Source: Xanthobacteraceae bacterium | GTDB lineage: Bacteria; Pseudomonadota; Alphaproteobacteria; Rhizobiales; Xanthobacteraceae | Direction: 5' to 3' | Length of the DNA: 36,699 bases | Assembly (NCBI GenBank): GCA_030037895.1 | Contig: JASHPW010000006.1 | Span: 1 to 36,699, forward strand | Shown: piece by piece, positions 1 through 36,699 of the stretch | Layout: each line of letters opens with the position of its first letter | Position numbering within the stretch: position 1 is the stretch's first letter | The notes under the pieces: model-generated | What the model was told of the DNA's origin: nothing | What the model saw: only the letters and a program-made list of their open reading frames with translations | The model's database searches: none | Translations under genes and position numbers: made by a program

Positions 1-2
1 TC

Positions 3-311
3 GGTCCCGCGATCGAGATCAAGCCCGGCTACGAGACCTTCTGGGCCTACATTCCGCATTTCATCCACTCGCCGTTCTACGTCTACGCCTACGCGTTCGG
101 CGATTGCCTGGTGAATTCGCTCTACGCCGTCTACGAGCATGCCGCCGAAGGTTTTGCCGAGCGCTATCTCGCCATGCTGTCGGCCGGCGGCACCAAGCAT
201 TATTCCGAACTGCTCGCGCCGTTTGGGCTTGACGCCCGCGATCCCGCCTTCTGGCACAACGGGCTCGGCGTCATCGAACGGCTGATCGGCGAGTTGGAGG
301 CTTTGGGCTGA
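3..311 (+). CDS. pepF: Oligoendopeptidase F family (M3) metallopeptidase, C-terminal end, partial
   Basis: The reading frame is open from the left edge of the window to a TGA at 309-311, so only about the last 102 residues are present. The segment reads through KPGYETFWAYIPHF, FYVYAYAFGD and YAVYEHA, which is the characteristic C-terminal helical region of PepF-type M3 zinc peptidases. The conserved FYVYAYAFG stretch helps form the substrate cavity in the family. The HExxH zinc site lies upstream of the window and cannot be checked. These enzymes cleave short peptides in the cytoplasm. The stop is followed by 29 bases and then the palindromic operator of the toxin-antitoxin cassette, so the gene probably ends its own transcription unit here. 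Family assignment is firm; exact substrate is unknown. Confidence 0.85.
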   Translation, partial: GPAIEIKPGYETFWAYIPHFIHSPFYVYAYAFGDCLVNSLYAVYEHAAEGFAERYLAMLSAGGTKHYSELLAPFGLDARDPAFWHNGLGVIERLIGELEALG

Positions 312-340
312 TCGACCTGACGCCGTGCCTGGAGAGGCTT

Positions 341-385
341 GCGTTATACGGTTCGTATAACTATGTTATACGAACCGTATAACGC
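341..385. promoter_or_regulatory. Nested palindromic operator of the AbrB-Doc toxin-antitoxin cassette
   Basis: Two 21-base arms (341-361 and 365-385) form a perfect inverted repeat around the 3-base centre tat. Each arm is itself a palindrome: gttatacg, a 3-base spacer, then cgtataac (343-361 and 365-383). The site therefore holds four copies of the 8-mer, two in each orientation, and a larger dyad around them. It ends 12 bases before the antitoxin ATG. Type II antitoxins bind such palindromes cooperatively and autorepress, so operator function is a strong inference. TA-rich steps such as tataac inside the repeat could also supply the -10 element. Confidence 0.8.
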
Positions 386-397
386 AGGCATGCAGTT

Positions 398-670
398 ATG
401 ACCCAACAGAGAAAAGTCGTTGCCGATCCGCGTGGTCAGCCGGTCGGCGCGGTCACACTGAAAAGGATCGGGAACTCGACGGGCTTCCTTCTGCCGAAGG
501 ACCTCATGGCGCGTCTCAATCTCGCGACCGGGGACACTTTTTACGCAACCGTGACGCCGGAAGGCGGAATCCGCCTGACGCCCTATGATCCTAAGTTTGA
601 ACGGGCGATGGCGGTCGCGCGCCGCGGCATGAAGGTTTATCGAAACGCGCTCGCCGAGCTTGCGAAGTGA
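398..670 (+). CDS. AbrB/SpoVT-type antitoxin of a Doc toxin module
   Basis: A 90-residue protein. Residues 19-60 show the swapped-hairpin AbrB (MazE/SpoVT) DNA-binding fold, with the core VTLKRIGNSTGFLLPKDL and the following LNLATGD turn. The C-terminal 35 residues are basic and helical (PKFERAMAVARRGMKVYRNA) and probably wrap around the toxin. The ATG at 398 is chosen because the ATG at 390 stops after three codons; no good ribosome-binding site precedes it. The gene overlaps the downstream toxin start by four bases (GTGA), typical of coupled antitoxin-toxin pairs. It likely neutralises the Doc toxin and represses its own promoter through the palindrome at 341-385. AbrB-Doc pairings are known in alphaproteobacteria, in place of the Phd antitoxin of phage P1. 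Confidence 0.85.
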   Translation: MTQQRKVVADPRGQPVGAVTLKRIGNSTGFLLPKDLMARLNLATGDTFYATVTPEGGIRLTPYDPKFERAMAVARRGMKVYRNALAELAK

Positions 671-1056
671 GCGCCGAGCCGGAATGGCTGCCGATACCGG
701 TCGTGCTCGCCATTCACGATGAACAACTGGCCATCCATGGCGGCTCATCAGGCGTTCGCGACATGGCTCTTCTCGAATCCGCGCTCGGTCGCCCGCGCAA
801 CAAGTGGGCCTACGAAAACGCCGAACTCTCGGAACTGGCCGCGGCTTACGGATATGGCATTGCGCGCAACCATCCGTTCGTGGATGGAAACAAACGAACG
901 GCATTGCTGGCGATCTACACGTTTCTGGGCATCAATGGCGTCGACTTCATCGTTCCCGAAGCCGACGCTGCGGCGATGATCCTGTCGCTTGCGGCGGGCG
1001 AGGTGAGCGAGGAGAGCCTCGCGCGCTGGATTCGCGACAATTGGCCGATGGCATGA
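667..1056 (+). CDS. doc: Doc-type (Fic fold) toxin, death-on-curing family
   Basis: A 129-residue protein, close to the 126 residues of P1 Doc. It carries the Doc version of the Fic loop, HPFVDGNKR, at residues 69-77, with the family's GVRDMALLESAL segment at 29-40. In Doc the lysine of the loop replaces the second glycine of true Fic AMP-transferases and turns the enzyme into a kinase that phosphorylates elongation factor Tu and halts translation; the catalytic His, Asp, Asn, Lys and Arg are all present, so the toxin looks intact. It starts with GTG at 667, overlapping the antitoxin stop. Its own TGA (1054-1056) overlaps the ATG of the downstream UbiB-like kinase gene. Confidence 0.9.
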   Translation: MSAEPEWLPIPVVLAIHDEQLAIHGGSSGVRDMALLESALGRPRNKWAYENAELSELAAAYGYGIARNHPFVDGNKRTALLAIYTFLGINGVDFIVPEADAAAMILSLAAGEVSEESLARWIRDNWPMA

Positions 1057-2447
1057 TGGCAAACCGCGAGCAATCCGACCGCGAAAAGAACCGCTTCACC
1101 GCCCGCGCGGCGCGCTATGCGCGTGTCGGGGCGAACGTGGGGGGCGTTGCGGCGCGCTATGCGGGCCGGCGGCTCCTTGGCGGCGCGCCCGATCGCGCCG
1201 GCGAGGCCTCGGCGCTTGCCGCCGCGCTCGGCAATCTCAAGGGGCCGCTGATGAAGGTCGCGCAATTGCTGGCGACCGTTCCCGATCTGCTGCCGCCGGA
1301 ATACGCCGCCGAACTGCAGAAGCTGCAGAGCGAAGCCCCGCCCATGGGCTGGGCCTTCGTCAAGCGCCGCATGCAGGCGGAGCTCGGCCCCGACTGGGAG
1401 AGCAAATTCGCAAGCTTCGATCACCATCCGGCCGCGGCCGCTTCGCTCGGCCAGGTGCACCGCGCGCGCTCGCGCGACGGCGCGGCGCTCGCCTGCAAGC
1501 TGCAATATCCCGACATGCAGTCCGCCGTCGAAGCCGACCTGCGGCAGTTGCAGTGGCTCCTCGCCATCCGCAGGCGGCTCGATACCGCGATCGACACCAC
1601 CGAGGTCGCCAAGGAGATCGGCGCGCGCGTGCGCGAGGAGCTGGATTACCGGCGCGAGGCCAAGCACGTCGCGCTTTATCGAGCGATGCTCGACGGCGTC
1701 GATAGTGTGCGCGTGCCGCGGGCCTGGCCCGAACTGTCGACCGGACGCCTCATCACGCTCGATTGGCTCGACGGCAGCCGCATGCTCGCGCACAAGAACG
1801 ATCCGCTTGCCGTGCGCAACGTTTTGGCGACCGCCATGTTCACCGCCTGGTGGTTTCCCTTCAGCCGCTTCGGCGTCATCCACGGTGATCCGCATCTCGG
1901 CAACTACAGCGTTTTCACGGCGGCCGACGGCGACGGTTCGCGCAAGGCCGTCGCGGCGCCCGCGGGCATCAATTTGCTCGACTACGGTTGCATCCGCATC
2001 TTCGCGCCGAAATTCGTCCGCGGCGTGGTTGATCTCTATCACGGCCTGCTCGACGGCGATGACGACCTTGTCGTCTCCGCCTACGAGACGTGGGGCTTTC
2101 GCCGGCTCTCGCGCGATCTCATCGACACGCTCAACATCTGGGCACGGTTCATCTACGCGCCGCTCCTCGACGACCGCGTGCGCACCATCGCCGACGGCGT
2201 GGCGCCGTCGGAATACGGCCGGCGCGAAGCCTTCCGCGTGCACCAGGCGCTCAAGCAGAAGGGCCCGGTCACGGTGCCGCGCGAGTTCGTGTTCATGGAC
2301 CGCGCCGCGATCGGGCTCGGCGCCGTGTTCCTGCACCTGCGTGCCGAACTCAACTTCTACCGGCTGTTCAACGAGGCGATCGAACGCTTTTCCATGGAAC
2401 GCGTGGCCAAGCGGCAGGCCGCGGCGCTCGCCGCGGCCGGGTTGTAA
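1053..2447 (+). CDS. ABC1/UbiB (ADCK) family atypical kinase
   Basis: A 464-residue protein with the hallmarks of the UbiB/COQ8 protein-kinase-like family: an alanine-rich nucleotide loop (AAAASLGQVHRA, about 127-138) instead of a glycine loop, the lysine of ACKLQYPD, the EELDYRREAKH segment, the catalytic HGDPHLGN (about 277) and DYG (about 309) in place of DFG. The family's N-terminal KxGQ motif is KVAQ here (68-71), with Ala for Gly. Members act as ATPases that support ubiquinone synthesis or lipid handling at the inner membrane. No C-terminal membrane pair typical of E. coli UbiB is obvious, so this is probably a soluble paralogue. ATG at 1053 is preferred because it overlaps the doc stop (ATGA); 1056 is an alternative. 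Open frame continues upstream but runs antisense to nothing meaningful, being the doc gene in another frame. Confidence 0.85.
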   Translation: MMANREQSDREKNRFTARAARYARVGANVGGVAARYAGRRLLGGAPDRAGEASALAAALGNLKGPLMKVAQLLATVPDLLPPEYAAELQKLQSEAPPMGWAFVKRRMQAELGPDWESKFASFDHHPAAAASLGQVHRARSRDGAALACKLQYPDMQSAVEADLRQLQWLLAIRRRLDTAIDTTEVAKEIGARVREELDYRREAKHVALYRAMLDGVDSVRVPRAWPELSTGRLITLDWLDGSRMLAHKNDPLAVRNVLATAMFTAWWFPFSRFGVIHGDPHLGNYSVFTAADGDGSRKAVAAPAGINLLDYGCIRIFAPKFVRGVVDLYHGLLDGDDDLVVSAYETWGFRRLSRDLIDTLNIWARFIYAPLLDDRVRTIADGVAPSEYGRREAFRVHQALKQKGPVTVPREFVFMDRAAIGLGAVFLHLRAELNFYRLFNEAIERFSMERVAKRQAAALAAAGL

Positions 2448-2477
2448 CTTACAGGTCGCGAGACTCAAGCATCTCTA

Positions 2478-2516
2478 TTGACTTCTGCATGACGTTTCTA
2501 TATTCGTTGAAGTATG
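2478..2516 (+). promoter_or_regulatory. Probable arsR promoter with overlapping ArsR operator
   Basis: TTGACT (2478-2483) is a good -35 element. TATTCG (2501-2506, 17-base spacing) or TATATT (2499-2504, 15-base spacing) could be the -10. The imperfect dyad ATATTC-gtt-GAAGTAT runs to the arsR ATG at 2514 and resembles sites bound by ArsR repressors. With this geometry transcription would begin at or just before the start codon, so the mRNA may be almost leaderless. The assignment is by inspection only. Confidence 0.5.
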
Positions 2517-2879
2517 GAAACGATAAATGCCGTTGCGGCCCTGTCCGCACTCGCTCAGGACAACCGTCTGGAAATCTTCCGCCTGCTGGTCCAGGCCGGG
2601 CCGGGAGGCATGGCGGCCGGGCAGGTCGCCGAAAAACTCGGCCTCGCCCCCAACACCCTCACCTTTCATTTCGACCGCTTGCGCTTCGCCGGACTGGTCA
2701 CCGTCCGCCGCGACGGCCGCTCCATGATCTATGCGGCGCGGTTTGAGGCGATGAATGATCTTGTTTCCTTCCTCACTGAGAACTGTTGCCAAGGCGCACA
2801 AGAGTGCGCGCCCGTAGCGGTCTGCAAACCGAAAGGGGCTCCCCATGAAGCGGTTTCACGTGCACGTCGCCGTCGATGA
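2514..2879 (+). CDS. arsR: ArsR family arsenic-responsive repressor
   Basis: A 121-residue winged-helix repressor. The helix-turn-helix is at about 32-58 (MAAGQVAEKLGLAPNTLTFH) followed by the wing VTVRRDGRSMIYA. The ELCVCD arsenic site of the E. coli type is absent; instead there are C-terminal cysteines at 91, 92, 98 and 104. The Cys-Cys-x5-Cys spacing matches the As(III) site described for the Acidithiobacillus-type ArsR, so it probably senses trivalent arsenicals and leaves the DNA on binding. It heads the ars operon, and its last 35 bases overlap the arsI start, which gives translational coupling. The tail after Cys104 is basic and may be a by-product of that overlap. Confidence 0.9.
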   Translation: METINAVAALSALAQDNRLEIFRLLVQAGPGGMAAGQVAEKLGLAPNTLTFHFDRLRFAGLVTVRRDGRSMIYAARFEAMNDLVSFLTENCCQGAQECAPVAVCKPKGAPHEAVSRARRRR

Positions 2880-3312
2880 TCTCAAGCAATCCATCGGCTT
2901 TTATTCCGTGCTGTTTGCTGCGGAACCTTCCGTCATCAAGACCGATTACGCGAAGTGGATGCTTGACGATCCGCGCGTCAACTTCGCCATCTCGACACGC
3001 GGGCGGCAACCCGGCCTCGATCATCTCGGCATCCAAGCCGAGAGCGGCGACGAACTGAAAGACATTTACGCCCGGCTGCACAAGGCGGGCGGTAATATCG
3101 TCGAGCAAGGCCAAACGTCGTGCTGCTACGCCAAGTCGGAAAAGTCGTGGATCGACGATCCGGCCGGTATCTCATGGGAGACGTTCCACACGACAGGCGA
3201 AAGCATCGACTACGGCGACGGTTCGGGCGAGCGCGTCGCGCGAGTCGCACATGAGAAGCCGTGTTGCGCGCCCGCTCCTAAAGTCGCCGAGGCGTGCGGC
3301 TGTCAGGCGTGA
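2845..3312 (+). CDS. arsI: ArsI/CadI family VOC metalloenzyme (C-As lyase-like)
   Basis: A 155-residue vicinal-oxygen-chelate protein. Likely Fe(II) ligands are His5 or His7 (FHVHVAV), His60 (LDHLGIQ) and Glu112 (SWETFH). The adjacent Cys93-Cys94 in TSCCYAKSEKSWI correspond to the cysteine pair that binds trivalent organoarsenicals in ArsI. ArsI is an oxygen-dependent lyase that removes methyl or aromatic groups from As(III) compounds; the related CadI name reflects cadmium induction. A well-placed aaagggg lies 7 bases before the ATG at 2845. The C-terminal tail (residues 139-155) adds CC and CGC motifs beyond the catalytic domain, a likely extra thiol metal site. Lyase activity follows from family and ars-operon context; it is not proven by sequence alone. 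Confidence 0.85.
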   Translation: MKRFHVHVAVDDLKQSIGFYSVLFAAEPSVIKTDYAKWMLDDPRVNFAISTRGRQPGLDHLGIQAESGDELKDIYARLHKAGGNIVEQGQTSCCYAKSEKSWIDDPAGISWETFHTTGESIDYGDGSGERVARVAHEKPCCAPAPKVAEACGCQA

Positions 3313-3313
3313 C

Positions 3314-3805
3314 ATGGCCGAACCCTACAACGTGCTCTTTCTTTGCACGGGAAATTCCGCGCGCTCGATCATGGCGGAAGCGATCTTGAACAAGCTGGGC
3401 GCGGGCAAATTCCGCGCCTACAGCGCCGGAAGCCAGCCCAAGGGCCAAGTGCATCCTGAAACGCTCCGGCTCTTGAAAAGCCTCGGCTATGACACGTCGG
3501 GCTTTCGCTCAAAGTCCTGGAGCGAATTTACCGATCCGGGCGCGCCACAACTCAATTTCGTTTTTACAGTCTGTGACAACGCGGCGGGCGAAGCTTGCCC
3601 GTTGTGGCCCGGTCAACCCATGACCGCGCATTGGGGCGTGCCCGATCCGGCTGAGGCCAAAGGCACAGAGGTCGAAATCGCGCTCGCCTTCAAGGATGCG
3701 TACCGGATGCTCAATCAGCGCCTCGGCATTTTCACCGCGCTGCCCATTCGCTCGCTCGATCAACTGACGCTCCAAAACAAGCTCCGGGAAATCGGCCGCA
3801 CGTGA
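3314..3805 (+). CDS. arsC: Arsenate reductase, LMW-phosphatase (thioredoxin-coupled) type
   Basis: A 163-residue protein of the low-molecular-weight tyrosine phosphatase fold. The P-loop CTGNSARS begins at Cys11, and the later Cys87 and Cys95 (VCDNAAGEACP) supply the redox relay known from the Staphylococcus/Bacillus enzyme. It reduces arsenate to arsenite in the cytoplasm using thioredoxin. ATG at 3314 lies one base after the arsI stop (TGA 3310-3312). An in-frame extension back to 3251 is open but would overlap arsI and adds a basic segment unlike the family. The stop overlaps the aqpS GTG start (GTGA), so product arsenite would be made together with its exit channel. Confidence 0.92.
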   Translation: MAEPYNVLFLCTGNSARSIMAEAILNKLGAGKFRAYSAGSQPKGQVHPETLRLLKSLGYDTSGFRSKSWSEFTDPGAPQLNFVFTVCDNAAGEACPLWPGQPMTAHWGVPDPAEAKGTEVEIALAFKDAYRMLNQRLGIFTALPIRSLDQLTLQNKLREIGRT

Positions 3806-4446
3806 AGCGACTTGTTGCCGAATTTTTGGGTACGGCGTTCTTGCTTGCGGGCGTTGTCGGCAGTGGCATCATGGCCGCGAAGCTCGCGGGCGGTAACGGC
3901 GCGCTCGCGCTTCTCTGCAACACGCTTCCAACAGGGGCCATTCTCGCGGCCTTGATCCTAACGTTCGGCCCCGTGTCGGGCGCGCACTTCAATCCGGCCG
4001 TCAGCATCGCAATGGCATTGCGACGTGAGCTTCCGGCAATAGTGGCCGGGCTGTACATCGTGGCACAAATCATCGGCGGCATCGCTGGCGTGCTGGCTGC
4101 GCACGCCATGTTTGAGCTTCCGTTGTGGCAAGTGTCATTGACGATGCGGACAGGACCCAGTCAGTGGTTCGCGGAATTTGTCGCCACATTCGGATTGTTG
4201 CTGACGATCTTCGGGTGTGCGACGCGGACTCCTGCGGCTATTCCCTATGCCGTCGGCCTCTACGTCACCGCCGCCTATTGGTTCACCGCGTCAACGTCAT
4301 TCGCCAATCCCGCTGTGACGATCGCTCGCGCTCTTTCGGATACATACGCTGGCATTGCCCCGGCCAGTGTGCTGGCGTTCATCGTCGCTCAGTTTGTCGG
4401 CGCGCTTGCGGCTACGGCGCTGGCGCATTGGCTTTTGGATAAATAA
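3802..4446 (+). CDS. aqpS: MIP/aquaporin family channel, AqpS-like arsenite channel
   Basis: A 214-residue membrane protein with six predicted transmembrane helices and the two half-helix motifs of aquaporins, HFNPAVS and FANPAVT. It starts with GTG at 3802, sharing four bases with the arsC stop. In rhizobia an AqpS channel in the ars operon lets arsenite formed by ArsC leave the cell down its gradient, replacing ArsB or Acr3 pumps; no such pump is present here, so the same role is inferred. It is the last gene of arsR-arsI-arsC-aqpS. Such proteins are often annotated only as aquaporin or MIP family. Confidence 0.88.
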   Translation: MKRLVAEFLGTAFLLAGVVGSGIMAAKLAGGNGALALLCNTLPTGAILAALILTFGPVSGAHFNPAVSIAMALRRELPAIVAGLYIVAQIIGGIAGVLAAHAMFELPLWQVSLTMRTGPSQWFAEFVATFGLLLTIFGCATRTPAAIPYAVGLYVTAAYWFTASTSFANPAVTIARALSDTYAGIAPASVLAFIVAQFVGALAATALAHWLLDK

Positions 4447-4504
4447 CGTTGCGCGGGCATAGATCGGCTGGAGGCACGTCAACAACGGTCATCTGGCGTT
4501 CTAA

Positions 4505-4669
4505 CCAATTTATGACAACAAGATCAATCCAAGCTCGATCACTGGCGCCACCGCCCTTGAGCATGGTCTGACGCTCGTCTCCAGGGATACAAACGAATAT
4601 GAAAAAGCTGAAATTCCGATCTTCAATCCGTGGCGCGGCGAGAAGCGGGATCGCGTCCCTGGCGACTGA
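4505..4669 (+). pseudogene. 3' remnant of a PIN-domain (VapC-like) toxin gene
   Basis: Between aqpS and the permease gene, one frame reads without a start codon, after an in-frame TAA at 4502, through NKINPSSITGATALEHG and LTLVSRDTNEYEKAEIP to IFNPW and a TGA at 4667. This closely resembles the C-terminal third of VapC/FitB PIN toxins, where the AATALEHGLTLVTRN strand-helix and a closing NPW are common. The N-terminal two thirds, including the first catalytic Asp and Glu, are missing, so it is a decayed fragment. No antitoxin gene remains. Confidence 0.7.
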
Positions 4670-4695
4670 ATGAGGCTCCATAAGAGGGTACCGCG

Positions 4696-6207
4696 ATGGC
4701 GAATATCTGGGCGCGTAAGTCGCTCGCCGCGCTCGCCGCCGAGGCGGAGGAGCCGGACGTGCAGGCGTTGACCGCGCACGACGGCGTGCCGCTCCGGCGC
4801 AGCCTCTCGGCGCTCAATCTTGTCCTCCTCGGCATCGGCGCCATCGTCGGCGCCGGCATTTTTGTCTTGACCGGCCATGCCGCCGCGGCCAACGCCGGAC
4901 CGGCGATCACGTTGTCCTTCCTGTTCGGCGCGATCGCCTGCGCCTTTGCCGGCCTGTGCTATGCGGAAATGGCCTCGACCGTGCCGATCGCCGGCAGCGC
5001 CTACACCTATTCCTATGCGACGATGGGAGAACTCGTGGCCTGGATCATCGGCTGGGACCTGATTCTCGAATATGCGCTCGGCGCCACCACGGTCGCCATC
5101 GGCTGGTCCGGCTACGTCGTGAGCTTCCTCAAGGACCTCGGCCTTGCCGTCCCCGCCGCCTATGCCGGATCGCCGTTCGCCTATGACTCCGCGCACCGCG
5201 CCTGGCAGGCGACCGGCGCCGTCCTCAATGTGCCGGCGATGGCGGTCGTCGCCGCAATCTCGGCGCTGCTCGTCATCGGCGTGCGCGAGTCGGCGCGGGC
5301 CAACACCATCATCGTCGTAATCAAGCTCGTCATCATCGTGTTGTTCGTCGCGGCGGCCGCGCCGTTCGTCAGCACCGCGCACTGGGTGACGGCGGGCAAT
5401 CCCGATGGCGGCTTCATTCCGCCCAATATCGGGCCCGGCCGATATGGCTTCAGCGGGGTGGTGCGCGGCGCTGCTGTGGTGTTCTTCGCCTATATCGGCT
5501 TCGACGCGGTCTCCACCGCCGCGCAGGAGGCGAAGGATCCCAGGCGCGACATGCCGATCGGCATCCTCGGATCGCTCGCCGTCTGCACCGTGCTCTATGT
5601 GGCGGTCGGCTTCGTGCTCACCGGCATCGTCGCCTACGACAAGCTCAACGTTCCCGATCCGATCGCCGTCGGCGTCGATACGGTCGGGCTCGCCTTCCTC
5701 GCTCCAATCGTCAAGCTCGGCATCATCCTCGGCCTGACCTCGGTCATTCTGGTCATGCTGCTCGGGCAACCGCGGATTTTCTATTCGATGGCGCGCGACG
5801 GCCTGCTGCCGCCGTTCGCCGCGCGGGTACACCGCCGATTCCGCACGCCCTATGTCACCACCATTGTTACCGGAAGCGTCGTGACGGTCCTGGCCGGATT
5901 TCTGCCGATCGGCCTGGTCGGCGAGCTGGTCAGCATCGGCACCTTGTTCGCCTTCACCATCGTCTGCATCGGCACGCTGGTGCTGCGCGTCAAGGAACCG
6001 GAGCTGCCGCGCCCGTTCAGGGCGCCGGCCATCGCCGTCGTCGCCCCGCTGGGCGCGGCATCGTCCTTGTTCCTGATGTTCGGACTGCCGCTCGACACGT
6101 GGCTGCGCCTCGGCGTGTGGCTCGTCATCGGGCTCCTGATCTATGCGTTCTACGGCGTCAAGCACAGCCGCGCCGGAGCGTTGAATCGGGCTTCGTCCGA
6201 CGCGTAG
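4696..6207 (+). CDS. APC superfamily amino-acid permease, cationic amino-acid transporter type
   Basis: A 503-residue inner-membrane protein with about 12 transmembrane helices. The first helix holds the family's substrate-binding unwound segment [15 protein letters not shown]. The [21 protein letters not shown] stretch near the middle and [16 protein letters not shown] loop are hallmarks of the CAT/YfnA branch. It probably imports amino acids with protons; the substrate cannot be read from sequence. The start at 4696 follows agaggg with suitable spacing. It is transcribed apart from the ars operon, with the VapC remnant in between, and is followed by two palindromes. Confidence 0.88.
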
Positions 6208-6257
6208 CCGGCGCGGATCGCAGCGGGCCTCGCTTTGCGCGCGCCGGCGCGAAGTGT

Positions 6258-6308
6258 TAGAGCATGATCCGGAAAAGTGGAAACCGGTTTTCCGAAAAGA
6301 TCATGCTC
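6258..6308. repeat. Palindromic intergenic element, agagcatgatc type
   Basis: gagcatgatc at 6260-6269 pairs with gatcatgctc at 6299-6308, and the inside carries cggaaaa and a further aaaccggttt palindrome. From memory this sequence type (agagcatgatccggaaaag...) is dispersed in many copies through Bradyrhizobium, Mesorhizobium and related genomes, similar to RIME-class elements. It lies after the permease stop and may be transcribed as a hairpin that limits read-through. Confidence 0.75.
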
Positions 6309-6317
6309 CATCAATAA

Positions 6318-6361
6318 GCTAGCGCGCAATCCGATTCAATGTGATCGGATTGCGCGCTAGC
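6318..6361. terminator. Strong stem-loop, 18-bp perfect stem, possible terminator
   Basis: gctagcgcgcaatccgat (6318-6335) is perfectly inverted at 6344-6361 with an 8-base loop. No T-run follows on either strand, so it is not a classical intrinsic terminator. It sits between the permease and the aminopeptidase genes, 30 bases before the latter's ATG, where it could block read-through or affect the 5' leader of pepB/LAP mRNA. It may be part of the same compound repeat as 6258-6308. Confidence 0.55.
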
Positions 6362-6390
6362 AGGGCGGCGTTCCGTTTGCCGGACATGCG

Positions 6391-7767
6391 ATGAATTCGA
6401 TCTTCGTTGCCCGCGGATCGGCGGATGCGATCCCGATCTGGTTCGTCACCGCGGCGACCTATCCGGAGCTGCGCGAACGGCTTGACGGCAGCGCGCGCGC
6501 CTTCGCCGACGCGGCCGGCTTCGAGCCGAAGGCCGGCCGCCATCTGCTGTTGCCCGGCCAAAACGGGCTTGGCGGAGTGCTGTTCGGGCTCGAAGCCGCG
6601 GGCGAGGCGCGCGACCCGTTTCTGCCCGGGCGCCTGCCGCAGCTTTTGCCGGACGGAATCTACCGCTTCGCCAACGAGCCGCATGACGCGCGGCTCGCGG
6701 CGCTCGCTTTCGCGCTCGGCTCCTACCGCTTCACCCGCTACCGCAAATCCGGCGACCGTCGGGTCAAGCTCGATTTGCCGCAGAGCATTGATCGCGCCGA
6801 ACTCGATCGCATGGTCGAGGCGGTGACGCTGGCGCGCGATCTCATCAACACGCCTGCGAACGACATGGGACCGGCGGAGCTCGAGGAGGCAGCGCGCGCT
6901 CTTGCCGCGCGGCATGGAGCCGATGTCCGCGCGGTCGTCGGCGAGACGCTGCTGACCGGGAATTTTCCGTTGATCCACGCCGTTGGCCGCGCCGGTGCGC
7001 GCGCGCCGCGGCTGATCGAGCTTACGTGGGGCGAAGGTGGACATCCGCGCGTGACGCTCGTCGGCAAGGGCGTCTGCTTCGACTCGGGCGGCCTCGACAT
7101 CAAACCCGAGAACGCGATGCTGCTGATGAAGAAGGACATGGGCGGCGCGGCGAGCGTGCTCGCGCTCGCGCACATGATCATGGATCGCGGATTGAAGGTG
7201 TCGCTCACCGTATTGATTCCGGCGGTCGAGAATTCGATTTCCGGCGCTGCTTTCCGCCCGCGCGACGTCTATCGCGCGCGCAACGGGCTCAGCGTCGAGG
7301 TCGGCAACACCGACGCGGAGGGGCGGCTCGTTCTCGCCGACGCGTTGGCGCTTGCCGACGAGCGCGCGCCGGAGCTTCTGGTCGACATCGGCACCTTGAC
7401 CGGCGCCGCGCGCGTCGCCCTCGGCCCTGACGTGCCGCCCTTCTACACCGACGACGAGGCACTCGCGGCGGCGCTCGCGCGCCACGCCGCAACGGAAAAC
7501 GATCCGCTCTGGCGGCTGCCGTTGTGGCAGCCCTACAACGCGCTGCTCGACTCGAAGGTCGCGGACTTGAACAATGTCGGCACCGGCAATTTCGCCGGCT
7601 CGATCGTCTGCGCCCTGTTCCTCAAGCGCTTTGTCGCGGCGGCGAAAGCCTGGCTGCACGTCGATATTTATGCCTGGACGCCGGCGGATAAACCGGGCCG
7701 GCCCGAGGGCGGCGAATGTCAGGCCGCGCGCGCCCTCTATGCGCTGCTCGCCGAGCGTTACGGCTGA
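6391..7767 (+). CDS. Leucyl aminopeptidase family (M17) metallopeptidase
   Basis: A 458-residue cytosolic aminopeptidase. The catalytic domain (from about 140) has the M17 metal and active-site residues: Lys226 and Asp231 in VGKGVCFDSGG, Asp249 in MKKDMGGAA, and the signature NTDAEGRLVLADAL at 306-319 carrying the Asp and Glu ligands and the catalytic Arg. The family forms hexamers and removes N-terminal residues from peptides with two divalent metals. The start at 6391 is the first ATG in frame after the stem-loop. The following nlpC/P60 gene begins 14 bases after the stop, so the two are probably cotranscribed; this pair is common in related genomes. Confidence 0.92.
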   Translation: MNSIFVARGSADAIPIWFVTAATYPELRERLDGSARAFADAAGFEPKAGRHLLLPGQNGLGGVLFGLEAAGEARDPFLPGRLPQLLPDGIYRFANEPHDARLAALAFALGSYRFTRYRKSGDRRVKLDLPQSIDRAELDRMVEAVTLARDLINTPANDMGPAELEEAARALAARHGADVRAVVGETLLTGNFPLIHAVGRAGARAPRLIELTWGEGGHPRVTLVGKGVCFDSGGLDIKPENAMLLMKKDMGGAASVLALAHMIMDRGLKVSLTVLIPAVENSISGAAFRPRDVYRARNGLSVEVGNTDAEGRLVLADALALADERAPELLVDIGTLTGAARVALGPDVPPFYTDDEALAAALARHAATENDPLWRLPLWQPYNALLDSKVADLNNVGTGNFAGSIVCALFLKRFVAAAKAWLHVDIYAWTPADKPGRPEGGECQAARALYALLAERYG

Positions 7768-7781
7768 GCGGGAGAGGAGCG

Positions 7782-8639
7782 ATGCGCGCCTTCGATCCCC
7801 GCGTGACGCCGGCCCGCGCCGATCTTGCGGCGAAGGAGCTTGAAGGCAAAGTCGCGGCGCCGCGCTATGTCGAAGGCCGCAGCTATGAAGTGATCGACCC
7901 GCAGGCGCCGCTGCGGCGCGAGCCGACGCCCGAGGTGCCGCTCGCCACCGAGGCGCTCAAGGGCGAACGCGTCACCATCTACGATGCGAACGCGGAGGGC
8001 TGGGCCTGGGGCCAGCTCGCGGCGGACGGCTATGTCGGCTGGCTGCCGGCCAACGCGCTGGTGCCGCCCGACGCGCCGCCGACGCACAAGGTCGCGGCGT
8101 TGCGCAGCTTCGCCTTTCCCGGGCCCTCGATCAAACTCACGCCCATCGAGGCGTTGCCGTTCGGCGCGCGCCTTGCCGTCGCGCGCATCGAAAAGGGTTT
8201 GGCGGTGACGCACTCCGGCGCGTATGTTCCGGCGCCGCATCTTGCGCCGATCGATCGTGACGAAGCGGATTTCGTCGCCGTCGCCGAACGCTTCCTCGGC
8301 GCGCCGTATCTGTGGGGCGGCAAGACCGCGCTCGGACTCGATTGTTCGGGCCTGGTGCAGGTCGCGCTCGCGGCCTGTGGCATCGCCTGTCCGCGCGACA
8401 GCGACATGCAGGAGACGGCGCTCGGCACCCCGGTCGCGCAAACCGCCGAGCTTTCCGCGCTGCAACGCGGCGACCTTGTCTTCTGGAACGGCCATGTCGC
8501 CATCGTCCACCGCCACGGTTGGCTTATTCACGCCAACGCGTTCCATATGGCGGTCGTCATCGAGCGGATTGCGGAAGCCATCGCGCGCATTCGCAGCGCC
8601 GGATCCGAGGTCACCGGCGTGCGGCGGATTGCACGGTAG
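7782..8639 (+). CDS. NlpC/P60 family peptidoglycan hydrolase with SH3-like domains
   Basis: A 285-residue protein. An N-terminal part holds bacterial SH3-like repeats (about 45-155, including WAWGQLAADGYVGWLP). The C-terminal NlpC/P60 cysteine peptidase domain (about 160-285) has Cys188 in LDCSGLVQ, His238 in GHVAIVH and His250 as third residue, so the active site is complete. Such enzymes cut the gamma-D-Glu to diamino-acid bond in peptidoglycan stem peptides. No clear signal peptide is visible, which suggests action on recycled muropeptides or non-classical export. ATG at 7782 follows ggagaggag; the frame is open upstream but that part overlaps the aminopeptidase gene. Confidence 0.88.
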   Translation: MRAFDPRVTPARADLAAKELEGKVAAPRYVEGRSYEVIDPQAPLRREPTPEVPLATEALKGERVTIYDANAEGWAWGQLAADGYVGWLPANALVPPDAPPTHKVAALRSFAFPGPSIKLTPIEALPFGARLAVARIEKGLAVTHSGAYVPAPHLAPIDRDEADFVAVAERFLGAPYLWGGKTALGLDCSGLVQVALAACGIACPRDSDMQETALGTPVAQTAELSALQRGDLVFWNGHVAIVHRHGWLIHANAFHMAVVIERIAEAIARIRSAGSEVTGVRRIAR

Positions 8640-8692
8640 GAGGTGGCGTCGCCGCCTCGGGTGATCTACCTTCAAGGCTTGGAGCAAACGCA

Positions 8693-9271
8693 ATGAGCAG
8701 CACCGAGCCGGCAGCACGTTCCACCGCTGCGCAAGCCTCCGCAACGCATCCGCCGCGCCGCTTGAGCTTTTGGATCAGGGAGCTGCCTTTCACTCTGGTG
8801 TTGATCCTCACCATCGCCGGCGTCGCCTATACGAGCTTCTCCAAGAAGCCGATCGTCGGTTATTGGGAGATCCTCGCGCCGATCATCGCGCTTGTCTGCG
8901 TCGGCGCCGGTTGGCAGGAGGCGGCCGACAAAACCGGGCGATTGCGCCTGGTGGTGACGCAAGCGCTGCATTGGTTTGCGTTCCTCTTGGTTATGAACAT
9001 GCTGTTGCTGCCGAGCGTGCAAAGAAATTTCAGCGCCAGCGCGACGGCGCTCGCGATTTTCACTTTGTTGGCGCTCGGGGCCTTTACCGCCGGCATACAG
9101 GTCCTGTCCTGGCAAGTCTGTCTGCTCGGGTTGATCATGGCGTTCGGTATTCCGGCCATCGCCTGGATCGAAAATTCGGCCTTGCTGTTGGTGCTGCTGG
9201 CGGCGGTCGTTATCGGTATCGGCGTCGTAATCTGGTGGCATTGGCATGAAAGGCGCGCGCGCGAGGGATGA
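8693..9271 (+). CDS. Small multi-pass inner-membrane protein of unknown function
   Basis: A 192-residue protein with a polar 30-residue N-terminus and about five hydrophobic segments (roughly residues 29-50, 58-75, 90-110, 117-140 and 150-182), ending in the basic tail WWHWHERRAREG. I do not recognise a characterised family. The ATG at 8693 follows ggag with 8-base spacing, 53 bases after the NlpC/P60 stop, so it may be the third gene of that operon. The 190 bases that follow, up to the cytochrome gene, show no further gene; a tataac at 9381 could be a -10 for the cytochrome but lacks a well-spaced -35. Confidence 0.65.
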   Translation: MSSTEPAARSTAAQASATHPPRRLSFWIRELPFTLVLILTIAGVAYTSFSKKPIVGYWEILAPIIALVCVGAGWQEAADKTGRLRLVVTQALHWFAFLLVMNMLLLPSVQRNFSASATALAIFTLLALGAFTAGIQVLSWQVCLLGLIMAFGIPAIAWIENSALLLVLLAAVVIGIGVVIWWHWHERRAREG

Positions 9272-9461
9272 CGACTCCCGCAAGGCCATTCAGACGATGG
9301 GACGGATTGGATTACGTGATAGCAACGAAAAAGTTGGGCAAACGCCTCAAGTTTACGCCCTTGCCTTTCATTAGAACCAGTATAACCTCCCTTTCGCGCG
9401 ATGAACTCGCGCAGCAACCTCTATTGAGAATCAAAAGGTTGCAAAAAGGGGAGGGGGTATC

Positions 9462-10001
9462 ATGCGACTTTCAGTTGCCGCTGTTGCCATCGGCGTTGTC
9501 GGCGCGGCCGCTCTTGCCGCGGGAACGATTTTTTTGTCGCGCGCTCACGCCGAGTCGCAGATCGAGCGCGGCAAGTACCTGGTCACGCTCGCAAGCTGCA
9601 ACGACTGCCACACGCCCGGATTCTTCCTGGGCAAACCGGACATGTCCAAGTATCTCGGCGGGTCGGACGTGGCGTTCGAGATCCCGGGTCTCGGCGCCTT
9701 CGCCGGCAGGAATATCACTCCGGACGAGGAGACCGGGATCGGCAACTGGACCGACGAGCAAATCGCGACGGCGATTACCACGGGAAAGCGCCCGGACGGC
9801 CGCCAATTGGCGCCGATCATGCCCTATCACGCGTTTTCCTACATGACCAAAGAGGACGTGGCGGCCATCATCGCATTTCTCCACAGCATACCGGCGGTCA
9901 AGCACGAGGTGGTCGGGCCGTTCAAGCCGGGCGAGAAGAACACGCTGTTCACGTTCAGAGTCCTGCCGCCCGGCGAGACGGTCGCGCAAGCGCCGAAATG
10001 A
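9462..10001 (+). CDS. Exported monohaem cytochrome c
   Basis: A 179-residue protein with an N-terminal hydrophobic signal (residues 4-24, AHA before Glu31 as probable cleavage site) and one haem-binding CNDCH at 46-50. The segments NITPDEETGIGNWTDEQ and IMPYHAFSYMTKEDVAAI are typical of small cytochromes c related to the C-terminal haem domains of dehydrogenase cytochrome subunits; a Met in this region is the likely axial ligand. It would carry electrons in the periplasm. A strong aaaaaggggaggggg ribosome site precedes the ATG. No partner dehydrogenase is adjacent, so the electron donor is unknown. Confidence 0.85.
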   Translation: MRLSVAAVAIGVVGAAALAAGTIFLSRAHAESQIERGKYLVTLASCNDCHTPGFFLGKPDMSKYLGGSDVAFEIPGLGAFAGRNITPDEETGIGNWTDEQIATAITTGKRPDGRQLAPIMPYHAFSYMTKEDVAAIIAFLHSIPAVKHEVVGPFKPGEKNTLFTFRVLPPGETVAQAPK

Positions 10002-10038
10002 CGCGTGATCGGAATTCTGCCCGATTGATTCCTGATTT

Positions 10039-10137
10039 GTCATTCCGGGGCCGAGCGAAGCGAGGAGCCGGGAATCCATAACCCAGCGCAAGGAATATGG
10101 ATTCCGGACTCGCCGCTTCGCGGCGATCCGGAATGAC
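10039..10137. repeat. Palindromic intergenic element, gtcattccgg type
   Basis: Outer arms gtcattccgg (10039-10048) and ccggaatgac (10128-10137) enclose inner arms ggaatccata (10071-10080) and tatggattcc (10096-10105), plus a small gccgcttcgcggc hairpin at 10112-10124. This cruciform-like layout matches, from memory, an abundant repeat of Bradyrhizobiaceae and relatives. It separates the convergent cytochrome and yejF genes and fills most of the 256-base gap; the rest of the gap shows no gene. Confidence 0.75.
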
Positions 10138-10257
10138 GGCGAACTGATCAACCGGATTCGGTGTGATTTATCGTCCGCTCGGTCCAGCGGCGGCGGGAGT
10201 CGAGCATCATAACGTGCCAACGGCCGGGTCCCCGTCGCCGGGGGGACGAGCGGACGA

Positions 10258-11889
10258 CTACTGCGCCACTACGCCCGCGGGCGCGGTCTCCAGATTGAAT
10301 GCGGCGGCGAACAGCGCGCGCGTATAATCGCTTTTGGGGTGGCGGAACAGCTCGGCGGCCTCGCCCGCCTCCACCACCTTGCCTTGCTGCATCACCACCA
10401 GCCGGCTCGCCAACGCGGCGACGACCCGCAGATCGTGCGAGATGAACAGATAAGTCAGATTGCGCCGCTTCTGCAGGTCGCGGAGGAGATCGACCATCTG
10501 CGACTGGATCAGCATATCGAGCGCGCTCGTCGGCTCGTCGAGCACGACGAAGCTCGGCTCGAGCACGACCGCGCGCGCGACCGCGATGCGCTGGCGCTGG
10601 CCGCCGGAAAATTCATGCGGGAAGCGGAAGCGCGTCGCCGGGTCGAGCCCGACGTCGGCCAGCGCGCGGATGACGCGCTCGTCGCGCTCGCGCTCGGCCA
10701 TGCGCGGATGGTGCACCTTCAGTCCTTCCTTGATGATCTCGGCGACCGACAGGCGCGGGGAGAGCGAGCCGTAGGGGTCCTGGAACACGATCTGCATGTC
10801 GCGGCGGAACGGACGCATCTCCCGGAAGCGCAGGCCCTGCAGCTTGTTGCCCATGAACACGATCGGCCCGTCCGACGAAATGAGCCGTAGGATGGCGAGG
10901 CCGAGCGAGGTCTTGCCGGAGCCGGATTCGCCGACGACGCCGAGCGTTTCGCCCTTGCGCAGCGCGATCGACACTCCGTCGACCGCCTTGATATGGCCGA
11001 CGACTCGGCGCAGCACGCCGCGCTTGATCGGGAACCAGACTTTGAGGTCGGTCGTCTCCAGCACCATCGGCGCGTCAGGTTGCGGCGGCGCGGGGTCGGG
11101 CTTCGGCTCGGCGACGAGCAGCGCGCGCGTATAGGGGTGCTCGGGCGCCGCAAAGATGCGCTCGACCGCGCCTTGCTCGACGATACGGCCTTCCTTCATG
11201 ACGCAGACCCTGTCGGCGATCTTGCGCACGATGCCGAGATCGTGGGTGATGAACAGAAGCGACATGCCGAGCCGCTTCTTGATGTCTCTGAGGAGTTCGA
11301 TGATCTGCGCCTGGACGGTGACGTCGAGCGCGGTGGTCGGCTCGTCGGCGATGAGCAGGTCCGGCTCGTTGGCGAGCGCCATGGCGATCATCACCCGCTG
11401 GCGCTGGCCGCCCGAGAGCTGATGCGGATAGCTGCCGAGGCGGCTTTGCGGATCGGGAATGCCGACCTGGGCGAGCACCTCGACGGTGCGCCGGCGCGCG
11501 GGCTCGCCGGTGAGGCCCCGATGCAGCAGCAGAATTTCGCCGATCTGCTTCTCGATCGTGTGCAGTGGGTTGAGCGAGGTCATCGGCTCCTGGAAGACGA
11601 TGGTGATGTCATCGCCGCGCACGCGCCGCATGTCGCGCTCGGAGAGCCGCAGCAGGTCGCGGCCCTTGAAGACGACGCTGCCGGAGGGATGCCGCGCCGT
11701 CGGATAGGGCAGGAGCTTGAGGATCGAGAGCGCCGTCACCGATTTTCCGGAACCAGATTCGCCGACAAGCCCCACGGTCTCGCCTGTGCCGATGTCGAAC
11801 GAGACGCGGTCGACGGCGAGCGTCTCCTGCCCGCCGCCGTGGCGGAAGGCGACCGCGAGGTCGCGGATGGAGAGCAAGGGCTCGGTCAT
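10258..11889 (-). CDS. yejF: Peptide ABC transporter, double ATP-binding protein
   Basis: A 543-residue protein made of two fused ABC ATPase domains. Each has a Walker A ([24 protein letters not shown]), a signature ([16 protein letters not shown]) and a Walker B ([24 protein letters not shown]), so both sites look active. The C-terminal oligopeptide-type zinc-less extensions EHPYTRALL and KSDYTRALF follow each domain. It powers uptake of peptides through YejB-YejE; in enterobacteria the system imports microcin C, and in rhizobia it influences tolerance of host peptides. It is the last gene of the minus-strand yej operon, 44 bases after yejE. Confidence 0.93.
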
Positions 11890-11933
11890 TTATTCTCGCC
11901 GCAAAGCCGCCGCTGCAAGCAGGTCAGTTCGCA

Positions 11934-13115
11934 TTATGCGTAGGTCTTTCTCGGATCGAAAGCGTCGCGCACGGCTTCGCCGACGAAGATGAGGAGCGAA
12001 AGCATCAGCGCGAGGCTGAAGAAGCCGGTCAATCCGAGCCACGGCGCCTGCACGTTGGCCTTGCCCTGGGAAAGGAGTTCGCCGAGCGAGGGCGAGCCCG
12101 GCGGCAGGCCGAAGCCGAGGAAGTCGAGGGCGGTGAGCGTCATCACCGACGACGACATGATGAAGGGGACGAACGTCATCGTCGCCACCATGGCGTTCGG
12201 CAACAGGTGGCGGAACATGATGACCGCATTGGACACGCCGAGGGCACGCGCCGCCATGATGTATTCGAAATTGCGGCCGCGCAGGAACTCGGCGCGCACC
12301 AGCCCGACGAGCCGCACCCACGAGAACAACAAAAGAATGCCGAGCAGCACGAAGAAGCCGGGGACCAGCACCGATGAGATGATGAGCAGGAGATAAAGCT
12401 CGGGCACCGAGGTCCAGATTTCGATAAAGCGCTGGAACAGAAGATCGGTCCAGCCGCCGAAATAGCCCTGCACGGCGCCGGCGGCGACGCCGATGATCGA
12501 CGACACGACGGTCAGGACGAGGCCGAACAACACCGAGATGCGGAAGCCGTAGATGAGCCGCGCCAACACGTCGCGGCCCTGGTCGTCGGTGCCGAGCCAA
12601 TTGTATTCGAGATCGCGGCAGCCGTGGAGGTGCTTGCGCTCGACCACGGGCTTGCATTGCGCTTCGCTCAAAAGCCAAGTCGGCGGCGACGGCGCCGGCG
12701 TCGGCAGGTCGAGGTTGTGGGTGTCGTAGGAATAGCGGATCGGCGGCCAGATCATGCTGCCGCCTTTGTCCGCGATCAGCTTCTGCACGTAGGGATCGCG
12801 GTAGTCCGCCGCGGTCTCGAAGTCGCCGCCGAAGGCGGTCTCCGGATAGGTGAAGAAGACGGGAAAGTAGGATTTGCCGTCGTAGCGCACATAGAGCGGC
12901 TTGTCGTTGGCGATGAACTCGGCGCCAAGCGAGATCACGAACAGGACGATGAAGATCCAGAACGACCAGTAACCGCGCCGATTGGTCTTGAAGTTCTGCC
13001 AGCGCCGCATGGCGAGCGGCGAGAGCGCGACGCGGCGGGCCGCGGGCAAAACGGCGAGGCCGAGCGGCCCGACCGCCGTGGTGTCCGGCGTCTGGGCGCC
13101 GAGTCTCGCCTCCAC
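11934..13115 (-). CDS. yejE: Peptide ABC transporter permease
   Basis: A 393-residue inner-membrane permease of the DppC/OppC class. The N-terminal transmembrane helix (FWIFIVLFVISLGAEF) is followed by a long periplasmic insert of about 150 residues containing WPPIRYSYDTHN, which marks YejE, and then five helices. The EAA loop is RALGVSNAVIMFRHLLPN. It pairs with YejB to form the channel. The gene starts one base after the yejB stop, and yejF follows. A GTG or internal start is not needed; residues MEARLGAQTP to about 30 form a cytoplasmic lead before LSPLAMRRWQNFK, where many homologues begin. Confidence 0.92.
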   Translation of the reverse strand: MEARLGAQTPDTTAVGPLGLAVLPAARRVALSPLAMRRWQNFKTNRRGYWSFWIFIVLFVISLGAEFIANDKPLYVRYDGKSYFPVFFTYPETAFGGDFETAADYRDPYVQKLIADKGGSMIWPPIRYSYDTHNLDLPTPAPSPPTWLLSEAQCKPVVERKHLHGCRDLEYNWLGTDDQGRDVLARLIYGFRISVLFGLVLTVVSSIIGVAAGAVQGYFGGWTDLLFQRFIEIWTSVPELYLLLIISSVLVPGFFVLLGILLLFSWVRLVGLVRAEFLRGRNFEYIMAARALGVSNAVIMFRHLLPNAMVATMTFVPFIMSSSVMTLTALDFLGFGLPPGSPSLGELLSQGKANVQAPWLGLTGFFSLALMLSLLIFVGEAVRDAFDPRKTYA

Positions 13116-13116
13116 G

Positions 13117-14244
13117 TCACACCTCCCGCGTCTCGAAATCGATGCGCGGATCGATCCAGGTGTAGGTCAGGTCGGAAATCAGGTTCACGACCAGGCCGAT
13201 GAGCGCGAAAATGTAAAGATTGGCGAACACGACCGGATAGTCGCGGTTGAGCACGCTCTCGAAACTCAGGAGCCCGAGGCCGTCGAGCGAGAAAATGGTC
13301 TCGATCAAGAGCGAGCCGGCGAAGAAGGCGCCGACGAAGGCGCCGGGGAAGCCGGCGATCACCAACAGCATGGCGTTGCGGAAAATATGGCCGTAGAGCA
13401 CCTGCCGCTCGGAGCAGCCCTTGGCCCGTGCGGTGAGCACGTATTGCTTGCGCATCTCCTCGAGGAACGAGTTTTTGGTGAGCAGCGTCATGGTGGCGAA
13501 GGCGGCAAGCCCCATGGAGACGATCGGCAGCGTCAAGTGCCAGAAGTAATCGAGGATTTTGTGCCACCAGGGAAATTGCGCCCAATCGTCGGAGGTCAGG
13601 CCGCGGAGCGGAAAGATGTCGAGGAAGGAGCCGCCGGCGAACAGGATGATGAGCAGGATGGCGAACAGGAATCCGGGAATGGCGTAGCCGACGATGATGA
13701 CGCCGGAGGTCCACATGTCGAACTGCGAGCCGTCGCGCACCGCCTTGCGGATGCCGAGCGGGATCGAGATCAGGTAGCTGATGAGCGTCATCCAGACGCC
13801 GAGCGAGATCGAGACCGGCAGCTTCTCCTTGATCAGCTCAAGCACGCTCACGTCGCGGAAATAGCTCTTGCCGAAATCGAAGCGCAGGTAGTTCCAGAGC
13901 ATGAGGAAGAAACGCTGGTAGGCCGGCTTGTCGAAGCCGAACTGCTTTTCCAGGCTCTTGATGAATTCCGGATCGAGCCCCTCCGCGCCGCGATATTTGG
14001 CGTTGACGGCGTTGAGCTGGGAGCCGCCCTGCAGCGCGCCGCGGGCGCCGAAGTCGCCGCCGGCGGAACCGGAAATGCGCGAGGTGGCGCCGGTATCGAT
14101 GCCGGAAAGTTGGGCGATGACCCGTTCTACCGGGCCGCCGGGCGCGAACTGCACCACGACGAACGACACCAGCATGATCCCGAAGATCGTGGGGATCATG
14201 AGCAGGATGCGGCGGATGATGTAGGCGGCCATCGTCGGTCCCAT
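13117..14244 (-). CDS. yejB: Peptide ABC transporter permease
   Basis: A 375-residue permease of the DppB/OppB class. It begins with the typical AAYIIRRILLMIPTIFGI helix, has a 130-residue periplasmic section (GSAGGDFGARGALQGG and neighbours) that characterises YejB, then five further helices with the EAA motif RAKGCSERQVLYGHIFRN. The start at 14244 is 3 bases after a gggagggg sequence that belongs to the adjoining palindromic element; Met5 (14232) is an equally possible start and fits the family better. The gene is separated from the upstream binding-protein gene by that 110-base element. Confidence 0.92.
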   Translation of the reverse strand: MGPTMAAYIIRRILLMIPTIFGIMLVSFVVVQFAPGGPVERVIAQLSGIDTGATSRISGSAGGDFGARGALQGGSQLNAVNAKYRGAEGLDPEFIKSLEKQFGFDKPAYQRFFLMLWNYLRFDFGKSYFRDVSVLELIKEKLPVSISLGVWMTLISYLISIPLGIRKAVRDGSQFDMWTSGVIIVGYAIPGFLFAILLIILFAGGSFLDIFPLRGLTSDDWAQFPWWHKILDYFWHLTLPIVSMGLAAFATMTLLTKNSFLEEMRKQYVLTARAKGCSERQVLYGHIFRNAMLLVIAGFPGAFVGAFFAGSLLIETIFSLDGLGLLSFESVLNRDYPVVFANLYIFALIGLVVNLISDLTYTWIDPRIDFETREV

Positions 14245-14246
14245 GG

Positions 14247-14354
14247 TCCCCTCCCGCTTGGGGGAGGGGTGGGGGTGGAGGTCCTGGGTCTATCATTTTC
14301 GGCGCCGCTTTTGCGTCGCCGCACCACCCCCTCCCCAACCCTCAAGGGGGAGGG
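14247..14354. repeat. Large palindromic element between yejA' and yejB
   Basis: ccctcccgcttgggggaggg (from 14248) and its continuation gtgggggtgg are matched in reverse by ccaccccctccccaaccctc and aagggggaggg (14323-14354). Both arms also contain their own small hairpin around cttg. The class resembles dispersed palindromic units of Hyphomicrobiales. Because it lies inside the yej transcript on the minus strand it would fold as RNA and could affect the relative yield of binding protein and permease. Confidence 0.75.
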
Positions 14355-14378
14355 AGCAGTTCGATGTGCCCCCGCACT

Positions 14379-16253
14379 TTACCCCGCCCGCTGGATTCTC
14401 GCCGCCTTGTCGAAATCATACCACCAGGTGTCCGGGATGCCGCGGAAGTAGCGCGGCTGCCGCGCCGGCCGTCCGAAAACGTCCCAATAGGCGATCCAAT
14501 GCGAGGGCTTGTACCAATGCGGTATCCAATAGCGGCCGGCGCGGATGACGCGGTCGAGCGCACGGCAGGCGGTGACCAAGGCCGGGCGCGTCGGCGCGGC
14601 GATGGCGGCGTCGATCAGCGCGTCGACCGCCGGGTCGGCGATGCCGGCGAGGTTGTTCGAGCCTTTCAGCGCCGCCGCCTGTGAGGAAAAGAATGAACGC
14701 AGCGAATCGCCGGGCGTCGCCGAGAAGCTGAACCGATCGACGGTGATGTCGAAATCGAAGCCGTCGCGCCGCGCACGGTACTGCACCGGATCGACGATGC
14801 GCAAAGTCGCGTCGATGCCGAGGACGCCGAGATTCTTGATGAATTGCATGTGGTGCGGCTCGAACGCCGGCTCGTCGATCAAAAACTCGATGGTGACGCG
14901 CGCGCCGTCCGGCAACACGCGCTTGCCGTCCTTGACGGCGCAGCCGGCCTCCTTGAGGAGCTGCGAAGCTTTGCGCAGCAACGCGCGATCTTGGCCGGAG
15001 CCGTCGGACACCGGCGGCAGGTAAGGCTCGCCGAACACTTCGTCGGGAATATGCCCGCGGAACGGCTCCAGCAGAGCGAGCTCCGCGGCGTCCGGCTTGC
15101 CCTTCGCCATCATCTCCGAATTCTGGAACACGGAGACGGTGCGCTCGTAGGCGCCGTACATGATCGTCTTGTTGGTCCATTCGAAGTCGAAGGCGTCGCA
15201 CAGTGCCTCGCGCAGCCGCGGATCGGCGAATTTCGGCCGCCGCGTGTTGATGAACCAGCCCTGCGCGCCCGAGGGCGTGTCGTCGGGCAGCACGTCCTTC
15301 TTGACCCGGCCGCTCCTTAACGCCGGGAAATCGTAGCGCGTCGCCCAGGTGCGCGCGGTGAACTCCTCGCGAAACAGATAATTTCCGGCGGTGAAGCCCT
15401 CGAAGCCGACGTCGCGGTCGCGATAATATTCGAAACGCACGATGTCGAAATTGTTCTGGCCGCGGGCGACCGGCAGATTGGCGCCCCACCACTCCTTGAC
15501 GCGCTCATATTCGATGAAGCGGCCGGGCTCGAAGCGGCCGACCTTATAGGCACCTGATCCGAGCGGCACGTCCAGCGAGGATTCGTCGAACGGCTTTGCC
15601 GAATAATAGGCGCGGGAGAAAATCGGCAGGCCGGCGGCGAACAGCGGCACGTCGCGCGCCCGTTTCGGCGCGAAGCTCAAGGTGACGCTGGCGTCGTCGT
15701 CCGCCCTGGCGCCGACGAAATCGCGCAGCGACTGGGTGATGAGCGGGTGGCCCTTTTGCTTGAGGAGATTGAGCGAGAAGGCGACGTCATGCGCGGTGAG
15801 CCGCGAGCCGTCATGGAAGGCGGCCGCGGGGCGGATGAAAAAGCGATAGGTGAGGCCGTCGGCGGAGCGCCGCACCTTCTCGGCGGCGAGGCCGTACATG
15901 GCGTCGGGCTCGTCGCCGGAGCGCGCCATCAGCGTGGCGAAGGTGAGCTCCATGCCCTGCGCCGCGTCACCCTTGAGGATGTAGCTGTTGAGCGAGTCGA
16001 AGGTGAGGAAATTCTGGTTGTATTGCCGGTCGGGGCCGATCTGCGAAAACCTGCCGCCCTTCGGCGCATCGGGATCGACGTAACGGAAGTGATGGAAGTC
16101 GGCCGGGTAGGCGAGGTCGCCGAACGCCGACAGGCCATGCGACTCGATGTCGTCGTCGGCGCGGGCATTGCCGAAGTCGGCCCGCGCCGCGCCAAATCCG
16201 GCCATGGCGCCGGCCGCAATCTTGAGCACGCGACGACGAGTGGAATGGATCAT
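14379..16253 (-). CDS. Peptide ABC transporter substrate-binding protein (second YejA)
   Basis: A 624-residue periplasmic protein of solute-binding family 5. The start at 16253 gives a twin-arginine type signal (STRRRVLKIAAGAMAGFGAA); the longer open frame upstream runs through the palindromic repeat and is not credible. The mature part opens with HGLSAFGDLAYPADF and YVDPDAPKGG, the typical start of YejA-like proteins, and shows PLGSGAYKV and WGANLPVARGQNNFD. It is similar in layout to the neighbouring protein at 16450-18336, so this operon has two paralogous binding proteins for one transporter. Ligand is presumably oligopeptides or peptide-like compounds. Confidence 0.88.
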   Translation of the reverse strand: MIHSTRRRVLKIAAGAMAGFGAARADFGNARADDDIESHGLSAFGDLAYPADFHHFRYVDPDAPKGGRFSQIGPDRQYNQNFLTFDSLNSYILKGDAAQGMELTFATLMARSGDEPDAMYGLAAEKVRRSADGLTYRFFIRPAAAFHDGSRLTAHDVAFSLNLLKQKGHPLITQSLRDFVGARADDDASVTLSFAPKRARDVPLFAAGLPIFSRAYYSAKPFDESSLDVPLGSGAYKVGRFEPGRFIEYERVKEWWGANLPVARGQNNFDIVRFEYYRDRDVGFEGFTAGNYLFREEFTARTWATRYDFPALRSGRVKKDVLPDDTPSGAQGWFINTRRPKFADPRLREALCDAFDFEWTNKTIMYGAYERTVSVFQNSEMMAKGKPDAAELALLEPFRGHIPDEVFGEPYLPPVSDGSGQDRALLRKASQLLKEAGCAVKDGKRVLPDGARVTIEFLIDEPAFEPHHMQFIKNLGVLGIDATLRIVDPVQYRARRDGFDFDITVDRFSFSATPGDSLRSFFSSQAAALKGSNNLAGIADPAVDALIDAAIAAPTRPALVTACRALDRVIRAGRYWIPHWYKPSHWIAYWDVFGRPARQPRYFRGIPDTWWYDFDKAARIQRAG

Positions 16254-16282
16254 GCGCTTTCGCCAAGGCGAGCGATGAATGG

Positions 16283-16421
16283 TCCCTCCCCCCTTGTGGG
16301 GCAGGGGAGGGAAGGGGGTCGGGAGGCGACGCGAAACGAAGACATTCGCGGCCGGGCGCCGACGCCCGGGCAAAACCTCCCGACCCCCATCCCCAACCCT
16401 TCCCCACAAGGGGGAAGGGAG
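16283..16421. repeat. Large palindromic element between the two yejA paralogues
   Basis: ccctccccccttgtgggg followed by caggggagggaagggggt and cgggagg (from 16284) is mirrored by cctcccgacccccat, ccccaacccttcccc and acaagggggaaggg (to about 16421). The middle (about 16328-16374) is gcgacgcgaaacg... with its own gccgggcgccgacgcccggg palindrome. It belongs to the same class as 14247-14354. It fills most of the 196-base gap between the genes, and contains frames that look open only because of GC richness. Confidence 0.75.
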
Positions 16422-16449
16422 AAGCCGGACTTCGCGGCGCGCGCGGCGC

Positions 16450-18336
16450 TCATTGTCGGCCGCCGGTTTTGGCCGCCTTGTCGGCGTCCCACCACCAGAC
16501 GGTCGGAAACGCGGACATGCCGTATTTGGGCAACGGATCGGGACGGCTGAAGCGGTCCCAGCGTGCGCTGCGCACTTTGCCGTAGGTCCATTGCGGCACG
16601 ACGTAGAAGTTCCAAAGAAGAACGCGGTCGAGCGCCTTGGTGGCGGCGACGAGGTCGGCCCGGCTTTTGGCGAAGATCACCTGATCGATCATCGCGTCGA
16701 CGGCCGGATTCTTGATGCCGATGAGGTTGAGCGAGCCGGGCTGATCGGCCGCGTGCGAGCCCCAATAGCCGCGCTGCTCGTTGCCCGGCGACAGCGATTC
16801 GGCCCAAGAGGCGGTGATGATGTCGAAATCCCAGTTGCGCAGCCGGTTTTCGTATTGCGCGTCGTCGATCGTGCGCACGGTGACGCCGATGCCGAGGCGG
16901 TCGAGCGAGGGCTTGTAGAACAGAAAGACGCGCTCGAAGGTCGGGTCGTCGGCGAGGAATTCGACCGTATATGGCTCGCCGGTTTTGCCGTTGACGAGCC
17001 TTTCATTGCGCACCTCGTAGCCCGCCTCCTTGAGGAGCCGCACCGCCTCGCGCAGATTGGCGCGGGTCGCCTGCGGGCTGCCGCCGACCGGATTCGAATA
17101 GGGAGTGGTGAACAGTTCGGCGGGAACTTTGTCGCGCACCGTCTCCAGGATTTTGAGCTCGCGCCCGCTCGGCAAGCCGGTGGCGGCGAGCTCGGTGCCC
17201 TCGAAATAGCTGGCGATGCGCGTGTACTGGCCGAAGAAGATCTGCTTGTTCATCTCCTCGAAATCGAAGGCGAAATTGAAGGCGCGGCGCACGCGCGGGT
17301 CCTGGAATTTCGGCCGGCGGATGTTGAAGGCGAAGGCCTGCATCACGCCGATATTGTTGATGGGGAATTCCTCGAGGATGACGCGTTTCTCGTTGACCGC
17401 CGGGAAGTCGTAGGCGGTGGCCCAGTTCTTGGCGCTGTTCTCGGTGCGCCAATCGACCGTATCGCCCTTGAACGCTTCGAGCGCGACCGTCGAGTCGCGA
17501 AAATATTCGAACCGCAGTTCGTCGAAATTGTCGCGGCCGACATTGACGTTGAGATCGCGGCCCCAATAGTCCTTCACGCGCTCGTAGGCGATGTTGCGAC
17601 CGGGAGAAAATTCCTTGATGCGATAGGGGCCGGAGCCGAGCGGCGGCTCGAGCGTGGTCGCGCCGATGTCGCGCTTGGCGCCGTTCTTGTCCGCGCCCTC
17701 CCACCAATGCTGCGGCAGGACGAGGAGCTGGCCGACGATCTGCGGCAATTCGCGGTTGCCGGGTCCATCGAACGTGAAGGCGATCTCGCGCTCGCCGACC
17801 TTCTCGATCTTGACGACGTGACGGTAATAGGCCGCGAACTGCGGGCTATATTTCTTGAACGCGGCAAAGGAAAAGATCACGTCCTCGGGCGTGACCGGCC
17901 GGTCGTCGTGCCATTTCGCCTCTGCGCGCAGCCGATAGGAGGCGGCGGAGAAATCCGCGGGATAGCGCACGGCTTCGGCGAGCAGCCCGTATTCGGTCGA
18001 GACTTCATCGAGCGCCGGCGCCAGCAACGTGTCGTAGATGACGTCGATGCCGGTCGCCAACGTGCCTTTGACGCCGGCGACCGCGACGTTGAAATTGTCG
18101 TAGGTGCCGAGCGCGATCTGCCGCGCCGCGCCGCCTTTCGGCGCATCGGCGTTGATGTAGTCGAACTGTTTGAAGCCGGGCGGATATTTCAGGTCACCGA
18201 ACAGCGACACGCCGTGCCGCCAGGCCGGCTCCTGCGCCTGCGCCGGACGCGTCCAGGCGGGCAGCGGAAGCCGCCGCGCGACAAGCGCAATGAGGGCGGA
18301 CGTGAGCAGCGATCGTCGATTCACCCAGTGCTCCAA
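16450..18336 (-). CDS. yejA: Peptide ABC transporter substrate-binding protein
   Basis: A 628-residue periplasmic binding protein of solute-binding family 5. The N-terminus has two arginines (NRRSLLTSALIALVA) and ends near AQAQEPAW, so export is by Tat or Sec. The mature protein shows HGVSLFGDLKYPPGF, YINADAPKGG, PPLGSGPYRIKEF and WGRDLNVNVGRDNFDE, all typical of YejA. It is the first gene of the minus-strand set yejA-yejA'-yejB-yejE-yejF and so is the likely operon head. The 184 bases upstream, shared with the end of the cytochrome gene, would hold its promoter, though I cannot point to a convincing one. Confidence 0.9.
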   Translation of the reverse strand: MEHWVNRRSLLTSALIALVARRLPLPAWTRPAQAQEPAWRHGVSLFGDLKYPPGFKQFDYINADAPKGGAARQIALGTYDNFNVAVAGVKGTLATGIDVIYDTLLAPALDEVSTEYGLLAEAVRYPADFSAASYRLRAEAKWHDDRPVTPEDVIFSFAAFKKYSPQFAAYYRHVVKIEKVGEREIAFTFDGPGNRELPQIVGQLLVLPQHWWEGADKNGAKRDIGATTLEPPLGSGPYRIKEFSPGRNIAYERVKDYWGRDLNVNVGRDNFDELRFEYFRDSTVALEAFKGDTVDWRTENSAKNWATAYDFPAVNEKRVILEEFPINNIGVMQAFAFNIRRPKFQDPRVRRAFNFAFDFEEMNKQIFFGQYTRIASYFEGTELAATGLPSGRELKILETVRDKVPAELFTTPYSNPVGGSPQATRANLREAVRLLKEAGYEVRNERLVNGKTGEPYTVEFLADDPTFERVFLFYKPSLDRLGIGVTVRTIDDAQYENRLRNWDFDIITASWAESLSPGNEQRGYWGSHAADQPGSLNLIGIKNPAVDAMIDQVIFAKSRADLVAATKALDRVLLWNFYVVPQWTYGKVRSARWDRFSRPDPLPKYGMSAFPTVWWWDADKAAKTGGRQ

Positions 18337-18424
18337 TTGGGAAAAGATAAGGCGGGCAAATTCATTGCTCTTGCGTCATCGCGCCGGAGCCGCGGCTGCG
18401 TGATCTTGCCCACGCGGAAATGCC

Positions 18425-18451
18425 TCACGGCGCACCATGGGCCGCGCCGTG
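18425..18451. terminator. Possible terminator hairpin downstream of the CycM-like gene
   Basis: cacggcgc (18425-18432) pairs with gcgccgtg (18444-18451) around an 11-base loop, about 70 bases after the minus-strand cytochrome stop. There is no T-run, so factor-independent termination is uncertain. Confidence 0.35.
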
Positions 18452-18520
18452 ACGCCTGCCGGTGATTATGTACTTTTCGATGGCGGCGCCAGCATGCCGG
18501 CGCACGCCGCGACGAAATGC

Positions 18521-19168
18521 CTATTGCGGCTTAGGCGTGGAACCAGCCGTGCCGGACGGTGCGGGCGAGGCGCCGGCCGGCGGACTTGCGGCGGCAGCAG
18601 CCGCCGGTTTTGCCGGCGCCGACTGCGCCGCCGTCGGCAGCGGCTTGGCGGAGAGCGTATCGAGGTAGGCGATGACGTCGGCGCGCTGCTTTATGTTCGA
18701 CAAGCCGGCGAAGGTCATGGCCGTGCCGGGAACGTCGGCGCGGGGATTGGTCAGCCATTTGTCCAGCGCGTCGAACGTCCAGGTGCCGCCCTTCGCCTTC
18801 AACGCCGCCGAATATTTGAAACTCGCTACGGAGGCGACCGGCCGGCCCACGACACCGTACAGGTCCGGCCCGACCTTGGCGCCTTTACCTTCCTGCAGGT
18901 TGTGGCAGGTCTGGCACACCTTCGCGATCTTGGCACCCTGCTCCGGAGAGGCGGTCGCGAGCAGGGCGTCGATCGACTGTCCGGCCGGCGCCGCCGCCGT
19001 TGCGCCCTGTTTTTGCGCCGGTTGCTCCTCCTTGAGGGCGATCTCATAGCCGGCCTTCGCCGGCGCCGGTTGGGTGAAAATCGCGCCGGCGGCGATGTGC
19101 ACGGCGACAATAAGCAGGCAGGTTCCCAGCACGGCGCCGAGAATCTTGTTGATTTCGAACGCATTCAT
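18521..19168 (-). CDS. Membrane-anchored cytochrome c, CycM-like
   Basis: A 215-residue class I cytochrome c. Residues 8-30 (NKILGAVLGTCLLIVAVHIAA) are an uncleaved N-terminal anchor, followed by a Pro/Ala-rich linker and the haem site CQTCH at 85-89; GTAMTFAGL supplies the probable Met ligand. The last 40 residues are an Ala/Pro-rich tail. The arrangement matches CycM of Bradyrhizobium, which brings electrons to the aa3 oxidase. The start at 19168 (MNAFEINK) is chosen because it begins the conserved part; the frame stays open upstream opposite kdsB without similarity to anything. It is divergent from kdsB, a neighbourhood common in related genomes. Confidence 0.88.
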   Translation of the reverse strand: MNAFEINKILGAVLGTCLLIVAVHIAAGAIFTQPAPAKAGYEIALKEEQPAQKQGATAAAPAGQSIDALLATASPEQGAKIAKVCQTCHNLQEGKGAKVGPDLYGVVGRPVASVASFKYSAALKAKGGTWTFDALDKWLTNPRADVPGTAMTFAGLSNIKQRADVIAYLDTLSAKPLPTAAQSAPAKPAAAAAASPPAGASPAPSGTAGSTPKPQ

Positions 19169-19280
19169 CGCTGAATCGCTCCGCAGTGAGAAAGGAGGGC
19201 CGCCCAGCAATAGCCGGTTTGCCGCGCATTTTGCAACCCGTTTGCAATCCCCATGAGTGAGCCGGGCTCGGGCTTTCGCA

Positions 19281-20018
19281 ATGACCGATGTCCTCATTTT
19301 CATCCCCGCCCGCATGGCCTCGACCCGCCTGCCGGGCAAGCCGCTCGCCGATATCGCCGGAGAGCCGATGATCGTGCACGTGCTGCGGCGGGCCGAGGCT
19401 GCGGCGATCGGCCCGGTGGTGGTCGCGACCGATGCGCCGGCGGTCGCAGCGGCGGTGCGCGAGGCCGGCGGGCGCGCGGTCATGACCCGCTCCGACCACG
19501 CCTCCGGCTCCGACCGCATTTTCGAGGCGCTGGGCAAAGTCGATCCGGGACGCCAGGCGGCGATCATCGTCAATATGCAGGGCGATCTGCCGACGCTCGC
19601 GCCGTCCGACGTCGCGGCGGTCTTGGCGCCGCTCGCCGACAAGGCCGTCGATATCGGCACGCTCGCGGCCGCGATCAGGCGGCCGGAGGAGCGCGACGAT
19701 CCCGGCGTGGTCAAGGTGGTCGGCACCCCGGTTGCCCCATTGCGGCTGCGCGCGCTCTATTTTACCCGCGCCGCCGCGCCGTTCGGCGAGGGGCCGCTCT
19801 ACCATCATATCGGCCTCTACGCCTTCCGCCGCGCCGCGCTCGAGCGTTTCGTCAAGTTGCCGCCGTCGCCGCTGGAGCAGCGGGAAAAACTCGAACAATT
19901 GCGCGCGCTCGAAGCCGGCATGCGCATCGACGCGGCGATCATCGACGGCGTGCCGCTTGGCGTCGACACGCCGGAGGATTTGGCGCGCGCGCGCGCCGTG
20001 CTATCGAGGCGGCCATGA
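19281..20018 (+). CDS. kdsB: 3-deoxy-manno-octulosonate cytidylyltransferase
   Basis: A 245-residue CMP-Kdo synthetase. The N-terminal nucleotide-binding motif [15 protein letters not shown], the [10 protein letters not shown] segment and NMQGDLPTL are characteristic; the more usual QGDEP reads QGDLP here. It activates Kdo with CTP for lipid A inner core assembly in the cytoplasm. The ATG at 19281 matches the usual family start; an in-frame GTG at 19257 would add eight residues. The stop overlaps the pheA ATG (ATGA at 20015-20018), indicating coupled translation. Confidence 0.93.
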
Positions 20019-20869
20019 GGAAACGCAGGACGATCGCGTTCCAAGGCGAGCCGGGCGCCAATTCGCACATCGCTTGCACCGAGGCCTATCCGAACTACGC
20101 GCCGCTGCCCTGTCCGACGTTCGAGGATGCTTTCGCCGCGGTGCGCGCCGGCGCGGCCGACCTCGCCATGATTCCGATCGACAATTCGGTGGCCGGCCGG
20201 GTGGCGGACATTCATCACCTGATGCCGAAATCGGGCCTCAACATCGTCGCGGAATGGTTCCTGCCGGTGCAGCATCAGCTCATGGCGCCGCAGGGAGCGA
20301 CGCTCAAGACCATCAGGACGGTCGAGAGCCACGTGCACGCGCTCGGCCAGTGCCGCAACATCATTCGCGCGCTGGGCGTCAAGGCGGTGGTCGGCGCCGA
20401 TACCGCCGGCGCCGCGCGCGAAGTGGCGGAGGCGGGCGACGTGACCCGCGCGGCGCTGGCGACGACGTTGGCGGCGAAGATTTACGGCCTGCGCATCCTG
20501 AAAAAGAACGTCGCCGACGCCAAGCATAACACCACGCGCTTCCTGGTGCTGTCGCGCAAGCCGAAATGGGCGAACCGCTCCGAGCGGCGCGTCATCACCA
20601 CGTTCGTGTTTGAGGTGCGCAACATCCCCGCCGCCCTCTACAAGGCGCTCGGCGGCTTTGCCACCAACGGCGTGAACATGACCAAGCTGGAAAGCTACAT
20701 GATCGACGGCAGCTTCTCCGCCACTCAGTTCTACGCCGACGTGCAGGGTCATCCGCGCGAGCGCGCGCTCGAACTGGCGCTCGAAGAGCTGGAATTCGTG
20801 TCGCAACCGAACACGCTGAGGATTCTCGGCGTCTACCCGGCGCACCGGTTCCGCGAGCGGTTCAGATAG
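20015..20869 (+). CDS. pheA: Prephenate dehydratase
   Basis: A 284-residue monofunctional enzyme that turns prephenate into phenylpyruvate for phenylalanine synthesis. The catalytic part begins with [12 protein letters not shown], contains [11 protein letters not shown] and [10 protein letters not shown], and has the essential Thr in NTTRFLVL near residue 172. An ACT regulatory domain (about 190-275) follows, with the GVNMTKLES segment that binds phenylalanine for feedback inhibition. No chorismate mutase domain is fused. Overlap with kdsB at the start shows an operon, although the two pathways are unrelated. Confidence 0.93.
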
Positions 20870-20909
20870 CTGGAAATACGCGCGCGGCGCGCGATCGAGG
20901 ACGCAACCG

Positions 20910-21227
20910 ATGAGCAACGGCGAGGCGAAGGTTCGGCGAACGCTGCATTTGCGGTTCACGCTGCCGGCGGCGGATTCCGCCCAGCTTGTCGGGATGATCA
21001 AGGCGGCGACGCCGTTCTATCAGATGTTCGGCAGCGCCCAGGTGCGATTGCTGCGGAACGTCGACGATCCGGCCAAATTCATCCAAGTGATCGAATACGA
21101 GGCGGACGAAGACTGGGAACTCAATCGGCAAAAAATTGCCGGCGACGCGCGGATGCAATCCTATCTGCAGGCCTGGCGCGCGATGTTGCCCGGCGCGCCC
21201 GAGATCGACGTTTATCAGGAGGTCTGA
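20910..21227 (+). CDS. Small protein of unknown function, possibly dimeric alpha-beta barrel
   Basis: A 105-residue protein without signal peptide or membrane segment. The alternation of strands and helices (LHLRFTLPA, QLVGMIKAATPFYQMF, VRLLRNVDD, FIQVIEYEADEDWELN) resembles small ferredoxin-like dimers such as antibiotic-biosynthesis monooxygenases, but no family signature is clear. It begins 40 bases after pheA on the same strand and could be the third gene of that operon. Codon use looks like its neighbours. Confidence 0.6.
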   Translation: MSNGEAKVRRTLHLRFTLPAADSAQLVGMIKAATPFYQMFGSAQVRLLRNVDDPAKFIQVIEYEADEDWELNRQKIAGDARMQSYLQAWRAMLPGAPEIDVYQEV

Positions 21228-21310
21228 GGACGGAGGACGGACGACAGAAGACAGAATAGCGTCATATCGTTCCGTCATTTGCCATCCGTCCTCCGTCGTC
21301 TGTCCTCAGA
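21223..21310. repeat. Inverted repeat between convergent genes, probable bidirectional terminator
   Basis: tctgaggacggaggacggac and gacagaagacaga (21223-21255) are mirrored by atccgtcctccgtcgtctgt and cctcaga (21284-21310). The ggacgga and gacaga units are themselves short repeats. The element starts in the last codons of the small gene and ends inside the phosphomannomutase stop, so the two convergent genes share it. Confidence 0.65.
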
Positions 21311-22805
21311 TCTTCTGATTGTACGCGCCGACCTCCTGGTGCGTGCGGATGACGGCGTCGAGCGCCGCGAACATCTCGCGCATGCGCGCCTCCGAGACCG
21401 GGCTTTCGACCACGACGACGAGTTCCGGCTTGTTGGAGGAGGCGCGCACCAAGCCCCAGGTGCCGTCCGCAACTGTCACGCGCACGCCGTTGACGGTGAC
21501 GAGATCGCGGATCGGCTGGCCGGCGACTTTGCCGCCGTTCTTCCGCTCGGCTTCGAAATGCTTCACCACGGCATCGACCACGCCGTACTTCTCCTCGTCG
21601 GCGCAGTAGGGCGACATGGTCGGCGAGGACCAGGTTTTCGGCAGCGCCTCCTTCAGTCCCGCCATGCTCTTTTGCGGGTTGCGGTCGAGCATGTCGCAGA
21701 CCGCGAGCGCGAAGATGAGGCCGTCGTCATAGCCGCGGCCGAACGGCTCGTTGAAGAAGAAGTGGCCGGATTTCTCGAAGCCGGCGACGGCGCCGATCTC
21801 GTGCACCCGGCGCTTCATGTAGGAGTGGCCGGTCTTCCAGTAATCGGTCCTGGCGCCGTTTGCGATCAGCACCGGATCAGTGGCGAACAGGCCGGTCGAT
21901 TTCACGTCGGCGACGAACAGCGCATTCTTGCTCCGTGCCGAGATGTCGCGCGCCAGCATGACCCCGACCTTGTCGGCGAAGATCTCCTCGCCAGTATTGT
22001 CGACGACGCCGCAGCGGTCGCCGTCGCCGTCGAAGCCCAAGGCCAGGTCGGCCTTGCTCGCCAGCACGGCGTCGCGCATGGCGTGCAGCATCTTCAAATC
22101 TTCGGTGTTCGGATTGTATTTCGGAAAGGTGTGGTCGAGCTCGCAGTCGAGCGGGACGACCTCGCAGCCGATCGCTTCCAGCACCTGCGGGGCGAAGGCG
22201 CCGGCGGTGCCGTTGCCGCAGGCGCACACCACTTTGAGACGGCGCTTGAGCTTCGGCCTGTTGGTGAGGTCGGCAATATAGCGCGCCGGAAAGTTGTCGA
22301 CGAACGTATAGGCGCCGCCGTCCTTCGTCTCGAAGCGGCCGTTGAGCACGATGTCCTTGAGGCGGAGCATCTCGTCGGGGCCGAAAGTGAGCGGGCGGCG
22401 CGTCCCCATTTTCACGCCGGTCCAGCCGTTGTCGTTGTGCGAGGCGGTGACCATGGCGACGCACGGCACGGCGAGGTCGAATTGCGCGAAATAGGCCATC
22501 GGCGTGAGCGCGAGGCCGATGTCGTGCACCTTGCAGCCCGCGGCAAGCAGGCCGTTGACGAGCGCCATCTTGATCGACGCCGAATAGGAGCGGAAATCGT
22601 GGCCGACGACCACGTGCGGCTCCACGCCAAGCTCGTGGATCAGCGTGCCGAGGCCGAGCCCGAGCGCCTCGACGCCCATCAGGTTGATCTCGCTGCCGTA
22701 AAGCCAGCGCGCGTCGTATTCGCGAAAGCCGGTGGCCTTCACCATCGGCTCGGATTCATAGGCATAGGTGTTGGGCCTGAGCAGCGGTTTCGGCTTGGGG
22801 AACAT
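21306..22805 (-). CDS. Phosphomannomutase/phosphoglucomutase
   Basis: A 499-residue alpha-D-phosphohexomutase. The phosphoserine loop TASHNDNGWTG has Ser122, the magnesium loop FDGDGDRCG spans about 259-267, and the sugar-binding loop is EKSGHFFF. The C-terminal domain ends with GLVRASSNKPELVV, which binds phosphate. It interconverts hexose 1- and 6-phosphates for exopolysaccharide or LPS sugars. The length and the residues before VKATGFREYDARW fit the ManB/AlgC-like proteins of alphaproteobacteria. It runs divergently from polA, with 153 bases between the starts. Confidence 0.9.
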   Translation of the reverse strand: MFPKPKPLLRPNTYAYESEPMVKATGFREYDARWLYGSEINLMGVEALGLGLGTLIHELGVEPHVVVGHDFRSYSASIKMALVNGLLAAGCKVHDIGLALTPMAYFAQFDLAVPCVAMVTASHNDNGWTGVKMGTRRPLTFGPDEMLRLKDIVLNGRFETKDGGAYTFVDNFPARYIADLTNRPKLKRRLKVVCACGNGTAGAFAPQVLEAIGCEVVPLDCELDHTFPKYNPNTEDLKMLHAMRDAVLASKADLALGFDGDGDRCGVVDNTGEEIFADKVGVMLARDISARSKNALFVADVKSTGLFATDPVLIANGARTDYWKTGHSYMKRRVHEIGAVAGFEKSGHFFFNEPFGRGYDDGLIFALAVCDMLDRNPQKSMAGLKEALPKTWSSPTMSPYCADEEKYGVVDAVVKHFEAERKNGGKVAGQPIRDLVTVNGVRVTVADGTWGLVRASSNKPELVVVVESPVSEARMREMFAALDAVIRTHQEVGAYNQKI

Positions 22806-22857
22806 GGGCGCCTCTGGGATCGGCCCTCAATATAGGAGCGAGCAGTGAATGGATATC

Positions 22858-22876
22858 CTCCCCCTTCCCGGGGGAG
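22858..22876. repeat. Short GC hairpin between pmm and polA
   Basis: ctccccc (22858-22864) pairs with gggggag (22870-22876). It may be a leftover half of the large palindromic class seen at 14247 and 16283, lying in the divergent promoter region. Confidence 0.5.
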
Positions 22877-22958
22877 AATAATTTGCCGATGCTCTTCGGC
22901 CTGCAATTATCCACTGCACCGTGCCAATCCGCGCCAAGCGACTATATTACCGGCCATC

Positions 22959-25900
22959 ATGCCCGCCGCGAAAAAATCCGAACCTGCCGCCAAGCCGGTG
23001 AAGAAAGGCGACCACGTCTTTCTGGTCGACGGTTCCGGTTACGTCTTCCGCGCCTATCACGCGTTGCCGCCGATCAACCGCAAATCGGACGGGCTGCAGC
23101 TCAACGCCGTGTTCGGCTTCTGCAACATGCTGTGGAAGCTGTTGCGCGACATGAAGCCGGAGGACAAGCCGACCCACCTCGCGGTCGTCTTCGACAAGTC
23201 GGAGAAGACCTTCCGCACCGAGATCTATCCCGCCTACAAGGCGCAGCGGCCCGATCCGCCCGACGATCTGCGCCCGCAGTTCAGGTTCATCCGCGAGGCG
23301 GTGCGCGCCTTCGATCTGCCCTGCCTCGAACAGGACGGTTACGAGGCCGACGATCTGATCGCCACTTATGTCCGCGAGGCGTGCGCGGCCGGCGCCACCG
23401 CCACCATCGTCTCCTCGGACAAGGACTTGATGCAGCTCGTCAGCGACCGCGTCGTCATGTTCGATACGATGAAGGACAAAAAAATCGGGCGTGCCGAGGT
23501 GATGGAGAAATTCGGCGTGCCGCCCGACAAGGTGATCGAGGTGCAGGCGTTGATCGGCGATTCGACCGACAACGTGCCGGGCGTGCCGGGCATCGGCGTC
23601 AAGACCGCGGCGCAGCTCATCGGCGAATATGGCGACCTCGACACGCTGCTCGCGCGCGCGTCCGAGATCAAGCAGGACAAGCGCCGGCAAGCGCTGATCG
23701 AGAACGCGGACAAGGCGCGGCTGTCGAAACAGCTCGTCACCCTCGACGATCACGTGAAGCTCGACGTGCCGATCGGCGAGCTTGCCGTGCACGAGCCCGA
23801 CCACAAGCGGCTCATCGCCTTCCTCAAGGCCATGGAGTTCAACGCGCTGACGCGGCGCGTGGCCGAATTTTCCAGCATGGATGCGGCCGAGATCGAGCCG
23901 GATGCGCGGCTGGCGGCGAGCGGCCTTTCCTCCGCCCCGCCGGCGGGGGAGGACGGCGAGGCCGGCAGGACCGCACCGGGTGAGGGGAGAGAGACGGCGC
24001 GGCAATTCCCCCTCGCTCGGCCCGCGGCGACGGCCGGTCTCTCCCGCAAAGGGAGCACCGAAGAACGCGCGAGCCTTCTCACCCCGCAGGCGCTTGCGGC
24101 CGCGCGCCTCGAAGCCGCGCGCACGGAAAAGTTCGACCGCGGGACATACGAGACGGTGCGCAGCATCGAGCAACTCAATGCCTGGATCGAGCGGGCGCGC
24201 GAAGCGGGCCTTGTCGCCGTCGACACTGCGGCCGCAAATCTCGATCCGATGCAGGCCGAGCTGTGCGGCTTCTCGCTCGCGGTCGCGCCGAATGACGCCT
24301 GCTACGTGCCGCTCGCTCACCGGCAGGGCGGCGATGGAGAAAATGCCGGCCTGTTCCGCGGCGACCTCGCTCCCGGCCAGATCGCCGAAGCCGCGGCGCT
24401 CGCAGTGCTGCGGCCGCTCTTCGCGGACATGGGCGTCATCAAGATCGGCCACGATTTGAAATTTGACTGGCAAATGTTCGCGCTGCGCGGCGTCGAGATT
24501 GCGCCCTACGACGACACCATGCTCATGTCCTACGCGCTCGATGCCGGCCGCTCCGATCATGGCCTCGAACCGCTCGCCAAGCGCATTTTCGATCACGCGG
24601 TGATCGATCTTGGCGAGTTGACCAAGGCGGGCAAGAGCAAGATCGCCTTCGACGGCGTTGCCATCGACAAGGCGACCGAATATGCCGCCGAGAAGGCCGA
24701 TATCGCGCTGCGGCTGTGGCGGGTTTTGAAGCCGCGGCTTGCCGCCGAGCGGGTGCTGACGGTGTACGAGACGCTGGAGCGGCCGCTCCTTGCCGTGCTC
24801 GCGCATATGGAGCGGCGCGGCATCGCGATCGATCGGCAGGTGCTGTCGCGGCTCTCCGGCGAATTCGCGCAGGAGGCCGCCGGCCTCGAAGTCGAGATCA
24901 ACGAGCTTGCCGGCGAGCCGGTCAACCCCGGCAGCCCGAAGCAGCTCGGCGACCTCCTGTTCGGCAAGCTCGGCCTGCCCGGCGGCACGAAGACCCGAAC
25001 CGGCCAATGGGCGACCGGGGCGCGCGCGCTCGAGGAATTGGCCGAGCAGGGCCACACATTGCCGCAGAAAATCCTCGACTGGCGCCAGGTCTCGAAGCTG
25101 AAATCGACCTACACTGATGCGCTGCCCGGATTCGTCAATCCGACGACGCATCGCGTCCACACCAGCTACGCGCTCGCTTCCACCACGACCGGCCGGTTGT
25201 CGTCGTCCGATCCGAACCTGCAGAACATCCCGATTCGCACCGAGGACGGCAGAAAAATCCGCCGCGCCTTCATCGCCGCGCCGGGAACGAAGCTCGTCTC
25301 TGCCGATTATTCGCAGATCGAGCTGCGGCTTCTCGCCGAGATCGCCGGCATCGCGCCGCTGCAGAAGGCCTTTCGCGAGGGCCTCGACATTCACGCCATG
25401 ACGGCGTCGGAAATGTTCGGCGTGCCGGTGAAGAGCATGCCCGCCGAGATCCGCCGGCGCGCCAAGGCGATCAATTTCGGCATCGTCTACGGCATCTCCG
25501 CCTTCGGCCTCGCCAACCAATTGGGGATCGCCCGCGAGGAGGCCGCCGCCTACATCAAAAAATATTTCGAGCGCTTTCCCGGCATCCGCGACTACATCGA
25601 GGAGACCAAGGCCTTCGCCAAGAAGTACGGCTACGTGACGACGCTGTTCGGCCGCAAGTGCCACTATCCCGACCTCACCGCCGCGAACGCCTCGATCCGT
25701 GCCTTCAACGAACGCGCCGCGATCAACGCCCGGCTGCAAGGCAGCGCCGCCGACATCATCCGCCGTGCCATGATCCGCATGGAACCGGCGCTGGCGAAGA
25801 AGAAGCTTTCGGCGCAGATGCTGTTGCAGGTGCACGACGAGCTGGTCTTCGAAGTGCCCGACGCCGAGGTGGACAGGTCGCTGCCGGTAATCAAGGCGGT

Positions 25901-25991
25901 GATGGAAGATGCGCCGCTGCCGGCGCTGTCGCTCTCGGTGCCGCTCGAGGTCGAGGCGCACGCGGCCGATAATTGGGACGCGGCGCATTGA
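22959..25991 (+). CDS. polA: DNA polymerase I with degenerate proofreading site
   Basis: A 1010-residue protein. Residues about 18-315 are the 5'-3' nuclease (FLVDGSGYVFRAYHA, QDGYEADDLIATY, GDSTDNVPGVPGIG). Residues 323-366 are a low-complexity linker encoded by a palindromic repeat. Residues about 390-600 are the 3'-5' exonuclease fold, and about 610-1010 the polymerase, with motif A SADYSQIELRL, motif B RRRAKAINFGIVYG and motif C QVHDELVFE all intact. In the exonuclease, Asp422 and Asp503 are kept, but the Exo I motif reads DTA (Ala424) where DTE is expected, and Exo III reads YAAEK (Lys579) where YAAED is expected; GQNLKYD of E. coli is GHDLKFD. Proofreading is therefore probably lost. 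ATG at 22959 begins the usual N-terminus; the open frame upstream runs through the intergenic hairpin. Confidence 0.93.
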   Translation: MPAAKKSEPAAKPVKKGDHVFLVDGSGYVFRAYHALPPINRKSDGLQLNAVFGFCNMLWKLLRDMKPEDKPTHLAVVFDKSEKTFRTEIYPAYKAQRPDPPDDLRPQFRFIREAVRAFDLPCLEQDGYEADDLIATYVREACAAGATATIVSSDKDLMQLVSDRVVMFDTMKDKKIGRAEVMEKFGVPPDKVIEVQALIGDSTDNVPGVPGIGVKTAAQLIGEYGDLDTLLARASEIKQDKRRQALIENADKARLSKQLVTLDDHVKLDVPIGELAVHEPDHKRLIAFLKAMEFNALTRRVAEFSSMDAAEIEPDARLAASGLSSAPPAGEDGEAGRTAPGEGRETARQFPLARPAATAGLSRKGSTEERASLLTPQALAAARLEAARTEKFDRGTYETVRSIEQLNAWIERAREAGLVAVDTAAANLDPMQAELCGFSLAVAPNDACYVPLAHRQGGDGENAGLFRGDLAPGQIAEAAALAVLRPLFADMGVIKIGHDLKFDWQMFALRGVEIAPYDDTMLMSYALDAGRSDHGLEPLAKRIFDHAVIDLGELTKAGKSKIAFDGVAIDKATEYAAEKADIALRLWRVLKPRLAAERVLTVYETLERPLLAVLAHMERRGIAIDRQVLSRLSGEFAQEAAGLEVEINELAGEPVNPGSPKQLGDLLFGKLGLPGGTKTRTGQWATGARALEELAEQGHTLPQKILDWRQVSKLKSTYTDALPGFVNPTTHRVHTSYALASTTTGRLSSSDPNLQNIPIRTEDGRKIRRAFIAAPGTKLVSADYSQIELRLLAEIAGIAPLQKAFREGLDIHAMTASEMFGVPVKSMPAEIRRRAKAINFGIVYGISAFGLANQLGIAREEAAAYIKKYFERFPGIRDYIEETKAFAKKYGYVTTLFGRKCHYPDLTAANASIRAFNERAAINARLQGSAADIIRRAMIRMEPALAKKKLSAQMLLQVHDELVFEVPDAEVDRSLPVIKAVMEDAPLPALSLSVPLEVEAHAADNWDAAH
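23926..24056. repeat. Palindromic repeat element inserted in frame in polA
   Basis: The stretch tttcctccgccccgccggcg and ggggagga (from 23926) is answered by ggtctctcccgcaaagggag (24036-24055), with ggtgagggg (23979-23987) and ccccctcgct (24008-24017) as an inner pair. The layout and wording match dispersed intergenic palindromes of Hyphomicrobiales. Here it lies inside the reading frame and encodes polA residues of about 323-366 (GLSSAPPAGEDGEAG..., rich in Gly, Ala, Arg, Glu), between nuclease and exonuclease domains. Confidence 0.65.
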
Positions 25992-25999
25992 CGCTCGCC

Positions 26000-26022
26000 G
26001 CCGCCGGGCCTGACCCGGCGGC
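26000..26022 (+). terminator. Probable polA terminator hairpin
   Basis: gccgccggg (26000-26008) pairs perfectly with cccggcggc (26014-26022) across the loop cctga, 9 bases after the polA stop. A second, gccgga-tcagg-tccggc type hairpin follows at about 26056-26072. No long T-run is present. The rest of 25992-26302 shows no gene and becomes AT-rich after 26185. Confidence 0.55.
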
Positions 26023-26192
26023 GCATATGTCCCCGTCGCTTCCTTCCGCAGGATTGCCGGATCAGGTCCGGCAACGAGAAGGAGTTCTCGCCGATACCGT
26101 GATGGCCTTGAGGCGCGGTCCCCCGCCGTGATCCGACGTGTTCGACGTCCATTTGCGCGAAACGCCATAAGGCCGAAGGGTAGCAATTTACC

Positions 26193-26209
26193 TACTATTT
26201 CACGTAGTA
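26193..26209. promoter_or_regulatory. Candidate LysR-type operator upstream of the LysR gene
   Basis: TACTA-N7-TAGTA is a dyad fitting the T-N11-A form of LysR binding sites, in the AT-rich stretch 130 bases before the regulator gene. Autoregulation through this site is an inference. Confidence 0.35.
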
Positions 26210-26302
26210 TTTAGTGACATCTACAACTTTTTAATGTACTGGCGAAGCGTGCCGCAGTATGCTCAACCGATTCGCGTATGGTATTGAGATGTAAGGAGAT
26301 TC

Positions 26303-26335
26303 ATGCTCGACCATCGGCCTCGGCGGTGGTGGTGA
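26303..26335 (+). CDS. Ten-codon leader ORF ending in two Trp codons, before lysR gene
   Basis: ATG at 26303 is preceded by taaggagattc, the best ribosome-binding site in this part of the window, and reads MLDHRPRRWW before TGA at 26333-26335. The LysR ATG follows after one base (26337), while that ATG has no comparable site of its own. Translation of the regulator could therefore depend on ribosomes that finish this leader and restart. The tandem Trp codons at the end recall amino-acid-sensing leader peptides. Such a short ORF can arise by chance; expression is not shown. Confidence 0.45.
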   Translation: MLDHRPRRWW

Positions 26336-26336
26336 C

Positions 26337-27218
26337 ATGCACCGGCGCTATCAGCACATCAACATTCCGACCGAAATCGTGAGGACGCTGGTCGTCATTG
26401 CGGAAATGGGCAGTTTTTCCAGGGCCGGCGAAAAATTGGGCCTCAGTCAACCCGCGATCAGCGCGCAGATGAAGCGGCTGCAAGTCATGGTGGGCGGCAC
26501 GATCTTCGAGCGGGCAACGGACGGCGTCTCGTTGACGCCGAAGGGCAAGCTCGTTCTGGCGTCCGCGCGAAAGCTGCTCGACGCCAACGATCAAATCCTA
26601 TCCATCGGCGGTGCGGTCAACGATTCGCAACCGATTCGCTTGGGGCTCTCCTCCCTTTTCGCCGAGCAATTCTTGAGCGCCTGGACGGCAGTCAAACATG
26701 ACGCCGGGCAAGTGTACATGTATTCCGATCATTCGCGCGAATTGGCGAAAGCCTGGACCGAAGGATATCTCGACGTCACGTGCGTCGCGAATCCGCCGGC
26801 GGAAATCGGCGCTCCGGTCTTTGAATGGAATGAGGATATCGTCTGGGTGCGCAATCGCGATTTCGTCCTGCGTTACGCCAGCCCCGTTCCCCTGGTCTGC
26901 GGACCGGAGAGTTCGCCCGATCAGCCGATGATCGCCGCCCTGGAGAAGGCCGGGCTGGCCTATCGCGTGGCCTTCGCCGGCGCGGATTACCATGTGCGCC
27001 TGGCGGCGGCGGCCGGCGGAATCGGGCTGATGGCATTGCCGGCGCGGCACGTGGCCAAGCCGCTCGTGGTGGCCCGCGAATACTATCTGCCGGCGTTGCC
27101 GCCGCTTCGCGCCGGCATCTTCGTGCGTCCCGTCGTGGAACCGACAAGGGTTGCGCCGATCATCGCAACGCTGAAAATGTTATCGCCGCCAAGCCGGGAA
27201 GACGAACTCATCGCCTGA
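26337..27218 (+). CDS. LysR family transcriptional regulator
   Basis: A 293-residue regulator. The N-terminal winged helix (about 12-70) includes TLVVIAEMGSFSRAGEKLGL and SQPAISAQMKRLQ, with GTIFERATDGVSLTPKG as the wing. The remaining part is a LysR substrate-binding domain, with GLSSLFAEQFLSAW and AAAAGGIGLMALPARHV as typical strands. The effector is unknown. The start at 26337 fits the family well (HTH begins near residue 12). It lies after polA on the same strand but separated by hairpins, and before a TadE/TadG-like pair; whether it controls these is not evident. Confidence 0.88.
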   Translation: MHRRYQHINIPTEIVRTLVVIAEMGSFSRAGEKLGLSQPAISAQMKRLQVMVGGTIFERATDGVSLTPKGKLVLASARKLLDANDQILSIGGAVNDSQPIRLGLSSLFAEQFLSAWTAVKHDAGQVYMYSDHSRELAKAWTEGYLDVTCVANPPAEIGAPVFEWNEDIVWVRNRDFVLRYASPVPLVCGPESSPDQPMIAALEKAGLAYRVAFAGADYHVRLAAAAGGIGLMALPARHVAKPLVVAREYYLPALPPLRAGIFVRPVVEPTRVAPIIATLKMLSPPSREDELIA

Positions 27219-27273
27219 CCGCGCGCGAATTGTTCACGCCACGGATCGCGGAGAATTCGTTACTGGCAATAAC

Positions 27274-27295
27274 GGGGTATCATTTTTGATAGCCC
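27274..27295. promoter_or_regulatory. Dyad downstream of the LysR gene, operator or terminator
   Basis: ggggtatca (27274-27282) and tgatagccc (27287-27295) pair with one mismatch around tttt. It stands 55 bases after the regulator stop and about 95 bases before the tadE-like start, so it may terminate the first or regulate the second. The tatca unit occurs again at 27296-27300. Confidence 0.4.
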
Positions 27296-27390
27296 TATCA
27301 TTGCTGCAAAGCCAAACAATTCGTCGCGCGATCAAAATCGCGGAAGATTTTGTTCATTGTGTGTAAAAATGCCAAGGTCAGATTTGGCGT

Positions 27391-27831
27391 ATGTGGTGCT
27401 GCGCCGACATCGCGCCGAGACGCCTTCTGCAAGATCGCGCGGCCGCATCGGCGGTCGAATTTGCGCTGGTCTTTCCGCTTTTCGTCATCTTGCTGTTCGG
27501 CATTATCGTCTACGGCACGTATCTGGCCACGATCCATGGCGTTCAGCAGCTTGCCGCTGAAGCCGCGCGCAGCTCGATCGCCGGTCTCACCGACGGCGAG
27601 CGGGCGAGCCTGGCGCAGAACTATGTGACGGCGAACGTTTCCTACTATCCGTTTATTTCGCCCGACCGTCTTTCGGTCAGCGCCGCGCCGTCGCCCGGCG
27701 ACGACACGGTGTTTGTCGTGACGGTCAGCTATGACGATTCCGCTTCGTTCATCTTCTCGTTGCCGAGCATCATACCGATGCCGGCGTCCGATATTGTCCG
27801 CAGCGCGGTCATCCCGCGCGGCGGCTACTAG
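27391..27831 (+). CDS. TadE-like pilus assembly (pseudopilin-type) protein
   Basis: A 146-residue protein with a short cytoplasmic lead, then the TadE motif DRAAASAVEFALVFPLFVILL, where a Glu five residues into the hydrophobic stretch matches the prepilin-like processing region. One transmembrane helix covers about 22-45; the rest is extracytoplasmic. TadE proteins are minor components of Flp/Tad pili. The ATG at 27391 is the first in frame after a stop at 27364; no clear ribosome site precedes it. The downstream gene starts 13 bases after the stop and is TadG-like, so the pair forms a unit, but no TadA, TadB, TadC, CpaB or Flp gene lies in the window. Confidence 0.82.
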   Translation: MWCCADIAPRRLLQDRAAASAVEFALVFPLFVILLFGIIVYGTYLATIHGVQQLAAEAARSSIAGLTDGERASLAQNYVTANVSYYPFISPDRLSVSAAPSPGDDTVFVVTVSYDDSASFIFSLPSIIPMPASDIVRSAVIPRGGY

Positions 27832-27844
27832 TTCGGCGCATCCG

Positions 27845-29509
27845 ATGCCGAACAAGATGAGGGCATTCGTCGCCGACCGAGGCGGCAATATCGCGATCAT
27901 GTCGGCCTTGATCGTGACGTTGATCGTGGGGGCGGCCGCGTTCGGCGTCGATCTCGGCAATGTGCTTGCCGACCGGCGCAAGGCGCAAAGCACCACCGAC
28001 ATCGCGGCGCTGGTCGCCGCCGCCGATATTCCCGACGCCGCGGACGCGGTTGCCGCCGCCGTCGCCGACAACAATTTCAACGCCACCGCGCCGGCCGATA
28101 TCGTGCCGGGAGTCTATGTCGCCGATCCGTCGTTGCCGCCGGCGCAGCGATTCACGCCGTCGTCGGTCGCGACGGCCAACGCGGTGCAAGTGACGCTGCA
28201 GACGACGACCCCGCTGTTCTTCGGCCGCGTCCTGATCGGTCGCGACAGCTTCGATATTCAGACGGTCGCCACCGCCGCGGCGACGGCATTCGCGTCCTTC
28301 GCCATCGGGTCGCAGCTCGCGTCGGTGAACGGCGGCTTGCTCAATCAGATCCTGGGGCAAATGCTCGGCACCTCATTGTCGCTGTCGGCCATGGACTACC
28401 AATCGCTGATCGGCGCCGACGTGGATTTGTTCGGCTTCATGAACGCCCTGGCCGCGCAGTTGAACGTCAACGGCGTGAGCTACACGTCGCTGCTGAGCGG
28501 AAGCGCGAATATCGGCACCGTCATCAACGCCATGCTCGACAGCGAGCAGGCGGAGTCGGGAGCAAGCGCGGCGGTGGCTGCGCTTACGCAAATCGCCGCC
28601 GCCGTCAACGGCGCAACGACGACGATTCCGTTGGGCTCCCTGGTCAACCCCGGCCCCTACGGCACGATGATGATCGGCCAAACGCCGAGCAGCACCGTCT
28701 CCGTTTCGACTTTCAATCTCTTGACCGCCGCGGCCGGCCTCGCCAATGGCGACAACCAGGTGGCCGCCTCCCTGAGCGCCGGCCTGCCGGGGATCGTGTC
28801 GGCGTCGATGCTGCTGGCGATCGGCCAGCCGCCGGTCGGCACGAGCTGGGTGACCGTCGGACCCGTCGGCGCCAGCGTCTATACGGCGCAAACACGGCTG
28901 CTGTTGACGGCGCAATTGCAGGGAACCGACGGCATCTCGTCCGTCACCGTGCCGATCTACGTCAACGTCGCTTCCGGCTCGGCGACGTTGAATGCGGTGC
29001 AGTGCGGCTATCCGGACATCAGCACCTCCTCGGTCACGCTCGGCGTAACGCCGGGCGTCGTCGATAGCTGGATCGGCAATGTCAGCGCGGCGGATTTCAA
29101 CAATCTGACGCAGGCGCCGCAGCCGGGACCCGCCACCCTGGTTTCGGCTCCCGGGCTTTCGGTCACCGGCTTGGCCCACGTGGCGATGGACAATACGTCG
29201 CCCACGCCGGTCAGCTTCAGCTACGGCGAGATCGAGGCGCAGACCGCCCAAACGGTGAGCACGACGGACTACACCTCATCGTTGGTCTCGCAGTTGCTGG
29301 GAAGCCTGACCCTCGATGTATCGGTGGCCGGCCTCGGCATCGGCCTGCCGTCCACGGTGACGCAAACGGTCGGCGACATTCTCGCTGCGGAAACGACGCC
29401 GCTCGATCAGTTGCTCGCGAGCATTCTGGCGACGGTCGGGGTGGGCATCGGTCAGGCCGACGTTTGGGTCACCGGCGTGCGCTGCGACGGCGCCGTTCTA
29501 GTGAACTGA
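27845..29509 (+). CDS. TadG-like pilus assembly protein
   Basis: A 554-residue protein. The N-terminus carries the TadG/TadE-type helix DRGGNIAIMSALIVTLIVGA followed by AAFGVDLGNVLADRRKAQS and TTDIAALVAA, typical of TadG proteins in which a membrane anchor leads to a large secreted domain. The rest is rich in Ser, Thr, Val and Ala, with few charged residues and only two cysteines (CGYPD near residue 387 and VRCDG near the C-terminus), in keeping with an extracellular beta-rich fold. I see no von Willebrand type A metal motif (DxSxS). ATG 27845 or the nearby Met5 are the likely starts. It is cotranscribed with the tadE-like gene. Confidence 0.78.
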   Translation: MPNKMRAFVADRGGNIAIMSALIVTLIVGAAAFGVDLGNVLADRRKAQSTTDIAALVAAADIPDAADAVAAAVADNNFNATAPADIVPGVYVADPSLPPAQRFTPSSVATANAVQVTLQTTTPLFFGRVLIGRDSFDIQTVATAAATAFASFAIGSQLASVNGGLLNQILGQMLGTSLSLSAMDYQSLIGADVDLFGFMNALAAQLNVNGVSYTSLLSGSANIGTVINAMLDSEQAESGASAAVAALTQIAAAVNGATTTIPLGSLVNPGPYGTMMIGQTPSSTVSVSTFNLLTAAAGLANGDNQVAASLSAGLPGIVSASMLLAIGQPPVGTSWVTVGPVGASVYTAQTRLLLTAQLQGTDGISSVTVPIYVNVASGSATLNAVQCGYPDISTSSVTLGVTPGVVDSWIGNVSAADFNNLTQAPQPGPATLVSAPGLSVTGLAHVAMDNTSPTPVSFSYGEIEAQTAQTVSTTDYTSSLVSQLLGSLTLDVSVAGLGIGLPSTVTQTVGDILAAETTPLDQLLASILATVGVGIGQADVWVTGVRCDGAVLVN

Positions 29510-29701
29510 AGGCGTGGCGGCGTTCGCGCCGGGACGACATCGTTGTGTCTGTTAATCCCGGCGTTTCCGCAGAGACTCACGGGCGGAATCGATCATTCAC
29601 TATTTGTTTGCCATAACTGAAAATGCGCCGTTTACCAAAACCCGATAGCTTGCCGCCACGATCTTGAACTCTTTCCGCCATCGTCGGAACGCACGGCGGG
29701 G

Positions 29702-29726
29702 GGAACGTTCCGGGCTGTGGCACGTT
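29702..29726 (+). promoter_or_regulatory. Putative EcfG-type general stress promoter
   Basis: GGAAC (29702-29706), a 16-base spacer and CGTT (29723-29726) match the consensus of promoters used by the alphaproteobacterial stress sigma factor EcfG. A start site near 29732 would leave about 47 bases before the GTG of the DUF2865-like gene. A second GGAAC at 29686 has CGTT after 15 bases, so two overlapping versions exist. The other 240 bases of the 29510-29778 gap show no gene. Confidence 0.6.
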
Positions 29727-29778
29727 GATCGAGCCGAGTTGCGTGCTCCTCGCGGGAGCTTGGCTGTGAGGTTTTGCC

Positions 29779-30552
29779 GTGGTGCGTCGGCGCTGCAGCA
29801 AACGGTGGAATTGGCGCGCGGGCGTCCTCTTCGGCGTATTTGCGGCCGCCGGCGCGCTCGCGATTGCTGAGCCGGCGCGCGCCGGCATTCTGGATTTCCT
29901 GTTCGGCGGCTTCCATGAGAAGCCGCCGCGGCCGCCGGCCAACGTCAATTCCTATGCCGAACCGGCGGCAACGCCGAGGCAGCTCGAGACCGTGCGGCAA
30001 GGCAGCGGCAGCACCGGACGCTATGTCGCTTTTTGCGTGCGGCTTTGCGACGGGCTGCACTTTCCCATCGATCACGTGACCGCCGCGACGCCGATCGAAA
30101 CCTGCCGCGCGATGTGCCCGGCGAGCAAGACCAAAGTTTTCTTCGGCAGCGAAATCGACCGCGCCGTCGCCCGCGACGGCGCCCGTTACGCCGATCTCGA
30201 CACCGCGTTCGTGTACCGCCAGCATCTGGTGCCGAATTGCACCTGCAACGGCAAGGACGTGTTCGGGCTTGCTCCGTACGATCAGACCCACGATCCGACG
30301 TTGCGGCCCGGCGACATCGTCGCCACCAAGAATGGCCTCATGGCCTATACCGGCAAGGGCGGCGGGGAGAATGCGGCGTTCACGCCCGTCGATGCGTCCA
30401 CGCTGTCCGCCGCGACCACCGTCCGCTCGCCGCACGTGCGGCTCACCCGGCGCAATGCGGAGCCGCCTTCGGATGCGGACGAGGAGCCGGCGACGGTCGT
30501 TGAGCCGCAGGACAATGAGCGCGCGGACCTGCGCGGTCAGGTCGACAGGTAG
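29779..30552 (+). CDS. DUF2865-like exported protein of unknown function
   Basis: A 257-residue protein. Residues 14-36 form a signal peptide (RAGVLFGVFAAAGALAIA, cleavage after PARA). The mature part has the pattern CVRLCDGLHFPI, CRAMCPASKTKVFF, YADLDTAFVYRQ and NCTCNGKD, with six closely placed cysteines, which I recognise from DUF2865 proteins of Bradyrhizobium and relatives; no function is known for them. The cysteines suggest periplasmic disulfides. The GTG at 29779 is used because no ATG fits. The 3' end overlaps the convergent oxidoreductase gene by 16 bases. The EcfG-like promoter upstream suggests induction by general stress. Confidence 0.75.
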   Translation: MVRRRCSKRWNWRAGVLFGVFAAAGALAIAEPARAGILDFLFGGFHEKPPRPPANVNSYAEPAATPRQLETVRQGSGSTGRYVAFCVRLCDGLHFPIDHVTAATPIETCRAMCPASKTKVFFGSEIDRAVARDGARYADLDTAFVYRQHLVPNCTCNGKDVFGLAPYDQTHDPTLRPGDIVATKNGLMAYTGKGGGENAAFTPVDASTLSAATTVRSPHVRLTRRNAEPPSDADEEPATVVEPQDNERADLRGQVDR

Positions 30553-31631
30553 CCGACGACCTCCTCCGCCAGCGAGAGCGATGCCGTAAGCCCCGGCGAT
30601 TCGATGCCGAACAGGCTGACGAGCCGCGTCAGGCCGTGCGCGGGCTCGGCGGCGATCATGAAATCGGCGGCCGGCTCGCCGGGTCCGCTCAGCTTGGGCC
30701 TGATGCCGCAATAATCGGGCACGAGCGCGCCCTCCGGCAGGCGCGGCCAATAGCTGCGGATGCGGTCGTAGAAGGCGTCGGCGCGGCCGGGATCGACCGT
30801 GTAGCTTTCGTGATCGATCCACTCGACGTCCGGACCGAAGCGCATGCGGCCGGCGAGGTCGATGGTGACGTGCACGCCGAGGCCGCCGTCGACCGGGGTC
30901 GGGTAGATGAGGCGCGAGAACACCGGCCGCCCGGCAAAGCCGAAATAATTGCCCTTGGCGAGCTTCAGCGGCGGCACCTTGTCGGCCGGGTAGCCCTCGA
31001 TGCGGCGCGCCAGCGCCTGGGCGCCGAGGCCCGCCGCAGTAACCACCGCGTCGAAGCCGATCACGCCGGCGTCGCGGCCGCCGACTTGCACCTGCCATTG
31101 AGCCTTTGCGAACGACACCCGCTCGACCGGCGTCGCGAATGCGATCATGCCGCCGCGATCCTCGATCTCGCCCCGGAGCGCCAGCATGTAGCCATGGCTG
31201 TCGATGATGCCGGATTCCGGCGACAGCAATGCCCCGATGCAAGACAGCTCCGGCTCGAGCGCGCGCGCCGCGTTGCCGCCGATCAGTTCCAGCCCTTCGA
31301 CGCCGTTCTTGCGGCCCTGCGCGAGGATCGTCCCGACCTTGGCAAGCTCGGAGTCGTCCGTCGCCACGACGAGCTTGCCGCATTTCCGGTGTGCGACGCC
31401 GTGCGCGGCGCAGAATTCGTAGAGCAGGCGGCGGCCGCGCGTGCAATGGCGCGCGCGCAGCGAGCCGGTCGGATAATAGAGGCCGCCATGGATCACCTCG
31501 CTGTTGCGCGAGGAGATGCCGTTGCCGATGCCACCGGTCGCCTCGGCGACGGTCACGTCATGGCCGGCGAGGGCGGCCGCGCGCGCAACGGCAAGCCCGA
31601 CGACGCCGGCGCCGACTACGAGAATCTGCAT
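30537..31631 (-). CDS. FAD-dependent oxidoreductase, L-2-hydroxyglutarate oxidase (LhgO)-like
   Basis: A 364-residue DAO-family flavoprotein. It starts with the dinucleotide motif ILVVGAGVVGLAVARAAA and has the hallmark SSRNSEVIHGGLYYP of LhgO/YgaF-like enzymes; GIIDSHGYMLALRGE and AAGLGAQALARR follow the family pattern. These enzymes oxidise L-2-hydroxyglutarate to 2-oxoglutarate and pass electrons to the quinone pool, acting as metabolite repair. The substrate is inferred from family resemblance, and related hydroxy-acid or amino-acid oxidases are possible. The start at 31631 sits 26 bases from a compound palindromic repeat that lies in its promoter region. Confidence 0.85.
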   Translation of the reverse strand: MQILVVGAGVVGLAVARAAALAGHDVTVAEATGGIGNGISSRNSEVIHGGLYYPTGSLRARHCTRGRRLLYEFCAAHGVAHRKCGKLVVATDDSELAKVGTILAQGRKNGVEGLELIGGNAARALEPELSCIGALLSPESGIIDSHGYMLALRGEIEDRGGMIAFATPVERVSFAKAQWQVQVGGRDAGVIGFDAVVTAAGLGAQALARRIEGYPADKVPPLKLAKGNYFGFAGRPVFSRLIYPTPVDGGLGVHVTIDLAGRMRFGPDVEWIDHESYTVDPGRADAFYDRIRSYWPRLPEGALVPDYCGIRPKLSGPGEPAADFMIAAEPAHGLTRLVSLFGIESPGLTASLSLAEEVVGYLST

Positions 31632-31656
31632 GGTTCCCGCCCTTGTCGCGTTTGTT

Positions 31657-31732
31657 CTAATGGTCCGATTCTAACATTCGCATCCGGGTTCGGCAGGCTC
31701 TTATGTGAATGTTAGAATCAAAGGACCACTAG
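31657..31732. repeat. Palindromic element, first unit of a tandem pair
   Basis: ctaatggtcc and gattctaacattcgcat (31658-31682) are mirrored by atgtgaatgttagaatc and ggaccactag (31703-31732), with a 3-base bulge (aaa). The centre is about 20 bases, ccgggttcggcaggctctt. It resembles dispersed repeats of Bradyrhizobium and lies in the divergent region between the LhgO-like and Rieske genes. Confidence 0.75.
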
Positions 31733-31746
31733 CAAGTATCACTCAT

Positions 31747-31822
31747 AGTGGAGCTTTGGATTTGACATTCGCTTCACGAGTTCGCGGCTAGGCGGATAGC
31801 GAATGTCAAATCCGCTCCACTG
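31747..31822. repeat. Palindromic element, second unit of a tandem pair
   Basis: agtggagc and ggatttgacattcgc (31747-31772) are mirrored by gcgaatgtcaaatcc and gctccact (31799-31822), again with a 3-base bulge (ttt) at the same place. The arm gatttgacattcgc is similar to gattctaacattcgc of the first unit, so the two units are diverged copies of one family. It ends 16 bases before the Rieske gene ribosome site. Confidence 0.75.
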
Positions 31823-31851
31823 GACTATGATGGCCGACGGGAGGATTGGTC

Positions 31852-32196
31852 ATGGCGGATACAGACAGCCTCGTCCGGGTCTGTTCCCGGTCCGATGTGG
31901 CGCCGGGTTCGGTGAAGGCGTTCGCGGTCGGCGACAAGACGCTGGCGGTGTATAACATCGACGGCACCTTCTATGTCACCGACGATGAATGCACCCATGC
32001 GGCGGCGAGCCTGGCCGACGGCATGCTCGAAGGCGACGTGATCGAATGCTGCATGCACATGGGTGCGTTCCATGTCCCGACCGGCAAGGTGGTGCAGCCG
32101 CCTTGCGAGGTCCCTCTGCGCACCTATCAGGTCGTTCCCCGCGATGACGACGTCGTCGTCGACCTCGCGCACAACGCCGCCGGCGAGCCGGCCTGA
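31852..32196 (+). CDS. Rieske-type [2Fe-2S] ferredoxin
   Basis: A 114-residue soluble protein made of one Rieske domain. The cluster ligands are Cys47 and His49 (ECTHAAASL) and Cys66 and His69 (ECCMHMGAFHV); the spacing Cys-x-His-x16-Cys-x2-His is canonical. In the second box CCMHMG stands in place of the common CPLHGG. Proteins like this act as ferredoxins for aromatic-ring dioxygenases or as nitrite-reductase small subunits; no oxygenase lies nearby, so the partner is unknown. gggagg precedes the ATG at 31852 by 7 bases; TTG at 31846 is less likely. Confidence 0.88.
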   Translation: MADTDSLVRVCSRSDVAPGSVKAFAVGDKTLAVYNIDGTFYVTDDECTHAAASLADGMLEGDVIECCMHMGAFHVPTGKVVQPPCEVPLRTYQVVPRDDDVVVDLAHNAAGEPA

Positions 32197-32219
32197 CGGG
32201 GCCGCCGCGGCGGCTGGAT

Positions 32220-32444
32220 TCAGCGCTTGCGGATGCGGAACGTCGTGACCCTTTGTTCGGTGCGCGTCTCTTCCAGCGCGTCGCCGGTCTCGCGCAGCAG
32301 ATTGGGAATGTCGATTCCGGCGAGCGGATCGGTGCATGCGACGACCAGGATATCGCCCGGCGCGCTGCCGGCGAGCGCCTTGCGCGTGCGCAACGCCGGA
32401 AGCGGGCATTTGAGGCCGCGCAGGTCGAGGGTCTTTTCCGCCAT
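32220..32444 (-). CDS. TusA/YedF-like sulfur carrier protein
   Basis: A 74-residue protein with the SirA/TusA signature LDLRGLKCPLPALRTRKAL, in which the Cys of CPLP (residue 13) carries persulfide sulfur. ACTDPLAGIDIPNLLRETG is the second conserved part. TusA proteins pass sulfur to tRNA thiolation or molybdenum cofactor enzymes, which fits the adjacent mob genes. It converges with the Rieske gene (23 bases apart) and is divergent from mobB, with 45 bases between starts that must hold both promoters. Confidence 0.87.
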   Translation of the reverse strand: MAEKTLDLRGLKCPLPALRTRKALAGSAPGDILVVACTDPLAGIDIPNLLRETGDALEETRTEQRVTTFRIRKR

Positions 32445-32489
32445 GGGTGAGAGTCGCCGAAGCCGCAAATCGTCCTTATCATAGCGGCG

Positions 32490-33053
32490 ATGGCCACGCC
32501 CAAGCCTACGCCCGCATCTATGCGCGTCATCGGTCTCGCCGGCTGGAGCGGCGCCGGCAAGACCACGCTGATCACGCGGGTCATTCCGGTGCTGATCGGG
32601 CGCGGTCAAACCGTCGCCACGGTCAAGCACGCCCACCATGAGTTCGATGTCGATCAGCCGGGCAAGGATTCGTGGCTGCATCGCCAAGCCGGAGCCAGCG
32701 AGGTCGCGGTCGTATCGAGCCGGCGCTGGGCGCTCATTCACGAACTGCGGGGCGACCCCGAGCCGCCGCTTGCTGACATCCTGGCGAAGCTCGCCCCGGT
32801 CGATCTGGTGATCGTCGAAGGCTTCAAGCGCCAGGCGCATCCGAAGCTCGAAGTCTTTCGCGCCGCGACCGGCAAGCCGCTCCTCTATCCCGACGACGAT
32901 TGCATCGTCGCCATCGCGACCGATGCGCCTTTGCCGCAGGCGCCGCTGCCGGTGCTGAGGCTCGATGACATCGAGGGGATCGCCGATATGTTGCAGGCCG
33001 AGGCGCGGCCGCCCGATCAGATCGGGCCGCGGCCGGCCGGGGAGCGATCATGA
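32490..33053 (+). CDS. mobB: Molybdopterin-guanine dinucleotide biosynthesis adapter protein
   Basis: A 187-residue P-loop GTPase-like protein. The Walker A GWSGAGKTTL is at 18-27; VATVKHAHHEFDVDQPGKDS and LVIVEGFKRQAHPKLEV are the family signatures. MobB binds GTP and assists MobA in adding GMP to molybdopterin. The start could be the ATG at 32490 or Met11 (32520), where many homologues begin. It is convergent with mobA, 21 bases between the stops, rather than in one operon. Confidence 0.92.
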   Translation: MATPKPTPASMRVIGLAGWSGAGKTTLITRVIPVLIGRGQTVATVKHAHHEFDVDQPGKDSWLHRQAGASEVAVVSSRRWALIHELRGDPEPPLADILAKLAPVDLVIVEGFKRQAHPKLEVFRAATGKPLLYPDDDCIVAIATDAPLPQAPLPVLRLDDIEGIADMLQAEARPPDQIGPRPAGERS

Positions 33054-33074
33054 CACCGCGGCGCGGCGGCGCCT

Positions 33075-33734
33075 TCAGGCGTTGGGATAAAGCGCGGCCG
33101 TGCGGGCGGCTTCGGCGGCGTCTTCGGGCGTGTTGACGTTGAAGAACGGGTCGACCGGCGCGGCCGGCCATGCGGCGATGCCGACGGCGTAACGCGCGGT
33201 CCATTCGTCGACCTTGCGCATGCCTTCGCTCATGAGCGCGTGGCGCAAATCCGTGCGCAACGCCGGCGGCCAGAGCGCGACGACCGGGTGCCGCCGTTCT
33301 CCCGAATGCGCGCTCGCGAGTTGCGCGCCGGCCTCGATGCGCGCCTGGTGCAGACGCGGCACCAGATCGCGCGGCAGGAAGGGGCAGTCGCCGGGCGCGC
33401 TCACGACCCAGGCGAGGTCGGGCGCATGGTCCGCCGCCCAGTCGAGGCCGGCGAGAATGCCAGCGAGCGGCCCGGCGTAATCCGGCACGCTGTCGGCGAC
33501 CACGGTGAGGCCGCTCGCGGCGAAGCGCGCCGGGTCGCCGTTGGCGTTGAGGATCAGCCGGCTGCATTGCGGGGCGAGGCGGGCGATAACGCGTTCGAGA
33601 ATGGTGGCGCCGCCGATGCGCAGATGCATCTTGTCGCCGCCGCCCATGCGGTGCGCAAGCCCGCCGGCGAGCACGATGCCGAGGGTTGGCGGATGGGCCG
33701 CGGTCGGTCCGGCTGGCCGGAATGCGTCAGTCAC
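33075..33734 (-). CDS. mobA: Molybdenum cofactor guanylyltransferase
   Basis: A 219-residue nucleotidyltransferase. The N-terminal GTP motif [14 protein letters not shown] spans 22-35, then [14 protein letters not shown] gives the metal-binding Asp, and [13 protein letters not shown] closes the family pattern. It forms the bis-MGD or MGD cofactor in the cytoplasm. Its ATG at 33734 overlaps by 8 bases the end of the upstream binding-protein gene, so the two are cotranscribed and probably coupled. Confidence 0.92.
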
Positions 33735-34773
33735 GGCCGGCGAGCACGCGCGCGATCTGCGCCGCGGTCGGGGTCACGTGATAGAATAAAGTATAGAAGT
33801 CGCGGGCCAATGCCTTGATGTCCTCGGGGAAGCGATCGGGATAAAAAATCTTGCCGAGCCACCAGAGCCCGATCAGCCGGTTGACCGCCGGCGGAAAATC
33901 CACCCAGTTGAACGGCAGTTGCGGCGCGAGATAGACGCGACCGGCCTTGACCGCGGCGATCGCCGCCCAGGCGGCGTCGTTGCGCACATGCGCCGCGAAA
34001 TCGGCGTCGCTGGCGATGATGATCTCGGGGTTCCAGGCGACGATTTGCCCGATCGATACCGTGGTTTGCCCGCCGCGTTGGTCGGCGGCGACGTTGCGGG
34101 CGCCGAGAAAATCGATCGCTTCGACGATCATCGATCCGTCGCGCGCGGTCTGCAGGCCGCTGCGGTCGCGCGCGTAATAGACCCGCGGCCGCGCCGCGCT
34201 CGGCGCGTCCGCGACGCGCGTCCTGATCGTCGCCGTCGTGGTCTCCGCGTAGCGCGCGAGCGCCTCGGCCGCCTCGCCGCGGCCGATCAGGCGGCCGAGC
34301 GCGCGATAGGTCGCCCCGATCTTGTCCAAGTGGCCGTCGAGCAGCGCATAGGGAATGCCGGTTTGTTGCTGAACGCGCTCGGCGAGCGAGGCATAGCCCG
34401 CCCCGACATTGCCGATATCGACGATGAGGTCGGGCTTGAGTGCGGTCACCGCTTGAAGATTGACGTTGTCGCTGCCGCGGCCGGTAAGGCGGGGCAGTGT
34501 GGGCCGGGCGGCGATGTCGGGAAGCAGGAAGTCGCGGTCTTGCCGGCTGATCGGCTCGATCCAGCCGAGGAGAAGATCGGGCGCGAGCGTATAGAGCACG
34601 ACCGCCGCGGGCGGTCCGGCCGGATAGACGTGCATGACCCGGTCGGGCGCGGTGACCGTGCGGCCGGTCGCGTCGGTGATGCTGGCGGCAAAGCCCCGCC
34701 GCGGCGCGACGATCGTCGCCGCAAGGCCGCCGAGAAAGATTCGCCGGTCGATGCTCATCGGCTCAGTCTTCAT
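33727..34773 (-). CDS. Metal or cofactor ABC transporter substrate-binding protein (FecB/BtuF-type)
   Basis: A 348-residue class III periplasmic binding protein. The N-terminus is a Tat-type signal ([15 protein letters not shown]). The mature part follows the cobalamin/iron binding-protein pattern: [56 protein letters not shown] and [18 protein letters not shown]. It overlaps mobA by 8 bases. This link suggests the ligand could be molybdate or tungstate, as for the MolA type; iron-chelate or cobalamin uptake is the alternative. No permease or ATPase gene for it is present within the window on either side. Confidence 0.82.
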
Positions 34774-34803
34774 TCCGCTGGCACATTCGCATCGGGAGAT
34801 CTC

Positions 34804-35832
34804 TCACGCCAAAGGCGGGTCGGCGATCTTGAGGAGCTGCTTGCCGAAATTCTCGCCGGTGAAGAGGCGCATCAAGGTGCGCGGCGCGTTCTCCAGGCCG
34901 ACCGCCACATCCTCTTTCTGCACCAGTCTGCCGTCGCGCTGCCAACGGCCAAGCGCGTCAATGGCCTCGGGAAAACGCGGAGCATAATCGAGGATGATGA
35001 ATCCCTCCATGCGCGCGCGCTTCGACGTGAGATTGAAGTAGTTCGCCGGGCCGGGCGGCGGCACCGCATCGTTGTATCGCGATATGGCGCCGCAGAGCAC
35101 GATGCGCGCCTTGAGGTTGATGCGCGCCAGCACCTCGTTGAGAACGACGCCGCCGACATTGTCGAAGAAGACGTCGATGCCGTCCGGGCAGAGCGCCGAA
35201 AGCCGGGTGCCGATGTCCTCGCTCTTGTAGTCGATCGCCGCGTCGAAATGCGCCGCGTTGACGAGCCAGTCGCATTTCTCCCTGCCGCCCGCGGTGCCGA
35301 TCACGCGGCAGCCTTCGATCTTGGCGATCTGGCCGGCGACGGAGCCGGTGCTGCCGGCGGCGCCCGACACCACGACGGTTTCCCCGGACTTGATGCGGCC
35401 CACGTCGGTCATCCCGAAATAGGCGGTCAGGCCGGTGATGCCGAAGAGGCTCAGCGCCAGGTTCGGCGGCACGCCGGGCGGCAGCTTGCGCACGCCGATG
35501 ACGCCGTGGCCGTCCGTCGCCAAATAGTCCTGCCAGCCGAAGGTCCCTTGCACGAGCTCTCCCGGCTTGAAATGGGGATGACGGGACTCGATCACCTGCC
35601 CGACGCTGATGGCCCGCATGACCTCGCCGAGCGGGATTTTCGGCACGTAGGAATCGCGCGCCATCCAGTTGCGCTGCGTCGGGTCGAACGAAAGCCACAG
35701 GTTCCGCACCAGCACTTGTCCGTCGGCGGGCCGTGGAATGGGCGCCTCGTTCCAGTGGAACTCGTCGCCGGTCAATGCGCCCGCGGGGCGAGCGTGCAGG
35801 ATCCACTGACGGTTCTTGCCCTCGCTCATCAC
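34804..35832 (-). CDS. NADP-dependent medium-chain oxidoreductase, CurA/YncB type
   Basis: A 342-residue zinc-free MDR-family reductase. Residues about 10-130 are the GroES-like domain (FDPTQRNWMARDSYVPKIPLG); the nucleotide fold follows, with VVVSGAAGSTGSVAGQIAK and VIGTAGGREKCDWL. DVFFDNVGGVVLNEVL and YFNLTSKRARMEGFI are signatures of the leukotriene B4 dehydrogenase/curcumin reductase subgroup. It reduces double bonds of alpha,beta-unsaturated ketones with NADPH. Start at 35832, or Met2. The substrate in this organism is unknown, and it is separated by 30 bases from the binding-protein gene downstream on the same strand. Confidence 0.87.
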   Translation of the reverse strand: MMSEGKNRQWILHARPAGALTGDEFHWNEAPIPRPADGQVLVRNLWLSFDPTQRNWMARDSYVPKIPLGEVMRAISVGQVIESRHPHFKPGELVQGTFGWQDYLATDGHGVIGVRKLPPGVPPNLALSLFGITGLTAYFGMTDVGRIKSGETVVVSGAAGSTGSVAGQIAKIEGCRVIGTAGGREKCDWLVNAAHFDAAIDYKSEDIGTRLSALCPDGIDVFFDNVGGVVLNEVLARINLKARIVLCGAISRYNDAVPPPGPANYFNLTSKRARMEGFIILDYAPRFPEAIDALGRWQRDGRLVQKEDVAVGLENAPRTLMRLFTGENFGKQLLKIADPPLA

Positions 35833-35960
35833 TCCGCCTCCTCAGGGTTTGGTGCGCATTGGCTCATGATTTGGGCATTGGCTTCGGCGCTTTTCGATTT
35901 TCAGGTGGCGGGTGTATTTTGTCCAGTCGTGCCGCCCCGCCGCGCGAAAGCTTCAATTAA

Positions 35961-35981
35961 GCGCGGGCGGCAAGCCCGCGC
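35961..35981. terminator. GC hairpin upstream of tRNA-Ser
   Basis: gcgcggg (35961-35967) pairs with cccgcgc (35975-35981). It lies between the start of the CurA-like gene (minus) and the tRNA gene (plus), so it terminates neither obviously. It may be a remnant repeat. Confidence 0.4.
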
Positions 35982-36053
35982 GCAGGATCGGCACTATGAT
36001 TGCGCGGCGTGGGTTGTGATGCGACGCCGCCTCGCTATAGTGCGCGGCTCCCC

Positions 36054-36143
36054 GGAGGGATGGCCGAGTGGCTGAAGGCGCACGCTTGGAAAGCGTGTAT
36101 ACGGGAAACCGTATCGTGGGTTCGAATCCCACTCCCTCCGCCA
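36054..36143 (+). tRNA. tRNA-Ser (anticodon GGA)
   Basis: A 90-base class II tRNA. The acceptor stem ggaggga (36054-36060) pairs with tccctcc (36133-36139), then discriminator g and an encoded CCA (36141-36143). The anticodon arm is cacgc-ttggaaa-gcgtg, anticodon GGA, reading UCC and UCU. A long variable arm with tatacggg and cgtatc and the T arm gtgggttcgaatcccac are as expected for serine tRNAs. Confidence 0.95.
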
Positions 36144-36285
36144 TGTTTGGGGACGAGGATTAAACTAGCATATTGTAATTTATAATGAATTTTCATTGAT
36201 GGTCGTCAGGATGACGGTGTCGTTAGGAGCGTCAGTCTGGCCATGACGGCGTCATCTCCTGGTCCGTGCACTGTTCTGCCGGGGC

Positions 36286-36543
36286 TTACTTAAATACACC
36301 TGGAACCGTTCGGCGCCCGCCCGCGCATGTCGCAGGTCTGCCAAAGCAAGATCTTGATATCTTCCGGCGTTGGGGTTGCGGGTGGAAGGGCGCCCAAGCT
36401 TCGGCCGGCGTCATCGGCCTTGGGAACAGTGCCGCGTAATCGGGCTGAGCCGCGCACGCCATGATGCCAATCAACGCAAGCCAAGACGCTGCATAAAGGA
36501 AACTCAGGGCAGCCATGGCTCGACGCTTGAGCATAGCGCGCAT
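36286..36543 (-). CDS. Possible small exported protein, uncertain
   Basis: An 85-residue open frame with a hydrophobic N-terminal segment that looks like a signal (LSFLYAASWLALIGIMAC). Past about residue 50 the protein is arginine-rich and does not look like a natural sequence, whereas another minus-strand frame in the same place reads PTPEDIKILLWQTCDMRGRAP. A frameshift between the two frames is possible. No homologue is recognised. The rest of 36144-36699 is more AT-rich than the remainder of the window and shows no other gene. Confidence 0.3.
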   Translation of the reverse strand: MRAMLKRRAMAALSFLYAASWLALIGIMACAAQPDYAALFPRPMTPAEAWAPFHPQPQRRKISRSCFGRPATCAGGRRTVPGVFK

Positions 36544-36699
36544 CGTGGTTGTTCCGCGACCAAACAGATAAGTCTGTGTCCTCGATCTAACAAATGGAAT
36601 TGTATTGTAGCGTTACCAAAGGTTCATGGCGACCATCCGTATTGATTGCCGGATGGTTCTCGCCGACCGAAGGCTGTGAGGCTCTCCCAGCGGTTCGAT

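What the first reader, a model, noticed from the sequence alone, without database searches (positions are those of the whole stretch)
24211..24695. DNA polymerase I with inactivated proofreading site
In the 3'-5' exonuclease domain of polA the Exo I motif DTE reads Asp422-Thr-Ala424 and Exo III YxxxD reads Tyr575-AAE-Lys579. By alignment with E. coli Pol I (D355, E357, D424, D501) two of the four metal-binding carboxylates are gone, and the QN of GQNLKYD is HD. Polymerase and 5'-nuclease motifs are intact. In the same protein the fold is otherwise kept, so this looks like recent loss rather than wholesale decay as in Taq polymerase. It would predict error-prone gap filling and altered repair mutagenesis.
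Basis: partly seen in the sequence, partly recalled or inferred. Interest (0 to 1): 0.72.

Follow-up and report, generated by a model that had tools for sequence, protein, structure and literature searches.

The report
Pol I with dead proofreading site
The repair polymerase of this bacterium has probably lost its built-in proofreading activity, and relatives appear to have lost the same site many separate times while keeping the silent domain in shape.

Summary
In detail: in polA (window 22845-25991, +) the Exo I glutamate is Ala (GCG, 24228), the Exo III aspartate is Lys (AAG, 24693) and the QN of Exo II is HD; polymerase and 5'-nuclease motifs are intact. "Recent loss" is not supported. Of 271 related PolA rows, 111 lack one or more of the four metal carboxylates; the tree needs 26 irreversible losses, still 17 after weak branches are collapsed. 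In the window's family 36 of 60 readable genomes are affected, elsewhere in the order 22 of 123. In the genus 13 of 15 readable species lack the Exo I glutamate. The domain is not decaying: scaffold residues stay and purifying selection continues, only looser. Best explanation: a non-proofreading Pol I with a retained structural domain, working like H. pylori Pol I. A 2026 survey already reports DEDDy substitutions in about half of bacterial Pol I (PMC12926913), so the kind is known; the dense recurrence within this order is what I add. No activity was measured.

The parts
22959..25991 (+). polA, DNA polymerase I (open from GTG 22845; likely ATG at 22959, MPAAKK)
   Evidence: ORF and translation; NCBIfam NF004397 1156.5 bits, cut-off 720
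23016..23804 (+). 5'-3' exonuclease (flap nuclease) domain, motifs present
   Evidence: PF02739 and PF01367; DGSG, EADD, SSDKD, GDSTDN in the translation
24147..24740 (+). 3'-5' exonuclease (proofreading) domain, DEDDy fold, active site broken
   Evidence: PF01612 80.3 bits; AlphaFold2 pLDDT 89-98 over most ten-residue blocks of this domain, two loop blocks at 81 and 56
24222..24230 (+). Exo I, Asp-Thr-Ala: Ala (24228-24230) in place of the catalytic Glu (E. coli E357)
24444..24467 (+). Exo II, IGHDLKFD: QN replaced by HD, Asp (E. coli D424) kept
24681..24695 (+). Exo III, YAAEK: Lys (24693-24695) in place of the catalytic Asp (E. coli D501)
24837..25979 (+). polymerase domain, motifs A (DYSQIELR), B (RRRAKAINFG) and C (VHDE) intact
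   Evidence: PF00476 505 bits; motifs

Best explanation
This is an ordinary chromosomal DNA polymerase I whose proofreading exonuclease has lost its catalytic metal site, while the domain persists as a structural part of the Klenow module. In E. coli Pol I two metal ions are held by D355, E357, D424 and D501 (recalled). Here E357 is Ala and D501 is Lys, so the site shared by D355, E357 and D501 should not bind its metal, and a lysine in the pocket is hard to reconcile with two-metal chemistry. Shown: the residues, the register, the fold in a model, the recurrence in relatives, continuing purifying selection on the scaffold. Inferred: no 3'-5' exonuclease activity; mismatched primer ends are extended or left, so nick translation, Okazaki maturation and gap filling run without editing and lesion bypass is easier; replicative proofreading stays with DnaQ. 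In this lineage the glutamate probably went first (13 of 13 affected genus rows lack it; one, L008, lacks only it) and the other ligands drifted afterwards. The loss is tolerated and recurrent in the order, not a recent defect of this species.
For: Residues and register. Recurrence: 111 of 271 rows affected, no two rows identical over the Klenow part; 26 irreversible losses on the best tree, 25, 24, 21 and 17 after collapsing branches with SH-aLRT under 50, 80, 90 and 95; Fitch parsimony, which allows regain, 24 (5'-nuclease and polymerase columns only, midpoint root). Of the 111, 103 lack two or more ligands and 40 lack all four; K or R stands at a metal site in 81 of 111 rows and in 19 of 26 loss clades. 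Specific erosion: the four ligands are kept in 36, 21, 30 and 20 of the 111 rows, while nearby conserved residues stay: K539 111, D557 111, D619 107, E616 105. Selection: 33 disjoint lost-lost pairs have exo-domain omega median 0.199 (range 0.071-0.741), 16 intact pairs 0.170; exo/pol ratio 2.32 against 1.85, one-sided Mann-Whitney p 0.024. Fixed-topology branch lengths exo/pol: 13.94/5.20 on lost, 12.38/8.51 on intact, 7.48/2.31 on branches where a loss enters. Fold: AlphaFold2 of the window's Klenow part, mean pLDDT 90.7, nearly the same secondary structure as the intact L006 at 91.7; best Foldseek match Klenow 1d8y, whose sequence has Ala at both Exo I acids. A reason to keep the shell: Klenow variants cut free of this domain were mostly poorly soluble (PMC6457538, passages).
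Against: No activity was measured. The D355 and D424 equivalents remain, so weak residual activity cannot be excluded from sequence. In the genus two species (L006, L016) are intact, a sixth-contig fragment of another (L019, G019) has the Exo III aspartate, and one single loss in the genus is not rejected (AU p 0.296), so the number of losses inside the genus is open. PolA is one gene; transfer of intact copies could change the counts. Omega by Nei-Gojobori on GC-rich genes is rough: over all pairs with pol dS up to 0.9 the exo medians were 0.447 (lost) and 0.384 (intact), with a maximum of 1.09 among lost pairs. The same solubility paper found a re-engineered polymerase without the domain to be about as stable as Klenow, though ten-fold less efficient, so the shell is not strictly needed.
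Confidence: 0.86

Rival explanations
1. The loss is recent in this species, a chance knock-out not yet followed by decay.
For: Exo I Asp, Exo II Asp and Exo III Tyr are still present and the fold is kept.
Against: 13 of 15 readable species of the genus lack the same glutamate; the scaffold is kept over the lost rows as a whole, which include a 32-row, mostly Bradyrhizobium clade with no intact member.
Confidence: 0.06
2. The domain keeps a residual or altered 3'-5' exonuclease activity using the remaining D355 and D424 and neighbouring acids (E616, D619).
For: E616 and D619 are kept in 105 and 107 of 111 affected rows.
Against: They are kept in 160 of 160 intact rows too, so they are not newly recruited; K617 sits in the metal site; H. 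pylori Pol I with three acids lost had no activity.
Confidence: 0.08
3. Loss is adaptive: selection repeatedly turned Pol I into a lesion-tolerant gap filler in lineages that also carry the DnaE2 mutasome.
For: Many separate losses in one order; of 58 family genomes scored, those without DnaE2 are 4 intact and 1 lost, those with it 18 intact and 35 lost.
Against: Fisher p 0.063, no correction for kinship; DnaE2 presence was judged by hand from the bit scores, with G022 and G038 (both intact) left out as doubtful. Relaxed constraint explains recurrence without adaptation.
Confidence: 0.12
4. Another exonuclease now proofreads for Pol I in trans, which made the intrinsic site dispensable.
For: The genome has two further PF01612 proteins (L001, L002); L001 shows intact DEDD motifs by eye.
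Against: 54 of 61 family genomes have three PF01612 matches, lost and intact alike (counts read by eye, the list of places was cut), so the extra nucleases do not visibly track the loss.
Confidence: 0.04
5. Sequencing, assembly or gene-calling artefact.
For: The assembly is fragmented (148 contigs, 89.88% complete).
Against: One open frame over the whole protein; related species show changes at the same sites.
Confidence: 0.01

Closest known systems
Helicobacter pylori DNA polymerase I (HP1470)
   Same: Pol I with exonuclease fold likely kept and metal acids lost; measured: no mismatch removal, extends mismatched primers, mutagenic translesion synthesis (PMC3121766, abstract and passages).
   Different: There the D355, D424 and D501 equivalents are missing; here E357 and D501. 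H. pylori lacks translesion polymerases; this genome has DnaE2 and two Y-family matches.
PolA1 with substituted DEDDy motif in the 2026 survey (Timinskas et al., PMC12926913)
   Same: The survey finds such substitutions in about half of PolA1 (abstract, section 15 and passages read).
   Different: It calls the loss largely phylum-specific, commonest in Firmicutes, Tenericutes and Actinobacteria; its main text does not contain the words Alphaproteobacteria, Hyphomicrobiales or Bradyrhizobium (supplements not read). Here loss is scattered within one order and one family.
E. coli Klenow fragment, exo-minus form (1d8y)
   Same: Best solved-structure match by fold, 45% identity.
   Different: Ala at both Exo I acids, engineered (recalled); here one Exo I acid and the Exo III acid are changed by nature.
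Bacillus stearothermophilus and Mycobacterium Pol I large fragments (2bdp, 6vde)
   Same: Solved Pol I fragments found by sequence; known to lack proofreading (recalled; organism of 6vde recalled).
   Different: More distant by sequence score than E. coli Klenow; their active sites were not compared here.

Membership tests
DNA polymerase I (PolA1) | 5' nuclease + exonuclease-fold + polymerase domains in one chain | tested here: met
   Pfam; NF004397 and TIGR00593 over their cut-offs
DNA polymerase I (PolA1) | polymerase motifs A, B, C intact | tested here: met
   DYSQIELR, RRRAKAINFG, VHDE
Active DEDDy 3'-5' exonuclease | four metal-binding acids D-E-D-D | tested here: not met
   D-A-D-K in the window
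Active DEDDy 3'-5' exonuclease | Exo III tyrosine | tested here: met
   Y613 (numbered from GTG 22845) kept
Active DEDDy 3'-5' exonuclease | 3'-5' degradation of a mismatched primer | not testable with these tools
   needs purified protein
Proofreading-dead Pol I (as in H. pylori) | fold kept, metal acids lost | tested here: met
   (fold by model only)
Proofreading-dead Pol I (as in H. pylori) | measured lack of proofreading and mismatch extension | not testable with these tools
   needs enzymology

The most novel reading that the evidence does not exclude
In this order, loss of Pol I proofreading is convergent and adaptive: in lineages with a DnaE2 mutasome, Pol I has been repeatedly turned into a lesion-tolerant gap filler, and the emptied exonuclease pocket (often filled by K or R) is kept as a DNA-holding or stabilising shell.
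Probability: 0.12. Interest if true: 0.7.

Novelty: new member of a known kind. Interest (0 to 1): 0.38.

Why it matters
Close relatives with and without a Pol I proofreading site, many times over in one order, form natural replicates for asking what Pol I proofreading is worth to a cell and which conditions let it go. It also suggests that a label such as 'Pol I with 3'-5' exonuclease' is wrong for many genomes of the order: 28 of 28 rows whose record title names Bradyrhizobium, and the Nitrobacter winogradskyi and Rhodopseudomonas infernalis rows, though a Rhodopseudomonas MAG (L065) is intact.

Tried and rejected
Stand-alone exonuclease as a stand-in: PF01612 counts look the same in lost and intact genomes (by eye). 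DnaE2 link: weak (p 0.063, kinship not corrected, presence judged by hand; G022 and G038 left out as doubtful, G071 had no readable exonuclease). Single or multiple loss in the genus: not decidable. Earlier trees: FastTree of 148 rows, 16 changes by parsimony, 12 forced by starred branches, but it wrongly counted L106 as lost (its Exo I is missing from its open frame); IQ-TREE of 147 rows without L106, 24 irreversible losses, 10 after collapse at 95. The position of the window's six-row lost clade (SH-aLRT 94.4) was not resolved by the careful genus tree.

G054 is counted as lost by its L163. Of the 61 family genomes, G071 could not be read; of 126 order genomes outside the family (drawn with completeness 90 or more), G099, G117 and G203 were not fetched. 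The 80 loci are those most like the query, kept from 590, so the 271-row total is not an even sample; the family and order tallies use evenly drawn genomes.

Literature: searches (6 of 6 papers listed; 10 of 81; 3 of 3) showed, by title and start of abstract, nothing on Pol I proofreading loss in rhizobia or Alphaproteobacteria. Passages of PMC6403173 treat Pol I length and loss of whole domains in Proteobacteria; I saw no point losses there.

Full report
What is there. The window is contig C63 of an assembly of 3,270,626 bases in 148 contigs, 89.88% complete. Its polA runs from GTG 22845 (likely ATG 22959) to 25991 on the + strand. All domains of Pol I are present. The exonuclease motifs read DTA, IGHDLKFD and YAAEK; aligned to E. 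coli Klenow they put Ala opposite E357 and Lys opposite D501, with D355, D424 and Y497 kept (E. coli numbers partly recalled). Named near relatives of the protein are Bradyrhizobium and other Hyphomicrobiales.

Is it particular to this genome? No. In the genus 20 genomes were searched, 19 had a match, and 15 rows cover all three motifs: 13 lack at least the Exo I glutamate, two (L006, L016) are intact. A fragment from a further genome (L019) shows only Exo III, with its aspartate. The replacements at the glutamate differ (A, G, L, Q, M, S, V), and the number of ligands lost runs from one (L008, D-Q-D-D) to four (L005, L009, L011). In the family, 61 genomes drawn evenly, 60 could be read: 36 lost, 24 intact. 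In the rest of the order, 123 of 126 drawn genomes were read: 22 lost, 101 intact, the losses in 8 other families (the 124 rows include L170, which is of the window's family).

How often was it lost? With the exonuclease columns left out of the tree, 271 rows (111 lost, 160 intact) need 24 changes by parsimony, 26 if a dead site cannot be regained, and still 17 when branches with SH-aLRT under 95 are collapsed in the way that favours fewer losses. A smaller tree of 147 rows gave 24, and 10 after the same collapse. Inside the genus the branching is unresolved and one loss is not rejected, so I claim recurrence for the order, not for the genus.

How does the domain evolve afterwards? It does not fall apart. 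In the 111 lost rows the four ligands survive in 36, 21, 30 and 20 rows and the Exo III tyrosine in 73, but other residues survive nearly everywhere: K539, D557 and G568 in 111, Y487 in 110, D619 in 107, E616 in 105. One search lists kept and gone columns for the 147-row set. Relative to the polymerase domain, the exonuclease domain evolves about 1.8 times faster on lost branches than on intact ones (2.68 against 1.45; 3.24 on branches where a loss enters). By codons in disjoint pairs the difference is modest (2.32 against 1.85, one-sided p 0.024), and omega stays under 1 in 33 of 33 lost pairs (median 0.199, range 0.071-0.741); in the wider set of all pairs it reached 1.09. Looser but real constraint is what a shell that must fold would show. 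That Klenow variants without this domain were mostly poorly soluble (PMC6457538, passages) offers a plain reason, although the same paper's re-engineered version was stable and ten-fold less efficient.

Structure. AlphaFold2 models of the window's Klenow part and of the intact L006 have mean pLDDT 90.7 and 91.7 and nearly the same secondary structure. Foldseek's best match for the window model is Klenow 1d8y, TM 0.85/0.88. I had no coordinates, so pocket geometry was not measured.

What it probably does. A Pol I that cannot edit. The closest measured case is H. pylori Pol I: three acids lost, fold likely kept, no mismatch removal, mismatch extension and translesion synthesis (PMC3121766, passages; that paper cites E. 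coli work in which loss of Pol I proofreading gives a mutator biased to the lagging strand). Here replicative proofreading should be intact: a DnaQ scores 256.8 bits over a cut-off of 222.7. DnaE2 is on contig C75; of two Y-family matches, a strong one on C61 I take for DinB and a weak one beside DnaE2 for ImuB (names inferred). Whether the loss is merely tolerated or favoured cannot be told. The one association tried, with DnaE2, is weak: 4 intact and 1 lost without it, 18 intact and 35 lost with it, Fisher p 0.063, kinship not corrected, presence judged by hand, two intact genomes left out as doubtful. PF01612 copy number does not visibly track the loss: 54 of 61 genomes have three.

What is known. 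The 2026 survey of bacterial polymerases (PMC12926913; abstract, section 15 and passages read; supplements not read) states that about half of Pol I orthologs have DEDDy substitutions, largely by phylum, commonest in Firmicutes, Tenericutes and Actinobacteria. The phenomenon is known in kind. I did not find in print the repeated loss within this order (searches, judged from listings; open-licence library only).

Noticed in passing
L163 and L169 (G054): One assembly holds two polA genes: one with a dead exonuclease site (E-I-K-C) and one, 50% identical to the window's, with an intact site. Contamination (listed 5%) is not excluded.
   Followed up: no
L188, L193, L199, L205 (f32); L220, L224-L226 (f29); L289-L292 (f4): Three other families of the order have no intact site in any of the four rows read of each; the four f4 genomes are only 1.3-1.4 Mb.
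   Followed up: partly
271-row set: Among 8 rows with a single ligand changed, the change is at D355 (3), E357 (3) or D501 (2), never at D424 alone. Some of these rows are close kin, so they are fewer events.
   Followed up: no
L085: A record titled Frankia sp. RB7 carries a polA that falls among the Bradyrhizobium rows; probably a mislabelled record.
   Followed up: no
22947-26186 (-): A 1079-codon open frame lies antisense over nearly all of polA; in this GC-rich DNA it is most likely a shadow of the polA frame.
   Followed up: no
36054-36140 (+): A tRNA gene, the only Rfam match over threshold in the window (60.5 bits).
   Followed up: no
19253-20869 (+): A prephenate dehydratase domain sits at residues 261-437 of a 538-residue frame; the true start may lie further downstream.
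   Followed up: no
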